From Capnocytophaga periodontitidis (GTDB lineage Bacteria > Bacteroidota > Bacteroidia > Flavobacteriales > Flavobacteriaceae): a stretch of DNA of 64,000 bases. The translations under genes were made by a program, and so were the position numbers. The notes under the pieces were generated by a model. The model was not told the origin of the DNA. It ran no database searches and was given only the letters and a program-made list of their open reading frames with translations. Below are positions 1-64,000 of the stretch, in pieces; the stretch's first letter is position 1, and the number at the start of each line of letters is the position of its first letter. Location: positions 124,001 through 188,000 of the forward strand of contig NZ_JAEFDB010000003.1 of assembly GCF_016126015.1 (NCBI RefSeq), read 5' to 3'.

Positions 1-411
1 ACAAACGCAACATATCCACCGTTTGGGCAGCAAATTGAGTGTCGCGCTCATACACAAAACGCTGCGACATATTTTCTACAGGATCTTTCGTTAGAAAAAG
101 TTCTTCGCTAAAAGTACTATAAATCTCTATTGCAAAATCCACTTTCCCCATCCATATAAGGGCATTACACAGTTTAGAAATGAGAATATCAGGAGTGTTA
201 AATTCCTCATCAAACACGTGTAAGGGTTTGGCGCGTAGGTTGCGATGTAAAGCAACTTCAGCCACGCGAATCGCTTCTTGTTCATTGTTGTTCAAGTAAG
301 CCAATACTACTTTGGCTATGGTATAACGCGTTTCAGGATAATGAAAGAAACTATCAGGATAATCTCGCCATACCGATTCGATGTATTTATCAGCTTCTGC
401 AGTATATTTTT
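1..411 (-). pseudogene. Out-of-frame 3' continuation of the poly-G-interrupted HTH gene
   Basis: Seen: with 19 or 22 G residues (instead of 21) in the coding-strand tract, the reading frame runs from the HTH gene through this segment to the window edge, at least 136 codons with no stop. The translated sequence looks like a real helical protein (for example YTAEADKYIESVWRDYP and NNNEQEAIRVAEVALHRN), with the spaced Ala/Leu pattern expected of TPR-like helices. Inferred: this is the C-terminal part of a phase-variable protein that is switched off in this sequence. The true 3' end lies outside the window. Confidence 0.75.
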
Positions 412-1044
412 CTACAAAACCCCCCCCCCCCCCCCCCCCCATTTTGTACTGCAAAATACACCATAAGCAAGAAAAGAATTTTGGCATACTCTCAAGTGTT
501 CCAAAGGTTGAGTGGCGAGATAGGTTTCGATGAGGTGAACATAACTCGCTTGTGCCATATAATCGTAGTACGGGAACCAAGGGTAAAGCGACTGAGTGAT
601 TTTTGGAGTGTTTTTATAGCGTTCCAAAAACGAATAGGCATAAGGTAAATCGTTTAAAATGATAGGAGCGTAAGCCTCGTGAGTGTCACGCAGTTTAACG
701 TCGAAAAAACTCGCGCCCGAGAAAGCAATAGTGTCGTAGAAAGAGTTGATAACCTCGCGCAGTTGTGTAGGGGTAGCAGGGGTTGTGTTGTTGCAAAAGC
801 TCTGCCAGTCAGCAAAACCAATGTAGTTACACAGCAAGTTTAAGCTTGCAGTGCTAAGTTGTTTCTCCTTGTCAATTTTTCCAAAGAAGCGGCGCAAGGT
901 TTGGGTAGATAGACGCGTTTTTTCCGATAATTCTTCAAAGTCAGCTATAGAAGTAACTGTTTTTCCAAAGGAGCGGTTTACTTCGTTTTGTAAGCGGTTA
1001 ATGTGTTGTTTATAAGCGTTATCAGTAGCTAAATCATTTGTCAT
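412..1044 (-). CDS. Poly-G-interrupted helix-turn-helix regulator-like protein (off phase)
   Basis: Encodes 210 residues from ATG at 1042-1044 (the upstream in-frame ATG at 1131 lies above the promoter and is unlikely). Residues about 20-60 hold a helix-turn-helix-like stretch (FEELSEKTRLSTQTLRRFFGK) followed by NLLCNYIGFADWQSF, a layout seen at the N-terminus of Bacteroidetes regulators. The C-terminus ends artificially as WGGGGGG-VL-stop, because the homopolymer at 420-440 shifts the frame into TAG. It diverges from the small-gene cluster that starts at 1222, and its own -33 box overlaps a TGTACA palindrome. Inferred role: local, probably autoregulated transcription factor. No specific family is claimed. 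Confidence 0.7.
   Translation of the reverse strand: MTNDLATDNAYKQHINRLQNEVNRSFGKTVTSIADFEELSEKTRLSTQTLRRFFGKIDKEKQLSTASLNLLCNYIGFADWQSFCNNTTPATPTQLREVINSFYDTIAFSGASFFDVKLRDTHEAYAPIILNDLPYAYSFLERYKNTPKITQSLYPWFPYYDYMAQASYVHLIETYLATQPLEHLRVCQNSFLAYGVFCSTKWGGGGGGVL
420..440. repeat. 21-base homopolymeric C tract (G on coding strand)
   Basis: Twenty-one consecutive C residues lie inside the minus-strand gene. Such tracts change length by slipped-strand mispairing. Here 21 and 20 give early stops, and 19 or 22 give an open frame. A length error in assembly is also possible, since homopolymers this long are hard to sequence. Confidence 0.95.
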
Positions 1045-1074
1045 TTTCCACGTCAAGTATTTATAATAGGGGTG

Positions 1075-1106
1075 CAAATATACACAAAAAACACCAAACT
1101 GTACAA
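1075..1106 (-). promoter_or_regulatory. Promoter of the phase-variable HTH gene
   Basis: On the minus strand a -7 box TATATTTG (1075-1082) has a TTG (1104-1106) 21 bases upstream. The -33 lies inside the palindrome at 1099-1116, so a protein bound there would block this promoter. Confidence 0.6.
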
Positions 1107-1145
1107 AATTGTACAGAAATTTTATACACAATTGTACAAAATTGG
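1099..1145. promoter_or_regulatory. Paired TGTACA palindromes, putative operators
   Basis: CTGTACA-AAAT-TGTACAG (1099-1116) is a perfect 7-base inverted repeat. A second palindrome TTGTACAA (1132-1139) lies in a similar context (TTGTACAAAATTG is shared). The first covers the -33 of the leftward promoter; the second ends 9 bases before the -33 of the rightward promoter. Inferred: binding sites for the adjacent HTH protein controlling both transcripts. Confidence 0.5.
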
Positions 1146-1148
1146 ACT

Positions 1149-1178
1149 TTTGTATTTTTTGGAGCGATTATACTTTTG
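1149..1178 (+). promoter_or_regulatory. Promoter of the small-gene cluster
   Basis: TTTG (1149-1152), 18-base spacer, TACTTTTG (1171-1178), 43 bases before the first ATG at 1222. It is divergent from the HTH gene promoter. Confidence 0.65.
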
Positions 1179-1221
1179 CCGCTGAAAAAAGATAACAACA
1201 GAAACCGAAAAATAATAAATA

Positions 1222-1476
1222 ATGTCAGTAGAATATTACAGAAAACAAATCATCGACCTCAGAGCGCGATTAGCCAAAGAGAAAGAAAACAAGAAGAAGG
1301 ACAATGCTTATTATGGCGATATGGCAAAAAAAGCTTCTTCTCCTAGTAGTAAAGCTTCTTATAAAAAGACTAAAGTAGATAAAGCCGCTTCTCACGACCG
1401 TGCTATCGAAAGTCTCAAAAAACAAATAGAGCGTTCTAAAGAAAGTCTTGCTCGCGAAAAGGCAAGAAAAAAATAA
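1222..1476 (+). CDS. Small lysine-rich helical protein, unknown
   Basis: 84 residues, with no signal peptide or membrane segment. The ends are predicted helix or coiled coil (residues 1-25 with YYRKQIIDLRARLAKEK; residues 58-84 with RAIESLKKQIERSKESLARE). They are joined by a Ser/Lys-rich middle (SSPSSKASYKKTK). The heptad-like spacing of Ile/Leu in both ends suggests self-association. It is the first gene after the cluster promoter, with 29 bases to the next gene. Not recognised; its basic nature, shared with the genes at 3108 and 3476, hints at nucleic-acid contact, but this is only an inference. Confidence 0.7.
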   Translation: MSVEYYRKQIIDLRARLAKEKENKKKDNAYYGDMAKKASSPSSKASYKKTKVDKAASHDRAIESLKKQIERSKESLAREKARKK

Positions 1477-1505
1477 ACAAGTAAACAATTTAAAATTTTT
1501 ATAAT

Positions 1506-1898
1506 ATGATTAAGCAATACAAAGAATTGGTAGCTACTGATTTGTATATCGTGGCTATCTACGACAACAAGTCTATCGACGTGTACAACCGCTACGAAAA
1601 CGCTAAAGGTGCTTTGCGTCAAATCGCTGATGAAAACAACTTCAAGTATGACGAATCTTGGAATACTCGTCAGTTTGGCAAAAAATTAATTGATGCCCTT
1701 GGAGGCGGAGCTCCTGCTATTGCCGATGAAACTTACTGTGTGTATACCGATGCCAAAGGTACCGTTATCTGTGGAAGCAAGTTTGAAGGCAGTACTAAAG
1801 AAGGTTTGCGTACCGTAGCTGCTAAGTACAAAATTAAGTACGACGAGGCTTGGAACACTCAACAGTTCGGTAAAAAAGTAATTGAAGCTTTGCGATAA
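1506..1898 (+). CDS. Duplicated-domain small protein, copy A
   Basis: 130 residues made of two copies of one unit of about 60 residues. Each unit has a short beta-hairpin (YIVAIYDNKSIDVY; YCVYTDAKGTVICG) followed by helices ending in the near-identical block KYDE-(S/A)WNT-(R/Q)QFGKK (about residues 47-60 and 113-126). The protein at 3691 has the same architecture and is its paralog in the same cluster. No signal peptide, so probably cytoplasmic. Family not recognised. Conserved Trp, Asn, Phe and Lys in both halves suggest a binding surface, not a metal or hydrolase site. Confidence 0.75.
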   Translation: MIKQYKELVATDLYIVAIYDNKSIDVYNRYENAKGALRQIADENNFKYDESWNTRQFGKKLIDALGGGAPAIADETYCVYTDAKGTVICGSKFEGSTKEGLRTVAAKYKIKYDEAWNTQQFGKKVIEALR

Positions 1899-1909
1899 GA
1901 GCTGATTTC

Positions 1910-1941
1910 TAAGAGAGTGTCTATTTTTAGGCACTCTCTTA
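1910..1941 (+). other. Intercistronic hairpin
   Basis: TAAGAGAGTG (1910-1919) pairs with CACTCTCTTA (1932-1941). The plus strand then has A residues, not T, so this is not a classic plus-strand terminator. It may set transcript stability between the genes at 1506 and 1987. Confidence 0.5.
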
Positions 1942-1986
1942 AAAAAAACTGAAATAAACATACTAACACTAAATAAAGAAATAAAA

Positions 1987-2490
1987 ATGGCAAAAAAAGC
2001 TCTTGTAACAGGAAGAACACAGAACAGAACAGCCCTTGGTATTATTGCTGCTTATTTAGAAATGTACCCTAGTACAACTCTAAGTGAGTTAAAACAAATA
2101 TTCGCAAAAAGTAGTGTATGTCCCGATGCAGGTATTGGCGAACTATTCTACACTACTAAAGACCTTGAGGCTGAGAAAAAAGCAGGAAATGAATGGTTTG
2201 AAAAAGACCAAGCTTGCTTTACTCAAGATGGTGAATGGTTAAAAGTAAAAGGCAATAAAATCGCTTTCTGCAAAATGTGGACAGCTCCCAGCCTTGCTAA
2301 ACTACAACAAAAAGCCGAACAATATGGCATCACAGCTCAAGTAGGCGACCTTCCTAAAACCGCCCCTAACTACAAAGTAGGGTATGCAATCACTTATGAA
2401 GGTGGTAAAAAAGGAATTCCTTTTTGGGTGTGGATTGTATTGTTAGTACTCTTAGCAGGAATCGCCTATTTTTTATTAGCCAATAAATAA
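1987..2490 (+). CDS. C-terminally membrane-anchored protein, unknown
   Basis: 167 residues. The soluble part (1-140) starts with a helical segment (NRTALGIIAAYLEMYPSTTL, about residues 13-32) resembling a small wHTH-like fold, and contains four Cys. The C-terminus has a run GIPFWVWIVLLVLLAGIAYF (about 143-162), a single membrane segment with only a few residues after it. That is the layout of a tail-anchored protein with a cytoplasmic head. The head is not a family I recognise. An OmpA-like relic follows directly, so this locus may once have held a cell-envelope protein. Confidence 0.7.
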   Translation: MAKKALVTGRTQNRTALGIIAAYLEMYPSTTLSELKQIFAKSSVCPDAGIGELFYTTKDLEAEKKAGNEWFEKDQACFTQDGEWLKVKGNKIAFCKMWTAPSLAKLQQKAEQYGITAQVGDLPKTAPNYKVGYAITYEGGKKGIPFWVWIVLLVLLAGIAYFLLANK

Positions 2491-2491
2491 A

Positions 2492-2644
2492 AAAACTGTT
2501 GCTATTCAAACCATTCCTCCTACTGAAGAAGTACAAAAAGTAGAGTCGCCTCAGCTATGAAGGTTTTGGAAGTAGCAAACAAAAAACACTAATACCCCCA
2601 ACTCCGATGAAAATAGACGTGTGGAGTTTATCGTACTTAAATAA
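2492..2644 (+). pseudogene. Relic of an OmpA-family C-terminus
   Basis: Directly after the previous stop, one frame reads KTVAIQTIPPTEEVQ and then meets stops. Near the end another frame reads NTPNSDENRRVEFIVLK-stop (2585-2644), which matches the usual end of Bacteroidetes OmpA/MotB-type peptidoglycan-binding domains (NRRVEF followed by hydrophobics). The catalytic-size domain itself is missing. It looks like the scar of a deleted OmpA-like gene, and it explains most of the 188-base gap before 2679. Confidence 0.55.
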
Positions 2645-2678
2645 AACATTTTTTTAACACTTAAAAAATTCTAATATT

Positions 2679-3083
2679 ATGGGAATTAAAACAAAAACTA
2701 TTGCCCCTTTTATCGCTGCTGCTGCAACTGCACAAGGAACTTACGATGAAATTGCACAAGAATGTGTAGCCGATTTGGCTGAAGAACTCGAACTCAACGA
2801 CCTACAAAAAGAAGTAGAAGCAGCTTTCAAAAAAATAGAAAAACTCAGCGATGACGATTTTGATGCTTATCTCGAGGAAGCTGCTAAAGCTGTGAAAGCT
2901 GGTGAAAAAGAAGCTACATTACTTATTAGCTTGCAAGTATTAGCATCCGATGGTGTGATTACTGCCGACGAGATGGAAAACTATTTTGCTTTTGCTGAAC
3001 TACTTGGCATAGACGATGAAAAAGCAAGCAAATTGTTTGACGATTTTGTAGAAGAAGCTGATGATTTAGAAATCGAAGCCTAA
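2679..3083 (+). CDS. Acidic helical protein, TerB-like
   Basis: 134 residues, strongly acidic (many Glu/Asp, for example LSDDDFDAYLEEA and FDDFVEEADDLEIEA) and almost entirely helical. The segment LQVLASDGVITADEMENYF...LGID (about residues 85-115) resembles the repeating DG-x-x-x-x-E motif of TerB/DjlA-type helical domains, which fits a small metal- or partner-binding role. The similarity is short and I would not assign it firmly. The next two genes encode very basic proteins, so charge pairing between these neighbours is plausible. No signal peptide. Confidence 0.65.
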   Translation: MGIKTKTIAPFIAAAATAQGTYDEIAQECVADLAEELELNDLQKEVEAAFKKIEKLSDDDFDAYLEEAAKAVKAGEKEATLLISLQVLASDGVITADEMENYFAFAELLGIDDEKASKLFDDFVEEADDLEIEA

Positions 3084-3107
3084 TGTATAACCTTAATTTT
3101 TTTAACT

Positions 3108-3404
3108 ATGGCACTTAAAAAAACAGCAACTGGAAAAGTAGATAAAAGAACTACTGAATACAAAGAAATGGTAGAAAGAGCAAAAAAAGCTCGTGAAGCT
3201 GCTAAAAAAGAAAAAGCAGCTAAAAAATCCGACAAGAAAACTACAACTTCAAGTGGGGTAAAAAGAAAAGCCGATGGTAAAGTAGACCTTCGTACCAAAG
3301 AAGGAAAAGCTATAGCCGAAAGAATGGAAAAAGCCCGTAAAGCCAAAGAAAAAAATAAAAAGAAAGGCGGCGTATTGTCACGACTCATTAAAAAATTAGT
3401 ATAA
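3108..3404 (+). CDS. Very basic Lys/Ala-rich protein with internal duplication
   Basis: 98 residues, roughly one third Lys. Two related blocks occur: GKVDKRTTEYKEMVERAKKA (about 9-28) and GKVDLRTKEGKAIAERMEKA (about 56-75), joined by a Ser/Thr/Lys linker. The C-terminus GGVLSRLIKKLV is a short amphipathic helix. Low complexity resembles histone-H1-like or ribosome-associated proteins, but the repeated GKVD-x-RT motif is distinctive and argues for a defined partner. It lies 24 bases after the acidic gene. Function unknown. Confidence 0.65.
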   Translation: MALKKTATGKVDKRTTEYKEMVERAKKAREAAKKEKAAKKSDKKTTTSSGVKRKADGKVDLRTKEGKAIAERMEKARKAKEKNKKKGGVLSRLIKKLV

Positions 3405-3423
3405 TAGCAATACACACTTTTTT

Positions 3424-3456
3424 AACTTTGCCTGAGTTCCAAACTTAGGCAAAGTT
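3424..3456 (+). other. Intercistronic hairpin
   Basis: AACTTTGCCT (3424-3433) pairs with AGGCAAAGTT (3447-3456), with further inner pairs (AGTT/AACT). There is no T tract after it. The outer stem matches that of the inverted repeat at 18153-18201. Confidence 0.55.
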
Positions 3457-3475
3457 AATATTAAATAATCAACTT

Positions 3476-3679
3476 ATGGGACTATTTAGCAGTATTTTAA
3501 AAGGAACAGGATTCTCTTTTTCGTGGAAACGTGCTGTAGGACTTACAGCACTCCGCAGTAAAACCTCTCGCAGAATAGGAGTGCCTACTTCTCGCCAAGG
3601 GGTAGAACGCAAAATAGGTGCAACTTTATTGGGAGTCCTATTTGGTACAAGCAAAAAGAAAGGAAGAAAGAAAAAATAA
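3476..3679 (+). CDS. Small basic protein, unknown
   Basis: 67 residues, rich in Arg and Lys, with a glycine-containing hydrophobic patch (KIGATLLGVLFGTSKK, about 46-61) and a Lys/Arg tail (KKKGRKKK). The start MGLFSSILKGTG is amphipathic. It is too short and low in complexity to place in a family. The position, 11 bases before the copy-B duplicated-domain gene, supports translation as part of the same operon. Confidence 0.6.
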   Translation: MGLFSSILKGTGFSFSWKRAVGLTALRSKTSRRIGVPTSRQGVERKIGATLLGVLFGTSKKKGRKKK

Positions 3680-3690
3680 ATATTTGTACA

Positions 3691-4089
3691 ATGAAAAAAT
3701 ATAAAGAAATAGCAGCTAAAGGAAAGTATGTAGTCGTTTTGTATGACAATAATGCTGTAGAAGTATATGTAAAACAAAAAGTGACTATTGCAATTTTGCA
3801 TAAAATAGCTGGCGAAAACGGGCTTAAATTTCATCAAGATACAGCCGTTGAAAATGGCATAGAATGGTTTGCTAAAAAGATACTTGACACATTGGGAGAC
3901 CCCAATGCTATCGTGGGAGGAGAAGATTGTTTGTATATAAACAAAAATAATACTCTTATTTGTGGAAATCGCTACGCGGGAACAGTCAAGGAAGCTTTAA
4001 GAAAAATCGCTGAGGAATTTGAAATAGACTATCAAGATACTTGGAATACTCAGCAATTTGGTCGTAAAATTATAAATGAGTTAAAATAA
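3691..4089 (+). CDS. Duplicated-domain small protein, copy B
   Basis: 132 residues, a paralog of the protein at 1506. N-terminal unit: YKEIAAKGKYVVVLYDNNAV; C-terminal unit: CLYINKNNTLICGNRYAGTV followed by helices and DTWNTQQFGRKIINEL. The second unit keeps the WNTQQFG block, but the first has lost it (VENGIEWFAKKIL instead), so the two copies have diverged in their first half. Probably cytoplasmic. Having two versions in one cluster suggests heteromers or two specificities, which is an inference. Confidence 0.75.
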   Translation: MKKYKEIAAKGKYVVVLYDNNAVEVYVKQKVTIAILHKIAGENGLKFHQDTAVENGIEWFAKKILDTLGDPNAIVGGEDCLYINKNNTLICGNRYAGTVKEALRKIAEEFEIDYQDTWNTQQFGRKIINELK

Positions 4090-4105
4090 TAGATACTATT
4101 AGTTT

Positions 4106-4519
4106 ATGAAAAAAATAGTACTAATCTCTTGTGTTTCAAAAAAAGCTCCTCAGCCTATGCAAGCAGAGGAGCTATACCAAAGCCCTTTATTTGTAAAAAG
4201 TTTAGCTTATGCTAAAAAGCTAAGACCCGATGCTATTTACATATTATCGGCACTACATCATCTGCTCCCTCTTGATAAAGTAACCGCCCCATATAACCTT
4301 ACTCTCAACACTATGAGTAAAAAGGAAAGAACAGAATGGGGTAAGAAAGTAGTGGAGCAACTTAAACAAGTGGCAAATTTAGAGGAAGATACTTTTGTGG
4401 TTTTAGCAGGAGAAAACTACCTCGCACCTATCCAATCTCACCTAAAACATCTCGAACTCCCCTTAAAAGGAATGAAAATAGGTGAACGGCTACAGTTTCT
4501 AACGAATAAAACAGCTTAA
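4106..4519 (+). CDS. DUF6884-type protein
   Basis: 137 residues. The N-terminus KKIVLISCVSKKAPQPMQAE, then ELYQSPLFVKSLAYAKKLRP, and the YNLTLNTMSKKERTEWGKKV block in the middle match the family annotated as DUF6884 in bacteria and archaea. The Cys/Ser/Lys motif at residues 9-13 is the family hallmark. The biochemical role is not settled; distant links to nucleotide- or TGT-related folds have been suggested in general, and I do not claim an activity. The stop is one base from the start of the GIY-YIG-like gene, so the two are almost certainly co-translated. Confidence 0.7.
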   Translation: MKKIVLISCVSKKAPQPMQAEELYQSPLFVKSLAYAKKLRPDAIYILSALHHLLPLDKVTAPYNLTLNTMSKKERTEWGKKVVEQLKQVANLEEDTFVVLAGENYLAPIQSHLKHLELPLKGMKIGERLQFLTNKTA

Positions 4520-4520
4520 A

Positions 4521-5180
4521 ATGAACTCATTAGCAGTACAATTACATCAGTTATTTAACGCACAAAAGCGTTTTACTTTTCCTTTTGAAGCAAATAAGAA
4601 CGAAATTCCTACTAATGGTATTTATATTATCTTTGAGAAAGGTGAAAAATTTAATGATTGTGATAGAATCATCAGAGTAGGTACCCATACAGGAGATAAC
4701 CAACTCTATTCTCGCTTAAAACAACATTTTGTAAAAGAGAATAAGAATAGAAGTATTTTTAGAAAAAATGTAGGGCGTAGTCTGTTGCGTAAAGATGACC
4801 CTCATCATCCTTATGCTGAAAAATGGGAATACGATACTACCTCAAGGGAAGGTAAACAAAAGTATGCACACTTGCTGGATGTAAATTTTGAAAAGGCTTT
4901 AGAAAAGCGAATTAGTGAATATATACAGCAAAACCTCTCTTTTGTAGTTTTTGAAGTAAAAACTAAAGACGACCGACTATTCTGGGAGAGCAGAATCATT
5001 TCTACCCTTTCTAATGCTGCAAAAGCAGGAGAAATAAAACCTTCTGAAAATTGGTTAGGTAGTTATTCTCCTAATGAAAAGATTAGAGAAAGCGGACTTT
5101 GGTTAGTGAATGAATTGTATAAACAAAGTCTCAACAACGAAGAATTTGAAAAGCTAAAAAACTTAGTAGAAGGTAAATAA
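4521..5180 (+). CDS. GIY-YIG nuclease-like protein
   Basis: 219 residues. The N-terminal half carries the GIY-YIG core: NGIYIIFEKGE (about 32-42), RIIRVGTHTG (about 49-58), then SRLKQHF and RSIFRKNVGRSLL. A later LFWESRII (about residue 155) can supply the acidic metal ligand. The whole protein is one domain with a helical C-terminus. It directly follows the DUF6884 gene, and this pair recurs as neighbours in other bacteria as far as I recall. Likely a DNA-acting enzyme, possibly in defence or repair. Target and partner are unknown. Confidence 0.7.
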   Translation: MNSLAVQLHQLFNAQKRFTFPFEANKNEIPTNGIYIIFEKGEKFNDCDRIIRVGTHTGDNQLYSRLKQHFVKENKNRSIFRKNVGRSLLRKDDPHHPYAEKWEYDTTSREGKQKYAHLLDVNFEKALEKRISEYIQQNLSFVVFEVKTKDDRLFWESRIISTLSNAAKAGEIKPSENWLGSYSPNEKIRESGLWLVNELYKQSLNNEEFEKLKNLVEGK

Positions 5181-5292
5181 TTTGATCACTTTCAAGCACT
5201 CCCCTGTTATGCGAGTCTTATAAAGGCTAAACCATAATTAGGTATCAAATATCAGGTGTCAGACATCAGGTGTTTAGTAATAATCAAACAAA

Positions 5293-5330
5293 AACCACCG
5301 TTGTGCATTTACCCGCTCAGCGGTGGTTCT
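5293..5330 (+). terminator. Probable terminator of the small-gene cluster
   Basis: AACCACCG (5293-5300) pairs with CGGTGGTT (5321-5328), then CTTTATT. The loop contains a second small palindrome CCGCTcAGCGG. It lies 113 bases after the GIY-YIG-like gene. Confidence 0.6.
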
Positions 5331-5359
5331 TTATTGCCTTAACTTTCCTAATGAGCAAA

Positions 5360-5390
5360 TTGGCGAATTGTCAAATTATTATTACCTTTG
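5360..5390 (+). promoter_or_regulatory. Promoter of the 5437 gene
   Basis: TTG (5360-5362), 20-base spacer, TACCTTTG (5383-5390), 46 bases before the ATG. This shows that the 5437 gene is a separate transcription unit from the cluster. Confidence 0.65.
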
Positions 5391-5436
5391 TGTCTCAATC
5401 TTTTAGAAAAAATGTGAGCCTACAAACTTTATAAAA

Positions 5437-5943
5437 ATGAAACACCACCTTACCACCTATAGCCATATTGTATTAAGAAAGAGGTATAAAGATATTACTT
5501 TTAGTGTAATGTACGAGACTATCAATGGCGGACTTGTAGAGAAATTTAATGAAGGTACTCAAAGTAAAACCGAAAAGTACAAGAATATTGAGGCTTTGAA
5601 AATCTTAGCTGATAATGGGAGGAAGTATCGCCTATTACCTGTAATTCAAGATAGACAGAAAAATCCTGATGCATTTAATTTGATAAACTTAAGATATGTA
5701 GATATAAAAGTAGCAGAAAGTACCAATGGGAAGAATGTTACACAAAGTGCACTAAAAGAGGCTAATAGACAGAATGTAAGTGAGCTAATTATACATTTCC
5801 CCGAAGAATTAGAGTCTAATCGTGATGTGTACGATGCTTTAAAAGCTTCATTTAAGCAAGGAAGAGCAAGTAATATTGAGTGTATAACTATTATTACCCA
5901 TAAGAAAAAAGTAATATCCTTTAAAACAGATAGGCTAAAATAA
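5437..5943 (+). CDS. Putative BECR-fold/CdiA-C-like RNase domain protein
   Basis: 168 residues, no signal peptide. The C-terminal two thirds (KNPDAFNLINLRYVDIKVAE, then QSALKEANRQNVSELIIHFP, VYDALKASFKQGRASNIECI, ITIITHKKKVISF) resemble the tRNase-type C-terminal domains of contact-dependent toxins and the PBECR domains of phage and plasmids: a Lys-containing central strand (VDIKVAES), a helix with an Asn/Gln-rich face, and a final strand pair. It stands alone with its own promoter and no adjacent immunity gene on the same strand. This is a fold-level guess; it may be an inactive or regulatory relative. Confidence 0.5.
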   Translation: MKHHLTTYSHIVLRKRYKDITFSVMYETINGGLVEKFNEGTQSKTEKYKNIEALKILADNGRKYRLLPVIQDRQKNPDAFNLINLRYVDIKVAESTNGKNVTQSALKEANRQNVSELIIHFPEELESNRDVYDALKASFKQGRASNIECITIITHKKKVISFKTDRLK

Positions 5944-5946
5944 CTA

Positions 5947-5979
5947 GGAGGCAAATTGAATTACCATCAATTTGCCTCC
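5947..5979. terminator. Bidirectional hairpin between 5437 gene and the minus short transcript
   Basis: GGAGGCAAATTGA (5947-5959) pairs perfectly with TCAATTTGCCTCC (5967-5979), loop of 7. The plus strand continues with C and seven G, the minus strand with TAGTTATTTT. It could end either convergent transcript. Confidence 0.6.
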
Positions 5980-6026
5980 CGGGGGGGTGTGTGCGTATAG
6001 AGACCCGAAGTCTCGTCACTCACCAT
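5967..6026 (-). CDS. 19-codon short reading frame or small RNA
   Basis: Starts ATG at 6024-6026 and ends TGA at 5967-5969: MVSDETSGLYTHTPPREAN. The coding strand has seven C residues in the middle and a hairpin GAGAC-TTCGG-GTCTC near its 5' end. A strong minus promoter lies 29 bases upstream. It may be a leader peptide, a tiny protein, or simply a structured RNA of about 100 bases. Confidence 0.35.
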   Translation of the reverse strand: MVSDETSGLYTHTPPREAN

Positions 6027-6054
6027 CAAAACGATTTTAATCTGTTTTGCGTTG

Positions 6055-6085
6055 CAAAGATATTACTTTTTTAATACATACGCAA
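6055..6085 (-). promoter_or_regulatory. Strong minus-strand promoter before the short transcript
   Basis: Minus strand: TTG (6083-6085), 20-base spacer, TATCTTTG (6055-6062). It drives leftward transcription where no normal gene is present. Confidence 0.55.
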
Positions 6086-6194
6086 ATTTTTTGACTGTTT
6101 TTTATTTGTAATATTTCTATCAACTATACTTAATGATTGATAATTAAACCCTTACACCCTATCCTCTAACCTCTTCATTGTTATCTGTCCATTG

Positions 6195-7247
6195 TTAATT
6201 ATTAATTGTTAATTGTAAAGAATACTGCCTCCTAATCTTCTCCTCTGGTCGTAAGCAAAAGGTGTATAAACAAAGTAGAAAACCCCATTCTAAGGGCTTC
6301 ATCAGTATATAAGTGAGGTTTGAAGCCCAGCGACTTTTGATTTTTTTAGAGAGGTCGTAACCATAGCGGTCATAGTTCTTGCGTATAAAGCGGTGTAGGG
6401 TAGGGGAGAGGTCGACGATAAGTTCTTCAAAGGCGTTAGCAATTTGCAACTGTCGGTTTACGATAATGCGCTGCTTGCCCCGTATCCCCCAGCGCAAAGG
6501 TTTTACTAATTGCGGACTTCCGCAGGCAGCTACAGTGCAAAGATAATGCCCTTGGTGGGGTAAATGCGGCGGGTGGTCGTGTTGTGAGAACCCCCAAGTA
6601 GTAGTCTCTGTCAGTGCTTTGCTCACAGCATCGTAATCATCTCCAAAGAGCATCAGGATTAAGGTAATGAGTACAAACACAGGCAATATAGCTATTACCG
6701 AGGAGCAAAACAGCGCGCTTTTGGTAGAGAGTTTTTTGTTCAGCTCGTTGAGCCATTGGTATTTAGAAGGTCTAAAAGATAGGTTTTTAGGCAAATTATA
6801 GAGCGTGCGAATGATGATGCTTAAACCTACTAACAGACTGAAAGTAGGGAAGCAAGCTAAGATTTCAGCACCTTCTTTGGCTCCCGTCAGTTGTAGGATA
6901 AGAGCTCCATTGAAAAACAACCCTATATAGAGCACACACAATCCCAATGCTAAAATTAGTGGGGGTAAAGCTGATTTGCGAAACCAAAGTAGTAGCAGGG
7001 AAATATGGTATAACACAAAAAATATCATATATATCAGTCGGTGTTTGGAAGCAATAAACTCATAACTTTCAAGTCCAGCAGGGTCAATCGCTTCGTAATA
7101 AGGGTGTTCCTCTCCTGAAAATAAAAGGAATAGTAAAAATGTAACAAAATAAAATTCTGCTATGATAATCTGCCATATAGGTACAAATTTGCGCAATAGT
7201 AGTATAAAGCATATCGCAAATACAACTAAAAATAGTAATTCTATCAT
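6195..7247 (-). CDS. Polytopic membrane protein, possibly DUF6688-like
   Basis: 350 residues. Several membrane segments occupy the first two thirds (about residues 2-20, 27-44, 72-90, 95-118, 130-148, 178-202). The C-terminal region is soluble, with QLQIANAFEEL and LHRFIRKNYDRYGYDLSKKI (about 283-315), and ends with one more hydrophobic stretch. The LHRFIR-x-NYDRYGY motif is conserved in a Bacteroidetes membrane family that I believe is DUF6688. No enzymatic motif was found. It is flanked by TTAATTG repeats and has no operon partner on the same strand except the SpoU gene upstream. Confidence 0.65.
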   Translation of the reverse strand: MIELLFLVVFAICFILLLRKFVPIWQIIIAEFYFVTFLLFLLFSGEEHPYYEAIDPAGLESYEFIASKHRLIYMIFFVLYHISLLLLWFRKSALPPLILALGLCVLYIGLFFNGALILQLTGAKEGAEILACFPTFSLLVGLSIIIRTLYNLPKNLSFRPSKYQWLNELNKKLSTKSALFCSSVIAILPVFVLITLILMLFGDDYDAVSKALTETTTWGFSQHDHPPHLPHQGHYLCTVAACGSPQLVKPLRWGIRGKQRIIVNRQLQIANAFEELIVDLSPTLHRFIRKNYDRYGYDLSKKIKSRWASNLTYILMKPLEWGFLLCLYTFCLRPEEKIRRQYSLQLTINN

Positions 7248-7257
7248 ATTTCTTACC

Positions 7258-7312
7258 TATTAATTGTTAATTGTTAATTGTTAATTGTTAACTCTTACCT
7301 CTTACCTTACTT
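7258..7312. repeat. Short AT-rich repeats (TTAATTGT and TTACCTC types)
   Basis: TTAATTG is repeated four times (7259-7286) and followed by CTTACCTCTTACCTTAC. The same two word types recur between many other genes of the window (for example 6187-6220, 11390-11433, 46019-46077). Confidence 0.8.
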
Positions 7313-8016
7313 AAAACAATCGCTCCTGCCATTGCCACATTTAGGCTTTCTGTTTGTTGGTGTTTGCTAAAACGCGGAATAGTGATTGCCTTATTCGCTA
7401 AGGCACGCACTTCGGGGCTTATCCCATTGGCTTCATTGCCTAAGATGAGTACACAATCTTTGGGAAATTCGGTAGTATAGAGGTCTTCTCCTTCCAAATC
7501 CATTACATATACGGGCAGACTACAAGTAGCCAAAAATCCCGCTAAATCCACATAATGCACTGCTACACGCGTAAGTGAGCCCATAGTGGCTTGCACTACT
7601 TTAGGGTTATAGCAATCTACGGTTTGGGTGTTGCATAGCAAAGTTTCGATGCCAAACCAGTCGCAGAGGCGTATCAGTGTGCCTAAATTACCAGGGTCTT
7701 GTACGTTGTCCAAAGCGAGAATTACCCCCTCTTGCAGTATGCCCTTTTGCTTGCGTTGGTGAAAAATAGCCAAACCCTCATCAGGGTTTTTGAGGGCACT
7801 TACCTTTCTCAATTCCTCTTTGCTCACCAGCGTGATAGGGTGATTGCTAAGAGCTTCAGCAAACACTTCAGTAGCAATGAGCAGTTCCAATCGGTAGCCT
7901 GCTTGCAGAAATTCCACGATGCTCTTTTTCCCCTCTACTATAAAGAGATTCAGTTCGTTGCGATATTTTTTCTGTTGTAGTTTCTGAATTAATTTGAGTT
8001 GATTTTTGCTAAGCAT
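7288..8016 (-). CDS. SpoU/TrmH-family RNA 2'-O-methyltransferase
   Basis: 242 residues. N-terminal substrate-binding part (LFIVEGKKSIVEFLQAGY) and C-terminal SPOUT knot with the three family motifs: motif 1 LDNVQDPGNLGTLIR (about 101-115), motif 2 LILGNEANGISPEV (about 191-204) and motif 3 PRFSKHQQTESLNVAMAGAI (about 214-233). It methylates a ribose in rRNA or tRNA using SAM; the exact position cannot be told from sequence. It diverges from tamL, whose promoter overlaps its first codons. A second SpoU gene lies at 29512. Confidence 0.9.
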   Translation of the reverse strand: MLSKNQLKLIQKLQQKKYRNELNLFIVEGKKSIVEFLQAGYRLELLIATEVFAEALSNHPITLVSKEELRKVSALKNPDEGLAIFHQRKQKGILQEGVILALDNVQDPGNLGTLIRLCDWFGIETLLCNTQTVDCYNPKVVQATMGSLTRVAVHYVDLAGFLATCSLPVYVMDLEGEDLYTTEFPKDCVLILGNEANGISPEVRALANKAITIPRFSKHQQTESLNVAMAGAIVLSKVRGKS

Positions 8017-8036
8017 AAAATAATTGTGTATTTTTG
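8006..8036 (+). promoter_or_regulatory. Promoter of tamL
   Basis: TTG (8006-8008), 20-base spacer, TATTTTTG (8029-8036). The in-frame TTG at 8034 is part of the -7 box and so cannot be the start codon; the start is the GTG at 8058. Confidence 0.7.
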
Positions 8037-8057
8037 AGCCCTAAAAAACAAAAACTT

Positions 8058-10634
8058 GTGAGAAATACGCGTTCCCCACTAAGTCTTATCGGTATGCTAC
8101 TCGTCTTAACCATTGCACTCAGCGCGTGCGATGCTACCAAGCGTGTGCCTAAAGACCGCCATTTGCTCAGAGAAAATCTCGTGTACGTGAATGGCTCTAA
8201 AACCGACGATGCAAAGATAAACAATTTTGTGTTACAAAAGCCTAATTCGTATATTTTAGGAATGCCCATCAGTTTGTATATCTACAATTTGGGAAACCCT
8301 AATGCCGAAAAAGACTTCGCTCAATGGATTGACACACACCCGCGTTGGCATCGTTTTCTCAAAGGATTCCTATCCGAAAAACAGGTGGGCAGACTCCAGA
8401 AATCGTTTTTAGTATCGGGTATCGACCACCAATTGCAACGCATAGGCGAAGCTCCTGCCGTACTTGATACAGCCCGCGTACATAAATCTACCAAACAATT
8501 GGGAGCGTACTTCCGCAGTATAGGCTATTTCAACAACAAAGTAACCGATAGCATTTTCCCTCTTCCTAAAGAAGAAAAACAACAAGCCAAAGTAGGCTAC
8601 TACATCACCACGGGCGAGCGTTACTATTTGGATAGCCTCAAAACGAAAATCACTTCTCCCGAAATTGATTCGGTTTACCAATTGCACAAATCAAAAACTT
8701 TCCTCAAATCGGGGGCGCCCTATCAGCTTAGCGATTTTAGCAACGAGCGTTCACGCCTATACGAACTTTTCCGCAATAATGGTTTTTACACTTTTCAGCA
8801 GAGTTCTATCAACTTCCAAATTGTGCGTGATACAGTTACCGCCCAAAAAGACACTAAATTGCAGGTAACCACCGATATAGGTGACCTTGTAGAACGCGAT
8901 GGCGATGTGATTACCACCAAAAAATACAAAGTACACCACATCAATAAAATACGCCTCTACACCGATTATGACAACAAAGTAGATAAGAGTACTTTGGACT
9001 CTTTGCAGTATCGCGATATGCTTATTTATTACAAAGGCAAACTTCGCTATCGTCCGCGTGTGCTGTACCACGCTACGGGGCTGCGGAAAGGGGCGGTCTA
9101 CTCCGATGTGGAGCGCGGTAATACCTATCGTCAGTTCAATAACTTGCGCGTGTTTCGTTACCCTAATATGGAGTTTAAATACGCTGCCAATGATACCTTG
9201 CAAAACAAACTCGATGCGAATATCTACCTATCGTCTATGGATAAATTTTCACTGCGCCTTACCAATGAGATTAAGCGTTCGGAAATTGAAGCTATTGGTT
9301 TTGGGATAGGTACTTCGTTTGCAGCGCGTAATATATTTAGAGGGGCTGAAACTTTAGAGCTGAACTTCCAAGGTACTTTTGCCTCTCAGCCTACACTCAA
9401 AGATACGCGATTTTTCAATACCTCGGAAGTGAGTGGTGATATCCGCTTGATATTCCCTTCTATCGTTTTCCCACTGAATACTCGCAAACTCATTCCGTAC
9501 TATATGACCCCTCAAACTATTTTGCAAGGAGGTATGAGCTATCAAACGAATATAGGGCTCGACAAACGCACTACTTCGGGCTTGTTGCGCTATGTGTGGA
9601 ATCCGCGTAACCAAAAGAATAAGGTCATTTTCGATTTGATAAACGTACAATATGTGAACAATATCAACCCTGGTAACTTTTTCAATATTTACCAAAGTAC
9701 GTATGAAAAGCTGAACGATATTGCTCGCAAATATAGCTTAGGCAGCCGATATGTAGATAGCAGAGGAAATCTTACCCCCAGCGAAGGTACATTCAATTTC
9801 TTAGAAGATATTTTTAATCGAACAATAACTGTTCAACCTGATGATGCGTTGCCTTTATTCGGTATTTTGGAGCGATATAACCGTATTACTAACAACGACT
9901 TTATCGTGGCGAGTAGTTTTACTTATATCATCAATAGCAAATCACAGTTTTTTGAACGCAATTTCTCTCAACTCCGCTTCAAAATAGAAGGAGCTGGCAG
10001 TTTGCTCAATGCTATTACAGCTACTTATAAAGTGGTGAATACCGATGGGAGTACCAAAAATAAACTCTTTGGGGTGGAATATGCCCAATATGCCAAAGCT
10101 GAGGTCGATTTCATCAAGCACTTTCCTATTGGCAAACAGAGTTCTTTGGCATTCCGTTCGTTCTTAGGAGTGGCAATTCCGTATGGCAATTCCGATAATA
10201 TACCGTTTTCACAGAGTTATTTTGCGGGAGGTACTACCGATAACCGCGGGTGGAAAGCCTATCGTTTAGGTCCAGGGTCAAGTCAGTCGATTTTGGACTA
10301 CAACGAGGCAAATATGAAGATTACTCTCAATCTTGAATATCGTTTTCCTATTTTAGGGGCACTCAAAGGTGCACTTTTCACCGATGTGGGGAATATATGG
10401 AATGTTGCCGATAACACACCTTTTGAAGAAAATAAATTTAAGAATCTTTCATCACTGAAAGATGTAGGGTTGAGTACAGGTTTAGGTTTGCGTTATGATT
10501 TCAATTTCTTTGTCATTCGCCTCGATATGGGTATCCCTACCTATGATCCTGCTGAACCTATAGGCGATCGCTGGATAAAGAAATTCAGAATAAAAGAAAC
10601 GGTGTTTAACTTTGGTATCAACTATCCTTTCTAA
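8058..10634 (+). CDS. tamL: TamL-type Omp85 outer-membrane assembly lipoprotein
   Basis: 858 residues from GTG 8058. Lipoprotein signal with lipobox LSAC (Cys about residue 24), unlike the SPI signal of proteobacterial TamA. Next come POTRA-like repeats in the first half (for example LGAYFRSIGYFNNKVTDSIF and LYELFRNNGFYTFQQSSINF) and a C-terminal Omp85 barrel that contains FAGGTTDNRGWKAYRLGP (about 727-744) and ends in aromatic INYPF. Bacteroidetes pair this lipoprotein with TamB to insert outer-membrane proteins; tamB is not in the window. The response regulator starts 6 bases after its stop. Confidence 0.9.
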   Translation: MRNTRSPLSLIGMLLVLTIALSACDATKRVPKDRHLLRENLVYVNGSKTDDAKINNFVLQKPNSYILGMPISLYIYNLGNPNAEKDFAQWIDTHPRWHRFLKGFLSEKQVGRLQKSFLVSGIDHQLQRIGEAPAVLDTARVHKSTKQLGAYFRSIGYFNNKVTDSIFPLPKEEKQQAKVGYYITTGERYYLDSLKTKITSPEIDSVYQLHKSKTFLKSGAPYQLSDFSNERSRLYELFRNNGFYTFQQSSINFQIVRDTVTAQKDTKLQVTTDIGDLVERDGDVITTKKYKVHHINKIRLYTDYDNKVDKSTLDSLQYRDMLIYYKGKLRYRPRVLYHATGLRKGAVYSDVERGNTYRQFNNLRVFRYPNMEFKYAANDTLQNKLDANIYLSSMDKFSLRLTNEIKRSEIEAIGFGIGTSFAARNIFRGAETLELNFQGTFASQPTLKDTRFFNTSEVSGDIRLIFPSIVFPLNTRKLIPYYMTPQTILQGGMSYQTNIGLDKRTTSGLLRYVWNPRNQKNKVIFDLINVQYVNNINPGNFFNIYQSTYEKLNDIARKYSLGSRYVDSRGNLTPSEGTFNFLEDIFNRTITVQPDDALPLFGILERYNRITNNDFIVASSFTYIINSKSQFFERNFSQLRFKIEGAGSLLNAITATYKVVNTDGSTKNKLFGVEYAQYAKAEVDFIKHFPIGKQSSLAFRSFLGVAIPYGNSDNIPFSQSYFAGGTTDNRGWKAYRLGPGSSQSILDYNEANMKITLNLEYRFPILGALKGALFTDVGNIWNVADNTPFEENKFKNLSSLKDVGLSTGLGLRYDFNFFVIRLDMGIPTYDPAEPIGDRWIKKFRIKETVFNFGINYPF

Positions 10635-10640
10635 ACGAAT

Positions 10641-11345
10641 ATGCAACCGCTTACGTGTATTATAGTAGATGATGAGCCTATGGCGCTCTGCCTTCTAGAG
10701 AGTTATGTGAAGAAAACTCCTTCCTTGCAACTTGTAGGGAAGTTTAGCAATGCCATAGAAGTATTGCAATTTCTGCACAACCACCCAGCTCCCGAGCTTA
10801 TCTATATGGATATACAGATGCCAGAACTCAACGGTTTGCAACTCTCCAAAAAGCTCCCCACGGCTTCTAAAATCGTCTTTACTACAGCTTTCGATCAGTA
10901 TGCCTTAGAAGGTTATAAAGTAAATGCGATAGGCTATTTGCTGAAACCTTTTGATTATTCCGAGTTTTTGGAAACGGTAGAAAAAGCCCTACTTCTCACC
11001 GAAACTACTGCCCCTCAACTCACCGAAGTACCTGATTATATGTTCGTAAAAACCGATTACAAACAAGTGAAGGTGCTCTACAGTGATATTCTTTATATAG
11101 AAAGTCTAAAAGACTATGTGAGAATATACCTCATCGGTGATACACCTCCTATCACCACCCTGATGAGTTTAAAGAAATTAGAAGAAGAGTTACCTCCAGA
11201 ACAATTTATGCGCGTACATCGCTCGTTTATTGTAGCCTTAGATAAAGTGGAAGTGGTAGAGCGCAACCAAGTAGTATTTGGCAAACAGCGCATCACCATT
11301 GCCGAACACTGCAAAGAGGCATTCTTTGAGAAGATTAAGTTATAA
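10641..11345 (+). CDS. LytTR-family response regulator
   Basis: 234 residues. Receiver domain 1-120 with acidic pair DDE (10-12), phospho-acceptor Asp57 (IYMDIQMPELNG), Thr in FTTAFD and Lys in LLKPFD. LytTR DNA-binding domain about 130-234 (YIESLKDYVRIYL, EQFMRVHRSFIVAL). Such proteins in Bacteroidetes are usually next to a membrane histidine kinase of the YehU/LytS type. None is found here, so the partner must be elsewhere. The position just after tamL suggests co-transcription and a possible role in envelope homeostasis (inference). Confidence 0.9.
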   Translation: MQPLTCIIVDDEPMALCLLESYVKKTPSLQLVGKFSNAIEVLQFLHNHPAPELIYMDIQMPELNGLQLSKKLPTASKIVFTTAFDQYALEGYKVNAIGYLLKPFDYSEFLETVEKALLLTETTAPQLTEVPDYMFVKTDYKQVKVLYSDILYIESLKDYVRIYLIGDTPPITTLMSLKKLEEELPPEQFMRVHRSFIVALDKVEVVERNQVVFGKQRITIAEHCKEAFFEKIKL

Positions 11346-11381
11346 AAAAGCTGTTTAAACACATTGTTTAAACAGCTTTTT
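11346..11381. terminator. Bidirectional terminator between response regulator and infB
   Basis: AAAAAGCTGTTTAAAC pairs with GTTTAAACAGCTTTTT, loop of a few bases, with A and T tracts on both sides, so it works for both convergent transcripts. Confidence 0.85.
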
Positions 11382-11433
11382 ATCTATTACTTGTTACCTG
11401 TTACCTCTTACCTGTTACCTCTTACCTATTATT
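11381..11433. repeat. TTACCTGTTACCTCTTACC dispersed repeat
   Basis: Imperfect tandem copies of TTACCTSTTACC fill the space between the terminator and the infB stop. The same words occur near 14345, 29490, 31857, 42021 and 46060. Confidence 0.7.
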
Positions 11434-14290
11434 TAAGAGTCTTTTTAACGGCAACCTCTTGGAAGGCTTCTATAACATCGCCTTCGTGGATATCGTTGTA
11501 GTTCTTGATTTGCAAACCACAATCGTAACCTTTGCTCACTTCTTTTACGTCGTCTTTGAAACGCTTGAGTGAAGAAAGTTCGCCGGTATAAATCACCACA
11601 TTCTCGCGCAATAGGCGTATCTTAGAGTTGCGGTAAATTTTACCATCGGTTACCATACAGCCTGCAATGGTTCCTACTTTAGAAATCTTGAAGAGTTCGC
11701 GTATCTCTACTGTACCGGTAACCTCTTCTTTGAACACTGGTGAAAGCATACCTTCCATCGCGTCTTTCAAATCGTTGATAGCGTCGTAGATGATAGAGTA
11801 GGTACGGATATCAATAGATTCTTTTTCTGCCAAAGCACGTGCATTGGTCATTGGGCGAACGTTGAAACCGATGATAATCGCATCAGAGGCTGAAGCCAAC
11901 AATACATCCGATTCGGTGATAGCACCCACACCTTTGTGAATGATAGATACTTGAATCTCTTCGGTAGAGAGTTTTTGGAATGAATCGGTGAGCGCTTCTA
12001 CCGAGCCGTCTACGTCTCCTTTGAGGATAATGTTCAACTGTTTGAAATCGCCGAGGGCAATGCGTCGTCCAATCTCGTCGAGGGTGATATGGCGCTGTGT
12101 ACGCACCGATTGTTCGCGTTGTAATTGAGCGCGTTTAGCTACTATTTGTTTAGCTTCTTTCTCATCTTCAAATACGTAGAACTTATCACCAGCTTGAGGA
12201 GCGCCATCGAGACCTAAGATAGTAATAGGAGTTGAAGGGCCTGCTTCTTTCACCTTTCTACCACGCTCATCCTGCATAGCGCGTATTTTACCTGAGTTAG
12301 TACCTGCAAGCACATAATCACCTACGCGCAAAGTTCCTGATTCTACGAGTACAGTAGATACATAACCACGACCTTTGTCGAGAGCAGCTTCTACTACAGT
12401 ACCTACAGCAGGCTTGTTAGGGTTTGCTTTTAGTTCGAGAATTTCGGCTTCTAAGAGTACTTTTTCCAATAGTTCAGGAACGCCAATACCTTTTTTGGCT
12501 GAGATGTCCTGTGATTGTATTTTACCACCCCATTCTTCCACAAGTAGGTTCATACCTGCCAAGCGTTCTTTAATTTTATCGGGGTTGGCATTAGGTTTAT
12601 CAATCTTGTTGATAGCAAAGATGATAGGCACTCCTGCCGCTTGAGCGTGGCTAATAGCCTCTTTGGTTTGAGGCATCACATCGTCGTCGGCAGCTACTAC
12701 AATAATAGCGATGTCGGTTACTTTGGTACCACGAGCACGCATAGCGGTAAAGGCTTCGTGACCAGGGGTATCGAGGAAAGTGATGCGCTCACCGCTTTCG
12801 AGTTTTACTCCATAAGCCCCTATGTGCTGAGTAATACCACCACTTTCACCTGCGATTACATTTTCTTTACGAATGTAGTCGAGGAGAGACGTTTTACCGT
12901 GGTCTACGTGACCCATAACGGTTACGATAGGCGCACGAGGTACTAAATCTTCAGGTTTATCTTCCTCGGTGTGGATAGCCTCTTCGATGTTAGCGGTTGC
13001 GAACTCTACTTCATAGCCAAATTCATCGGCTACGATAGAAAGTGTTTCGGCATCAAGGCGCTGGTTCATTGTAACCATAATACCAAGTGACATACAAGCG
13101 CCAATCACTTTGTTGATAGGCACATCCATCATTGTAGCCAATTCGTTTACGGTAACGAACTCGGTTACTTTGAGTACTTTTTCTTGTTGTTCTTGTTCTG
13201 CGAGTTCTTGTTCTGCTTTTTGGCGGTGAGTTTCGCGTTTTTCTTTGCGGTATTTAGCTCCTTTAGATTTGGCACCTTTTCCTTGCAAGCGTTCGAGGGT
13301 TTCGCGTACTTGTTTTTGTACCTCTTCTTCAGTAGGTTCTATTTTAGCAATAATCTTGTTTTTCTTTTCTTTTTTAGGAGTGTCGCCGCCTTTAGCCACA
13401 TTCACTTCATCTTTACGGATGCGTTTGCGTTTGCGTTTTTCGCTATCGTTAATAGCGCCAGTAGCACCAATAGCGGTTGTTTGTGCCTCTTTATCTTTGT
13501 CCTTGTCCTTATGGCGATTGCGTTTGCGTTTTTTCTTCTTTTTCTCAAACTGACTGAGGTCAATTTTTTCACCTACCACTTTAGGGCCTGTAAGTTTTTG
13601 GTATTGAGTTTCAATCACGCCAATAGGAGTCTCAGGGGTAGCTTCTTCTTTGTGTTTGGCGTGTTGTTCCTTTTTCTTAGGCGGGGTAAGGGCTTGCGTC
13701 AAAGGGTTTTGATAAACAGATTTATTTTTTTGAGCGTCGGGTTTTGGGGATTCTTTCTTTTTGATATCTTTCTGGTCTTTGTGGTTATGATCTTTATTTT
13801 CGTTGTTTTTAGCAGGCTCAGCAGGAGGGGTTACAGCTGCTTTAGATGCTACTATGGGCTCCACAGGAGTAGGAGGGGTGTTCACTACTTCGGTTTTAGG
13901 AGTTTCGTCAGGAAAAGTTTTTTCCTCTTTTTTACCCCCGTCGAGGTCAATTTTGCCCAGAGGTTTGAGTCCTGCCAATTGAGCTTTAGCACGAATCACT
14001 TCCTGTTCTTGTTGCTTGCGTTTTTCTTTATTTTCCTTCTCTTGTTCCATACGGATGGCTTCACGCTCTTTGCGCTTATCTTCTACAATTTCTTTAGAAA
14101 CCGCACGCTTGTTTTTGTCGGCTTTAAATTTGTTAGAAAGAAACTGAAAATCTTCTTCAGTGATTTTAGTGTTCAAACTCGCTTCAATTTCAACATTTTT
14201 ATGTTTTTTGAGTTCGTCCACGGCTGTCGCCAAAGAGATGTTCAAATCCTTTAAAACTTTGTTAATTCTTATTGTTTTTCCCTCGCTCAT
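11429..14290 (-). CDS. infB: Translation initiation factor IF-2
   Basis: 953 residues from ATG at 14288-14290 ([17 protein letters not shown]). A long charged N-terminal extension with many Lys/Glu stretches precedes the GTPase core: G1 GHVDHGKTS (near residue 465), DTPGHEAF and [12 protein letters not shown]. Domains II-IV follow, and the end fits the standard IF-2 C2 domain. It positions initiator tRNA on the 30S subunit. It is the last gene of the rimP-nusA-infB operon, with about 90 bases of repeat-rich spacer after nusA. The long N-terminal region is typical of Bacteroidetes IF-2. Confidence 0.97.
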
Positions 14291-14380
14291 ATATATGTTT
14301 TTAATTATCAATTAGCAATTGGCAATTCGCAATTGTCAATTTCCTTTTTTTGTTACCTCTTTTCACTTACTTTTTACCTG

Positions 14381-15613
14381 CTACTCAAATTCGGCAGCAA
14401 GTACTTGTAGCACCTCTTTTACGGTTTCTTCCTCAAGGTCGGTGCGTTGCATTAGCTCTTCAGCTGAAAGTTCAAGTACGCTTTTAGCAGTATCAAGACC
14501 TGCTTTTTGGAGCTCTTCAATTACCCATTGTTCAATTTCGTCGTTGAACTCGGTAAGTTCAATATCTTCTTCGGTTACTCCTTCGCGATATACATCAATT
14601 TCATAACCTGAAAGCTGACTTGCTAAGCGGATGTTGTAACCTGATTTTCCAATAGCTTTAGATACTTCTTCGTTAGCTAAATACACATCGGCGCGCTTTT
14701 CTTCTTCATTGATGATTACTGAAGATACACGTGCAGGTGCTAAGGCGCGAGTGATGAGCAATTGTGGATTGGTGGTGAAAGGCAATACATCGATGTTTTC
14801 GTTGCCTAACTCGCGCACAATACCGTGAATACGAGCGCCGCGTACGCCTACACAGGCTCCTACGGCATCAATGCGCTCATCAAATGAATCTACAGCTACT
14901 TTAGCTTTTTCACCTGGGATACGCACTACTTTACTAATGGTGATGAGACCGTCGGCTATTTCGGGGATTTCTTGCTCAAACAAACGTTCTAAGAACACTG
15001 GAGAGGTACGCGACATAATAATGGTAGGTTTAGTGCTTTTAAGCTCTACCGATTCTATAATTCCGCGCACGTGTTCCCCTTTTTTGAAGAAGTCGGACGG
15101 AATTTGTTTTTCTTTAGGGAGAATGATTTCGTTGCCTTCGTCGTCAAGCAGGATAATAGCTTTGTGACGAATGTGGTGAATTTCGGCAACGTATAGCTGA
15201 CCTATCAAGTCTTTGAAACGCTGATAGATAGTCATGCTATCGTATTCGTGGATTTTGGAGATAAGATTTTGGCGTAATGCTAAAATGGCACGACGACCTA
15301 AGTCATTAATTTTAATTTCTTCAGAAACGTCTTCCCCTACTTCAAAGTCGGGTTCGATTTTGCGAGCTGCCGAAAGGGCGATTTGCTGGTTGTCGTTAGT
15401 AACCGCATCGTCTTCCACTACCACGCGGTTGCGGAAGATTTGTAGGTCGCCTTTATCGGGGTTGATGATGATATCGAAATTATCGTCAGAGCCGTATCTC
15501 TTCTTAAGGGTGTTGCGGAAAACCTCTTCCAAAATAGCCATCAAGGTTTCGCGGTTGATGAGTTTATCATCTTTAAACTCTGAAAACGATTCGATTAATT
15601 CAAGACTATTCAT
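14381..15613 (-). CDS. nusA: Transcription elongation/termination factor NusA
   Basis: 410 residues: N-terminal RNA-polymerase-binding domain (NSLELIESFSEFKDDKLI...LKKRYG), S1 domain about 135-200 (GEHVRGIIESVELKS), KH domains about 230-345 with GACVGVRGARIHGI and IGKSGYNIRLASQL, then a short acidic C-terminal extension. It modulates pausing, termination and antitermination. Located 10 bases after rimP stop in the order rimP-nusA-infB, a widely conserved operon. NusA can act on leader terminators, which is relevant to the hairpin before rimP. Confidence 0.97.
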   Translation of the reverse strand: MNSLELIESFSEFKDDKLINRETLMAILEEVFRNTLKKRYGSDDNFDIIINPDKGDLQIFRNRVVVEDDAVTNDNQQIALSAARKIEPDFEVGEDVSEEIKINDLGRRAILALRQNLISKIHEYDSMTIYQRFKDLIGQLYVAEIHHIRHKAIILLDDEGNEIILPKEKQIPSDFFKKGEHVRGIIESVELKSTKPTIIMSRTSPVFLERLFEQEIPEIADGLITISKVVRIPGEKAKVAVDSFDERIDAVGACVGVRGARIHGIVRELGNENIDVLPFTTNPQLLITRALAPARVSSVIINEEEKRADVYLANEEVSKAIGKSGYNIRLASQLSGYEIDVYREGVTEEDIELTEFNDEIEQWVIEELQKAGLDTAKSVLELSAEELMQRTDLEEETVKEVLQVLAAEFE

Positions 15614-15623
15614 ATACGTTTAA

Positions 15624-16091
15624 TTAAAATTTAATGATTACTTTAGTTTCTTTTATGTCGGTGAGCGCAAAAAATTGCTCTTTTTTTACAGTGATTTTTC
15701 CTTTGCCTACGGGTTTAGGTTCGCGAGTTTCGGTTTCAAGAACGGCTTTACCTTCTTGCAATCCTTTGAGTACCCCTTCGTGAGTTTTACCGTCAAGGGT
15801 TGTGATTTGTACGGTTCTTCCAGCGTTTTTGGTGTATTGGCGCTCCATTACAAAGGGTTCGGTAGCACCAAAAGAGGTTACTTCTAAAGCGAAATCTACA
15901 GTTTCGCGGTCTAAAGCACCTTCTACAGCACGACTGAGTTCAATGCAATCGTCTATACAAACGCCTTTATCGCCGTCGATAGTGATGCGGATGGTATTGT
16001 CAGCACCCACAGTTAAATCAGTGAGGAAGAGTTCAGGATGATTGCTTAAAGCCTTATCTACTAACTCTTTAACTTGGTCTTTAAAATTCAT
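15624..16091 (-). CDS. rimP: Ribosome maturation factor RimP
   Basis: 155 residues. N-terminal alpha/beta domain with VGADNTIRITIDGDKGVCI and DDCIELSRAVEGALD, and a C-terminal SH3-like barrel (AGRTVQITTLDGKTHEGVL...KGKITVKKEQF). It assists 30S maturation. First gene of the operon, preceded by a strong promoter and a terminator-like leader hairpin. Confidence 0.95.
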   Translation of the reverse strand: MNFKDQVKELVDKALSNHPELFLTDLTVGADNTIRITIDGDKGVCIDDCIELSRAVEGALDRETVDFALEVTSFGATEPFVMERQYTKNAGRTVQITTLDGKTHEGVLKGLQEGKAVLETETREPKPVGKGKITVKKEQFFALTDIKETKVIIKF

Positions 16092-16098
16092 TTGTTAT

Positions 16099-16126
16099 AA
16101 AAAGAGGGGACTAAAATGTCCCCTCT
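16099..16126 (-). terminator. Terminator-like hairpin in the rimP leader
   Basis: On the minus strand AGAGGGGAC (16118-16126) pairs with GTCCCCTCT (16103-16111), followed by TTTTT (16099-16103), 8 bases before the rimP ATG. It lies inside the transcribed leader, so it is a candidate attenuator of rimP-nusA-infB. Confidence 0.7.
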
Positions 16127-16143
16127 AATGTTGTTTTTCGGGG

Positions 16144-16173
16144 CAAAGATACAACGTTTTTTTGAAATAACAA
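16144..16173 (-). promoter_or_regulatory. Promoter of rimP-nusA-infB
   Basis: TTG (16171-16173), 19-base spacer, TATCTTTG (16144-16151) on the minus strand. The leader between it and rimP is about 45 bases and is mostly the hairpin at 16099-16126. Confidence 0.75.
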
Positions 16174-16314
16174 GAAAAAAGTAAAAAAAGTTTTGGAAAT
16201 TAGATAAATAGGTGGTAGTTTTGGGGCTCTATAAAGCAATATAAATAATGAAGAAACTTCTAATTTCTAAAAAGTTTGAACGCGATAGTATCCTTGCATA
16301 GACAATTTATGTAG

Positions 16315-16334
16315 GGGCTAATGGCAATTAGCCC
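16315..16334. repeat. REP-like palindrome
   Basis: GGGCTAAT-GGCA-ATTAGCCC, flanked by GTAG and TCATAA, before the gene at 16359. Such short palindromes are common intergenic elements. It may also form a 5' leader hairpin. Confidence 0.5.
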
Positions 16335-16358
16335 TCATAAAAAATAATTGAAAAAACA

Positions 16359-16805
16359 ATGAAAACATTTCTATTAACAATATTGTGCTGTGTGAGTACT
16401 CTCACTTGGGCGCAAGAAAATAGCTTTTATCAGCAAGATTCTATTATGTTGCTCAGTCAGCTTAAAGATAAAAGTTTTAAGATAGATAAAAAAGTAACAA
16501 TTGATTGCATTCCTTCTATAGATATGCACCACTCTACTACCTATAGCAGGACAAAAGTAAAGAAGGCGTTTAGTGCTATTTTTGATGAGTTTTTCGAGAG
16601 AAAACTCAAAGAAAAAGATTTTAAGTTGTTCTATTATCCAGCTATGGATTATAATACTACACCAGAAACAGAGCATAAACTTTATGGTCTTGTTTTAAAG
16701 GAATATGATGGTAAGGTTGATGAGCTTTTGAGGATTTATTGGTTTGAAAAAAAGGATAATAACTTTTATTTTATATGGATAGAATGTGCTATTAAGAATG
16801 AATAA
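16359..16805 (+). CDS. Small secreted protein, unknown
   Basis: 148 residues with an SPI signal peptide (KTFLLTILCCVSTLTWAQ, cleavage after Ala-Gln near 19). The mature part is mixed alpha/beta, with DFKLFYYPAMDYNTTPETEHKLYG and LRIYWFEKKDNNFYFIW, and has no recognised motif. It is followed 5 bases later by a small membrane protein, so the two are likely co-expressed. Confidence 0.6.
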   Translation: MKTFLLTILCCVSTLTWAQENSFYQQDSIMLLSQLKDKSFKIDKKVTIDCIPSIDMHHSTTYSRTKVKKAFSAIFDEFFERKLKEKDFKLFYYPAMDYNTTPETEHKLYGLVLKEYDGKVDELLRIYWFEKKDNNFYFIWIECAIKNE

Positions 16806-16810
16806 TAGAA

Positions 16811-17140
16811 ATGAGAAAAGTGACTTTATTGTCGGGTATTTGGTGTTTGATTTGTGTGATAATCAACCCTTTTGTATTTTGGGAGATGTTGTTTAATAAT
16901 CTTTTGCATACAAGTGATAGTTTTAGGTATAATAATGCGGTTGAAATAATAGGGGGGACTATATTTTTTACTGCTTTTATAGTGTCACCTATATTTCTCA
17001 TATATCAAACGGTGTTGAGATTAATGCAAAAGTCTCATTATAAAGTCTTTAAAATTGTAAAAATTACTTATTTCTTTTTGTTGTTGAATGTAGTGTTTTA
17101 TAGCTTTATATATTATATTTTGAGTAACGCAACAAAATAA
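16811..17140 (+). CDS. Small three-span membrane protein, unknown
   Basis: 109 residues with hydrophobic segments about 7-27, 45-66 and 86-104. No conserved polar motif seen. It lies 5 bases after the secreted protein at 16359. Not recognised. Confidence 0.5.
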   Translation: MRKVTLLSGIWCLICVIINPFVFWEMLFNNLLHTSDSFRYNNAVEIIGGTIFFTAFIVSPIFLIYQTVLRLMQKSHYKVFKIVKITYFFLLLNVVFYSFIYYILSNATK

Positions 17141-17218
17141 AGTTTAGGAAATTAACATAATAAAAGGCTGATTTCATAATAATTTATTACTAAAATGAAA
17201 AGAAAAGAAACTTTTTTC

Positions 17219-17249
17219 TTGCAAATAAAAAATAAAAGTCGTACATTTG
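17219..17249 (+). promoter_or_regulatory. Promoter of the universal stress protein gene
   Basis: TTG (17219-17221), 20-base spacer, TACATTTG (17242-17249), 54 bases before the ATG. Confidence 0.7.
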
Positions 17250-17302
17250 CCTCATCAAACAAAAGTTTGTGGAAATGAAATAATTTAAAAAAATAGAGTC
17301 TT

Positions 17303-18136
17303 ATGAAAAACATCTTAGTAACTACCGATTTCTCTGAGAAGTCTATCGCTTCTCTTCACGTAGCAATAGAATTGGCTAAAAAACACAAAGCTAAAATCTA
17401 TTTGCTTCACGCTATAGAATTGCCACTGCGCTTAATGACCGAGAGTCAAGTATCTGTGCCCGAGGCTATGTACTTTCTCAACCTCACCAAGCAACGTTTC
17501 ACCGATCTCCGCAAAACTCTCAATACCGATGTAGAAATCCTTGATTTGGTAGAAACATCTCCTCTACCCGATGCCGTAGAAGATGTTGTGAAAAAACACC
17601 ATATCGACCTCGTGTTAATGGGTTCTAACGGTGCTTCAGGAGCTAAAGAACTCTTTATAGGTTCCAATGCCGAGAAAGTAATTCGCTCTGCTTCTGTACC
17701 CGTGTTAGTAATTAAAAATCCACACGAAAAACTCAAAATTAAACACGTTATGTTCGGTTGCGACTTCTCTAAACGATTTTTAAAACCTTTTGAAAAAGCG
17801 TTGAAATTAGCAAAACTCTTTGGTGCTAAAGTAGATTTAGTGTATGTGAATACCCCTTATCAATTCCTTACCACTCACGAAATTAACCACCGTATGCAAG
17901 AATTTCTCAAAGAAGCTGAACACGTACGTCAGCATTACGAAACTCACGTATACAACGATATTCGTGTAGAAACAGGTATTCTCAACTACGTGAAGGATAA
18001 TAAAATAGACCTTATTTGTATGTTCCCTAACGGACGCAAAGGTATCGCTCATTTCTTCAACGGCAGTATTAGTAGCGACCTTGTAAACCACTCTAATACT
18101 CCAGTGCTTACCATTAAGTTAGAAAAAGAAAAATAG
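17303..18136 (+). CDS. Two-domain universal stress protein
   Basis: 277 residues in two UspA domains. Domain 1 (about 1-145) has the ATP-binding signature GSNGASGAKELFIGSNAEK and ends in PVLVIKNPH. Domain 2 (about 148-277) starts with MFGCDFSKRFLKP and ends in SISSDLVNHSNTPVLTIKL but has a weaker nucleotide motif (FPNGRKGIAHFF). This tandem form is common in Bacteroidetes and is linked to stress survival; no ligand can be read from sequence. Own promoter upstream and an inverted-repeat terminator downstream make it monocistronic. Confidence 0.85.
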   Translation: MKNILVTTDFSEKSIASLHVAIELAKKHKAKIYLLHAIELPLRLMTESQVSVPEAMYFLNLTKQRFTDLRKTLNTDVEILDLVETSPLPDAVEDVVKKHHIDLVLMGSNGASGAKELFIGSNAEKVIRSASVPVLVIKNPHEKLKIKHVMFGCDFSKRFLKPFEKALKLAKLFGAKVDLVYVNTPYQFLTTHEINHRMQEFLKEAEHVRQHYETHVYNDIRVETGILNYVKDNKIDLICMFPNGRKGIAHFFNGSISSDLVNHSNTPVLTIKLEKEK

Positions 18137-18152
18137 TCGCTTTTGTGTTGCG

Positions 18153-18201
18153 AACTTTGCCAAAGCTTCCTGCCCGTGCGGCTCGCATCTTTGGCAAAGT
18201 T
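18153..18201 (+). terminator. Inverted repeat after the universal stress gene
   Basis: AACTTTGCCAAAG (18153-18165) pairs with CTTTGGCAAAGTT (18189-18201), with a 23-base loop and TTGTTAT after it. The outer stem is shared with the hairpin at 3424. Confidence 0.55.
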
Positions 18202-18213
18202 TGTTATAACAAA

Positions 18214-18244
18214 TTTGCTAATTTGCAAATTATTCGTATCTTTG
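18214..18244 (+). promoter_or_regulatory. Promoter of the tmRNA gene
   Basis: TTTG (18214-18217), 19-base spacer, TATCTTTG (18237-18244). It is almost identical over 38 bases to the promoter at 58064-58094. Confidence 0.75.
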
Positions 18245-18270
18245 CACCCAAATTACATAAATGAACACTT

Positions 18271-18670
18271 GGGGTCGACCGGTTTTGACAGTAAGTGGCA
18301 TTGAACAGTAAGCATACCGAGCTGTGAAATGAATGCTCGTTAATCTCTATTTCAAAATTTTAAATGGCGAGAATAACTACGCTCTTGCTGCCTAATCTGA
18401 AGTTTAGTAAGATTTCTGGCTAAGTCCCTACAAGGTAGGGAAGCGAGATGTCTCTGAAAAGCCCTTGTTGACGGCGTTTCGTATAGAGGCACCATAAAAG
18501 TCAACATCGAACCTGCAGTAAGCTTCTGCTAATGGTTCTTAATTTCAGGAAGCTAAGCGTAAAATGGGCGGTGCTCGGTCAGTTTTACGACGAAAATCAA
18601 ACGAGTACTAAGTATGTAGAAAGCTCTTTGATGACTTATTTGGACGAGAGTTCGATTCTCTCCGACTCCA
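18271..18670 (+). ncRNA. ssrA: tmRNA (trans-translation)
   Basis: Starts GGGGTCG, which pairs with CGACTCC (18663-18669) to form a 7-bp acceptor stem with a G-U at position 3. T-arm (GAGTTCGATTCTC) is near the 3' end. The tag frame GGC GAG AAT AAC TAC GCT CTT GCT GCC TAA (18366-18395) gives GENNYALAA, the Bacteroidota-type degradation tag. The CCA is not encoded after discriminator A18670. It rescues stalled ribosomes with SmpB (not in the window). Confidence 0.97.
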
Positions 18671-18790
18671 CTAAACAAGCAATAGGCAATAGATAACACG
18701 TAACAATTAGAAGTTGATAGGTTATTGGTTGCCTTTTTCTATTTTTAACCATTTACTAATTTGCTAATTCCCTAATTTGCTAATTATACC

Positions 18791-20032
18791 GTGTGGATTG
18801 TAATTCGTGAAAATATAAAAATAGCTCTCGATAGCATCCGTGGGCAACTCTTGCGCACCATCCTTACTGTGCTCATTATTGCCATCGGTATTACTGCATT
18901 GGTAGGTATCCTCAGTGTGATTACCGCTTTGCGCAATACCCTCGAAGGTAACTTCTCTTCTATGGGAGCAAACACATTTTCTATAACTCGCTATCAGTAT
19001 AGTCAGCGCGCTGAAGGCAGCGGAACTACCCAAAAACCTCATCCTTATATCACTTATCAAGAGGCAACTGCTTTCAAAGAACAGTTCAATAGTCCGTTTG
19101 CCAAAACAAGCATTTCTATAAATGTTGCTTCAGCAGCCGAAGTGAAGTACGAAAACAAAAAAACCGACCCGTTAGCGGTAGTAATAGGGGTAGATGAGTA
19201 CTATATTGGCAATTCAGGATTAGAAATAGAAGAAGGACACAATTTTAGTGATTTTGATATCCAAAACAACAGCAAAGTATGTGTCATAGGTCCCGATTTT
19301 AAGAAAACTCTCTTCAAAGATATAAATCCTATCGGAAAAACTATTTCTATACGGGGGTATAAATTCAAAGTAATAGGGGTGCTCAAAGAGCAGAGTTCTT
19401 CTTTTGGCAATTACGAAAATTTTCAAGTGTTCATTCCCTTAAATATAGCACGTGCCGCTTTTCCTGTAGATAATCCTAATTTCCAATTAAAAATAAGCGC
19501 CCAAAGTAAAGATCAGCTTGACGGCCTTGTAGACGATGCTACCATCGTGATGCGCAATCTTCGTCAGTTAGCACCTTTGCAAGAGAATAATTTTGGTATA
19601 GAGCGCAGTGACGACCTTTTGCAGCGCATAGGTAATATCACAGGTACACTCACCATTGCAGGTTTTGTAATTGGGCTTATCACTATATTAGGTTCTTCCA
19701 TAGCCTTGCTGAATATTATGCTCGTTTCAGTAACCGAACGCACTAAGGAAATAGGCATTCGCAAAGCTTTAGGAGCAAAACGCAAATCCATAATCTTACA
19801 ATTTTTTACTGAAACGCTACTTATCGCACAAATGGGAGCAGTAACGGGTATTGTGTTGGGTATTAGTTTAGGATTTGTGATAGCCAAAGCCGTAAAATTC
19901 CACTTTACTATTCCGTGGGGTGTGATAGCAATAGCTATCGTCATTGCAATAGTAGTATCTGTAATTTCAGGCTTGTACCCCGCGATGAAAGCTTCAAAAT
20001 TAAACCCTGTAGAAGCATTGAGATATGAATAA
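18791..20032 (+). CDS. MacB/FtsX-type ABC transporter permease
   Basis: 413 residues from GTG 18791. One N-terminal membrane segment (about 20-43), a long periplasmic domain (about 45-285), and three C-terminal segments around 290-315, 340-365 and 375-398, with the coupling motif KEIGIRKALGAKRKSI (about 317-332). The family works with a LolD/MacB-like ATPase in lipoprotein or macrolide/toxin export. No ATPase gene is next to it, so it must use one encoded elsewhere. AT-rich repeats lie just upstream. Confidence 0.85.
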   Translation: MWIVIRENIKIALDSIRGQLLRTILTVLIIAIGITALVGILSVITALRNTLEGNFSSMGANTFSITRYQYSQRAEGSGTTQKPHPYITYQEATAFKEQFNSPFAKTSISINVASAAEVKYENKKTDPLAVVIGVDEYYIGNSGLEIEEGHNFSDFDIQNNSKVCVIGPDFKKTLFKDINPIGKTISIRGYKFKVIGVLKEQSSSFGNYENFQVFIPLNIARAAFPVDNPNFQLKISAQSKDQLDGLVDDATIVMRNLRQLAPLQENNFGIERSDDLLQRIGNITGTLTIAGFVIGLITILGSSIALLNIMLVSVTERTKEIGIRKALGAKRKSIILQFFTETLLIAQMGAVTGIVLGISLGFVIAKAVKFHFTIPWGVIAIAIVIAIVVSVISGLYPAMKASKLNPVEALRYE

Positions 20033-20046
20033 CTAACCCCTTACCT

Positions 20047-20973
20047 ATGTTTAACAACCTCCATATAGAAAACGAACCCGTAAATATCCCGTTGCCCTAC
20101 GGCATTACCCTCACTATCAAGCGTGAGGATAAGAACCACCCTTTTGTGTCGGGTAACAAGCTCCGCAAACTCAAGTATAACATTGCTAAAGCTCAAGAGG
20201 AAGACAAAGATACCCTCCTCACCTTTGGAGGGGCTTATTCTAATCATATCGCTGCTACAGCTGCTGCGGGGCAAATTGTAGGTTTGAAAACTATAGGTGT
20301 GATTCGTGGTGATGAATTAGCTTCTAAAATAGATGTTAACCCAACGTTAAAGTTTGCTAAATCTTGCGGAATGGATTTTTGCTTTGTCAGCCGTGAGAAT
20401 TATCGCCAAAAGCATACGCCCGAATTCTTACAAAATCTCCAAAAACGCTATAGTAACAATATTTATATAGCCCCCGAAGGGGGTACTAATGCGCTGGCTG
20501 TGAGGGGTTGTGAAGAAATCCTTACCCCTGAAGATAGCGTTTTTGATGTGATATGCTGTGCAGTAGGTACCGGAGGTACTATCTCAGGACTTGTTAATTC
20601 AAGCGCTAATCACCAGAAAGTCATAGGTTTTCCTGCACTTAAAGGCGAGTTTCTCACTGATGTAATCAAGCAATATACTACCAAAACAAACTGGGAATTG
20701 ATACACGATTATAACTTCGGTGGTTATGCCAAAGTGAACGACGAATTGGTGGATTTTTTAAATGATTTTAACAGTCAAACAAAAATTTTATTAGACCCTA
20801 TATATGTAGGTAAAATGATTTTTGCTATCTTTGCCCTCTCAAAGCAAGGGTATTTTCCGCCCAATACCCGCATATTAGCCATCCACACAGGTGGTTTACA
20901 AGGAATTAAGGGCTTTAACAACGAACGAATTAAAAAACATAAAAGTATATTGAATTATGATGAAAAGATTTAG
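20047..20973 (+). CDS. D-cysteine desulfhydrase/ACC deaminase-type PLP enzyme
   Basis: 308 residues. The PLP lysine is in SGNKLRKLKYN (about 33-43), then FGGAYSNHIAATAAAG (about 60-75) and GTGGTISGLVNSS (about 178-190), typical of the fold-type II family that includes DcyD and ACC deaminase. It probably breaks a D- or cyclic amino acid to a keto acid and ammonia or sulfide. Substrate cannot be set without a model. Overlaps the next start by 17 bases. Confidence 0.8.
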   Translation: MFNNLHIENEPVNIPLPYGITLTIKREDKNHPFVSGNKLRKLKYNIAKAQEEDKDTLLTFGGAYSNHIAATAAAGQIVGLKTIGVIRGDELASKIDVNPTLKFAKSCGMDFCFVSRENYRQKHTPEFLQNLQKRYSNNIYIAPEGGTNALAVRGCEEILTPEDSVFDVICCAVGTGGTISGLVNSSANHQKVIGFPALKGEFLTDVIKQYTTKTNWELIHDYNFGGYAKVNDELVDFLNDFNSQTKILLDPIYVGKMIFAIFALSKQGYFPPNTRILAIHTGGLQGIKGFNNERIKKHKSILNYDEKI

Positions 20974-22060
20974 TTTACTATTACTATTTCTCTTTATAAT
21001 ATCATCTTGCTCTGAACAGCATTATAGGAATGGGAAAAATTCTCACTCCGTGATCTATCGTGGGCAACGACCTACACCACGTATGGACGTCAAAAAACCT
21101 ACCCATTCAGAGCTCGCTCAAAGGAATAAAGCCTTGATGGATTCAAAACTCAATCGCAAGGATTTTATGGAAGACGATTTCCACGAAGTACCTCCTGCTC
21201 TCCAAGTGACAGAAGCGGTAACTCAAAAGTATATTGGAGATTACAAAGATATTGCTATGGTCGAAATGCAGCGCTATAACATTCCTGCAAGTATCACATT
21301 GGCACAAGGTATCTTAGAAAGTGGCTCTGGGCAAGGTCGCTTGGCACGCTATGGCAATAACCATTTCGGTATCAAATGCCACGCTACTTGGAACGGCAAA
21401 ACAATTACTCACGACGACGATGAGAAAAGTGAGTGCTTCCGCCGTTATAAATATGCTTACGAATCTTTTGAAGACCACTCTCAATTCTTAGTAAAACGCG
21501 GTAGATATAGCTCCTTGTTCGAGTTAGACCCTACCGATTACGAATCGTGGGCGCACGGACTCAAAAAAGCAGGCTACGCTACCGATCCTGCCTATGCTAA
21601 AAAACTGATTGCCCTTATCAAGAAATTTAACCTGCATCTGTACGACAATCAAGTGATTGCAATGAAAGGAACAGAACTCAAAATGCCTAATACCGATGTC
21701 ATTGCTACACCTACACCTAAAATTGCAGCAAAAGAAACTACTCAACCAGCTGTTAAAGAAATAGCTAAACCAACAGTCAAAGAAACACCTAAGCCGGTAG
21801 TTAAAGAAACGCCTAAAGTCATAGCTAAAGCTGAAACAACTAAAGTGCCTGCTGCTAAATCTGCTTCAGCAACAGCTAAAGAAAGTCCTATCAAAAAAGA
21901 TGCAATTGCACAAGTGTTTTATCAAGTGCAAACAGGCGATACTTTATATAAAATAGCACGCGAACAACAAGTGCCAGTACAACAACTGATGAAACTCAAC
22001 AATTTTGATGATGTAGCTAGTAGCAATCTGAAAGTAGGACAACAAATCCGTGTAAACTAA
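20957..22060 (+). CDS. Glucosaminidase-LysM lipoprotein
   Basis: 367 residues. Lipoprotein signal with SSC (Cys about 18). A glucosaminidase (FlgJ/Lyz4-like) domain about 82-225 with LAQGILESGSGQGRLARYGN, NHFGIKCHATWNGKT and DYESWAHGLKKAGYAT. A Lys/Pro/Thr-rich linker with repeats of KETPKPVVKETPK. A C-terminal LysM (YQVQTGDTLYKIAREQQVPV, about 320-365). Likely an outer-membrane-anchored peptidoglycan hydrolase for growth or division. Co-transcribed with the PLP gene and prmC (ends TAATG with the next start). Confidence 0.88.
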   Translation: MMKRFSLLLLFLFIISSCSEQHYRNGKNSHSVIYRGQRPTPRMDVKKPTHSELAQRNKALMDSKLNRKDFMEDDFHEVPPALQVTEAVTQKYIGDYKDIAMVEMQRYNIPASITLAQGILESGSGQGRLARYGNNHFGIKCHATWNGKTITHDDDEKSECFRRYKYAYESFEDHSQFLVKRGRYSSLFELDPTDYESWAHGLKKAGYATDPAYAKKLIALIKKFNLHLYDNQVIAMKGTELKMPNTDVIATPTPKIAAKETTQPAVKEIAKPTVKETPKPVVKETPKVIAKAETTKVPAAKSASATAKESPIKKDAIAQVFYQVQTGDTLYKIAREQQVPVQQLMKLNNFDDVASSNLKVGQQIRVN

Positions 22061-22923
22061 TGACTTTTGCCGAATTGAAAGCGCATATTCACAATAGTTT
22101 ACAATCTTTGTATCCTAAGAGTGAAATCAATTCTTTTTATTTTATCTTGTTAGAACATTATGGTAATTATACTACAGCCGAGGTATTAGCCAATGTTAGT
22201 ACTCAGCTCACTGATAATATAACAAAAGCGATACAACAAGCGATTACAGAATTACAAACAGCTAAACCCATACAATACATTTTGGGCGAAACTGAGTTCT
22301 TCTCTAATCGTTTTTTTGTAGATGAGAATGTCCTCATACCCCGACCCGAAACCGAAGAATTAGTGGATTGGGTATTGCAAACCTATCCTGATAAAACCTA
22401 TCCATTACATATTTTAGATGTAGGTACGGGCAGTGGTTGTATTGCCATTTCATTGGCAAAAGCCTTGCCTGAGGCACAGGTAACTGCTATAGATGTTTCG
22501 CCTAAAGCCATAGCAGTGGCACAGCGCAATGCCGAGCACAACGGAATAAAAGTTCAGTTTTTACAACGAGATATTTTGCAAACCGAAACCTTGCCCGAGA
22601 AGTACGATATAATCATTTCTAACCCCCCCTATGTGCGTGAGTTAGAAAAAAATGAAATGCATAGCAATGTGCTCAACTATGAACCTCATTTAGCTCTTTT
22701 TGTCCCCGATGATCGCCCACTGTTGTTCTATGAGCAAATAGCTACTCTCGCTCAGCAATATCTGAAGCCTAAAGGCAGACTGTTTTTTGAGATTAATCAG
22801 TATTTAGCAGCCGAAATGCAAGTGATGTTAGCACAGAAAAACTTTACTGAAATTACCCTTCGTCAAGACCTTTCTGCTAATGATCGTATGCTTTGCGCTC
22901 GCACCTTTACCAAAGTTAAATAA
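22060..22923 (+). CDS. prmC: Peptide chain release factor N5-glutamine methyltransferase
   Basis: 287 residues. N-terminal helical domain for the release factor, then the SAM-binding methyltransferase: DVGTGSGCIAISLA (about 120-133), AIDVSP, and the catalytic NPPY (about 188-191). It methylates the Gln of the GGQ motif of RF1/RF2. The ATG overlaps the upstream stop (TAATG), so coupling with the glucosaminidase is expected. Confidence 0.95.
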   Translation: MTFAELKAHIHNSLQSLYPKSEINSFYFILLEHYGNYTTAEVLANVSTQLTDNITKAIQQAITELQTAKPIQYILGETEFFSNRFFVDENVLIPRPETEELVDWVLQTYPDKTYPLHILDVGTGSGCIAISLAKALPEAQVTAIDVSPKAIAVAQRNAEHNGIKVQFLQRDILQTETLPEKYDIIISNPPYVRELEKNEMHSNVLNYEPHLALFVPDDRPLLFYEQIATLAQQYLKPKGRLFFEINQYLAAEMQVMLAQKNFTEITLRQDLSANDRMLCARTFTKVK

Positions 22924-23133
22924 TATCAGTTCAATATAACAGAAAATTGATTTACAGCAATATAACACAATATATTCACAAAAAAATCACCGTCAGGTGA
23001 AAATTCGTGAAATTACTTACCTCGAACTCACATTAAATAAACTCCGATAACTCTGAGAATACTGAGACCTCCAAGATCTCTGATACTCAGAGAACTCCCA
23101 TCCCATAGAACTCAATACCCTTACTGTTTAAAA
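22924..23133. other. Gene-free spacer with small hairpins
   Basis: AT-rich with one perfect hairpin (TCACC-GTCA-GGTGA, 22987-23000) and a CTCTGAG...CTCAGAG inverted repeat near 23053-23095. No reading frame worth reporting. The tRNA promoter begins at its end. Confidence 0.5.
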
Positions 23134-23164
23134 TTTGGTATTTCAAAAAAAAGTATTACCTTTG
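23134..23164 (+). promoter_or_regulatory. Promoter of tRNA-Arg
   Basis: TTTG (23134-23137), 19-base spacer, TACCTTTG (23157-23164), 17 bases before the tRNA. It may also serve the HU/SPOR gene 22 bases after the tRNA. Confidence 0.7.
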
Positions 23165-23181
23165 CCGAAAATTACTAAGTG

Positions 23182-23253
23182 GGTCTTGTAGTTCAACGGA
23201 TAGAATAGAAGTTTCCTAAACTTTTGATCCAAGTTCGATTCTTGGCAGGACCA
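23182..23253 (+). tRNA. tRNA-Arg(CCU)
   Basis: Acceptor GGTCTTG pairs with CAGGACC. The anticodon stem GAAGT/ACTTT holds loop TTCCTAA with CCT at 23215-23217. T-arm CCAAG-TTCGATT-CTTGG. The CCA end is not encoded. It reads AGG codons. Confidence 0.93.
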
Positions 23254-23275
23254 CTTGTTTTAATCAGTAAAGATT

Positions 23276-24607
23276 ATGAAAGATTTAAACGTATACATCG
23301 AAGAGTTGCTCTACAAACACCAATGCGTGATTATCCCTAAGTTTGGAGCATTCATCTCTAATAGAAAATCAGCCAAAATGGCTGATGATAAGACTTTTGA
23401 CCCCCCTAAACGCGAGCTGAGCTTCAATGCAAGCCTCAATTCTAACGACGGATTGCTGATGAAATATGTCTCTGAACAATCAGGTATCGACTATAAACTC
23501 GTTGAAGACTATGTAAATCTCGCTGTTGAAGGTTGGAAACGCATCTTACAGCAAGAACAACCTTTGGTGTTAGACAGAATCGGTACTTTGCGCCAAACTC
23601 GTGAAGGCCGTGTGTCTTTTGAACCAGCTAACGAAGTAAACTACCTTACCGATTCTTTCGGTATGGGACCTTTTGTGCCTCACGAAGTCCCTACTGCCGA
23701 CCTCCAAATTGCTGAAAATCAAATTAAACCTACAATCGATCCTGAGTCAATTCTCCCTCCTGAAGAGAAATCTCTCGCCGCTATTGAAAGCCCTATTTCA
23801 CAACCAGCACCTCCTGTAGAGCCTATTTCTCAACCCGAAGTAGAAAATATAGTCCCTCCTAAGCCTACTGTAAATAAAAAGAAATTCAAACTGCGCCCTT
23901 ATATCAAATATACAGCAGTAGCAATGTTAGGATTGGCAATATTGGCCTATGGTGCCTATGCTTTGTTTAGTGAAAAACTCGCTAATGGCAGCTCCGATGA
24001 ACAACAATATGTGGTAACCGATAGTTTGGTGCAAGAACGTTTAAACCAGCAACTTAGTGAAGCAGCGGTATTTACTCCACCTATCACTATGCCCGTAATC
24101 AACCTTACCCCAGAAAAAGGTAAGGCAAAACCTGAATCTAAACCTAAAACGGTTACTGAATCACCTAAACCTACAAGAACAGAACCTACACCAACCTCAA
24201 AACCTACACAAACTACAGCAGGTACTAAACCTACACAAACCACCACAGGTACTAAACCTACACAAACCACCACAGGTACTAAACCTACACAAACTACAGC
24301 AGGTACCAAACCTGCTAACACGAACACTCCAAGTGCACCTAACCGACCTTCACCTTTGGCTAACAAAAAATACCAAGTGATTGCAGGAGCTTTTAGTTCC
24401 GAGAAAAACGCTCAGGCTCGTGTACAACAACTTAGAAAAATAGGATACCCTAATGCTTTCGTCTTAGGTGTAAACGCCAAAGGTCTATACCAAGTGAGCT
24501 ATGGTGGTTTCGACTCTGTCGATGAAGCAAGACTACAACAACGCGAAGTACAAGCTTCTAAACAAGAGAAAAAACTCGACGGCGGATGGATACTCACTCA
24601 ACCCTAA
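23276..24607 (+). CDS. HU-like/SPOR fusion membrane protein
   Basis: 443 residues. Two N-terminal HU/CCDC81-type domains (VYIEELLYKHQCVIIPKFGA and GWKRILQQEQPLVLDRIGTL, residues 1-125), a Pro-rich linker, one membrane segment (about 202-221), a Thr/Pro repeat (KPTQTTAGT x4) and a SPOR domain (KYQVIAGAFSSEKNAQARVQ, about 365-440). Such proteins are Bacteroidetes-specific; SPOR binds denuded septal peptidoglycan and the HU-like domain faces the cytoplasm, so a chromosome-to-division-site link is a reasonable inference. The gene follows tRNA-Arg. Confidence 0.8.
   Translation: MKDLNVYIEELLYKHQCVIIPKFGAFISNRKSAKMADDKTFDPPKRELSFNASLNSNDGLLMKYVSEQSGIDYKLVEDYVNLAVEGWKRILQQEQPLVLDRIGTLRQTREGRVSFEPANEVNYLTDSFGMGPFVPHEVPTADLQIAENQIKPTIDPESILPPEEKSLAAIESPISQPAPPVEPISQPEVENIVPPKPTVNKKKFKLRPYIKYTAVAMLGLAILAYGAYALFSEKLANGSSDEQQYVVTDSLVQERLNQQLSEAAVFTPPITMPVINLTPEKGKAKPESKPKTVTESPKPTRTEPTPTSKPTQTTAGTKPTQTTTGTKPTQTTTGTKPTQTTAGTKPANTNTPSAPNRPSPLANKKYQVIAGAFSSEKNAQARVQQLRKIGYPNAFVLGVNAKGLYQVSYGGFDSVDEARLQQREVQASKQEKKLDGGWILTQP
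24200..24307 (+). repeat. 27-base minisatellite (4 copies)
   Basis: Four nearly identical 27-base units encode KPTQTTAGT or KPTQTTTGT inside the linker of the HU/SPOR gene. A change in copy number keeps frame and would alter linker length. Confidence 0.85.
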
Positions 24608-24611
24608 AAAA

Positions 24612-25139
24612 ATGATACCATATAAGAAAACCCCTTCTGATTCACGTACTATACTCACCGACCTCGTACTACCTGGCGAAACCAATCACCTGAACGCTAT
24701 GTTCGGGGGTGAGCTCCTCGCTCGTATGGATAGAGCCGCAAGTATAGCCTCTCAGCGCCACTCAGGTCGTGCTACGGTTACCGTATCAGTAAACCACGTC
24801 GCTTTCACCCATAGCATACGCGTCGGGAGTATCGTAACTGTTGAAGCGGCTATCTCACGCGCATTCTCTTCTTCTATGGAAGTGTATATAGATGTGTGGA
24901 TGGAAAATACCTATGGCGAACGCACTAAAGCTACCGAGGCGATCTACTCGTTTGTCGCGGTCGACGAAAATGGTCGCCCCGTAAAAGTACCCGAATTAGA
25001 ACCCGAAACCGAGCTTGAAAAAGAACGTTTCAAAGGCGCTTTGCAACGTCGCCAACTCAGCCTCGTAATCGCTGGTAAATTGAGCCCTCACGATGCTACC
25101 GAGCTCAAAGCCCTATTCACCGAGTTAGAAAATAGTTGA
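24612..25139 (+). CDS. Acyl-CoA thioesterase (hotdog fold)
   Basis: 175 residues from ATG 24612 (a longer upstream frame would overlap the previous gene by over 100 bases). Hotdog domain with LPGETNHLNAMFGGELLARM (about 19-38), VSVNHVAFTHSIRVGSIVT and SMEVYIDVWMEN, followed by a short charged tail. Similar to YciA/BACH-type enzymes that hydrolyse medium or long acyl-CoAs. The asparagine/aspartate-containing NAMFGGELLAR is the expected active-site region. A terminator follows directly. Confidence 0.85.
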   Translation: MIPYKKTPSDSRTILTDLVLPGETNHLNAMFGGELLARMDRAASIASQRHSGRATVTVSVNHVAFTHSIRVGSIVTVEAAISRAFSSSMEVYIDVWMENTYGERTKATEAIYSFVAVDENGRPVKVPELEPETELEKERFKGALQRRQLSLVIAGKLSPHDATELKALFTELENS

Positions 25140-25151
25140 TGTAATAGCAAG

Positions 25152-25179
25152 AACCGCCACTGTAAAAAGGCGGTTTTTT
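25152..25179 (+). terminator. Terminator after the thioesterase
   Basis: AACCGCC (25152-25158) pairs with GGCGGTT (25169-25175), then TTTTC. Confidence 0.85.
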
Positions 25180-25198
25180 CTCTTAAAAACAAATAAAA

Positions 25199-25864
25199 AT
25201 GACCTTATCAGAAGAAAACCACTTGAAAGCTATCTTTCACCTCTATGCCGAAACTAAACAGGCTGTGAGTACCAATGCTATTGCCGAAGTGATGAACACC
25301 AAAGCTTCATCAGTAACTGATATGCTCAAAAAATTAGCCGAAAAACAACTTATCAACTATGTCAAATATCAAGGTGTTACACTCTCCAAAAAAGGCTATC
25401 AAAGAGCTGTTAGCATCATTCGCAAACACCGTTTGTGGGAAGTGTTTTTAGTAGAAAAACTTAATTTCTCGTGGGACGAAGTTCACGAAATAGCCGAAGA
25501 ACTCGAACATATACAATCCGATAAACTCATCGAACGCCTCGACGCTTTCTTAGGATTCCCTAAAAAAGACCCTCACGGCGACCCTATCCCTAATAAAGAA
25601 GGTGTCTTCTCTACCACCGTCCAAACCCTTCTCAGCGAACTCAAACAAGGTGATAAAGGGGTCTGTGCCGCCGTAAAAAATACCTCTAAAGAGTTTTTGG
25701 TGTATCTCAACAAAATGAACATCGCTTTGGGTGATGAAATAGAAGTACTCAGCAAAGAACCTTTTGACGACTCTATGTTCCTGCTGGTAAATGATAAACA
25801 TATCAACCTCTCTGCAATGGTTTGCAGAAATATATATGTCAATGGAAATACTAAAGAAAAATGA
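25199..25864 (+). CDS. DtxR/MntR-family metal-dependent repressor
   Basis: 221 residues. Winged helix 1-60 (VSTNAIAEVMNTKASSVTDM recognition region), a dimer and metal-binding domain with HRLWEVFLVEKLNFSW and EELEHIQSDKLIERLDAFLG (His/Glu ligands), and a C-terminal SH3/FeoA-like domain (150-217). The typical target is manganese or iron transport genes, absent here. It ends with ATGA overlap onto the next gene, so the two are coupled. Confidence 0.85.
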   Translation: MTLSEENHLKAIFHLYAETKQAVSTNAIAEVMNTKASSVTDMLKKLAEKQLINYVKYQGVTLSKKGYQRAVSIIRKHRLWEVFLVEKLNFSWDEVHEIAEELEHIQSDKLIERLDAFLGFPKKDPHGDPIPNKEGVFSTTVQTLLSELKQGDKGVCAAVKNTSKEFLVYLNKMNIALGDEIEVLSKEPFDDSMFLLVNDKHINLSAMVCRNIYVNGNTKEK

Positions 25865-26640
25865 ATAAGAAAAAACTAACCCTCATTATAGCCCTTATTG
25901 CTGTAATAATAGCTGGCGCTTACTGCACCTATAATTATTTTAGTAAACTCCGCTTTGAAGAAATAACCATAGAACGTAGCGAAGAAAATTGCGACGACGA
26001 TTGCTTCTCTGTGAGCTTGAATTATTTGCATTGTAAAGGCAATAGCGAGTTCGCCCAAAATTTCAATAAAGAAATTGAGATGCAAATTTCTAATTTCCTC
26101 CTTTCCAACGAAGATACGCTCCAAGTAGAAGGCATCAGTGTCGAAAAAGCCTTGGATAGTTTGAGCAACGATTACTACAAACTCCACGGCCATTTCCCCG
26201 AGCTCCCAGCTTTCGAGTTCATCGTTACTGATAGCATTATGTGGAAAAATACCAAAATGCTCTCTTTGGTATCTAATCGCTATGCCTCTACAGGTGAAGC
26301 TCAACCTACACAAACAAAAGTATTTACTAACTTTACCCTCGATGATGGCGAGGTAATTACAAACGAAAATCTCTTTACCGATGAACAAAAAGTAACTCAA
26401 ATTGCCGAACGTTACTTCAAAAAAGCAAAAGAAACCGCTACAATTACTCCTTTAAACGATAAAAAATTCGATTTTGAAGATGGAGTATTTTCCCTCCCTA
26501 ACAAAATGGGAATCGCTACCGATGCCCTCATTTTGTACTACGACCCTTTTGAAATCGCTCCTTATGTAGATGTGCCTTTTGAAGTAAAAGTACCCATCAA
26601 AGAGATTATGCCTTATCTTACTTTTGCCGATGATAAATAA
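25861..26640 (+). CDS. DUF3298/RsiV-like envelope protein
   Basis: 259 residues. N-terminal membrane anchor (about 5-23), then a periplasmic domain. The middle TLQVEGISVEKALDSLSNDY and C-terminal block VFSLPNKMGIATDALILYYD with PFEIAPYVDVPFEVKVPI are the DUF3298/PdaC-C signature. A Cys pair sits at NCDDDCF. The fold binds peptidoglycan or lysozyme-like proteins in RsiV, but the role here is unknown. Coupled to the DtxR gene by ATGA overlap. Confidence 0.7.
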   Translation: MNKKKLTLIIALIAVIIAGAYCTYNYFSKLRFEEITIERSEENCDDDCFSVSLNYLHCKGNSEFAQNFNKEIEMQISNFLLSNEDTLQVEGISVEKALDSLSNDYYKLHGHFPELPAFEFIVTDSIMWKNTKMLSLVSNRYASTGEAQPTQTKVFTNFTLDDGEVITNENLFTDEQKVTQIAERYFKKAKETATITPLNDKKFDFEDGVFSLPNKMGIATDALILYYDPFEIAPYVDVPFEVKVPIKEIMPYLTFADDK

Positions 26641-26641
26641 T

Positions 26642-27346
26642 ATGAAAGAACAATTAACAACACTCCATAATGCTCTCCTGCAAAAAAACGAAGTAGAAGG
26701 TCTCGCTTTCTTAGCTCAACAATTCCCCAATGAAATTGTCTTTTCTACCAGTTTTGGATTAGAAGATCAAGCAGTTAGTCACCTTATTTTGGCAAACCAA
26801 ATCCCTATCAGTATCTTTACTTTGGATACAGGGCGCTTGTTCAACGAAACTTACTCCGTTTGGGAAAGTACCAATGAACGTTATCACACTTACATTCAAC
26901 CTTATTACCCTAAAGCAAACGATATAGAAGAATACGTACATAAAAACGGACCGCTCTCTTTCTACCGCTCTGTCGAACTCCGCAAAGAGTGCTGCCATAT
27001 CCGTAAGGTAGAACCTCTCAGTCGCGCGCTCAAAGGTAAAAAAGTGTGGGTTACAGGCTTGCGTGCCGACCAAAGTACAGCCCGCAAAGATCTTCCAATA
27101 CTCGAGTGGGACGATACCTATCACCTATTTAAGTATAATCCTATTCTCCATTGGACTTTTGAGGATACAAAAGCTTTCATCAAAGCACATAATATCCCCT
27201 ACAACGTGTTGCACGACAAAGGTTTTGTAAGTATCGGATGTGCCCCTTGTACCCGCGCTATCAAAGAAGGTGAAGATTTCCGCGCTGGCCGCTGGTGGTG
27301 GGAAAGTAACAGCAAAAAAGAATGCGGACTCCACGAACACAAATAA
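26642..27346 (+). CDS. cysH: APS/PAPS reductase
   Basis: 234 residues from ATG 26642. Nucleotide-binding motif VFSTSFGLEDQAV (about 32-44), IFTLDTGRLF, the di-Cys KECCHIRKVEPL (about 116-127), VTGLRADQS, then GCAPCTRAIKEGEDFRAGRW and the tail Cys in KECGLHEHK. Presence of CC and CxxC indicates the [4Fe-4S] form that reduces adenylyl sulfate. No other sulfate-assimilation gene is near, so the substrate choice (APS versus PAPS) is an inference from the cysteines. Confidence 0.9.
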   Translation: MKEQLTTLHNALLQKNEVEGLAFLAQQFPNEIVFSTSFGLEDQAVSHLILANQIPISIFTLDTGRLFNETYSVWESTNERYHTYIQPYYPKANDIEEYVHKNGPLSFYRSVELRKECCHIRKVEPLSRALKGKKVWVTGLRADQSTARKDLPILEWDDTYHLFKYNPILHWTFEDTKAFIKAHNIPYNVLHDKGFVSIGCAPCTRAIKEGEDFRAGRWWWESNSKKECGLHEHK

Positions 27347-27387
27347 ATCAACAAATAAGCAAATCGCCAAATCGACAAATTGATAAT

Positions 27388-29160
27388 ATGACTTTTTTCA
27401 AAACCCTCTTAGCTACAATCCTCGGATTCTTCATCTCTATGGGAATATGCCTCCTCCTATTCCTCATCTTCATCTCTATGATGATAGGTTCAGTAGTAGG
27501 AAGTTCCTCTGGCGATGAAATAACCGTAAAGGATAATTCAGTATTGGAACTTGCTTTCAACGAGCCACTTACCGACTATAGTGAGCGCATTAGCTTCAAA
27601 GATTTTGATTATATCTCTCAGTCTTACAACGGATTGAACACTACTCTAAAAGCTATTCAAAAAGCCAAAAACGATAAACGTATCAAAGGTATTTACCTCA
27701 AAAGTACGGGCAACATCGGGGGGTTAGCGTTCGCTCAAGAACTCCGTAAAGCCTTAATCGATTTCAAATCTTCTGGTAAATTCGTCTTAGCCTATAACGA
27801 CGAAGTTTCTCAACTTGATTACTACCTTCAAAGTGTCGCCGATAAAATTTATATAAGTCAGCTCGGAAGCGTTGCTCTCCGCGGTCTCTCTTCCGAAGTG
27901 CTCTTCTTCAAAGGTTTGCAAGAAAAAACAGGAATCCAAATGGAAGTAATTCGCCACGGTAAATACAAAAGCGCTGTCGAACCTTTCTTAGATAATAAAA
28001 TGAGCGACAACAACCGCTTGCAAATCACACAACTGCTCAATGCAATGTGGAGTGTTATCGCTGCCGATATCGCCCAAAGCCGCAATATCTCTGTCGATAA
28101 ACTCAACGAAATCGCTACAAATGTAGGCGGACGTACTGCCCAGCTCGCTAAAAACAACGGACTCGTAGACGATATCCTTTTTCGAGATGAGTTCGAGAAA
28201 ATTATATGCGATAAAACAGGTAGCAAAAGTATTGACAAAGTAGATTTTATCAATATAGAAGACTATGCCGAAGCTGTGATAGGTAAAAACTCAAGCCATA
28301 AAACTAAAGATAAAATCGCTGTGATTTACGCCGATGGTGAAATTATGCAAGGCGAGGGGCGTGCCGAAGTAGTGGGCAACGAAACTATTATCCGTGCTTT
28401 GCGCAAAGCCGCCGATAAAAAAGAAGTAAAAGCAATCGTTCTTCGTATCAATTCCCCCGGTGGTGATGCCTTAGCTTCAGAGCTGATGCATCGCGAAATA
28501 GAAATCACTAAAAAGAAGAAGAAGGTATATGTATCTATGGGAAATTACGCCGCTTCAGGTGGCTATTATATAGCTTGCAATGCCAATCGCATCTTTGCTG
28601 AAGCAGGTACCATTACAGGTTCTATCGGGGTGTTTGGAATGATTCCTAACGTAAATGCTTTAGCGACTAATTGGGGTATAACTGCCGAAACGGTGAGCAC
28701 TCACCCTAATGCTCAATGGTATAGCCCTTATCAAAAGCCTACTGAACAATTCAGAAAAGAAATGACTGAATCTATCGAACAGGTATATACTGTATTTTTA
28801 GACCGTGTAGCCAAAGGACGTGGAAAAACAGTAGCTCAAATAGACTCTATCGCACAAGGCAGGGTGTGGAGCGGTAAAGAAGCTCTTGCCAATGGTTTGG
28901 TAGACGAACTCGGCTCTCTTAACGATGCCATCGCCTATGCCGCTAAAGATAACGGACTTAAAGAGTATCGCACGATTTCTTATCCTATATTCGAGATGGA
29001 TTTCAAAACAATGTTCCGCCGTTTTGGTGCTCAGTTAAGAGGAAATAACCTGCGTGACGAAATGGGGGTAGAAGCTTATGAAGTATATCAGCAGATAAAA
29101 CGCATCGCCCAACAACGCGGCATACAAGCCCGTTTAGAATATGATGTGAAACTGAAATAG
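27388..29160 (+). CDS. sppA: Signal peptide peptidase SppA (67-kDa type)
   Basis: 590 residues from ATG 27388. One N-terminal membrane segment (about 3-30), and two S49 domains. The catalytic dyad is Lys in IRHGKYKSAVEPF (about 192) and Ser in NYAASGGYYIACNA (about 390), in the arrangement of E. coli SppA. A CAAAT-GACAAAT-type repeat lies before the start. It degrades cleaved signal peptides and other membrane peptides. Confidence 0.93.
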   Translation: MTFFKTLLATILGFFISMGICLLLFLIFISMMIGSVVGSSSGDEITVKDNSVLELAFNEPLTDYSERISFKDFDYISQSYNGLNTTLKAIQKAKNDKRIKGIYLKSTGNIGGLAFAQELRKALIDFKSSGKFVLAYNDEVSQLDYYLQSVADKIYISQLGSVALRGLSSEVLFFKGLQEKTGIQMEVIRHGKYKSAVEPFLDNKMSDNNRLQITQLLNAMWSVIAADIAQSRNISVDKLNEIATNVGGRTAQLAKNNGLVDDILFRDEFEKIICDKTGSKSIDKVDFINIEDYAEAVIGKNSSHKTKDKIAVIYADGEIMQGEGRAEVVGNETIIRALRKAADKKEVKAIVLRINSPGGDALASELMHREIEITKKKKKVYVSMGNYAASGGYYIACNANRIFAEAGTITGSIGVFGMIPNVNALATNWGITAETVSTHPNAQWYSPYQKPTEQFRKEMTESIEQVYTVFLDRVAKGRGKTVAQIDSIAQGRVWSGKEALANGLVDELGSLNDAIAYAAKDNGLKEYRTISYPIFEMDFKTMFRRFGAQLRGNNLRDEMGVEAYEVYQQIKRIAQQRGIQARLEYDVKLK

Positions 29161-29195
29161 TTATGAAATTTAACACAAAATTAACATTTTTAAAC

Positions 29196-29226
29196 TTGCC
29201 TATCTCATTTTTATTACCTACATTTG
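29196..29226 (+). promoter_or_regulatory. Promoter of the 29255 gene
   Basis: TTG (29196-29198), 20-base spacer, TACATTTG (29219-29226). Confidence 0.7.
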
Positions 29227-29254
29227 TACAGAAAAACATTAAAACCTATCTATT

Positions 29255-29452
29255 ATGAAACGTGCAATGTTTGAATACACAAAAATGATTTTATCAAAGG
29301 TAAGTTTTGATCCAAACTTATTCTACAAAGAACTTAACAAAGCAATAGATAGACTATTGCCCTACGAAGTAGAAGAACTAAAAGTTTGGCTTGATGCCTA
29401 TACTAAAAATAAGCCCGAACTTTCACACTGCAAGGTGCTTATGGATAAATAA
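29255..29452 (+). CDS. Small conserved helical protein
   Basis: 65 residues, entirely helical: FEYTKMILSKVSFDPNLFYK, ELNKAIDRLLPYEVEELKVW, LDAYTKNKPEL. It has its own promoter and terminator. Small proteins with this sequence are found next to varied genes in Flavobacteriia, as far as I recall. Function unknown. Confidence 0.7.
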   Translation: MKRAMFEYTKMILSKVSFDPNLFYKELNKAIDRLLPYEVEELKVWLDAYTKNKPELSHCKVLMDK

Positions 29453-29456
29453 TAAT

Positions 29457-29486
29457 AAAGCTGCCTACGTAAGTAGGTAGCTTTTT
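29457..29486 (+). terminator. Terminator of the small helical protein gene
   Basis: AAAGCTGCCTAC pairs with GTAGGTAGCTTT (one G-T), then TTC. Confidence 0.85.
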
Positions 29487-29511
29487 CTTACTTCTTACCT
29501 CTTATCTAAAA

Positions 29512-30321
29512 ATGAACATCACTAGTACTCAAAACCCCCTAATAAAAAAAATCGCTCTTTTGAGTGAAAAATCACGCGAACGCAAAAAACAAAGTTTATG
29601 TGTAGTAGAAGGCGCACGCGAAATACGTTTGGCTTTACAAGGTAACTATACCCTTGAAACGCTCTTGTATCAACCTGATATCTTCAGTGAAGGGCAACTC
29701 ACCGAATTGCTCGGTTATACTACCCAAAAACTCACGCCTATTGCTATCAGCAAAGAAGTGTATGAGAAGATTAGCTATCGCAGTTCTACTGAGGGGGTGA
29801 TTGCTTTAGTACAAGTGAAAAAGCACGGCTTAGGTACTTTGGTATTCAAAAATGAAAAACCCTTGCTATTAGTAGCCGAAGCTCCCGAAAAACCAGGAAA
29901 TATAGGGGCGCTCCTCCGTACTGCCGATGCTGCTCATATAGATGCTGTGATTATCGCCAACCCTAAAACCGACCTCTACAACCCCAATATCATCCGCTCG
30001 AGTGTAGGCTGTGTGTTTACGGTGCCTATCGCTACGGGCACTACTGCCGAGGTCATTGATTTTCTGAAAGCTAAAAACATCAGCAGTTATTGTGCGGCTC
30101 TCACAGCATCTAAGCCTTACTACGAAGTGTCGTTTAGCGAAGGCTCAGCCATAGTAGTAGGCACTGAAGACCAAGGTCTCACCGATGAATGGCTCACTCA
30201 TAGTACCCAAAATATCATCATCCCAATGGAAGGCGTAATCGATTCTATGAATGTATCAGTAGCCGCTGCTGTACTCATCTTTGAAGCAAAACGCCAAAGG
30301 GTAATGACGAACTACGAATAA
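29512..30321 (+). CDS. SpoU/TrmH-family RNA methyltransferase (second copy)
   Basis: 269 residues with an N-terminal RNA-binding extension and the SPOUT domain: VAEAPEKPGNIGALLRTADA (about 123-142), IVVGTEDQGLTDEWL (about 220-234) and PMEGVIDSMNVSVAAAVLIF (about 242-261). Lower similarity to the one at 7288, so the two likely modify different sites. Start at 29512 fits the usual length of about 260 residues. No partner gene. Confidence 0.9.
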   Translation: MNITSTQNPLIKKIALLSEKSRERKKQSLCVVEGAREIRLALQGNYTLETLLYQPDIFSEGQLTELLGYTTQKLTPIAISKEVYEKISYRSSTEGVIALVQVKKHGLGTLVFKNEKPLLLVAEAPEKPGNIGALLRTADAAHIDAVIIANPKTDLYNPNIIRSSVGCVFTVPIATGTTAEVIDFLKAKNISSYCAALTASKPYYEVSFSEGSAIVVGTEDQGLTDEWLTHSTQNIIIPMEGVIDSMNVSVAAAVLIFEAKRQRVMTNYE

Positions 30322-30333
30322 CAAATTACGAAT

Positions 30334-31812
30334 ATGAAACACCTCATAACAATCCTTTTTCTATTCTTTTGTAGTTTATCACTGCAAGCGCAATATACCT
30401 TGCCTTCTTCTCAGATAGATGTTATAGCCTATGATTCTAAGGGGTACTTCTATTTCTATCAGCAAAAAGGAGAAGATATGCTTTTGAGAATGCAGCTAAA
30501 TGAAGATAGAGAAAAAATTCAAGAAGAGAGTTGGTTGTCAAAACTCAGTTGGCACTCCACTGATAATCCCATTCTCTTTGATGAGCTCCAAAAGAAAGGA
30601 TTACAGTTGATTTATATAAAAGATATTCGCCCTACTCAATTCAAGGATTTTATTAAAAAAGATTTTACTTTTTTTGGGCAACTACGCGAATATACCACTA
30701 CTCCTAAAGTGAAATTTTTTAGTGAAAACTTAGGGGCTATACAACTCTTTTCTCGTAAAACTATTGAAGGAAAAGAATACTTTTTCCCCGATAGGCATTA
30801 TTTTTCTATCCCTTTAGTGCTAAAATTTAGTGACGAAAAAAAAGCTTATATGCTATATAATCACGCTATTATCATTCCCTTAAAAGATGAAAATAGATTT
30901 ATTACCGATTGGTTTAAAGGGGCTAATGTTCCATTAGAACCTACCTCACCTATTAAAGTTTCGTATTACGCAAATTTTAATAACTTCTATTCTAAAGGGA
31001 TGTTTATTTCTTACAAGCGCAACAACGGTTATGAGCTCATCAATAAGTTGGGGACTAAGTTGCTATCTCAAACTTATGATACACTCTATTTCAATGATTA
31101 TGCTATTGTAGGAAAGAAAGCCAATGAGTTCAGTGTGTATAATCTGTTATTGGAAAAACAACCTATAAAAGGAATAAAAGCACTCTATTTGTACAATAGC
31201 TATGATTATGTAGAGGTACTCAGCTCAAAAGGCGCTTATTATTATAGTCTTAGTGAAAAGAAACCACTGAGAAGAGTAGATATGAAATTAGGAAATTGGT
31301 GTCCTGTAGGTAAATACGACGTTTCGGTTACTATTGAAAAAGATACTACAGTTCCTCATCCTTATACATTACTGTTAGCATATCATATAGAAGGATTCCA
31401 AGATAAAAAAATCCCTCTTATAGACCGTACTGCCGACGAAGAACTTTCTCTGCTCAACTTAGGAGCTGAACTTCCTTTTATAAGAAAAGTAAAAACACCC
31501 TCAGGCTACTGTGTTGTAGTGAAGAAAAATGGAAAATACGGACTGATGAACTATCCATATCACGAAGATTCTCAACCTTTAGAGGCAAATGTACTACTTC
31601 CTATTACTTTTGACAAGATAGAAAAACGCGAAGATCAATTAGTATACATTTATAAAAATGGCAAAGTAGGTATCTATCCTGAGCAAGAAAAACCTTTATA
31701 CGATACGATTCAGCCCCAAACTCATTCTTTCTACCGCATTACTAAAAACGGCAAAAAAGGCTATCTTGATATTCGCACCTTTAAAGAATACTTTTTTAAC
31801 TATGAAAAATGA
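30334..31812 (+). CDS. Secreted WG-repeat-like protein
   Basis: 492 residues with an SPI signal (KHLITILFLFFCSLSLQAQ, about 2-20). C-terminal half contains three WG-like repeats: KKNGKYGLMNYP (about 394), YKNGKVGIYPEQ (about 444), TKNGKKGYLDIR (about 471), each of the K-NGK-G form, typical of small beta propeller or solenoid structures. N-terminal half is not recognised. Probable surface or periplasmic binding protein. Confidence 0.7.
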   Translation: MKHLITILFLFFCSLSLQAQYTLPSSQIDVIAYDSKGYFYFYQQKGEDMLLRMQLNEDREKIQEESWLSKLSWHSTDNPILFDELQKKGLQLIYIKDIRPTQFKDFIKKDFTFFGQLREYTTTPKVKFFSENLGAIQLFSRKTIEGKEYFFPDRHYFSIPLVLKFSDEKKAYMLYNHAIIIPLKDENRFITDWFKGANVPLEPTSPIKVSYYANFNNFYSKGMFISYKRNNGYELINKLGTKLLSQTYDTLYFNDYAIVGKKANEFSVYNLLLEKQPIKGIKALYLYNSYDYVEVLSSKGAYYYSLSEKKPLRRVDMKLGNWCPVGKYDVSVTIEKDTTVPHPYTLLLAYHIEGFQDKKIPLIDRTADEELSLLNLGAELPFIRKVKTPSGYCVVVKKNGKYGLMNYPYHEDSQPLEANVLLPITFDKIEKREDQLVYIYKNGKVGIYPEQEKPLYDTIQPQTHSFYRITKNGKKGYLDIRTFKEYFFNYEK

Positions 31813-31817
31813 AATAC

Positions 31818-31856
31818 AAAAAGCTGTCAAACATTTCTTTGTTAGACAGCTTTTTT
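31818..31856. terminator. Bidirectional terminator between 30334 gene and dapD
   Basis: AAAAGCTGTC pairs with GACAGCTTTT, extended by inner AACA/TGTT, with T and A tracts. A TTACCTGTTACTTGTTGCC repeat follows. Confidence 0.85.
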
Positions 31857-31882
31857 GTTACCTGTTACTTGTTGCCTGTTAC

Positions 31883-32698
31883 CTAAACAGAAACTCCGTA
31901 TTCTCTTAGAGCATCGTTTAGTGAAGTTTTCTTATCGGTTGAGGCTTTGCGCTGCCCGATGATAAGGGCACAAGGCACTTGGTAATCGCCAGCAGGGAAG
32001 TGCTTGGTGTAACTACCAGGAATAACTACCGAACGTTCAGGTACATAGCCTTTCAGTTCTTTAGGTTCGCTACCCGTTACATCAATGATTTTAGTAGAGG
32101 CTGTAAGCACTACATTAGCACCAAGTACCGCTTCTTTGCCTACACGCACTCCTTCTACCAAGATACAACGCGACCCGATGAAAGCCCCATCTTCTACTAT
32201 CACGGGAGCTGCTTGCAAGGGTTCTAATACACCTCCTACACCTACGCCACCACTCAGGTGCACGTGCTTACCTATTTGAGCGCAACTACCCACAGTAGCC
32301 CACGTATCTACCATTGTACCTTCATCTACATACGCCCCTATATTCACATAGCTGGGCATCAGTATAGCTCCTTTGGCGATAAAAGCACCACGGCGTGCTA
32401 CAGCAGGTGGTACTACGCGCACTCCTTTCTCATCATAATTATGCTTGAGCGGAATTTTATCGTGATACTCAAAAATACCCACCTCTACAGGTTTCATATT
32501 CTGAATAGGGAAGTACAACACTACGGCTTTCTTTACCCATTCGTTTACTTTCCAGTCATTGGCAGTAGGCTCGGCTACTCGCAGCTGCCCTAAATCTAAG
32601 AGGTGAATGACCTCGCGGATAGTCTGCTGTACGATTTCCTCGCGAAGCAATGAGCGATTTTCCCACGCTTCATCTATTAGTTGTTTTAAGTGTTCCAT
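31883..32698 (-). CDS. dapD: Tetrahydrodipicolinate N-succinyltransferase
   Basis: 271 residues. N-terminal helical domain, then a left-handed beta-helix of hexapeptide repeats (VDEGTMVDTWATVGSCAQIG and GVGGVLEPLQAAPVIVEDGA), and the C-terminal ALIIGQRKASTDKKTSLNDA. Catalyses the acylation step of lysine/diaminopimelate synthesis. Ends 6 bases before valS (convergence of the same strand), so co-transcribed with valS. Confidence 0.95.
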   Translation of the reverse strand: MEHLKQLIDEAWENRSLLREEIVQQTIREVIHLLDLGQLRVAEPTANDWKVNEWVKKAVVLYFPIQNMKPVEVGIFEYHDKIPLKHNYDEKGVRVVPPAVARRGAFIAKGAILMPSYVNIGAYVDEGTMVDTWATVGSCAQIGKHVHLSGGVGVGGVLEPLQAAPVIVEDGAFIGSRCILVEGVRVGKEAVLGANVVLTASTKIIDVTGSEPKELKGYVPERSVVIPGSYTKHFPAGDYQVPCALIIGQRKASTDKKTSLNDALREYGVSV

Positions 32699-32704
32699 TT
32701 GTTA

Positions 32705-35338
32705 TTATTTTGATAAGGTTGCAATTGCTTTTTCAATAGTTGCTATTTTAGCGAGCGCATCGGCTTCTTTTTTGCGCTCGATATCTACTACTTGAGCTGG
32801 CGCTGAATTTACAAACTTTTCATTAGAAAGTTTCTTGCGCACTGACGCCAAAAAGCCTTGTGCGTGGTCTAATTCTTTCTGTAGTTTTTTAAGTTCTTCT
32901 TCTACATTGACCGCTCCCCCCATAGGGATAAAGTACTCATTAGCTTTTACGCGGAAAGACATTGCACCTTCTATGGCTGTACTTACTTCGGTAATAGCCT
33001 CAAGTCCGCCCATTTTGCTAAGTACCACATCAAAACGATTGCTCATTTGCTCTTTGTTTAATACCGAAAGGCTAAGCGGTGTTTTGAAAGGTATATTCTT
33101 CTCTTTGCGCACCGTGCGGATACCTGCTATCACTTCGGCGGCAAAATCAAATTCTGCCAATAGTTTTTCGTCGTACGGCTGTACGATGGGGTAGGTAGCC
33201 ACGATAAGAGCTTGTTCAGGGGTACGAGGTGCTAAACTTTGCCATATTTCCTCGGTAAGGAATGGCATAAAGGGGTGAAGGAGTTTTAGTAAATTCTCAA
33301 AAGCGATTACCACGCCCTCGTAAGTTGCTTTGTCCATTGGTTTGCCGTATTCGGGTTTTACCATTTCCAAAAGCCACGCACAGAAGTCGTCCCAAGCGAG
33401 TTTATAGATTGCCATTAGGGCATCGGAAATACGATATTTTTCGAAATGGTCTTCTACCTCAGTAAGCACGGCGTTGAACTTGGCATCGAACCACTGCAAA
33501 GCGAGCTTAGATGCCGCTGGTTGGTCGACTGTATCGACCTGCCAACCTTTCACCAATTGGAAAGCATTCCACAATTTGTTACCAAATCCTTTTCCTTGCT
33601 GACAAAGGGCTTCGTCAAACAGCAAGTCATTACCTGCTGCCGATGAGAGCAAGAGCCCCACGCGCACGCCATCAGCACCGTAGTCGGCGATGAGTTTGAG
33701 CGCATCGGGTGAGTTACCTAAAGATTTAGACATCTTGCGGCGTTGCTTGTCGCGTACCAATCCAGTAAGATACACATTGCTAAACGGACGCTCGCCTTTG
33801 TACTCAAAGCCTGCTACGATCATTCGGGTTACCCAGAAGAAAAGGATATCAGGTCCTGTTACCAAATCGTTGGTTGGGTAATAATACTCAATTTCAGGAT
33901 TATTAGGCTCTAAAATACCGTTGAACACACTCATTGGCCACAGCCAAGACGAGAACCAAGTATCGAGGGCATCTTCATCTTGTCGCAAATCGGCTTCAGT
34001 AAGATGAGCATTGCCACTCTTTTCTTTAGCCAATACAAGAGCTTCTGCCTTAGTTTTGGCTACTACAAATTGGTCTTTGCCCTCGCCGTAGTAGTAAGCA
34101 GGAATCTGTTGTCCCCACCACAATTGGCGTGAGATATTCCAATCGCGTACGTTCTCTACCCAATGGCGATAAGTATTCTCGAACTTTTTGGGATATAGTT
34201 TGATGCTTTCGTCTTCCAATACCGCCTTGATAGCTGGCTGGATAAGGGTGTCCATTTTTAGGAACCACTGGTCGGAAAGGCGGGGTTCTATCACGGCTTT
34301 GGTACGCTCGGATGTCCCCACTTTATTAGTATAAGTCTCTTTTTTAGCGAGTAAGTTTTTTTCTTCTAATTCGGCTACTATCTCTTTGCGCACTACAAAT
34401 CGGTCTTTGCCAGCATAGTGTAAACCGTAGTGATTAAGGGTTGCATCATCATTGAAAATGTCAATTACTTCCAACTGATGTTTGTCGCCCAAAACCTTGT
34501 CGTTAGGGTCGTGAGCAGGGGTTACTTTCAGGCAACCTGTACCAAACTCTACATCTACGTACTCATCTTCAATAATCGGAATCACGCGGTTGCAGATAGG
34601 TACAATCGCTTTTTTGCCTCTGAGGTGTTGCCAACGCTCATCGTTAGGGTTGATGCAGATAGCCGTATCACCAAAAATGGTTTCAGGGCGTGTTGTAGCA
34701 ATCACGAGGTGCTCATTCGTCCCTTCAATTTGATATTTCAAATGATACAAAAATCCTTGACGTTCTTCGTAAATCACCTCTTCATCAGAAAGGGTAGTTT
34801 TAGCCTCTGGATCCCAGTTCACCATACGGTGACCGCGGTATATCTGTCCTTTGTTGTACAAATCTACAAACACTTTGATAACCGAAGCCGAAAGCTCCTC
34901 GTCCATAGTGAATTTAGTGCGCTCCCAGTCGCAAGAGCAACCCAATTTTTTGAGTTGTTCGAGGATTACCCCACCGTATTGGTGTGTCCATTCCCACGCG
35001 TGTACGAGGAATTCCTCGCGAGTGAGGTCGGATTTCTTTATACCTTGTTCTTTGAGTTTGGCTACCACTTTGGCTTCTGTTGCAATCGAAGCGTGGTCGG
35101 TACCTGGTACCCAGCAAGCATTGAAGCCTTTGAGGCGCGCACGGCGAATAAGCACATCTTGAATGGTGTTGTTGAGCATGTGCCCCATATGGAGTACCCC
35201 TGTAACGTTAGGGGGCGGAATCACAATGGTGTAGGGAGTACGCTTATCGGGGGTTGAGTGAAAATAGTTGTGGGCAAGCCAATAGGCATACCATTTTTCT
35301 TCTAATTCTGTAGGATTGTATTTTTTAGGTTCTGTCAT
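32705..35338 (-). CDS. valS: Valyl-tRNA synthetase
   Basis: 877 residues, class I. HIGH motif as HMGH in [15 protein letters not shown] (about 39-53), CP1 editing domain (about 200-330), KMSKS at about 534-538 ([13 protein letters not shown]), anticodon-binding domain and C-terminal coiled coil ([20 protein letters not shown]). Standard length. AT-rich sequence before the start holds no clear promoter. Confidence 0.97.
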
Positions 35339-35362
35339 ACGTATCGATTTGTCGATTTGCTA

Positions 35363-35911
35363 TTAATTATCAAGGTTTGTTAAATCAAAGAACATCTGGC
35401 GAATGTCTTCATTGTTGTCTTTTTCAGTTAAGAATTCAAAACCTAACTTTTGGTAGAAGGTTAAAGCTCCTTTATAGGCATCTACTGTGATAAGTCTACA
35501 AGCTATCTTTTTGTTTAATTCAATACACTCATCCATAAGATTCTGCATTATCATCTTTCCTAATCCTTTCCCTTTATAAGTTTTATCAATAGCTAAACGT
35601 CCTATTTTTACAGCAGGTACACTTTTCAAATGTCGTTTAGGGTGAGGAATTAGATGACTTAAGAACTTTTTGTATTTACTCTTTGACGGAAAATCTTCTT
35701 CCTTGAGTTGCAAACTATCATTAAGCACACTATAGTAACCTAAAGTGCGTTCTTCACTTTCTACTACAAAAGTGGTTGCGAGTAGTTCTTTTTGATATAG
35801 TAATGCTTTATTGAATAGAAAATCATTCAAATCGTCATCTTCACAGTCAAAAGGTTTGATTGGGTGGTTTTCTTTCAATAATTCAACGGTAATTTTTGAA
35901 TTATTTATCAT
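35363..35911 (-). CDS. GNAT acetyltransferase, TA toxin-like
   Basis: 182 residues. GNAT fold with FDCEDDDLNDFLFNKALLYQ near the start, EERTLGYYSVLNDSL, the CoA-binding VKIGRLAIDKTYKGKGLGKM (about 104-123; the acetyl-CoA P-loop K-GKGLG) and ALTFYQKLGFEFL (about 152). The start with a short DD-x-LN-x-FL motif is typical of GNAT toxins (TacT/AtaT) that acetylate aminoacyl-tRNA. The small gene upstream overlaps it by 11 bases, as expected for a toxin-antitoxin pair. Confidence 0.75.
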   Translation of the reverse strand: MINNSKITVELLKENHPIKPFDCEDDDLNDFLFNKALLYQKELLATTFVVESEERTLGYYSVLNDSLQLKEEDFPSKSKYKKFLSHLIPHPKRHLKSVPAVKIGRLAIDKTYKGKGLGKMIMQNLMDECIELNKKIACRLITVDAYKGALTFYQKLGFEFLTEKDNNEDIRQMFFDLTNLDN

Positions 35912-36083
35912 CTTCTTTCACTTCTTTTTTAAATAAAGCTTTAAATTGTCTTGCGCCTTCACGAATACTTTCTCGTGTAATGCCTTTTTTCTTTAAGTTC
36001 TCTTTAAAGTTCGCTAACTTGTTGTAGAACTCTATGACTTCTTCTCCCTCCAATACGGGAGTAGGTAATATATCTCTTGCCAT
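35901..36083 (-). CDS. Putative antitoxin of the GNAT toxin
   Basis: 60 residues: begins MARDILPTPVLEGEEVIEFY, then NLKKKGITRESIREGARQF and FKKEVKEDDK. It is acidic-basic and helical, with no ribbon-helix-helix pattern typical of TacA antitoxins. It overlaps the acetyltransferase gene by 11 bases, and the pair has its own promoter. Antitoxin role is inferred from position and size. Confidence 0.6.
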   Translation of the reverse strand: MARDILPTPVLEGEEVIEFYNKLANFKENLKKKGITRESIREGARQFKALFKKEVKEDDK

Positions 36084-36116
36084 AATGTTATTTCTCTAAT
36101 GTGTTGATTTTGGGTG

Positions 36117-36146
36117 CAAAGGTAGTGATTAATTGACAATTAACAA
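36117..36146 (-). promoter_or_regulatory. Promoter of the GNAT/antitoxin pair
   Basis: On the minus strand TTG (36144-36146), 19-base spacer, TACCTTTG (36117-36124). A TTGACAATT...AATTGTCAA inverted repeat around 36131-36163 overlaps it. Confidence 0.65.
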
Positions 36147-36149
36147 TTA

Positions 36150-36641
36150 TCAATTGTCAATTATTTCAGTTTGCCAATTTCTGTAGGGATTTTTGCTCAG
36201 CATAGCATTGTAGTAACGCGCCTCATTGGTTACTTCCTCGCCTAACCACTCAGGACGCTCAAAAGAGGTGTTTTCAGAGGGTAATTCTATCTCAGCAATC
36301 ACCAATCCTTCATTGTCTCCATAGAACTCATCTACCTCAAAAAACAACTCACCACAAGGCACGAGGTAACGGGTTTTATCAATCACTCCTTTTTCACAAA
36401 GAGTGAGCAGTTGCTCAGCATCGGGTACTGCAATGGCTTTCTCCCACTCAAAACGCGTAGTACCACTCTCGTTGCTACCGCCCTTTATAGTGAGGAATGC
36501 TTCGTCGCCTTTCAGGCGCACTCTCACTGTGCGCTCAGGCACCGAACTCAAATAGCCTTGTGTGATGCGTATTGCCTTAGTAGCGAGCGATTTATAAGCA
36601 TCGCTTTTTACCTTGAATTTGTGTTCTATCTCTTGTAACAT
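36150..36641 (-). CDS. CYTH-domain triphosphatase-like protein
   Basis: 163 residues from ATG 36641. Starts LQEIEHKFKV, the EIExK-type metal and triphosphate motif of CYTH enzymes. Other conserved parts are RTVRVRLKGDEAFLTIKGG, RFEWEKAI and VDEFYGDNEGLVIAEIELPS. It fits a tunnel fold that binds triphosphate (thiamine triphosphatase, class IV cyclase or polyphosphatase type). Start overlaps the stop of the MFS gene (TAATG), so the two are translationally coupled. Confidence 0.82.
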   Translation of the reverse strand: MLQEIEHKFKVKSDAYKSLATKAIRITQGYLSSVPERTVRVRLKGDEAFLTIKGGSNESGTTRFEWEKAIAVPDAEQLLTLCEKGVIDKTRYLVPCGELFFEVDEFYGDNEGLVIAEIELPSENTSFERPEWLGEEVTNEARYYNAMLSKNPYRNWQTEIIDN

Positions 36642-37909
36642 TACTTTTCTTTTTTGTAGTTGTCGTAAGTGAATGGCACTTTCCACGTCATATAAAGAGC
36701 TGGGATAGTGCAAATCATTACTAACAAGAAGAAATGTTGATATCCTAAGTAAGTGCTCAAGAAACCACTAATCATACCTGGAATCATTACTCCTAAGTTC
36801 ATCAAACTATTGGCAAAAGCGTAGTGTGCCATTTGGTATTTACCAGGGGCTATTTGTTGCATCATAAAGAGGGTAAGCCCCACAAAACCAAATCCGTAAC
36901 CGAAGTATTCTCCTACAATTCCCATAGCGATAACAGGTAAATGAGTAGGTTGAAAATAGGCAAAAAGCAAATAAACTACAAACGGAATATTGAAAGCACA
37001 CGCCAAAGTGAACAAAGCTTTTTTTAGACCTATTTTCGATACAAAATATCCTGCTACAATAGAGCCTAAAATAAAGGCTGCTGTACCTGCTGTACCATAC
37101 ACTAATCCGTATTGTTCGTTGCTGAGTCCTAAACCTCCGATTGATAGCTCGTCTTTGAGGAATAATGGAGCTATTTTCATTGCCAATCCTTCAGCGAATC
37201 GATATAAGAAAATGAAGAAAAGATAGAATAAAATATGTTTTTTTTGGAAGAAATCGGCAAAAATGCGCCATAACTCCTCCGATTTTTCACTAAAACTACC
37301 TTCTTTTTGTAGTTTTACGTCTTTTGGAAGCGCGTAGAAGTGATATAAGCCTACCAAACCGAGTATAGCTGCACAAATGCTCAGTATCAATTGCCAAGAG
37401 GCTACAACTGTCATTCCTCGAGAGGTTACTAACCAGCCCGCCAAGAAGATGAGTCCGCCATTGGCGAGTACTTTAGCTAAGTTGTAAAAAGCTCCTTGCC
37501 AGCCTGAATACAAACTTTGGGTAGCCGAATCTAACTGTTCCATATACATTCCATCGCCTGCAATATCGTGAGTAGAACCACTTAGTGCTATGATTCCCAT
37601 CAGTGCTAAACACATATTGAAAAAGTTAGGCAAAGGTAATGAGAATACAATACACCCAAAAACTACTGCCGATACAATTTCAGTAATTACAATATACTGT
37701 TTTTTAGTGCCGTAGAGTTCCATTATCACACTGATGATAGGTTTAAGTGACCACGGAAGAATTAATAAGGAAGTCCAAAATGCAATGGTTTCATTAGGTA
37801 CACCTAAGTCCTTGAAAATAATAGGAGATACTAAAGATAACATCACAAAGGGTAGCCCCATAGCAAAGTAGGTGGTAGGCACCCAAGTAATAGGATTTTT
37901 CTTTTTCAT
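36641..37909 (-). CDS. AmpG-like MFS transporter
   Basis: 422 residues with 12 hydrophobic segments. N-terminus NPITWVPTTYFAMGLPFVML and a helical break in the middle; LNSGSTHDIAGDGMY-type motif appears as SGSTHDIAGDGMYMEQLD (about 110-127), typical of AmpG-type muropeptide permeases. Likely imports muropeptides or related sugar-peptides for recycling. Upstream of CYTH in the same operon, with its own promoter. Confidence 0.8.
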   Translation of the reverse strand: MKKKNPITWVPTTYFAMGLPFVMLSLVSPIIFKDLGVPNETIAFWTSLLILPWSLKPIISVIMELYGTKKQYIVITEIVSAVVFGCIVFSLPLPNFFNMCLALMGIIALSGSTHDIAGDGMYMEQLDSATQSLYSGWQGAFYNLAKVLANGGLIFLAGWLVTSRGMTVVASWQLILSICAAILGLVGLYHFYALPKDVKLQKEGSFSEKSEELWRIFADFFQKKHILFYLFFIFLYRFAEGLAMKIAPLFLKDELSIGGLGLSNEQYGLVYGTAGTAAFILGSIVAGYFVSKIGLKKALFTLACAFNIPFVVYLLFAYFQPTHLPVIAMGIVGEYFGYGFGFVGLTLFMMQQIAPGKYQMAHYAFANSLMNLGVMIPGMISGFLSTYLGYQHFFLLVMICTIPALYMTWKVPFTYDNYKKEK

Positions 37910-37957
37910 AACGGTTGTTGTTTAATATGTTTTTATGCGTTTGTTAAAAAAATCCGA

Positions 37958-37987
37958 CAAATGTACAACTAATTTGGAAATTAACAA
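37958..37987 (-). promoter_or_regulatory. Promoter of the AmpG-like gene
   Basis: TTG (37985-37987), 19-base spacer, TACATTTG (37958-37965) on the minus strand. Confidence 0.65.
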
Positions 37988-38015
37988 ACTTTTAAGTCTT
38001 TAGCACAAAATAAGT

Positions 38016-38046
38016 TTTGCTCATTCGCTATTTATTTATACCTTTG
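38016..38046 (+). promoter_or_regulatory. Promoter of the subtilase lipoprotein gene
   Basis: TTTG (38016-38019), 19-base spacer, TACCTTTG (38039-38046). Divergent and only 28 bases from the promoter at 37958. Confidence 0.7.
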
Positions 38047-38089
38047 CAAAGTTTTTCATATAACTCAAAAAAATCATAATTAACAAAGA

Positions 38090-39715
38090 ATGAAAAAATC
38101 ATTTATTTTAGCAACTTCAGCAGCCTTATTGTTAGCGAGTTGCGGCACTACTAAGGGCGCGTTAGACAAAGCTCCTACTTCCACTTTTGCTGAAAAAAAA
38201 TACAGCGACGACACTCTCAAAAACTGGCCTCACCAAGGTTTTAAACAAAATTTCCCTGGTATCAATTTAGACGAGGCTTATGCCCTCCTAAAAAATCTTA
38301 CTCCTAAAAAAATTATCGTAGGGGTGGTAGATTCTGGTGTAGATATCAATCACGAAGACCTTAAAAACGTGATTTGGACAAACACTGCCGAAATTCCTAA
38401 CAATGGTAAAGACGACGATAAAAACGGCTATGTAGACGACATTCACGGTTGGAACTTCCTCGGTAATATCATTCAAGAAAATACCGAAATGACCCGTATC
38501 TACAAAACTAAAGATACTAAAAATCCTGATTATGCTCGCGCTAAAGAAGAGTACGAAAAAGAAGCCTCTGAAGCAAAACGCACTAAGGCTTTCTATCAAC
38601 AACTTATCGAAACTACTGATTTCGCCGATAAAGCCGTACGCAAAATCGTAGGTAAAGATACTTATACCCTCGAAGATATCGAAAAAGCTACCAAAGGAAA
38701 ATCTTATGACGCAATGACTACCGATATGATAGGCTTTATGAAAGAACTTTTGGCTCGCGCTAACGATAATGAAGAAATTAAAAAAGAATTGAAAGAGGGC
38801 GTAGACTATTTCGATACTAAACTTAAATATCACTTGGGATTAGACTTCAGTCCGCGTAAAACAATCTTGAAAGACGACGAAAACGACTTTTCTAAAAAAT
38901 ATTACGGCAACAATAACGTAATAGGCCCTGATAGCAAAGAAGCTCTTCACGGTACTCACGTAGCAGGAATCATTGCTGCTGAACGCAACAACGGCATCGG
39001 TATGGATGGAGTTGCTAATAGCGTATGGATTATGCCAGTACGCGCCGTTCCCGATGGTGATGAATACGACAAAGATGTCGCTCTTGCTTTGCGTTATGCA
39101 GTAGACAACGGTGCTAAAGTAATCAACACCAGCTTTGGTAAAGGTTTTTCTCCTCATAAAGAGTGGGTGTACGATGCTATCAAATACGCAGCTTCTAAAG
39201 ATGTACTGATCGTAAACGCTGCTGGTAACGACTCTCAAGATATCGACGTGAAAGATACTTACCCTAACGACGAGGTAAACAAAAAAGAAATCTCTGATAA
39301 TTTCCTTACTGTAGGAGCTCTCAACTATCAGTTCAACAAGAATTTAGTAGCCGAATTTTCAAACTATGGCAAACGCAACGTCGATGTATTTGCCCCAGGT
39401 GTAAAAATTTATGCTACTGTTCCTAACAACAAATACCAATTCTTACAAGGTACTTCAATGGCATCGCCTGAAGTAGCTGGAGTAGCAGCCTTGTTGCGTT
39501 CTTACTTCCCAAGTCTTACAGCTGCCCAAGTGAAGAAAATCATTATGGATTCAGGGGTGAAAGTGAATATGAATGTATATGTAGGTGAAGATAAAGGCGA
39601 TGGCAAAAAACGTCCAGAAAAGAACTTTAGTGAACTTTCTACAACTGGAACTATTGTAAATGCTAAAAACGCTGTGATAATGGCAGCGAAAATGGCAAAC
39701 GTTAAATTGAAATAA
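38090..39715 (+). CDS. S8 (subtilisin-type) protease lipoprotein
   Basis: 541 residues. SPII signal with lipobox ASC (Cys about 18). Catalytic triad: Asp81 in VVDSGVDINHEDL, His287 in LHGTHVAGIIAAERNN, Ser456 in GTSMASPEVAGVAALL. Between Asp and His lies an insertion of about 190 residues (helical, DDKNGYVDD, then Lys/Glu-rich), much longer than in ordinary subtilases. Cell-surface or periplasmic peptidase, common in Flavobacteria. No inhibitor or partner next to it. Confidence 0.92.
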   Translation: MKKSFILATSAALLLASCGTTKGALDKAPTSTFAEKKYSDDTLKNWPHQGFKQNFPGINLDEAYALLKNLTPKKIIVGVVDSGVDINHEDLKNVIWTNTAEIPNNGKDDDKNGYVDDIHGWNFLGNIIQENTEMTRIYKTKDTKNPDYARAKEEYEKEASEAKRTKAFYQQLIETTDFADKAVRKIVGKDTYTLEDIEKATKGKSYDAMTTDMIGFMKELLARANDNEEIKKELKEGVDYFDTKLKYHLGLDFSPRKTILKDDENDFSKKYYGNNNVIGPDSKEALHGTHVAGIIAAERNNGIGMDGVANSVWIMPVRAVPDGDEYDKDVALALRYAVDNGAKVINTSFGKGFSPHKEWVYDAIKYAASKDVLIVNAAGNDSQDIDVKDTYPNDEVNKKEISDNFLTVGALNYQFNKNLVAEFSNYGKRNVDVFAPGVKIYATVPNNKYQFLQGTSMASPEVAGVAALLRSYFPSLTAAQVKKIIMDSGVKVNMNVYVGEDKGDGKKRPEKNFSELSTTGTIVNAKNAVIMAAKMANVKLK

Positions 39716-39730
39716 TCAGATAATAGTTCA

Positions 39731-39758
39731 AAAAAAGCTGCCCTAAGGCAGCTTTTTT
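39731..39758. terminator. Bidirectional terminator after the subtilase
   Basis: AAAAAAGCTGCC-CTAA-GGCAGCTTTTTT. It overlaps the stop of the minus gene. Confidence 0.88.
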
Positions 39759-40369
39759 TATTCGTCATCGTCATCATCTTCGTCGTCTTCGTCTTCATAA
39801 CGCTCAATGAACTCATCGCTTACCGCATTGAAATCTTCGGCAGTTTTTACTATAAAAGCGTTGTTTTTCTTAAGTTGGGCTTGCTCTTCTGGAGTACCTC
39901 TCAAGCCTTTTAAACGCATTTGGATAAGGGTTTTGTAACCATCTTTCATCAAAGCATCGTAATTATCGAAGTATTTGATAGCGGCTTCAAGCAATGAAGT
40001 ATCACCTTTGTAAGCACCGAGTTTGCGTACTTCTTCTTTGAAAGTTACAAGGTCTTCAATCCATTGCAAACGCACTTCTTCAGCGCGGTTGAAATCGTTG
40101 TCGTCCATAGCGTCGTTCATTTCAGCCATTTCGTCTGTACAACCATTGGTGATACACACAATTTCGTTGTTGTACTCTACGGCATTATCGTACTCACCTT
40201 TAGCGTAGTACACACCTTCATCAGGTTGCCAACCTCTTTTTTCATTGCCACCCCCCATAGCAGCATTCATTTGTTGTTGCATTTGTTGTTGCATTTGCTC
40301 CATTTGCTTTTGCATATCTTCAGCTGATCCTCCCATCATATTCTGAAGATTCTTTAGAAAATCCATCAT
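39758..40369 (-). CDS. Helical acidic-tailed protein, unknown
   Basis: 203 residues. N-terminal MQKQMEQMQQQMQQQMNAAM (about 18-37) is a Met/Gln coiled coil that could make a soluble oligomer. Middle (YYAKGEYDNAVEYNNEIVCI) resembles a TPR-like helical domain. The C-terminus is a strong acidic tail (EDEDDEDDDDD). No signal peptide. Not recognised; possibly a chaperone-like or docking protein. Confidence 0.65.
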   Translation of the reverse strand: MMDFLKNLQNMMGGSAEDMQKQMEQMQQQMQQQMNAAMGGGNEKRGWQPDEGVYYAKGEYDNAVEYNNEIVCITNGCTDEMAEMNDAMDDNDFNRAEEVRLQWIEDLVTFKEEVRKLGAYKGDTSLLEAAIKYFDNYDALMKDGYKTLIQMRLKGLRGTPEEQAQLKKNNAFIVKTAEDFNAVSDEFIERYEDEDDEDDDDDE

Positions 40370-40602
40370 AATCTAATTATTTTATAAAATTTTTAATAGA
40401 TTGCAAATGTAATGTAAATGTTATAAACGACCACAATATCGTTTAAATATTAACAATAATTTAACGCCTAACTCTTATTTTCTTTCGTCTACCACTTCTT
40501 TAATCTATACCACTTAAATCCTATTTCCTTAATAAATAGCTATTTACAAAAAAGAGTAAAAAATATTTTCACTTTCCTGCACGTAAATAAAAATAAAAAT
40601 AT

Positions 40603-40610
40603 TACCTTTG
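40603..40610 (+). promoter_or_regulatory. -7 box before the alpha/beta hydrolase
   Basis: TACCTTTG, 30 bases before the ATG at 40641. No clear -33 was found. Confidence 0.45.
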
Positions 40611-40640
40611 TAGCTCAAAAAAACTTTTTGATAAAAACCG

Positions 40641-41405
40641 ATGACAGTACAAGTAAAAAAAGAAGGTAAATTTACATACATCGAAAAAGGTGAGGGCACT
40701 CCTATTATTATCTTACACGGCTTGATGGGTGGGCTTAGTAACTTTGAAGAAGTAGTTTCTTTTTTTTCCCATAAATATAAAGTGGTAGTCCCCGAACTGC
40801 CTCTCTTCTCTATGCCTTTGCTCACAACTTCAGTGAAAACATTGGCTAAATATATACAGAAATTTATCAAACACAAGAAGTTTGAAAAAGTAATCCTGCT
40901 TGGCAATTCACTTGGCGGACACGTAGGTTTGCTCTATGCTAAAATGCACCCTAAAAACGTACTTGGATTAGTGCTTACAGGTAGTTCTGGGCTGTACGAA
41001 AAAGCAATGAGCGATGGCTATCCACGTCGTGGTGATTACGATTTTATCAAAAAGAAATGCGAAGAGGTGTTCTACGACCCTGCCGTAGCTACTAAAGAAA
41101 TTGTAGATGAGGTATTTGCTAATATCTCCGACCGCTCTAAACTCATCAAAACTTTGGCACTTGCCAAAAGTGCTATCCGCAACAATATGGCAAAAGATTT
41201 GCCTAAAATGGAGACCCCTACTTGCCTTATCTGGGGTAAGAATGACAATGTAACCCCTCCTAAAGTCGCTGAAGAATTCCACGAACTATTGCCTAATTCC
41301 GAACTGCATTGGATAGACAAATGTGGGCACGCCCCAATGATGGAGCACCCTCAAGAGTTTAATGAGATTTTAAATAAGTGGCTTGAAAATAAGGAGGTAA
41401 AATGA
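40641..41405 (+). CDS. Alpha/beta hydrolase
   Basis: 254 residues. LHGLMGGLSNFEEV (oxyanion loop), nucleophile Ser in GNSLGGH (about 92-98), acid in LIWGKNDNVTPP (about 193-204) and His in DKCGHAPMMEHP (about 226-237). A typical carboxylesterase or C-C hydrolase; substrate unknown. Overlaps engB by 4 bases (ATGA), so co-translated. Confidence 0.87.
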   Translation: MTVQVKKEGKFTYIEKGEGTPIIILHGLMGGLSNFEEVVSFFSHKYKVVVPELPLFSMPLLTTSVKTLAKYIQKFIKHKKFEKVILLGNSLGGHVGLLYAKMHPKNVLGLVLTGSSGLYEKAMSDGYPRRGDYDFIKKKCEEVFYDPAVATKEIVDEVFANISDRSKLIKTLALAKSAIRNNMAKDLPKMETPTCLIWGKNDNVTPPKVAEEFHELLPNSELHWIDKCGHAPMMEHPQEFNEILNKWLENKEVK

Positions 41406-42007
41406 TAAAAAAAGCTGAATTTGTGATGAGTAACTCTCAGGTGAGCAAGTGCCCTAAGGAAAACTTACCTGAGTATGCTTTTATAGGGCGTTCTAATGTT
41501 GGGAAATCGTCGCTCATCAATATGCTTACCAATCACAAGAATTTGGCTAAAACTTCTGGTCGTCCAGGGAAAACCCAACTCATCAATCACTTCAAAATAG
41601 ACAATAGTTGGTTTTTAGTAGACCTCCCTGGTTATGGTTATGCAAGAGTGTCTAAAGAAACTAAAAAGGTATTTCAGCAATTTATTACTAAATATTTTGA
41701 GGAGCGGCAACAGTTGGTATGCGCATTTGTATTAGTAGATGTGCGCCACGAACCTCAGAAGATAGATGTAGAGTTTATGCAATGGTTAGGCGAACACGGA
41801 ATTCCGTTTGCTATTGTCTTCACCAAAGCTGATAAACTCAAACCTTTAGCTATTGAACGCAATATAGCTGCTTATCAACAAGTACTCCTCGAAACTTGGG
41901 AAGAATTCCCGCCCTACTTCATCACTTCCGCCGAAAACAAAACCGGCAAAGAAGAACTTACCCATTACATTGAACAAATCAATGAAGAAATAAAAAATAA
42001 GAGATAA
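41402..42007 (+). CDS. engB: Ribosome biogenesis GTPase EngB (YsxC)
   Basis: 201 residues. G1 GRSNVGKSSL (about 29-38), G3 DLPGYGYA, G4 TKADKL, with a C-terminal part in the usual position. Assists 50S assembly. Coupled to the hydrolase gene by ATGA overlap. Confidence 0.95.
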   Translation: MIKKAEFVMSNSQVSKCPKENLPEYAFIGRSNVGKSSLINMLTNHKNLAKTSGRPGKTQLINHFKIDNSWFLVDLPGYGYARVSKETKKVFQQFITKYFEERQQLVCAFVLVDVRHEPQKIDVEFMQWLGEHGIPFAIVFTKADKLKPLAIERNIAAYQQVLLETWEEFPPYFITSAENKTGKEELTHYIEQINEEIKNKR

Positions 42008-42041
42008 AAAGTAGGATTCTTACCTCTTATCTCTTACCTAA

Positions 42042-42995
42042 TTAAAAAACTTCTGATATTACTTTTACTATATTATCCGATTTTTCCATTGAATAGTAGT
42101 GCAAAACAGGTACCCCAGCGGCTTTGAGCTCTTTGCTCTGCCGAATTGCCCACTCTATACCCACTTGTTTAACCTCGTTGTTGTTCTTGCAGGCTTCTAC
42201 TGCTTTGATGAGCTCTTCGGGGAAATCTATTTTAAAGGCTTGTGAAAGCAGGTTGAGGTGCTTTTTAATAGCAATAGGTTTAATCCCTGGTATGATAGGT
42301 ACATTGATGCCTGCTTCTTTGGCTTTCTCTACAAACTCAAAATACTTCTGATTGTCGAAAAACATCTGTGTTACTACATAGTCGGCACCGGCATCTACCT
42401 TTTCTTTAAGGCGCGCCAAGTCCGAGGTGAGTGAGGGGGCTTCAATGTGTTTTTCAGGATATCCTGCTACTCCTATACAGAAATTAGCCTTATGGTCGGC
42501 AGCAATGCCGTTGAGGTAAATCCCCTTGTTCAAATTACTGATTTGAGTAACGAGTTCGGTAGCGTAAGTATGTCCGCCCTCAGTAGGCTGAAAGTAGCGT
42601 TGTTCTTTCATCGCATCACCGCGCAATGCCATTATGTTGTCAATACCCAAGTAGAGGCAATCTACCAAAAGGTACTCAGTTTCTTCTTTTGAAAAACCAC
42701 CACAAAGCACGTGAGGTACTGTATCTACCTTGTATTTATGCTGAATAGCCGCACAAATACCCACCGTACCAGGGCGCATACGGGTTACTTTCTTTTCCAA
42801 TAACCCATTAGGGTGTTCAATGTAATAATACTCCTCGCGTGAGGTAGTTACATCTATAAACGGAGGATTGAACTCCATTAGAGGGTCTATGTTTCGGTAT
42901 AGTTCTTCAATATTATTTCCCTTTTTAGGAGGTACTACTTCAAAGGAGAAGAGCGTTTTTCCTTTGGCATTCTTAATATGGTCTGTTATTTTCAT
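42042..42995 (-). CDS. metF: 5,10-methylenetetrahydrofolate reductase
   Basis: 317 residues. FAD barrel: FEVVPPKKG near the N-terminus, DVTTSREEYYYI, HVLCGGFSKEE, GIDNIMALRGD, CIGVAGYPEKH, and GADYVVTQMFFDN. Reduces methylene-THF to methyl-THF for methionine synthesis. The start overlaps the GrpB-like gene by 23 bases. Near thrA and metX, which fits a methionine cluster. Confidence 0.95.
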   Translation of the reverse strand: MKITDHIKNAKGKTLFSFEVVPPKKGNNIEELYRNIDPLMEFNPPFIDVTTSREEYYYIEHPNGLLEKKVTRMRPGTVGICAAIQHKYKVDTVPHVLCGGFSKEETEYLLVDCLYLGIDNIMALRGDAMKEQRYFQPTEGGHTYATELVTQISNLNKGIYLNGIAADHKANFCIGVAGYPEKHIEAPSLTSDLARLKEKVDAGADYVVTQMFFDNQKYFEFVEKAKEAGINVPIIPGIKPIAIKKHLNLLSQAFKIDFPEELIKAVEACKNNNEVKQVGIEWAIRQSKELKAAGVPVLHYYSMEKSDNIVKVISEVF

Positions 42996-43566
42996 ATTTT
43001 CCTTTAAATTCTTCTTTTGCTATCAGTGTATATCGTTTTATAAAGTCTGTTTTGTGAGCGGTATAAGCATCTCGATCGTACTGGAAAGGTTTCCAAAGAG
43101 ACAATTTAAGTGTTTCATAATCTTTAGCTACCGATGGGTGTGCTTGCAGTTCATCGCGAAAATAGAGTTCGTCATTATCGTCTTCATAATGCAAGTGCAG
43201 ATGAAATACACGTTCTGCAAACCCATTAATAGTATAGCCTTTATTAAAAGAAATCCTATCGTTTGTTTCATTCATACATAGATAACCTGATTGTAATATG
43301 AGTTCCTTTAGCTTCTGAAATGAACTGTCCTTTTTCACTTCTAATAACATATCTACAATAGGTTTGGCTTGTATCCCTTCCACAGCAGTACTGCCTATAT
43401 GGCTTAGCCGTACCACTTTGTTAGAGGGCAATTGTTTTAAAAGGAAATTGCGTTCTTCCTCATACCATTCTTTCCACAAAGGATTATGCTGCGTAAGATT
43501 GATAGGGAATAGTTGCCACAATTCCTGCAACGACATTTTTAACAAAGGATTTTCTTCTTTATTCAT
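42973..43566 (-). CDS. GrpB/UPF0157-family nucleotidyltransferase-like protein
   Basis: 197 residues from ATG 43566 (a start six codons upstream is also possible). Signature block SHIGSTAVEGIQAKPIVDML (about 53-72), then FHLHLHYEDDNDELYFRDEL (about 133-152). The family is a minimal nucleotidyltransferase fold of unknown role. Overlaps metF start by 23 bases, so co-translated. Confidence 0.85.
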   Translation of the reverse strand: MNKEENPLLKMSLQELWQLFPINLTQHNPLWKEWYEEERNFLLKQLPSNKVVRLSHIGSTAVEGIQAKPIVDMLLEVKKDSSFQKLKELILQSGYLCMNETNDRISFNKGYTINGFAERVFHLHLHYEDDNDELYFRDELQAHPSVAKDYETLKLSLWKPFQYDRDAYTAHKTDFIKRYTLIAKEEFKGKYENNRPY

Positions 43567-43598
43567 AGTTTTAGTCCCTAACACCTGAAACCTGATAC

Positions 43599-46013
43599 CT
43601 AAAGCCTACTTTTCTCTGCTAACCTTAAAATATCGCCAAATACCCCACGTGCGGTTACCGAAGCGCCTGCTCCTGCTCCTTGTATCACGATAGGGTTATC
43701 GCCGTAAGATTCAGTGTAAATCTCAAAAATAGAGTCAGCTCCTTTTACCTGACCGAGGGCACTGTTGCGCGGAACGGATACGAGCGATACGTCTAACTGT
43801 ACCGTTTCGGTAGAGGCTAAGTCGCCGTGAAGGTCGCCTACATAACGCAGTACGTGGTCAGGGGCTTGGGCTTCTTTGATTTGCTGATAAGGTGCGTTGA
43901 ACTCATCTAAACGTTGCAAAAAGTCTTCCACAGAGCCTTCTCTCAAATGTTCTGGGATAAGGTTTTGTATCTTTACATCAGTAAATTCATTGCCTAAATC
44001 GAGTTCGCGGGCTAAGATGAGCAGCTTGCGCCCTACATCGTTACCACAGAGGTCTTCACGAGGGTCGGGTTCGGTATAACCGCTGTTGATAGCGTGTTGG
44101 AGCACCTCGCTAAACGGCTTGTTTTCTGCTGAAAAGGTGTTGAACAGATAGCTGAGTGTCCCTGAGAATATTCCCTTAATACGGGTGATGTTCTCGCCCG
44201 AATGGTGCAAGAGGCGAATGGTGTCTATCAATGGTAAGCCTGCCCCTACATTGGTTTCGTAGAGATAAGTTTTTTGATGTTGTTTGAGGGTTTTACGCAG
44301 TTCTTGGTAGAAACCAAACGAAATAGTATTCGCTATTTTATTAGCCGAAACCAAGTCGTAACCGCTTTTAATAAGTGGAATATAATTATCTACAAAGGTT
44401 TTGCTGGCAGTTACATCCACGGCGATGAGGTTCTCTAAGTGATTTTTATCTACAAAGGCTTGCAGAGTGTCGAAACTATAAGGCACAGCTTCTTTATCGA
44501 AGGTAGAGCGCCAATTGTTATTAATTCCTTTTGCATTGGTGAGTAGCTGTTGTGAATTGGCGATAGCAACGATACGCAAACTGATGTTCTTGCGGTGCAG
44601 TATATTGTCGTGTGCGGCAATCACTTGGTCGATGAGGGTAGCCCCTACGGTACCTTTACCAAAGATTACCAAGTTGATACGGCGCGAAACCCCAAAGATT
44701 TCACCGTGAATTACGTTCAATGCCTTGTGGAGTTTTTCGGTTTTGAGTACCAAACTCACATTTCTACCCGTTACGGCATTATTGATGAGTAAAGGAACGA
44801 TTTGGTTGCGTATCAGTGCGTTATAAGGGTGGTGGAAAGTAGCAAGCGGTTGCCCTACAATAGAAATTACGGCTACATCTTCTACAATGCTCACACTGCT
44901 CACATCATTGGTGTAGAAATCGTGTGAGAATTCCTCGTCTATAGCAGCTTTGGCAAGTTTAGCATCTTTAGAAGCTACTACCAAACCTACCCCGCGCTCC
45001 GATGACCCTTGCGAGATGATACTCACACTGATACCTTTTTGTGCGAGCGCTTTAAAAATACGAGCATCTACACCCACTTTGCCCAAGAGTCCGCGACCTT
45101 CCATCACGATAAGGGCATTGTCTTTAATTACTGAAATAGATTTGATGCCCTCTTGCACGCTTTCTTGGTGAATGAGGGTGCCGGCGTCCTCACTGTTGAA
45201 AGTGTTTTTGATACGCAACGGAATGCCTTTTTCAATAAGAGGGATAATAGTTTTGGCGTGAAGTATAGAAGCTCCAAAATTAGCCAATTCATTAGCTTCT
45301 TCGTAAGAAAGATGGCGTATAATTTTGGCTTCGGGTACTAACTCAGGATTGGCAGTGAAAATACCATCGACGTGGGTGTAGTTTTGCAGTTCGGAAGCGT
45401 TGAGGTAGTTAGCCAAAAGTGCTGCCGAATAGTTGCTGCCATTGCGCCCCAAGGTAGTAGTGTCGCCTTTTTCGGTGGAAGCGATAAAGCCTGTAACCAC
45501 CACCACGTGATGAGGAGGAATGGTTGCAAAGCGGTCGCGGGTGAGTTTTTCGGATACTGAGTTGATGATTTGTGCATTACCTACTACCGCATCGGTTTTG
45601 AAGATTTCACGACTATCTACAAAGGTACTTTCCAAGCCCTTGCGCTGGAGTAGTGCTACCACGAGCTTAGCCGACACCAGTTCGCCTTGTGCCAATACCA
45701 AATCTTTGGTCTTAGGGCTGTAATCTTTCAGTAGCGAAACACCTTCAAGGAGTTTTTCGAGCAACTGAAATTCAGGCTCAAACGACATAGCATCCTCATA
45801 CTGCTGTTCGTCTTTCAGTTGTTGAAAGTCGGCAGTATAATCCTCGCCTTTACTCGCTTTTTCGAGCAAAGCCTCTAATTCATCGGTAGTGTTGCCTCGC
45901 GCTGAAACTACTACTGATATAGGTTCAGTTGTAGCAAGCCCAGCAATGATACTGAGTACCTTTTCAATGCCGTCATTGGCAAGTGATTTTCCACCAAATT
46001 TTAATATCTTCAT
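43599..46013 (-). CDS. thrA: Bifunctional aspartokinase/homoserine dehydrogenase
   Basis: 804 residues. Aspartokinase KFGGKSLAN (4-12) and GRNGSNYSAALLA; two ACT domains in the centre; homoserine dehydrogenase with Rossmann start VIFGKGTVGATLIDQ (about 463) and NKIANTISFGFYQ, EPDPREDLCGNDVGRKLL. Controls the first and third steps of threonine and methionine synthesis, often feedback-regulated by Thr through ACT. Located between GrpB-like and metX genes, all on the minus strand. Confidence 0.97.
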   Translation of the reverse strand: MKILKFGGKSLANDGIEKVLSIIAGLATTEPISVVVSARGNTTDELEALLEKASKGEDYTADFQQLKDEQQYEDAMSFEPEFQLLEKLLEGVSLLKDYSPKTKDLVLAQGELVSAKLVVALLQRKGLESTFVDSREIFKTDAVVGNAQIINSVSEKLTRDRFATIPPHHVVVVTGFIASTEKGDTTTLGRNGSNYSAALLANYLNASELQNYTHVDGIFTANPELVPEAKIIRHLSYEEANELANFGASILHAKTIIPLIEKGIPLRIKNTFNSEDAGTLIHQESVQEGIKSISVIKDNALIVMEGRGLLGKVGVDARIFKALAQKGISVSIISQGSSERGVGLVVASKDAKLAKAAIDEEFSHDFYTNDVSSVSIVEDVAVISIVGQPLATFHHPYNALIRNQIVPLLINNAVTGRNVSLVLKTEKLHKALNVIHGEIFGVSRRINLVIFGKGTVGATLIDQVIAAHDNILHRKNISLRIVAIANSQQLLTNAKGINNNWRSTFDKEAVPYSFDTLQAFVDKNHLENLIAVDVTASKTFVDNYIPLIKSGYDLVSANKIANTISFGFYQELRKTLKQHQKTYLYETNVGAGLPLIDTIRLLHHSGENITRIKGIFSGTLSYLFNTFSAENKPFSEVLQHAINSGYTEPDPREDLCGNDVGRKLLILARELDLGNEFTDVKIQNLIPEHLREGSVEDFLQRLDEFNAPYQQIKEAQAPDHVLRYVGDLHGDLASTETVQLDVSLVSVPRNSALGQVKGADSIFEIYTESYGDNPIVIQGAGAGASVTARGVFGDILRLAEKSRL

Positions 46014-46018
46014 CTTAT

Positions 46019-46077
46019 AACAATTAACAATTGAAAATTAACAATTAACAAATTCTTATCTCTTACCTCTTACCTAA
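46019..46077. repeat. AATTAACAATTG and TTACCTC repeat spacer
   Basis: AACAATTAACAATTGAAAA is followed by ATTCTTATCTCTTACCTC. It fills the space between metX stop and thrA start and holds no promoter. Confidence 0.75.
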
Positions 46078-47047
46078 CAAACACTTTCTTTAAAAACTGT
46101 TCTAACTGTTTGTGTTCTATCAGGAAAGCATCGTGACCGTGTACTGAGTGGATTTCGTAATAATCTACGGGTTTGCCCATTTCACGGAGTTCGGTTACGG
46201 TATCGCGGTTCTCTTGAGGAACGAAATACAAATCAGAATCGGTGCTTACGATGGTGATGTGTGCGGTGATAGGCGCTACAGCCTCGGCAAAACTGCCCCG
46301 TTCTTTTGAAATATCTATGGTTTTCACCAATTGGTTCATCAGTTTGTAGGCGGAGAGTGAGAAGCGTTTGTGCAGCTTGTCGCCGTGGTGTAAGAGCCAC
46401 GTTTCTACATTGTACAACTGCAACGGAATGTTGGTGGTGCGCTCAAACTTGAGTTTCAACGATTGAGGCGTGCGATAACACAACATCGCGTGGAGGCGTG
46501 CATCGTGCAAGGGGTGTGTAGAGTTTTTGAGTATCTGCTCTTGCAAGAGGCAGTTGCCTATAATCCAGTCGGTTGCTTTCCAATCGGCAGCTACGATTAC
46601 CAATTCTTTGAAAAGAGTAGGGGCGAGGGCTGCCATTTCCCAAGCAATACCACCACCTAACGAGCACCCTACAAGGGCAAATACTTCATTGAGACCTAAA
46701 TGCTCAGTGAGCACTTGGTTGAAAATACGCGCTATATCTATACCTGCCCAATGCTCATAATTAGGAATCATATCTTCTTCGCGTGCTCCAAAACCATTGC
46801 CAGGGATATTAAAAGCTACTACCGTGTATTTAAGGGTATCTATCAATTTTCCTTCACCGATGGCTTCTTTCCACCAGCCGTTTTCACCCGTTACTTGTGA
46901 ATTGCCTGTAAAAGCGTGGTTTACTACCACCACCGGAGCTGTGCCTAAGGCTTTTCCAAATACTTGATAATACACCCTAAGAGCGGGAATACGCACCCCG
47001 TAGGAGGTGACAAAATCAGTAAGAGTATAATGCAAAATATCTGACAT
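46070..47047 (-). CDS. metX: Homoserine O-acetyltransferase-like protein
   Basis: 325 residues. Alpha/beta hydrolase with HAFTGNSQV (about 44-52), nucleophile Ser in VGCSLGGGIAWEMA (about 121-134), ADWKATDWI and C-terminal His in HSVHGHDAFL (about 303-312). Activates homoserine for methionine synthesis; acetyl versus succinyl is not certain. Promoter at 47141-47171 and a leader hairpin. Confidence 0.88.
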   Translation of the reverse strand: MSDILHYTLTDFVTSYGVRIPALRVYYQVFGKALGTAPVVVVNHAFTGNSQVTGENGWWKEAIGEGKLIDTLKYTVVAFNIPGNGFGAREEDMIPNYEHWAGIDIARIFNQVLTEHLGLNEVFALVGCSLGGGIAWEMAALAPTLFKELVIVAADWKATDWIIGNCLLQEQILKNSTHPLHDARLHAMLCYRTPQSLKLKFERTTNIPLQLYNVETWLLHHGDKLHKRFSLSAYKLMNQLVKTIDISKERGSFAEAVAPITAHITIVSTDSDLYFVPQENRDTVTELREMGKPVDYYEIHSVHGHDAFLIEHKQLEQFLKKVFVR

Positions 47048-47077
47048 AGGTTATGGGGAATATTTCTGTAACTATTA

Positions 47078-47106
47078 TTTCAAATAGCGATTTTTTCTAT
47101 TTGAAA
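47078..47106 (-). promoter_or_regulatory. Hairpin in the metX leader
   Basis: TTTCAAATAG (47078-47087) pairs perfectly with CTATTTGAAA (47097-47106), with a 9-base loop. It lies between the promoter and the start codon. No T tract. Confidence 0.55.
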
Positions 47107-47140
47107 CGTAATGTACTCTGTATATGTAATTAAAGCGGCG

Positions 47141-47171
47141 CAAAAGTAAGAATGTTTTTCTTATAAAACAA
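47141..47171 (-). promoter_or_regulatory. Promoter of metX
   Basis: TTG (47169-47171), 20-base spacer, TACTTTTG (47141-47148) on the minus strand. Confidence 0.7.
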
Positions 47172-47486
47172 GTTTTTGACAATGAATTGTTTAAATTTAC
47201 TGATTTGTCAATAATCTTATATCATTTAGAATTATCGAGATAATGAAAATTGTTAAACAAAATAAACATTCGTAACTATACACTTATTTTCTTTGGTAAG
47301 AAGGAAGGTTATGAACGAAAAATAGCAGTTTTGAAGGCTAAATTTTCAGCTGAAGAGTTAAAAAAATGAAAGAATGTGTAGATTATTACTATAAATACAA
47401 TCCACCTACTGAAAAAATACTATTCTCTTGTAGTATCTTCTAAATAAAATTTTGTACATTTGTAGCGAATTTTAAACTTTATAGCA
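47172..47486. other. Intergenic region with a possible gene remnant
   Basis: One frame of about 40 codons (around 47251-47369) reads NYTLIFFGKKEGYERKIAVL and AKFSAEELKK before a stop. It has no usable start and could be a decayed gene. A -7 box TACATTTG (47455-47462) before the next gene is present, without a clear -33. Confidence 0.4.
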
Positions 47487-47984
47487 ATGAAAAAAATATT
47501 ATTAATAGCACTTTCTGTGATAGCTTTCACAGCGTGCACTAAAAAAGACAATGAGGATACTAAGCATCCTAAAGAATTACAAGGTACTTGGGTTTATGAA
47601 AAATCAATTTTGCCTGATGGTAAATTGTTTTCTGAGATAACTTCTTCTGAACAAATAGAATGTTCCAAAAAGACCAAATATACCTTTTATGGTGAGTTTT
47701 TAACTTCAGAAGAACATATTTTCAAAGGGGGTAATTGCCAGCAAAATACAGCTAGCGTAAAGTATTTTGTAGAAAATAATAAACTATGTTTAGATAATGG
47801 CAATGGTGTTGTACTTAAAGCTTATGATATAGTTAGTCTCACCTCCACACAGTTTGTTTTTAAATACAATAGTGAACTTAAAACATTTTTGTACTCCCAA
47901 ATACCTTATGACCCAGATCTTAAAGGAAAAGGTTATACTATTGATGACATTTTGAATGTAACAATCACTTATCGAAAACTATAA
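47487..47984 (+). CDS. Lipocalin-like lipoprotein
   Basis: 165 residues. SPII signal with TAC (Cys about 17), then LQGTWVYEKSILPDGKL, KYTFYGEFLTSEEHI and KYFVENNKLCLDNGNGVVL, the usual order of a small lipocalin-like barrel in Bacteroidetes. Probably binds a small ligand in the periplasm or at the surface. Monocistronic, with a terminator directly after it. Confidence 0.7.
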   Translation: MKKILLIALSVIAFTACTKKDNEDTKHPKELQGTWVYEKSILPDGKLFSEITSSEQIECSKKTKYTFYGEFLTSEEHIFKGGNCQQNTASVKYFVENNKLCLDNGNGVVLKAYDIVSLTSTQFVFKYNSELKTFLYSQIPYDPDLKGKGYTIDDILNVTITYRKL

Positions 47985-47986
47985 AT

Positions 47987-48015
47987 AAAAAAGCTGCCTC
48001 ACGGGCAGCTTTTTT
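47987..48015. terminator. Bidirectional terminator between 47487 gene and miaB
   Basis: AAAAAAGCTGCC-TCACG-GGCAGCTTTTTT (approximately 12-bp stem with flanking A and T runs). It overlaps the miaB stop. Confidence 0.88.
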
Positions 48016-49462
48016 ATTGTCGTTTATCACTAATTCCTATCGCTTTTCCTATAAGGGTTGTTGAGGTGCAATTTGTTATTTCAACTAATACAAAATCACC
48101 TACTTTATAGTCTTCTTTCGGGAATACAACCACAGTGTTTTGGGTGTTGCGACCCATCCATTCAGCAGCTGATTTTTTAGAAGTCCCCTCAATGAGTACT
48201 TCAACAACCTTACCTACTTGGGCTTGAGTGCGGTACAAGCTGTGTTTTTGTTGTAAGTCAATAATTTCGGCAAGACGGCGTTTTTTTACTTCTTCAGGTA
48301 CATCGTCTTCTATTTTGCGGGCGGCTAATGTGCCAGGGCGCTCAGAATAGGCAAACATAAATCCAAAATCGTACTTCACATATTCCATTAGCGAAAGTGT
48401 ATCGCGGTGATCTTCTTCAGTTTCGGTGGGGAAACCAGCAATCATATCTTGCGAAATAGCACATTCAGGGATGCGTTCGCGTATGCTATCGATGAGTGTG
48501 AAGTACTCTTCGCGAGTGTGGAGGCGGTTCATTGCTTTGAGAATACGATTGCTACCGCTCTGTACTGGCAGGTGGATATACTTACAAATATTAGGATGTT
48601 TCGCCATTGTGTCAATCACATCAAGGGTCATATCCTGCGGATTAGAAGTAGAAAAGCGGATGCGCATTTCAGGCTGAGCTGTAGCCACCATATCGAGGAG
48701 TTTTGCGAAGTTGATAGCAGTAGCTTGTTGCATCTCACTTGCTTTGCTAAAATCCTTTTTGAGTCCGCCGCCATACCATAAGTAACTATCTACATTTTGC
48801 CCCAAGAGAGTCACCTCTTTAAAGCCGCGCGCTTGGAGGTCGGCTATTTCGTTAAGGATAGAGTAGGGATCACGGCTGCGCTCACGTCCGCGAGTGAAAG
48901 GCACGATGCAGAAAGTGCACATATTGTCGCAACCACGTGTAATCGATACAAATGCTGTTACTCCATTGCTATTGAGACGGATAGGTGCAATATCAGCATA
49001 AGTTTCATCTTTAGAGAGAATCACATTCACTGCCTCGCGACCTTCTTCTACTTCTTCAAGAAGATTAGGCAAATCTTTATAAGCATCAGGACCTACTACC
49101 ATATCCACAATTTTTTCCTCTTCAAGGAAAGCGTGTTTTACCCTTTCAGCCATACAACCCAATACGCCCACTTTCATCGTTGGTTTCTTGCGTTTGTACA
49201 CATTGAACTGTTCCAAGCGCTTGCGAATAGTTTGTTCTGCCTTTTCGCGCACCGAACAGGTGTTGATGAGCACCAAATCGGCTTCATCAACCGTGTCGGT
49301 AGTGTTATAGCCCGCTTTGGAAAGGATAGAAGCCACAATTTCACTGTCGGAGAAATTCATTTGGCAACCATAACTCTCGATGTATAGTTTTTTGGAATTG
49401 TTGTTATCAGCTTGTAGTACAAGGCTTTGCCCTTGTTTACTTTCGTCTATTTCTTTAGCCAT
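48014..49462 (-). CDS. miaB: tRNA-2-methylthio-N6-dimethylallyladenosine synthase MiaB
   Basis: 482 residues from ATG 49462. N-terminal MTTase domain Cys ligands ([34 protein letters not shown]), radical-SAM CxxxCxxC at 178-185 ([14 protein letters not shown]), TRAM at the C-terminus ([20 protein letters not shown]). It thiomethylates A37 of tRNAs reading U-starting codons. An upstream start would cross the promoter, so the annotated Met is preferred. Confidence 0.95.
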
Positions 49463-49491
49463 AGAGGTTTTGAGTTTCTGAATTGAGGGCG

Positions 49492-49521
49492 CAAAGATAC
49501 AAAACAATTGATAATTAACAA
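49492..49521 (-). promoter_or_regulatory. Promoter of miaB
   Basis: TTG (49519-49521), 19-base spacer, TATCTTTG (49492-49499) on the minus strand. Confidence 0.7.
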
Positions 49522-49553
49522 TTGATAAGTAGCAAAAGAGGACTAATAGCTAT

Positions 49554-49584
49554 TTTGCTATTTCTAAAATATTTATTACCTTTG
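49554..49584 (+). promoter_or_regulatory. Promoter of trpS
   Basis: TTTG (49554-49557), 19-base spacer, TACCTTTG (49577-49584). Confidence 0.7.
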
Positions 49585-49622
49585 CGCTTTGAACTAATAA
49601 TTAACAACTAACGACTGATTAT

Positions 49623-50591
49623 ATGGCTCGTGTTTTAACAGGTATTCAAAGTACCGGTACTCCTCATTTGGGGAATATTCTGGGGGCAATTCTCCCCGCT
49701 GTGCAAATGGCGTCAGATCCTGCTAATGAATCGTTTCTGTTCATTGCCGATATGCACTCTCTCACTCAAATAAAAGACGGCGCTCTCCTTCGCGCCAATA
49801 CTTATAGCGTCGCTGCCACTTGGTTAGCTTTTGGTTTAGATACAAACAAAGTTACTTTCTACCGCCAGAGCGACGTACCTCAAACTGCTGAACTCTCGTG
49901 GTATTTAGCGTGTTTTTTTCCTTACCAACGCCTCACCCTCGCCCATTCGTTTAAAGACAAAATGGACTACTTGCAAGATGTAAATGCAGGGCTCTTTACT
50001 TACCCTATGTTGATGGCTGCCGATATCCTCCTCTATGATGCTGAGGTGGTACCTGTAGGTAAAGACCAATTGCAACACCTCGAAATTACCCGCGATGTGG
50101 CTTCTCGTTTCAATCATCAAATGGGTGAAACTTTTGTGTTGCCACAAGCTAAAATAGAGGAGAAAATAATGATTATCCCTGGTACCGATGGTGAGAAAAT
50201 GAGCAAATCACGCAACAACTTCATCAATATTTTCTTACCCGAAAAACAACTCCGCAAGCAAATAATGGCAATCCAAACTGATAGTACGCCTTTAGAAGCT
50301 CCTAAAGACCCCGATACTTGCAACGTGATGCGCCTCTACCGTCTATTAGCTTCTCCTGAGCGAATACAAACGATGGAAGCTGCTTACCGCGCTGGTGGTT
50401 ACGGTTTTGGCAATGCCAAACAAGCCCTCTACGAACTGATATTAGAAAAATTTGCTACCCCACGTGAACGCTACAATTACTATATGGAGCATTTAGATGA
50501 ACTCGATGCTATCCTCAAAGAAGGTGCTGCCAAAGCACACCGTGTAGCCGATGAAACTTTGCGTAGGGTACGTGCTAAAATAGGATATTAA
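49623..50591 (+). CDS. trpS: Tryptophanyl-tRNA synthetase
   Basis: 322 residues, class I. HIGH-like TGTPHLGNILGA (about 11-22), MAADILLYDAEVVPVGKDQLQ-type middle (seen as ADILLYDAEVVPVGKDQ), and KMSKS in DGEKMSKSRNNF (about 188-199). Usual bacterial length. The oxidoreductase start follows its stop by 1 base, indicating an operon. Confidence 0.97.
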   Translation: MARVLTGIQSTGTPHLGNILGAILPAVQMASDPANESFLFIADMHSLTQIKDGALLRANTYSVAATWLAFGLDTNKVTFYRQSDVPQTAELSWYLACFFPYQRLTLAHSFKDKMDYLQDVNAGLFTYPMLMAADILLYDAEVVPVGKDQLQHLEITRDVASRFNHQMGETFVLPQAKIEEKIMIIPGTDGEKMSKSRNNFINIFLPEKQLRKQIMAIQTDSTPLEAPKDPDTCNVMRLYRLLASPERIQTMEAAYRAGGYGFGNAKQALYELILEKFATPRERYNYYMEHLDELDAILKEGAAKAHRVADETLRRVRAKIGY

Positions 50592-50592
50592 A

Positions 50593-51555
50593 ATGACAAA
50601 ACTAAAAGCAGGCGTCCTCGGTGCAGGACATTTAGGAAAGATACATTTGCGATTGCTCAACCAATCGGATAGATATGAACTCGTAGGTTTTTACGACCCC
50701 GATGAAGCTAATGCTCAAAAAGTGAGCGAAGAATTTGGCTACAAGCGTTTTGATAGTATAGAAGCCCTTATTGCCGAATGTGATATGGTGGATGTGGTAA
50801 CTCCAACTCTCAATCACTTTGTGTGTGCTGAAAAGATTATCAAAGCGGGCAAACACCTCTTTATCGAAAAACCTATCGCTACTACAGTAGAAGAAGCTGA
50901 AGCGATTATCGCCCTTGCCAAAGCACATCACGTGAAAGGACAAGTAGGTCACGTAGAGCGTTTTAACCCTGCCTTTACAGCTGTACGCAACCAAATTCAC
51001 AACCCTATGTTCATCGAGGCACACCGCTTGGCTGAGTTCAACCCTCGTGGTACCGATGTACCCGTAGTGCTCGACTTGATGATTCACGATATCGACGTGA
51101 TTTTGAGCGTTGTAAAATCAAAAGTGAAACACATTTCGGCAAGTAGTGCAATGGTCATCAGTCATTCACCCGATATTACCAATGCCCGTTTGGAGTTTGA
51201 AAATGGTTGTGTAGCCAATATCACCGCCAGCCGTATCTCTATGAAAAATATGCGCAAAAGTCGTTTTTTCCAGAAAGACGCTTATATATCTGTAGACTTT
51301 TTGGAGAAAAAAGTAGAAGTGGTGAAAATGAAAGACGCCCCCGAAGTGCCGGGTGATTTCGATATGATATTACAAAATGCGGAAGGAGAGCGCCGTCAAA
51401 TTTATTTTGAATACCCTGAAATACATAATAACAACGCTATCTTAGACGAACTTGAGAGCTTTGCCGATGCTATAGAAAACGATACAACTCCTATGGTTAC
51501 CCTCGAACAAGGCACTGAAGCCCTTAGAATAGCCAAACAAATTGTAAGTCTATGA
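50593..51555 (+). CDS. Gfo/Idh/MocA-family oxidoreductase
   Basis: 320 residues. N-terminal NAD(P)-binding GVLGAGHLGKIHLR (about 7-20), FIEKPIATTVEEAEAI (EKP motif, about 93-108), VGHVERFNPAF, then the C-terminal dimer domain with DLMIHDIDVILSV. Probably acts on a sugar or lipid A/UDP-sugar derivative. In Bacteroidetes a homologous gene is part of surface sugar synthesis. The next gene overlaps by 4 bases. Confidence 0.85.
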   Translation: MTKLKAGVLGAGHLGKIHLRLLNQSDRYELVGFYDPDEANAQKVSEEFGYKRFDSIEALIAECDMVDVVTPTLNHFVCAEKIIKAGKHLFIEKPIATTVEEAEAIIALAKAHHVKGQVGHVERFNPAFTAVRNQIHNPMFIEAHRLAEFNPRGTDVPVVLDLMIHDIDVILSVVKSKVKHISASSAMVISHSPDITNARLEFENGCVANITASRISMKNMRKSRFFQKDAYISVDFLEKKVEVVKMKDAPEVPGDFDMILQNAEGERRQIYFEYPEIHNNNAILDELESFADAIENDTTPMVTLEQGTEALRIAKQIVSL

Positions 51556-52967
51556 AACAACTCATTACGCTCTTAATTTGTGTAGTAGTGAGCCCACTAT
51601 CAATGGCACAATCTGCTACCGATTTTAAAATCCGCTACGAAACTTTTATCAAAGGGGATATTAAAATTATAGGGAATAACATCCTCAACCGCAAGGAAAA
51701 ACGCGATACACCTAACGACCCTTACAACGATCGAAGTCCTAAAGCAAAACTCAACGATGAGTTTGATATGCAATACATTGATATTGATAGCGACCCTAGC
51801 ACGTTTTCATCTAGTAGTGCCAACTTCGCGTATGAAAGTGCAGGGGGAGGCAAGGTGGCTTATGCAGGTTTGTACTGGTCGGCTACTTATCCGTATGCTA
51901 AAGGACAGCTAAAAGGTAGTAAAAACACTATTATTGATGCTAATAGAGAAGATGCGAGTAGTGTATTACTCAAAATACCTGAGAACAATACTTATGTGCC
52001 TATAAACGGCGAATTGATATTTGATGGTCGTACCGATTCCGATTTGAAAAACTCAGCACCTTATGTGTATTACGCCAATGTAACTAATTTGTTAGCAGCT
52101 GCAAATACTGTAGAAGGAGAGTACACCGTTGCTAATGTAAAGGCTGCCTTAGGGCAAGTAGAAGGAGGTTCGGCTGCAGGTTGGGCACTCGTGATAGTTT
52201 ACGAGAATGCCAATAGCAATATCAAAAAAATAATTACTTACGACGGTTTTTCGGCAATTACTAACGACGCTGCTAAAACTTTCACCTTTAGTGGTTTTAA
52301 AACTCCTGAAGCAGGTGATTTCAAAACTCGCATTATGGGGGTCACCCTTGAGGGTGATTTTAATATGATGGGCGACAATGTTTCTATAGGTGTACCTGCC
52401 AGTGGTAAAACTACTTCTTTAGAAACCAAATTACGCCCTAATCAAAACTTTTTTAGTAGTGCCATTACTTATAACGATGAGATGGTGAAAACGCGCAAAC
52501 CTAACAGTGAGAATACTTTAGGCTTCGATATTTTCCGTATGGATATAAAGAACGACAACCAATATCTCATTCCTAACAACGCTACCTCATTAGATTTGAG
52601 CTATACCCGTAGTCGCGACCGTTATTACTTGTTCCTCACAGCTTTGGAAATAGAGAACAACCCTAAAGAGATTACCCAATTGCACCGTAGTACCCGTGTG
52701 ACTAAACTTACCGCAAAAGATACTGAAAAAGGATATTACGTGATTGTAGGGGTTTTCCTCAATATCAACAATGTGAATAATAGAGTAGAAGAGATGAAAA
52801 AATGGGGCTATGATGCTCAAGTGTATTACAACCGCGACCAAGTGTTGAACTTCATTTATGTGGCTCGTTACGACAAGTATGAAGATGCAGTGAAAAAGGT
52901 AGACGAAATACGCGAAAATACCGAAATCCCCGACCCTTGGATTTTGGATGTTGCCAATTACGATTAA
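51552..52967 (+). CDS. Secreted protein with SPOR-like C-terminus
   Basis: 471 residues with an SPI signal (about 1-19). The central part (AGLYWSATYPYAKG, SAAGWALVIVYENAN, TRIMGVTLEGDFNMM) is beta-rich and resembles adhesin-like or DUF3344-type modules of Flavobacteria. The C-terminal stretch KGYYVIVGVFLNINNVNNRV, then MKKWGYDAQVYYNRDQVLNF, resembles a SPOR repeat unit that binds denuded peptidoglycan. Overlaps the oxidoreductase gene by 4 bases. Likely a periplasmic or surface protein; role unknown. Confidence 0.7.
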   Translation: MKQLITLLICVVVSPLSMAQSATDFKIRYETFIKGDIKIIGNNILNRKEKRDTPNDPYNDRSPKAKLNDEFDMQYIDIDSDPSTFSSSSANFAYESAGGGKVAYAGLYWSATYPYAKGQLKGSKNTIIDANREDASSVLLKIPENNTYVPINGELIFDGRTDSDLKNSAPYVYYANVTNLLAAANTVEGEYTVANVKAALGQVEGGSAAGWALVIVYENANSNIKKIITYDGFSAITNDAAKTFTFSGFKTPEAGDFKTRIMGVTLEGDFNMMGDNVSIGVPASGKTTSLETKLRPNQNFFSSAITYNDEMVKTRKPNSENTLGFDIFRMDIKNDNQYLIPNNATSLDLSYTRSRDRYYLFLTALEIENNPKEITQLHRSTRVTKLTAKDTEKGYYVIVGVFLNINNVNNRVEEMKKWGYDAQVYYNRDQVLNFIYVARYDKYEDAVKKVDEIRENTEIPDPWILDVANYD

Positions 52968-52973
52968 TTTTAG

Positions 52974-53606
52974 ATGTTAAACAAGAATACACAAGTAGCC
53001 TTGCAGAAGGGGGAGCTTCTCCCCCTGATGGAGGCTTTTTACAGCTTACAAGGTGAAGGTTTTTACAAAGGAACTGCCGCTTACTTCATTCGCTTAGGCG
53101 GTTGTGATGTAGGCTGTCATTGGTGTGATGTAAAGGAAAGTTGGGCTGCCGAAGCACACCCTTTAGTGCCTGTAGATACTATTGTAACCGATGCCTTAGC
53201 ACTCTCCAAAACTATGATCATCACGGGAGGAGAACCCTTGATGTGGAATTTAGATCTCCTTACCGAAAAACTGAGAGCTGCAGGGGCGCGCACTCATATC
53301 GAAACTTCAGGGGCTCATCCGCTGTCAGGTACTTTTGATTGGATATGCCTCTCTCCTAAAAAAATAAAACGCCCCGTAGGAGACGTTCTTCAAAAAGCTA
53401 ATGAGCTCAAAATGGTGATTTACAACAACAACGACTTCCTTTTCGCTGAAGAAATGGCTGCACAAGTATCACCAGATTGCCTGCTCTATCTACAACCCGA
53501 GTGGAGCAAACGCGATAAGGTAATCCCCAAGATTGTAGATTATGTAATGGCTCACCCTCAGTGGAAAGCCTCCTTACAAATGCATAAATACCTTGATATT
53601 AGGTAA
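52974..53606 (+). CDS. queE: 7-carboxy-7-deazaguanine synthase
   Basis: 210 residues. Radical-SAM CxxxCxxC at Cys44, Cys48, Cys51 (GGCDVGCHWCD) with AFYSLQGEGFYKG upstream and MIITGGEPLMWNLDLL in the middle. Makes the deazaguanine precursor of queuosine. Short form without extra domains, typical of the family. No other queuosine gene is in the window. Confidence 0.92.
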   Translation: MLNKNTQVALQKGELLPLMEAFYSLQGEGFYKGTAAYFIRLGGCDVGCHWCDVKESWAAEAHPLVPVDTIVTDALALSKTMIITGGEPLMWNLDLLTEKLRAAGARTHIETSGAHPLSGTFDWICLSPKKIKRPVGDVLQKANELKMVIYNNNDFLFAEEMAAQVSPDCLLYLQPEWSKRDKVIPKIVDYVMAHPQWKASLQMHKYLDIR

Positions 53607-53614
53607 TTAGATAA

Positions 53615-53690
53615 TGTGATAATTAGAAAATGTGAAGCTACCCAATCATTTGCTAATTTCCTAATCTGCTAATTTCCTAATTTTGCAAGA
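53615..53690. repeat. AATTTGCTAATTTCC repeats
   Basis: AATTAGATAATGTGATAATTAG and several CTAATTTCCTAAT-type words (GCTAATTTCCTAATCTGC) fill the end of queE and the start of the methyltransferase stop. This is the same family as at 18745 and 55375. Confidence 0.7.
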
Positions 53691-54373
53691 TAATCAAAGT
53701 GTTCACCTTCGGCGATAAGTTCACATTCTAAGCCTACTGAAATAGCTACATTCTGCAAAGTATTGTAATCTACATACATCCACGGGAAAGGTTTTTCTTT
53801 CTGTCCCTTGTACTTCACCACGTAATCCACTTCTCCGTAATAATCGAAATAGAGCGGTACATCATAACTGCCATCAGGGTTTTCATCGAACATATAGATA
53901 ATATCAGATGAGTCGGTGAGAATTTGTCCGTGCGGAGCTAAAAGTGTTTTGAGGTGAGCATAGAAAGCGCCCATTTTTTTGAGTCGTCCACACATACCTG
54001 CGCCATTCATCAGTAAGAGAATGGTGTCGTACTGCCCTGAAGTTTCCAATACATTCTGTACTTGGGCGTTGCGTAAGCCTCTCAACAGGCACGCCTCAAT
54101 AGCCTTAGGCGATAGGTCGATAGAATGTACTTCAAGTTTGCGTTCATTCTGCAAATAGAGACCGTGAGAGCCTGCCCCACAGCCTACTTCTAATACTTTT
54201 CCTTTTGCCATTTGTAGAGCTTTTTGCTCTAATGCAGGCATCTGTTCAAAGGAACGAAACAAATAAGGCAAGGGCAATACATCTTCCTCGGAAATAGTAG
54301 TTTCCGTTTTGATATCTTCAGTATATTGCCCTTGCTGATAATCTAAAATAGCTTGCCCGAATAAGTCTTTCAT
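53669..54373 (-). CDS. SAM-dependent methyltransferase
   Basis: 234 residues. Class I methyltransferase with VLEVGCGAGSHGLYLQ (about 60-75) and HSIDLSPKAIEACLLRGL (about 82-99), LLMNGAGMCG (motif IV), GQILTDSSDI. Not a specific family. Start is coupled (TAATG) with the hemerythrin/PAS gene stop, so the two are probably cotranslated. Confidence 0.82.
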   Translation of the reverse strand: MKDLFGQAILDYQQGQYTEDIKTETTISEEDVLPLPYLFRSFEQMPALEQKALQMAKGKVLEVGCGAGSHGLYLQNERKLEVHSIDLSPKAIEACLLRGLRNAQVQNVLETSGQYDTILLLMNGAGMCGRLKKMGAFYAHLKTLLAPHGQILTDSSDIIYMFDENPDGSYDVPLYFDYYGEVDYVVKYKGQKEKPFPWMYVDYNTLQNVAISVGLECELIAEGEHFDYLAKLGN

Positions 54374-55341
54374 TAGTTATCCCATTCTAATAGGCGACGT
54401 TCCCCTTCTATTTTTTGAATATCGGTAATATCTTGCGACATTTCAATCACGCCTTTGTAGTTCTTTTCTTTATCGCGTACCGCAAAATAACGCACATAGA
54501 TAAGGCGACCGCGATAATTGAACCAGAAATTAGCTTCGTTTTGAGTACCTGCTTTGAAGTTCTCTACGATTTTAAGCACCGTGCCCACGCTCTTAGGAGG
54601 GTGACAGAACTTCACTTCGCGCCCTATAATACCAGCACTGCGAGGGAATACACGTTCTTCGCCGCGGTTGTAGAAAATCACGCGGTCGTGTTCATCTACA
54701 AAAGTGATATCAATAGGGAGAGTTTTGAGCAAGAGGTTCACCTGTTCAACAGTCATATAGCCCTCATCATAATGGGCAGCAGCATCATCAAATTTAACAT
54801 CGGTGCGGCGTTCGGTATCCATTGAAGGGTGTACATATACAGGTTCATTGGGGTTGTTGTTAGGGTAGGGGGCAGGTTCATCTTTCAGCATCCAGCCTAT
54901 TTCTTCCTCGCCTTTGCGCATTTCAATCCAATCTTCTTCGGTGAGCAACTGCAAAGCATTAGGGAAGAGAATATTAGCTTCTACATTTAGCAAACGACCT
55001 AAGTTTTCTTCGATATAGCGCACATTAGTTTGTGCCGCATCAAGGTCTTTTTCTTCTAAGTTTTTGCGTACTAAGCGGAAGATATCGCGAATGGTATCGT
55101 GAAAAGACCACATATTCTGTGAAGGATTCATCCAGCCGCGTTTTTCCAAGAAAGGAAAGAGCTGGTTTTCCTTGCGAGCAAAGTGTTTTTCTACGGTTGC
55201 CAAATGGTTGAACACGTTGTAGAATTTCTGATAATCGGTATGAGGGTCTATGCTAAGTAGCTCGTCCATTAGTGAGTAAATAAGGTCAGCTTCAAGCATA
55301 TAGGTATGCACGGGGTGTCCTGCGGGTAAAGTTTGTTCCAT
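54373..55341 (-). CDS. Hemerythrin/DUF438-like PAS sensor
   Basis: 322 residues from ATG 55341; the upstream in-frame TTG is part of the promoter -7 box. N-terminal hemerythrin-type helical domain (about 20-155): TVEKHFARKENQLFPFLEKR holds the H-xxx-E motif, and WSFHDTIRDIF a further His. C-terminal PAS (about 195-322): LPIDITFVDEHDRVIFYNRG and GVIEMSQDITDIQ. Such DUF438-like proteins are linked to sensing of oxygen, nitric oxide or redox. No output domain, so it may work with the adjacent methyltransferase. Confidence 0.8.
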   Translation of the reverse strand: MEQTLPAGHPVHTYMLEADLIYSLMDELLSIDPHTDYQKFYNVFNHLATVEKHFARKENQLFPFLEKRGWMNPSQNMWSFHDTIRDIFRLVRKNLEEKDLDAAQTNVRYIEENLGRLLNVEANILFPNALQLLTEEDWIEMRKGEEEIGWMLKDEPAPYPNNNPNEPVYVHPSMDTERRTDVKFDDAAAHYDEGYMTVEQVNLLLKTLPIDITFVDEHDRVIFYNRGEERVFPRSAGIIGREVKFCHPPKSVGTVLKIVENFKAGTQNEANFWFNYRGRLIYVRYFAVRDKEKNYKGVIEMSQDITDIQKIEGERRLLEWDN

Positions 55342-55423
55342 AAATGATTTTATTTTAGGAGGCAAAGGTATGAAATAATTTGCTAATTTACCAATTTGTT
55401 GATTAGCAAATCAAAAAAAGATG

Positions 55424-55431
55424 TATATTTG
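55424..55431 (+). promoter_or_regulatory. -7 box of the 55451 gene
   Basis: TATATTTG inside GATGTATATTTGTACC. Nearly identical sequence precedes the gene at 56267. A leftward promoter for the hemerythrin gene (TACCTTTG, 55363-55370) lies close by. Confidence 0.55.
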
Positions 55432-55450
55432 TACCTTAAAAAATAACATT

Positions 55451-55735
55451 GTGAAAGAGTTCATTCATATAGGGCAGCGGTTGATTTTATTAGTTGTAGT
55501 ATGGATATTGTCATTCATTCCTATCTCGATATTCACTACTAAAAGTTCTTGTGCGACAGGTGATGTGTTTGTATTTGCCTTTTGGATAGGATTATTTTGT
55601 GGACTTTATGGTATATTTTTGGTGATAGAGGCTTATTTTTTGTCGCAGAAGCGAGAGCGAGGTTGTGCTATAGCAAATATAGTAATGGCTATTCCACTTT
55701 TGTTGTTACTATTAGGAGCATTAGCTTTGTTATAG
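55451..55735 (+). CDS. Small membrane protein, cassette copy 1
   Basis: 94 residues from GTG 55451 (the longer frame from 55421 would start inside the -7 box). Hydrophobic segments about 8-27, 38-58 and 72-92. The first 25 residues (EFIHIGQRLILLVVVWILSF) match the protein at 56267, so the two are paralogs. Not recognised. Confidence 0.65.
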   Translation: MKEFIHIGQRLILLVVVWILSFIPISIFTTKSSCATGDVFVFAFWIGLFCGLYGIFLVIEAYFLSQKRERGCAIANIVMAIPLLLLLLGALALL

Positions 55736-55821
55736 CTAATAAATTGATAAGAAAGAGTAAATATAAAACCTTCTGAATCCAATGAAACTATATGGAATTA
55801 TTTTTATAAAAATTACAACAA

Positions 55822-56226
55822 ATGATGAACGTACTTTATTATTATATTTATCTTTTTAATGTGAAGTTTTTGCCTTATACTTTCTCAGATTTAAACACTG
55901 TTTGGATATTAGGATCTTTATTTGCTTTAATAGTCAATTCTTCACTTAATATGGGATTGGCATATTTTTTTGGTTATACTTTAGGTCGTTTTCAAATACT
56001 AAGTATAATAATACTTCTGGTGATTTTCTTTCACTTTAAATACGATAGAAGTGGTAGAGGAAAACGAATTGTTAAAAAAGAAAAACCTAAGTTTTTGGGT
56101 AGCAATATAGCTTCTATAATACTAACAATTTTATTTTTTTTGATAAGTATATCATTCTTTTTATTTAGTGAAGATGTAGTAAAAGAAATATTAGAAAAGA
56201 AAAAAGCTACTACCTTACCTATGTAA
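55822..56226 (+). CDS. Small membrane protein, unknown
   Basis: 134 residues with hydrophobic segments about 2-20, 28-50, 55-75 and 98-118, and a Lys-rich hydrophilic linker (KYDRSGRGKRIVKKEKPKF). It lies between the two copies of the duplicated promoter cassette. No recognised motif. Confidence 0.5.
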   Translation: MMNVLYYYIYLFNVKFLPYTFSDLNTVWILGSLFALIVNSSLNMGLAYFFGYTLGRFQILSIIILLVIFFHFKYDRSGRGKRIVKKEKPKFLGSNIASIILTILFFLISISFFLFSEDVVKEILEKKKATTLPM

Positions 56227-56237
56227 TCAAAAAGATG

Positions 56238-56245
56238 TATATTTG
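56238..56245 (+). promoter_or_regulatory. -7 box of the 56267 gene
   Basis: TATATTTG in GATGTATATTTGTCCC, a near copy of the promoter sequence at 55421-55436. Confidence 0.55.
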
Positions 56246-56266
56246 TCCCTTAAAATCATTATAACT

Positions 56267-56365
56267 ATGGAAGAAGTGCTACCTCATATTGCTAAACGCG
56301 TTTTATTGCTCATATTATTGTGGATACTTCCATTTTTTATAGCCATATTCGTCTTTAGAATATAA
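56267..56365 (+). CDS. 32-residue membrane protein, cassette copy 2
   Basis: Starts ATG 56267, stop 56363-56365. LPHIAKRVLLLILLWILPFF followed by IAIFVFRI is one membrane segment, a homolog of the N-terminus of the gene at 55451. Its promoter sequence is also a copy. It is followed by a terminator. Likely a truncated copy or a real micro-protein. Confidence 0.5.
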   Translation: MEEVLPHIAKRVLLLILLWILPFFIAIFVFRI

Positions 56366-56370
56366 AAAAT

Positions 56371-56401
56371 AAAGCCTCCTAATCTCTCAGGAGGCTCTTT
56401 T
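56371..56401 (+). terminator. Terminator after the 32-residue gene
   Basis: AAAGCCTCCT pairs with AGGAGGCTCTTT (loop AATCTCTC), then TTTG. Confidence 0.8.
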
Positions 56402-56422
56402 TGTATTGTGTTTGTCGTGCTA

Positions 56423-57028
56423 CTACTTATGTGCGCTGTAGAGTTCAGCAACTTTTGCCCAATTGATTACGTTAAAAAACGCTTCGATATAATCAGGACG
56501 ACGGTTTTGATAATGCAAGTAGTAAGCGTGTTCCCATACATCTAATCCTAAGATGGGGAAACCGCCACAACCTGTGTTAGGCATCAACGGGTTATCTTGA
56601 TTTGCAGTAGAGCAAATCTCTACTTTGCCGCCTTTGTGAACACAAAGCCAAGCCCAGCCTGATCCAAAACGGGTAGCTGCAGCTTTGCTAAAAGCCTCTT
56701 TAAAACCTTCAAAACTGCCAAAAGCCTCATCAATTGCTTTAGCGAGTTCTCCAGTAGGTTTGCCACCGCCATTGGGGCTCATTATTTCCCAAAAAAGATT
56801 GTGATTGTAGAATCCACCAGCGTTGTTGCGAAGCGCAGCGTTGTTCATATCGAGGTTTGTAAGAATCTCCTCAATACTTTTGCCTTCTACCCCAGCAGAA
56901 GCCAAAGCGGCATTCAAGTTGGTTGTATAGGCATTATGGTGTTTTGTATGGTGAATTTCCATTGTACGCGCATCGATATAAGGCTCAAGTGCGTTGTAAG
57001 CATAAGGTAATGCAGGTAGTGTAAACAT
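56423..57028 (-). CDS. Superoxide dismutase (Fe/Mn)
   Basis: 201 residues. N-terminal metal ligand His in HHTKHHNAY (about 26-34), second His in [14 protein letters not shown] (about 70-80), Asp and His in [16 protein letters not shown] (about 162-177). [20 protein letters not shown] fits the C-terminal domain. Removes superoxide in the cytoplasm. Metal choice (Fe or Mn) cannot be set from sequence alone. Confidence 0.95.
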
Positions 57029-57124
57029 AATATATTCTTTTTAAATTTGTTGCAAAATTACTATAAAAATAAATGAGTGAGAGTATTTCAGTTATAGATT
57101 TTTCTTATAAAGCTATAGTTTTAT

Positions 57125-57155
57125 TTGCAAAAGAGAGCGTTTCTACTTATTTTTG
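57125..57155 (+). promoter_or_regulatory. Promoter of the 57183 gene
   Basis: TTG (57125-57127), 20-base spacer, TATTTTTG (57148-57155). Confidence 0.6.
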
Positions 57156-57182
57156 TCCTCTGAATAACGTAACTTATTAATT

Positions 57183-58055
57183 ATGAAACATTATATTCTA
57201 TTTTTCTTTGGTAGTTTTTTGTGGGCTACCTATGCACAAGAATTGCCCTTGTTAGACCGTCTTTCAGCTATCAAAAACGGCAATAGAGAGTTTTATGCGA
57301 TTGATGGCTATACCATTACTAATGAAGATTTGAAGCTTCCTTTTGATGAAAAGGGTTTTAAGAAGGCTTACCGAAAGTTGAAAATCAATGCGCAAGACGC
57401 ACAGCCTAACCCTCGCATACTCACTGATAACTATGTGGTTAATAGAGATAAAGAGGGGTATGTAGAGTCTCTTTATTTTGTGAAAAGCCCAGCAAATACT
57501 ATTTCCCTTGTTTGGTTTTCAAAACTGAGAGATAGAGAGGTTGAGGTAGAAGAAGCCTTAGTAAACCTCATTGTTGAAAATAAAATCCCTCAGGAATTAT
57601 TTGCTCCCACCGATGCCAGAAGTATTGATTTTGCAGGACGAAAAATCCCGATGTTAAACGACTGTTATTTCACGGGTATCAACATAGTGCAATGTCCATA
57701 CAACGGCGAAATGAATTGGGGAGTGTACCGCACTTTGGAAGACGCTCAACAAGCTGTAGCCGACCAGTTTGCAGCCAACAAACAACGCAAGATTGTCAAA
57801 CCTATAGAAGAGCAAGAAGTTGAGGTATTTTTTGAAGAGGTACCCACCAAAGCCAAGAGAGTAGTATTTGATATCAAGGGAATTGTATCGGCTTTAGCAG
57901 GGATGTCGGGCGGAAAAACCCTTACGGTGTACTATGTAGCACAAGTGGTGCGCAATCGCCCTATTGCTTGTGTGATGAGCTTTTGGAATAATGATAATAT
58001 CAATGCTACAACAGGCTTGCCTCCGCTCTTGAGTCGTGTAATGCGATTGAAATAA
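57183..58055 (+). CDS. Secreted protein, unknown
   Basis: 290 residues with an SPI signal (KHYILFFFGSFLWATYAQ, about 2-19). Mature region is mixed alpha/beta (GYTITNEDLKLPFDEKGF, CPYNGEMNWGVYRTLEDAQ, FDIKGIVSALAGMSGGKTLT). Two Cys may form a disulfide. Not recognised. Own promoter and a repeat-derived promoter after it. Confidence 0.6.
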   Translation: MKHYILFFFGSFLWATYAQELPLLDRLSAIKNGNREFYAIDGYTITNEDLKLPFDEKGFKKAYRKLKINAQDAQPNPRILTDNYVVNRDKEGYVESLYFVKSPANTISLVWFSKLRDREVEVEEALVNLIVENKIPQELFAPTDARSIDFAGRKIPMLNDCYFTGINIVQCPYNGEMNWGVYRTLEDAQQAVADQFAANKQRKIVKPIEEQEVEVFFEEVPTKAKRVVFDIKGIVSALAGMSGGKTLTVYYVAQVVRNRPIACVMSFWNNDNINATTGLPPLLSRVMRLK

Positions 58056-58063
58056 ATGGTTAA

Positions 58064-58094
58064 TTTGCTAATTTGCAAATTATTTGTACTTTTG
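58064..58094 (+). promoter_or_regulatory. Promoter of the 58126 lipoprotein gene
   Basis: TTTG (58064-58067), 19-base spacer, TACTTTTG (58087-58094). Near-identical in 38 bases to the tmRNA promoter. Confidence 0.75.
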
Positions 58095-58125
58095 CACCAT
58101 TAAATAATTCTAAAAATAACAAACA

Positions 58126-58518
58126 ATGAAAAAAACAATTCTTTTATTAGTTGCTATCTTTGCGATGGTAGCTTGCGGCAAAAGCGATGACAGCAAAGAC
58201 GGAGGTTCTTCCTCAGGAAAATTTAATCCTCCTGCTTGGATTCAAGGTAAATGGTTAAACAAATCAGCTGGAGGAAACATAGGTTATGAATTTGCAAAAA
58301 ATGATATTTGCGTTATAGCCAATACTACAACTTTATGTCATGGTAGTGGGGTAAATGCAGATTTCACTACTAACGTTAAAGAAGAATCAACAGATAAAGT
58401 CTATAAAGTTTCTTTCACAGTGAGTGGTACTATAATGAAATCTTATGAATTTACTAAAGTATCAGATAAAACTATCACTTCTAATGAGCATCCAGGTATG
58501 ATATTGACTAAACAATAA
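58126..58518 (+). CDS. Small lipoprotein, lipocalin-like
   Basis: 130 residues. SPII signal (MVAC, Cys about 17), a Ser/Gly/Asp linker, then a small beta barrel (PPAWIQGKWLNKSAGG, YEFAKNDICVIAN, VYKVSFTVSGTIM). Similar in layout to the lipoprotein at 47487. Monocistronic, with its own promoter and a terminator. Confidence 0.65.
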   Translation: MKKTILLLVAIFAMVACGKSDDSKDGGSSSGKFNPPAWIQGKWLNKSAGGNIGYEFAKNDICVIANTTTLCHGSGVNADFTTNVKEESTDKVYKVSFTVSGTIMKSYEFTKVSDKTITSNEHPGMILTKQ

Positions 58519-58533
58519 ATAACATATCTAAAA

Positions 58534-58570
58534 AAAAAAGACTTAACGCAGAAGGAGTTAAGTCTTTTTT
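58534..58570 (+). terminator. Terminator after the 58126 lipoprotein gene
   Basis: AAAAAAGACTTAAC pairs with GTTAAGTCTTTTTT. Confidence 0.9.
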
Positions 58571-58600
58571 ATTTATAAATCAAACAAATAAATCCCCATC

Positions 58601-59602
58601 ATGAAACAAATTGTATCACTCATCACTCTATGCCTCGCCCCCTATCTTTGGGCACAAACCCCTTTTGAAAACATTATCCAGAAATCAAAAAATACGTTTG
58701 ACTCCTTAAAACTTGCTGAAGATAACCAGAGGTATTATAAATTGGAGTTGCTTAGATACTTGTTCAACAAAGAGAAAATTACCTCAGAACAGTATGACAA
58801 AATGGCAAAGGAAATCCGCGAGGCTAACGAGCAACACATTCTGCTACATTACTACAAACAAGCCTTGCAATTGAACTCTGAACTCCAGCAAAAAAACTCT
58901 CAAATCGCTATAGATACCGTCCCTAAAACAACCACTCTCGACAGCCTCATTACCGATGAGCTGAAAGCTGCTTACGAAGAAGAAAAAAGACAGTTCTATA
59001 TGAATAGAAGGCGATATAATGACGATAAATATAGTAAAATATACCCCCGACCTTATATGGCAATGGGCTTGCAAACAGCAACAGGCGACAGCAATCACCT
59101 TAAACCTCATCTCCATACCGATTTAGGTTTGGGACTTATAGCACGCATCAGCAAAAAACAACGACTCTTCTTTAGCACAGGCTTGGTGTGGCAAAACAAC
59201 CGATTTGAAATCAAAGGCGATAACTATTTTGTAACAGAAAATGAAACCTCGCGCTTAGTGCCTTATGGAAAACCCTTGAAAAGCTCAAAATTGCGTCTGC
59301 ATTACCTTATCATTCCTATCGAATTGCAAAAGAAAATTAGAGAAAGCCATATAGGAATAGGTTGTTATTTTGGTGCTCTCATAGATGCTACTCAAAAAAT
59401 TAAATATGAAGAAAATGATGAGGATTACAAACTCGTTCTTCGCAACAATCTAAAGCCTAATAGAGCCACTTATGGGGTTTCTGCTCAAATAGGCTATGGA
59501 GGTTTTGCTATCTATGCCAAATACAGCTTAGCTCCTCTCTTCCAAAATAGCCCTACCGAGATACATCCCCTTTCTATAGGATTGAGTTTTTATCTCAATT
59601 GA
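58601..59602 (+). CDS. Coiled-coil plus beta-barrel outer-membrane protein, copy 1
   Basis: 333 residues with an SPI signal (about 2-19). Helical region about 20-115 (FENIIQKSKNTFDSLKLAED, KEKITSEQYDKMAKEIREAN), then an 8-strand-like barrel with alternating aromatic residues (PHLHTDLGLGLIARISKKQR, GIGCYFGALIDATQKIKYEE, GFAIYAKYSLAPLFQNSP). Ends in a strand with LSFYLN. Paralogs at 59633 and 63353. Confidence 0.7.
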   Translation: MKQIVSLITLCLAPYLWAQTPFENIIQKSKNTFDSLKLAEDNQRYYKLELLRYLFNKEKITSEQYDKMAKEIREANEQHILLHYYKQALQLNSELQQKNSQIAIDTVPKTTTLDSLITDELKAAYEEEKRQFYMNRRRYNDDKYSKIYPRPYMAMGLQTATGDSNHLKPHLHTDLGLGLIARISKKQRLFFSTGLVWQNNRFEIKGDNYFVTENETSRLVPYGKPLKSSKLRLHYLIIPIELQKKIRESHIGIGCYFGALIDATQKIKYEENDEDYKLVLRNNLKPNRATYGVSAQIGYGGFAIYAKYSLAPLFQNSPTEIHPLSIGLSFYLN

Positions 59603-59632
59603 CAAATTGACAAATTGAAAAATCAAAAAACG

Positions 59633-60622
59633 ATGAAACAATTTTTATCATTTATCTTCCTGCTTTTGGCAGCAAATCTCTTAGCTCAGAATCCTTTTGA
59701 AAGAGAGATTTTACAATCGAAATATACCATCGATTCATTGGTGGCTACCGAAAAGAAACTGATGTTACAGAAGGAGGAAGCTATTCAACAGCTGCTTAGT
59801 GAAGGAAAAATTACCAAAAAGCAAAGCGTGAAAATGCTTAAGGAAATTAAAGAGGTATGGCAACACAATGTACAAGTGCACAGCTATAAAGAGGGCTTGC
59901 GCCTCTCAACGCTTATCCAGAAAAAAGCTACTGAAATAAAATTAGACACCTTGCTTCGCTCTTCAAATCTCGATAGCGTAATGACTGTTGAAGAGAGAAA
60001 ACAGTATCGCCAAAAAATACAAACTATAGATTCTCTCCCTGAAAATTCTTTAAAAGAAGAAGCTAAAACAAATATCAACATAAGCTTTGGAGTAGGGATG
60101 CGCGCTACTACAAACAGCAATTTTAAACCTGCTACCTCTGTTGAATTAGCTTTTATAGCCAATACACGTATCCATTCCGCTAAACGCTTGTACCTTCAAT
60201 ACGGTTTTTCGGTAGTAGGTGAAAATTTAAATATCAAAAACAATAAATATTTTGTTCTTGACAACGAAGTCACTAAATTGGTGCCTTATGAGCGTTCTTT
60301 AGATGTATCTCGCTTGCGCACAAGCTATTTCACATTGATGGCAGGTGTAGAAAAGAAGTTCCCTTCAAAAATTCGTATAGGGGCAGGAGGTTACTTTGGT
60401 AGCCTGATAAATGCTAAACAGAGAATAAAATACGGAGAAGGTGATAAAGACTATGATGTATGGCTAAAACACGATATAAAGGCAAATCCACTCACTTATG
60501 GGCTTTCAGCACATATAGGCTATGGCGTTATAGCCTTGTATGCCAAATATAGTTTAGCTCCCCTTTTCAAAAATAGTCCTGATAACACATACCCCTTTGT
60601 AATAGGTCTCAAATTCTGGTAA
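59633..60622 (+). CDS. Coiled-coil plus beta-barrel outer-membrane protein, copy 2
   Basis: 329 residues from ATG 59633 (an upstream TTG start is less likely because the signal peptide begins here: KQFLSFIFLLLAANLLAQ). Same helical region (EREILQSKYTIDSLVATEKK, KITKKQSVKMLKEIKEVW) and barrel (GAGGYFGSLINAKQRIKYGE, IALYAKYSLAPLFKNSP) as copy 1. The C-terminus VIGLKFW ends in an aromatic residue, as expected for BAM insertion. Confidence 0.72.
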   Translation: MKQFLSFIFLLLAANLLAQNPFEREILQSKYTIDSLVATEKKLMLQKEEAIQQLLSEGKITKKQSVKMLKEIKEVWQHNVQVHSYKEGLRLSTLIQKKATEIKLDTLLRSSNLDSVMTVEERKQYRQKIQTIDSLPENSLKEEAKTNINISFGVGMRATTNSNFKPATSVELAFIANTRIHSAKRLYLQYGFSVVGENLNIKNNKYFVLDNEVTKLVPYERSLDVSRLRTSYFTLMAGVEKKFPSKIRIGAGGYFGSLINAKQRIKYGEGDKDYDVWLKHDIKANPLTYGLSAHIGYGVIALYAKYSLAPLFKNSPDNTYPFVIGLKFW

Positions 60623-60625
60623 TAT

Positions 60626-61447
60626 ATGCTGAAAATTTACTTCTTTCTGTTGTCAATATTCTTTTCACTGCCTTGTTTAGCACAAAATAGGGTGGTGAAT
60701 ACCCATCACGAGCCTATAGAATACGTGAATGTAGGGATAGTAGGCACTAATAAAGGAATTATTAGTGATGAAAACGGCTATTTTTCACTTGAAAAACTTG
60801 GGGTAAAACCTACAGATAGCATCTATTTTTCTCATTTAAGCTATCAACATAAAGTATTAGCTTATCGCGATATTTCCAAAGAAATACAACTTACCGAAGC
60901 TGTGTTCGACTTGCCTACTACTACCCTAAAAATGAAAAAACCTAAAGTGCGTGACGTAAAAAGTAAAGGAATCACAACCTTTTTTACGCTCTACGGCGAG
61001 ATGAAACACTATTTTCAAGAAGAAAATGGAGTGTTATCGGAATTAGGTGATTTTGTAACCCTCCCTAATGATACCCAGCTCACCGAGTTCAGTATTGAGG
61101 TGAAAGAAAGCACTTTCTATTTAGCAGTATTACGCGTAGTAGTGTATCAAACCGATAAAGAGCACAAAACCTTTACCCCCCTGATTAAAGAACCTATCTA
61201 CATCAATCTATTCCCTACCGATAAACCACAAACGTTTACCCATAAACTATCAATATTAGCACCCAAAGGCGAATTGTGGGTAGGGGTACAATTTGTAGAA
61301 ATGAGAGGCAAGGACGATGCGACCCTCTCTTTCCACGGCACTACCAATACCTGCTGGTTACGTTTCCCTAACAATACCATTAGAAAAGTAAACCGAGGAT
61401 TAGGCATTCCCTTTACTGTAAAAGGCTACGACCTCATTAAACAATAA
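60626..61447 (+). CDS. CarboxypepD-regulatory-like secreted protein
   Basis: 273 residues with an SPI signal. Residues about 20-90 contain the CarboxypepD_reg-like domain (VVNTHHEPIEYVNVGIVGTN, GIISDENGYFSLEKLGV, YFSHLSYQHKVLAY). The rest is beta-rich. Such domains are found at the N-terminus of TonB-dependent receptors; here the receptor is absent. Four bases after the barrel gene, likely an operon with it. Confidence 0.75.
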   Translation: MLKIYFFLLSIFFSLPCLAQNRVVNTHHEPIEYVNVGIVGTNKGIISDENGYFSLEKLGVKPTDSIYFSHLSYQHKVLAYRDISKEIQLTEAVFDLPTTTLKMKKPKVRDVKSKGITTFFTLYGEMKHYFQEENGVLSELGDFVTLPNDTQLTEFSIEVKESTFYLAVLRVVVYQTDKEHKTFTPLIKEPIYINLFPTDKPQTFTHKLSILAPKGELWVGVQFVEMRGKDDATLSFHGTTNTCWLRFPNNTIRKVNRGLGIPFTVKGYDLIKQ

Positions 61448-61552
61448 AATCCAACTTTGCTAAAGTTAAATAATTTGCTAATTGACAAATTTTTTAATTA
61501 TTTTCCAACCTTTTTATTTTTTCTTCGTTTATAAGGGCAAATTGGAGGACTT

Positions 61553-62020
61553 ATGAAAAAGAAAATATTTACATCTGCTAAACTATTGTTGATGGGAGTT
61601 ATCCTATTGTGCTACCTTGTTTTTAGCGCTTGTTCAGCACTCACGCTTGAGTTTGAAGAGAGGGACTTGACCATTACAAATCTTGACGGCAAGACCATTC
61701 CCATAAGAGTTGAGCTTGCTCGCTCCATACGAGAGATGTCAAAAGGTTATATGGGGCGTGAGAATATTCCCGAAGGAACGGGTATGCTTTTTATCTTTAA
61801 AAGAGACGAAAAGTTAAGCTTTTGGATGAAAGATACGCCTACTCCCCTTTCGATTGCGTTCATTAACTCGAATGGCGAAATTCGCGAAATTCGCGATATG
61901 ACACCGTTCAGCCATCAAAGTGTGGACTCATCGGAACCTGTGCGTTATGCTCTTGAAGTGCCTCAAGGATGGTTTGAAAAAAACAACATAGGAAAGGGCT
62001 GTATAATCAAACTGCCGTAA
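61553..62020 (+). CDS. DUF192 lipoprotein
   Basis: 155 residues. SPII signal (SACS, Cys about 27). DUF192 domain with LARSIREMSKGYMGRENIPE, GTGMLFIFKRDEKLSFWMKD, TPTPLSIAFINSNGEIREIR, and CIIKLP at the end. Fold is a small beta barrel of unknown ligand. Its composition and codon choice look less AT-biased than neighbours, and it resembles proteins of oral spirochaetes as far as I remember. Confidence 0.85.
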   Translation: MKKKIFTSAKLLLMGVILLCYLVFSACSALTLEFEERDLTITNLDGKTIPIRVELARSIREMSKGYMGRENIPEGTGMLFIFKRDEKLSFWMKDTPTPLSIAFINSNGEIREIRDMTPFSHQSVDSSEPVRYALEVPQGWFEKNNIGKGCIIKLP

Positions 62021-62107
62021 CCGATGAAGTTGAACGATCTCCTGTTTTTCTACATCGTACTTAATTTGAACCTTAAAAAGAATAAATCATTCATCATTTA
62101 AAGAAAA

Positions 62108-62647
62108 ATGCAAATCGACCATCGTCTCATCGAGAAAGCCCAGCGCAACGACCGCTTAGCGCAAAAGCAGTTGTACGACCAGTACGCTCCTGCTTTGCTG
62201 AGTGTGTGCAGGCTGTACATCAACGATTTGCAATTCGCCGAAGATGCCCTGCTAAAAGCCTTCTTCAAAATTTTTACGAATCTCTCTAAGTATGAAGAAC
62301 AAGAGCACTTCTATGCTTGGATGCGCCGAATCGCTGTAAATGAGTGTATAGATTTCCTCAAAAGCAAAGTCCAAAAGCTATCTTTCGCCGATTGGAGTGA
62401 CACTTACGATATAATAGATGATGTCTACTTAGAGAATGAAACTTTTAGCGAATCCGAAATACAATCCTTTGTAGACCAATTGCCTACCGCGTGCCGTACC
62501 GTTTTCAACCTCTATGTGTTTGAGGACTATTCACACAAGCAAATTGCCGAAGAACTTTCTATCAGCGAAGGTACTTCTAAATCACAATTGGCGTATGCCA
62601 AAAAACTTTTGCAACAACACGTAACAACTTATAAAAAAAGAGCTTAA
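62108..62647 (+). CDS. ECF-type RNA polymerase sigma factor
   Basis: 179 residues: region 2 (about 5-75: KQLYDQYAPALLSVCRLYIN, AEDALLKAFFKIFTNLSKY, FYAWMRRIAVNECIDFLK) and region 4 (about 120-175: LPTACRTVFNLYVFEDYSHK, IAEELSISEGTSKSQLAYAK). Followed by a single-pass protein of anti-sigma layout. Likely controls the adjacent barrel genes. Confidence 0.92.
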   Translation: MQIDHRLIEKAQRNDRLAQKQLYDQYAPALLSVCRLYINDLQFAEDALLKAFFKIFTNLSKYEEQEHFYAWMRRIAVNECIDFLKSKVQKLSFADWSDTYDIIDDVYLENETFSESEIQSFVDQLPTACRTVFNLYVFEDYSHKQIAEELSISEGTSKSQLAYAKKLLQQHVTTYKKRA

Positions 62648-62649
62648 AA

Positions 62650-63336
62650 ATGTGGAAAGACAATATACAACGCCTGTTTAGGTACAGAAAAATCAATCCT
62701 TCACCTGCTTTGTGGGAGCAATTAGAAGCCCAATTAGCCGAGAGTGAAACCTTGCCAACTGAGCAAAAGAGGCGGAAACTGTGGTATTATACTGCGGCAG
62801 CTGCGGTGCTGTTATGCCTTGCAATAGGATATTTGTGGCAACAACACACTGAAACCAATAATGACCTTCAAGTCTCAAAAAAACTCATTGTTGTAAAGTC
62901 ATCAGTTCCCACAACCAGCCCGCACCCTACAGTGCCTACAACTCTTAAAGACAGCCAGTGCAGTTCATACCCTTCAATTCTCAAAAATAGCCAGTATGAC
63001 TCATATCTCACTTCCTCAGAAGAGGTGATTACCCTTATTGATATCAATGCAGTAGATACTCTTTTTACCCAGTATACCGCCAATGCTATACAAAACCGAA
63101 TCACCAAGCAGATGGAAACCCAAATGGCTGCCGATTTGCAGCACCTATCCCCCGAATATTTAGCACTTGTAGCTACTACTCAAGCAGAACTCAACCAGTA
63201 TGTTACTGAAAAATATCAGCAAGATAAAACCTTCAACACCATTGAGAAAGAACAACTGAAGGACAAAGTAAAACTCTTAGCTGAAAAGCTACTCAAAGAA
63301 ATAGGAACACGTGTCGTATTAAATAATAAAAGTTAA
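62650..63336 (+). CDS. Putative anti-sigma factor
   Basis: 228 residues. Short cytoplasmic N-terminus (WKDNIQRLFRYRKINPSPAL), one membrane segment (about 46-62, WYYTAAAAVLLCLAIGYLW), then a periplasmic helical part (LAEKLLKEIGTRV at the end). It follows the ECF gene by 2 bases. The arrangement and one-segment topology match anti-sigma factors of Bacteroidetes, but no specific zinc-binding motif is present. Confidence 0.7.
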   Translation: MWKDNIQRLFRYRKINPSPALWEQLEAQLAESETLPTEQKRRKLWYYTAAAAVLLCLAIGYLWQQHTETNNDLQVSKKLIVVKSSVPTTSPHPTVPTTLKDSQCSSYPSILKNSQYDSYLTSSEEVITLIDINAVDTLFTQYTANAIQNRITKQMETQMAADLQHLSPEYLALVATTQAELNQYVTEKYQQDKTFNTIEKEQLKDKVKLLAEKLLKEIGTRVVLNNKS

Positions 63337-63352
63337 AAACAAGTATCAAAAA

Positions 63353-64000
63353 ATGAAAACATTACATCTATTATGGATGACTTGCTTGTTGGCGACAAGC
63401 GTCATCACCGCACAAAATAATTCCGAAGAGGCTATCAAAAAATCAAAAGCCACAATTGATTCTATAGTTTCTTCAGAAAAAGAAACGCTCAAGAAAAAAC
63501 TTTCAGCCGTTAATGAACTGCTCAAAGATAAGAAAATCACCGAAGAACTGGGCTTACAGATAAAAGAAGACCTCACAGCCACTACCGAGAAGAATATCAA
63601 AGAAAAAACAGCTGCCGAGGCTGAGCTTTTGGCAAAACTTATACGCGAGCAAGTAGATTCAAAGGCTACTGTAAATACTCTTGACACCCTTAATGTGAAT
63701 AAAGCCAAGGACTATTTGCGTGCAATGCAAGAATTAGAAAAAATTCTCCGAAGAAAAGAAGACGAAAAACCAAATACCGATCGCGCTTCTCACGATATAA
63801 ATCTTTATACAGCCATAGGTTTTCACAACTTAAACAGTAGTGATGGTTTTGGCGATAATCGTTTTAAAACTGCAGGATCTAAATCCTTTGAAATGGGATT
63901 TACCTCAAGCTTTCGTTTGCTAAAAACCAACAATCTATTCCATATCAACTACGGGGTTGCGTGGATGCACAACGGACTCAAATTCAAGGAAAGTGAGTAT
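63353..64000 (+). CDS. Coiled-coil plus beta-barrel outer-membrane protein, copy 3 (partial)
   Basis: 216 residues visible; the 3' part is outside the window. SPI signal about 2-20, helical region (EEAIKKSKATIDSIVSSEKE, KKITEELGLQIKEDLTATTE) matching copies 1 and 2, then the beginning of a barrel (DINLYTAIGFHNLNSSDGFG, MGFTSSFRLLKTNNLFHINY). Follows the anti-sigma gene by 16 bases, so it is likely a target or effector of that system. Confidence 0.72.
   Translation, partial: MKTLHLLWMTCLLATSVITAQNNSEEAIKKSKATIDSIVSSEKETLKKKLSAVNELLKDKKITEELGLQIKEDLTATTEKNIKEKTAAEAELLAKLIREQVDSKATVNTLDTLNVNKAKDYLRAMQELEKILRRKEDEKPNTDRASHDINLYTAIGFHNLNSSDGFGDNRFKTAGSKSFEMGFTSSFRLLKTNNLFHINYGVAWMHNGLKFKESEY

Follow-up and report, generated by a model that had tools for sequence, protein, structure and literature searches.

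The question raised by this locus is whether nine small genes packed into about 4 kb of Capnocytophaga periodontitidis DNA belong together, and what they might do. From comparison with related loci, we consider with moderate confidence that the block represents a pared-down, exchangeable cassette of a modular conflict system of Bacteroidia that is as yet undescribed, probably one of defence, in which the proteins g2 and g7 would serve as nuclease adaptors. The features, in positions of the window (the whole stretch of 64,000 nucleotides analysed), are these.

1..1044, minus strand: regulator-like gene, starting at 1044 and continuing left of the window
420..440, no strand: tract of 21 C (G on the gene's strand), missing from the sister species' open gene
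1097..1147, no strand: two 18-nt direct repeats (1097-1114 and 1130-1147), 89% alike and 33 apart
1149..1178, plus strand: match to TTTG-N18-TACTTTTG, which we take to be the Bacteroidota-type promoter consensus
1222..1476, plus strand: g1, basic, helix-rich protein of 84 aa, with relatives of 61-70% identity in four Bacteroidales loci
1506..1898, plus strand: g2, WNT-x-QFG domain of ~60 aa, present twice
1987..2490, plus strand: g3, conserved N-terminal domain, then one transmembrane-like helix
2491..2641, plus strand: remnant of the C-terminal end of an OmpA domain, in two frames, with the bulk of the domain gone
2679..3083, plus strand: g4, acidic TerB-like protein
3108..3404, plus strand: g5, basic protein with a repeated GKVDxRTxE-like motif
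3476..3679, plus strand: g6, small, very basic protein
3691..4089, plus strand: g7, paralogue of g2
4106..4519, plus strand: g8, DUF6884 protein
4521..5180, plus strand: g9, GIY-YIG-like protein
5313..5326, plus strand: terminator-like hairpin after g9, its sequence shared with the sister species

The nine plus-strand genes described in the first-pass annotation are all present between 1222 and 5180, every ORF being confirmed in place, with intergenic gaps of 1-188 nt that fall to 11, 16 and 1 nt across g6–g7–g8–g9 and with pI values, from g1 to g9, of 10.1, 8.4, 9.1, 4.1, 10.5, 12.0, 7.7, 9.5 and 9.1. Against their relatives, g1, g2, the g3 N-terminal domain, g4, g5, g6 and g8 have pN values of 0.23-0.48, below a near-saturated pS of 0.65-0.89, which argues that they are real, selected genes. 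Judged by sequence, g1–g9 is not an accidental mix, and the unit extends further left, to the regulator-like gene that runs past the start of the window. No match with E < 1e-3 was found for g1–g7 in Pfam, PHROGs, NCBIfam or PADLOC; the earlier statement that the block fits no known system thus holds for these seven genes and fails for g8 and g9, which correspond to the catalogued candidate system PDC-M57.

The first-pass annotation had staked its proposal on the genes being conserved together, and they are: relatives of g1–g6 recur together in distant Bacteroidia. In the nine loci found by g2 similarity, the g3 N-terminal domain is present in seven, g4 and g5 in six each, g1 in five and g6 in three; across all loci, g6 relatives were found in L014, L017, L018, L078, L079 and L083. 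The window itself holds all seven parts (the regulator-like gene, g1, the g2 domain, the g3 N-terminal domain, g4, g5 and g6) within positions 1-4089. The module profiles contain the window's own rows, except for the regulator profile, regN, which was built without the window sequence and matches it at 2.2e-18; this match and the blastp matches of g1–g6 are independent. Sequence similarity shows that these seven parts keep recurring together, though in different combinations, alongside KAP NTPases, nuclease-like proteins, ion channels and a second duplicated-domain family. The fuller relatives also have an OmpA-anchored g3, a KAP NTPase, that second family, nucleases, ion channels or a C15 peptidase. 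A KAP NTPase was detected in 9 of the 19 related loci; none lies in positions 1-6200 of the window, and a different KAP occurs elsewhere in G000. Matches of the UBL type were found in 59 genomes, with wider stretches opened in eight; one of these, L082 (G598), has a gene of the UBL type, lacks every other part and lies outside the module map, as do the short UBL loci L045–L074, which were profiled only. Such a gene set, in which adaptor-like proteins are joined to membrane proteins or to proteins that cut DNA, is apparently new to description.

The two paralogues with a repeated block that had been noted earlier are g2 and g7, which are 38-39% identical and each consist of two copies of one ~60-residue domain. 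The structure model of g2 (pLDDT 88.5) contains three strands followed by two helices per copy, and Foldseek finds nothing in the PDB that resembles it at E <= 0.001. Among relatives, PD-(D/E)XK-like nucleases carry the g2 domain as a fusion or have it next to them, and a KAP NTPase carries it too; a PD-(D/E)XK-like gene is fused to the domain, beside it or in its gene row in seven of the nine loci found with g2.

These associations suggest a model in which the g2-type and UBL-type small duplicated domains and the g3 N-terminal domain would act as like-to-like adaptors, connecting a KAP NTPase that serves as sensor or switch, joined in full versions by an OmpA-type cell-wall anchor, with exchangeable effectors that cleave DNA or open membranes. 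We propose that in the window g7, which ends 16 nt before g8, is the adaptor of g8 and g9 and would bring this M57 pair into the scheme, the likely purpose being protection from phages or from other DNA that invades the cell. It is association that makes a defence role for the block plausible. If this model is true, the WNT-x-QFG domain, the UBL-like duplicated domain, g1, g5, g6, the g3 N-terminal domain and the regulator family are parts of one system; orphan families (g1, g5, g6 and the g3 N-terminal domain among them) gain a testable job, and an uncharacterised pair, PDC-M57, gains a setting. More tentatively, the fuller loci may define a new class of Bacteroidia immune device, anchored to the wall and centred on a KAP NTPase, whose duplicated adaptors are interchangeable and whose effectors (nucleases, ion channels, peptidases) can be swapped; the window would then hold a cassette with a captured PDC-M57 nuclease pair behind a phase-variable regulator.

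The DUF6884 assignment of g8 stands (Pfam 1.3e-45), and g8 also matches PADLOC PDC-M57A (2.7e-63) over profile positions 1-135 of 138. The GIY-YIG assignment of g9 stays below the Pfam cut-off (E 0.014); its match is to PDC-M57B (7.6e-103), over positions 1-209 of 211, and it lies 1 nt after g8, as the catalogued pair, which excludes g1–g7, has B next to A. PDC-M57 is not mentioned by name in the literature searched, and PDCs in general are mostly unvalidated, as far as the sections consulted of PMC12988326 go. In the sister species G314 (L088), the same regulator and flanks enclose a single fused M57 gene that replaces g1–g9 and follows the shared promoter region immediately, with no g1–g7; similarity between the two species stops abruptly near 1190 and 5280 in a blastn comparison of matches of at least 60 nt. 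Since the sister carries the fused M57 alone at the same site, M57 is separable from g1–g7, a point that goes against the earlier picture of one device with a nuclease at its end.

This separability is also the starting point of a rival reading, which we consider doubtful, namely that two unrelated things lie side by side: a standalone candidate defence pair, PDC-M57, and the decaying remnant, g1–g7, of another system, with g7 having no role in M57. Relatives of g9 do occur without the g1–g7 set, in L087, which yielded no g8 relative, and on eight plasmids (seven of halophilic archaea, one of Deinococcus); L086, also examined, is interrupted by its contig end. Damage in both g3 and the regulator-like gene likewise suits a remnant. 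The tight packing of g6–g9 speaks against this reading, and so does the pairing of the g2 domain with PD-(D/E)XK-like genes in relatives. Furthermore, identity to the fused gene of the sister is 57% for g8 and 41% for g9, which therefore do not represent a recent copy of it.

The membrane and nuclease-like parts inferred earlier do recur in relatives, but the membrane anchor of the window is itself a truncated remnant. Described previously as tail-anchored, g3 is instead a truncated relative of OmpA-domain proteins of 305-325 aa. By tblastn, its lost domain is still recognisable downstream as two pieces (2544-2600 and 2576-2638, each at E 2.4e-07), and 500 shuffles reach no more than 40 where the real sequence scores 70. 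The TerB likeness of g4 is borderline: the window protein scores 16.2 bits against PF05099 (E 0.013), below the cut-off of 24.4, and its counterparts in L013 and L083 narrowly exceed it, at 24.6 and 24.5 bits. The idea of acidic and basic partners is borne out in so far as g4 and g5 are direct neighbours in all nine loci, the window counted, in which both were detected.

Such parts could also form an envelope-stress or cell-surface module in which OmpA-anchored g3, TerB-like g4 and their basic partners detect damage to wall or membrane, and ion channels and peptidases respond, with no phage as target. This is unlikely, even though the OmpA domain of the full-length g3 of L013 is above the Pfam cut-off, relatives include ion channels, and the parts tried gave no matches on viral contigs and, on plasmids, only OmpA-part matches (query 191-302, among the matches listed). 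Very patchy presence within the genus (g4 in 1 of 20 genomes, a count that takes in G000, and g2 in 2 of 20), differing cargo at one site in sister species and repeated pairing with nuclease-like genes all fit conflict systems better. It is very improbable that the genes are cargo of an undetected mobile element and serve its plasmid- or ICE-like maintenance: G+C is reduced (0.34-0.36 in 2001-6000 vs 0.40-0.42 just to the right, yet lower still, 0.32, at 16001-18000) and similarity to the sister breaks off at both ends, but the ten ORFs scanned with Pfam, PHROGs, NCBIfam and PADLOC include no integrase or relaxase match, and no viral contig or plasmid matched any of the parts tried.

The reading of the block as a cassette of a modular conflict system can be set against systems already described. 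TerB is a component of Shango, and g4 is TerB-like; the OmpA part of the full-length g3 of L013 resembles the peptidoglycan-binding, MotB-like ZorB of Zorya (best 4.8e-07). That ZorB match is confined to the L013 relative; the ten window proteins match no Zorya or Shango model, and the MotA-like ZorA plus ZorB required for Zorya are absent among them. The KAP NTPase of L083 matches the PADLOC models PifA, QatA and PDC-S20, whereas the window block has no KAP gene and related loci carry other partner genes. A parallel in organisation is provided by the NTPase-centred conflict systems of Kaur et al. 2020 (PMC7159879), in which, according to the sections consulted, small non-catalytic domains common to the core and to separate effectors are proposed to make like-to-like contact, and some iSTAND versions have TM plus OmpA domains. 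In relatives of the window block, the g2 domain lies on a KAP NTPase and on a nuclease-like fusion, but the core and domain families are not those of Kaur et al.: the cores in the sections consulted are vWA-MoxR or GTPase/GAP1 systems, a KAP NTPase takes that place in the relatives here, and the text of PMC7159879 does not contain "KAP" as a whole word. Pfam at E <= 1 finds neither core in the ten window proteins; scanning of the 19 related loci covered a part of them.

Control of the unit appears to lie at its left end. The regulator-like gene belongs to a family common to the flanks of many distant related loci, with a conserved N-terminal domain and a long C-terminal part; the N-terminal domain reads as HTH-like, from which DNA binding is inferred, and five members of the family tested gave no Pfam match above cut-off. 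The 18-nt repeats, also present in the sister, form a candidate operator between this gene and the divergent g1, where the regulator would bind and set expression of the whole g1–g9 unit. The promoter match is the sole one on the plus strand in bases 1-6200, and the consensus turns up in 1 of 2000 shuffles of 1046-1221; the sister keeps the second box and differs by one base in the first. Terminator-like matches number 5 in 1000-5500 vs 3.3 expected and are not rarer in shuffles. The window's regulator frame is broken at the 21-C tract into halves in different frames, and the halves are separate ORFs in L020; the sister's gene is open (427-aa ORF, L088:11278-12561). The tract resembles phase-variation tracts, though it may be an assembly error. 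With the regulator frame broken there and the greater part of the wall-binding domain gone from g3, this strain may have the unit partly switched off or in decay. One chromosomal site in two sister species carries different cargo behind one regulator gene.

The nine plus-strand ORFs placed here by the first-pass annotation (g1 to g9) were borne out, coordinates included, as was its claim that they form a real cluster; its statement that they match no known system holds for most of the genes, among the described systems found. The features are these:

1-1044, minus strand, regulator-like gene, running off the window start
1149, plus strand, Bacteroidota-type promoter match
1222-5180, plus strand, g1 to g9: paralogues with a duplicated WNT-x-QFG domain (g2, g7), a truncated OmpA-type protein (g3), an acidic TerB-like protein (g4), basic proteins (g5, g6), a DUF6884 protein (g8) and a GIY-YIG-like protein (g9)
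5313-5326, terminator-like hairpin 3′ of g9
5437-5940, 168-aa ORF, weak CdiA_C match (E 0.053)
6195-7247, minus strand, DUF6688 protein

Intergenic gaps across the block range from 1 to 188 nt, and its products mix basic and acidic proteins. The promoter match, upstream of g1, is the sole plus-strand one in a scan of bases 1-6200 with the Bacteroidota-type consensus, and 1 of 2000 shuffles of 1046-1221 contained a match. Given this match and the hairpin, g1 to g9 could be one transcription unit, although terminator-like sites in the same scan were about equally frequent in the sequence (5) and in shuffles (3.3). Relative to homologues, pN was below pS in all genes tested of the block, and four relatives share 61-70% identity with g1.

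Comparison with the sister species genome G314, whose PurB is 99% identical, shows one chromosomal site carrying different cargo. DNA identity is ~95% up to position 1190, 95% over 5280-5384 (the hairpin sequence is also in G314) and 91% from 5922 onward, while the sole DNA match to the g1-g9 block is a 165-nt piece of g9 (70%). In G314 the slot is occupied by two genes, one encoding a DUF6884/GIY-YIG-like fusion and the other a lipoprotein-like product of 184 aa. Of the genus's 19 remaining genomes, six were compared at this site; the locus was present in G314, and the other five have purB alone in common, except for a 656-nt match (71%) between locus L090 and window 10656-11305. G314 retains just the final bases of the 168-aa ORF, which thus appears to have been lost there, and it keeps the DUF6688 gene, which borders the variable slot on the right.

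Relatives supply a shared setting for the orphan genes of the cluster. A three-row g2 alignment retrieved nine loci, from C. gingivalis and eight metagenome contigs (Bacteroidia, Bacteroidales or Prevotella); near-duplicate pairs (L014/L017, L015/L016) reduce these to about seven independent cases. Among the nine, the conserved N-terminal domain of g3 occurs in seven (in L012 solely on a KAP protein), g4 and g5 in six each, g1 in five and g6 in three; in L011 and L019, two of the independent cases, none of g1 and g3 to g6 was detected. A fused g2 relative in the same-genus genome G304 has contig coordinates identical to those in C. gingivalis ATCC 33624 (NZ_ACLQ01000010), which places the window genome in the genus of C. 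gingivalis. A g1 profile matched 3 of 395 genomes of the class, including the one holding the window, and two further loci were added. A second duplicated-domain family, UBL-like, matched 59 of the 395, and wider stretches were opened for eight of these. The resulting map of 19 loci contains one gene set recurring in varying subsets: the g3 N-terminal domain and a KAP NTPase in nine each, g4 and g5 in eight each, g1 in seven, an ion channel in seven (one doubtful), g6 in six and a C15 peptidase in three. The UBL-like domain is in 16, unsurprisingly, since many loci were picked with its profile, and the regulator-like gene is in 12, ten of which supplied the rows of its profile. Wherever g4 and g5 were both detected (nine of nine loci, the window counted) they are adjacent, with gaps of -11 to 27 nt.

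The first-pass view of one intact device does not stand: the window copy looks reduced, having no KAP NTPase, a truncated g3 and a frame-broken regulator-like gene, and its g8-g9 pair is separable. Full-length g3 relatives consist of the N-terminal domain, a transmembrane-like helix and an OmpA domain (71 bits in L013; Pfam cut-off 27.2). The window ORF ends immediately past the helix and is followed by two short pieces, in different frames, matching the end of the OmpA domain (score 70 vs ≤40 among 500 shuffles). As read from the sequence, then, g3 is damaged, and truncation gave rise to the "tail-anchored protein" annotated earlier.

The regulator-like gene lies to the left of g1 in the opposite orientation, and was matched at 2.2e-18 among 2367 ORFs by a profile of similar genes from ten other loci, window gene and sister copy excluded. 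A second profile, which includes the sister row, finds one copy in the window genome, one in G314, 1-5 in each of six other tested genomes and none in G023 or G304. Five family members had no above-cut-off Pfam match, so the proposed regulatory role is our reading of the N-terminal pattern and divergent position. In this assembly the gene halves are in different frames around a 21-C tract (420-440), which suggests phase variation but may instead reflect a sequencing error; the sister copy has an open frame without the tract. Two 18-nt repeats between this gene and g1 are also present in G314, where the second promoter box is kept and the first differs by one base.

g8 and g9 strongly match the candidate PADLOC pair PDC-M57A and PDC-M57B. 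M57B matches occur in 5 of 299 genomes of the family, including the window genome, two of them weak. The fused gene of G314, without g1 to g7, shows that M57 can occur independently of them, and no g8 or g9 relatives were found in the 19 mapped loci; on this gene content, the window brings the M57 pair together with the module set. That g7 serves M57 is suggested by the close packing of g6 to g9 and by the way the g2 domain is paired with nuclease-like genes; no other step of the model is as weak.

In that model, an infection signal would activate a KAP-type switch, where the locus has one; duplicated adaptor domains would collect DNA-cutting or membrane-opening effectors; and, in full versions, an OmpA-anchored protein would hold the assembly at the envelope. 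Gene content, conservation, fusions and the differing cargo at one site are seen in the sequences compared, and from them we infer adaptor action, defence and regulation for the set. With the NTPase absent at the locus, the anchor truncated and the regulator-like gene out of frame, this strain's unit may be partly inactive, a nuclease arm only, or merely switchable. The reduced appearance of this copy, and function assigned by association, temper the significance.

Several observations concern individual families. A 134-aa protein with a single partial g2-like repeat (L041:9894-10298; 4e-08) lies among housekeeping-looking genes, so the g2 domain may also occur outside these loci. A UBL-type gene in G598 (L082:7111-7476), omitted from the map, has no other set members nearby, and the 59 genomes include many weaker UBL matches that may form a separate branch. 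In L013, L017, L018 and L019 a gene read as serine/threonine-kinase-like adjoins the regulator-like gene. In L083 (4986-7132) and L018 (13840-16144) a C15 (pyroglutamyl-peptidase) gene directly follows ion-channel genes, near UBL and KAP genes, an unusual pairing.
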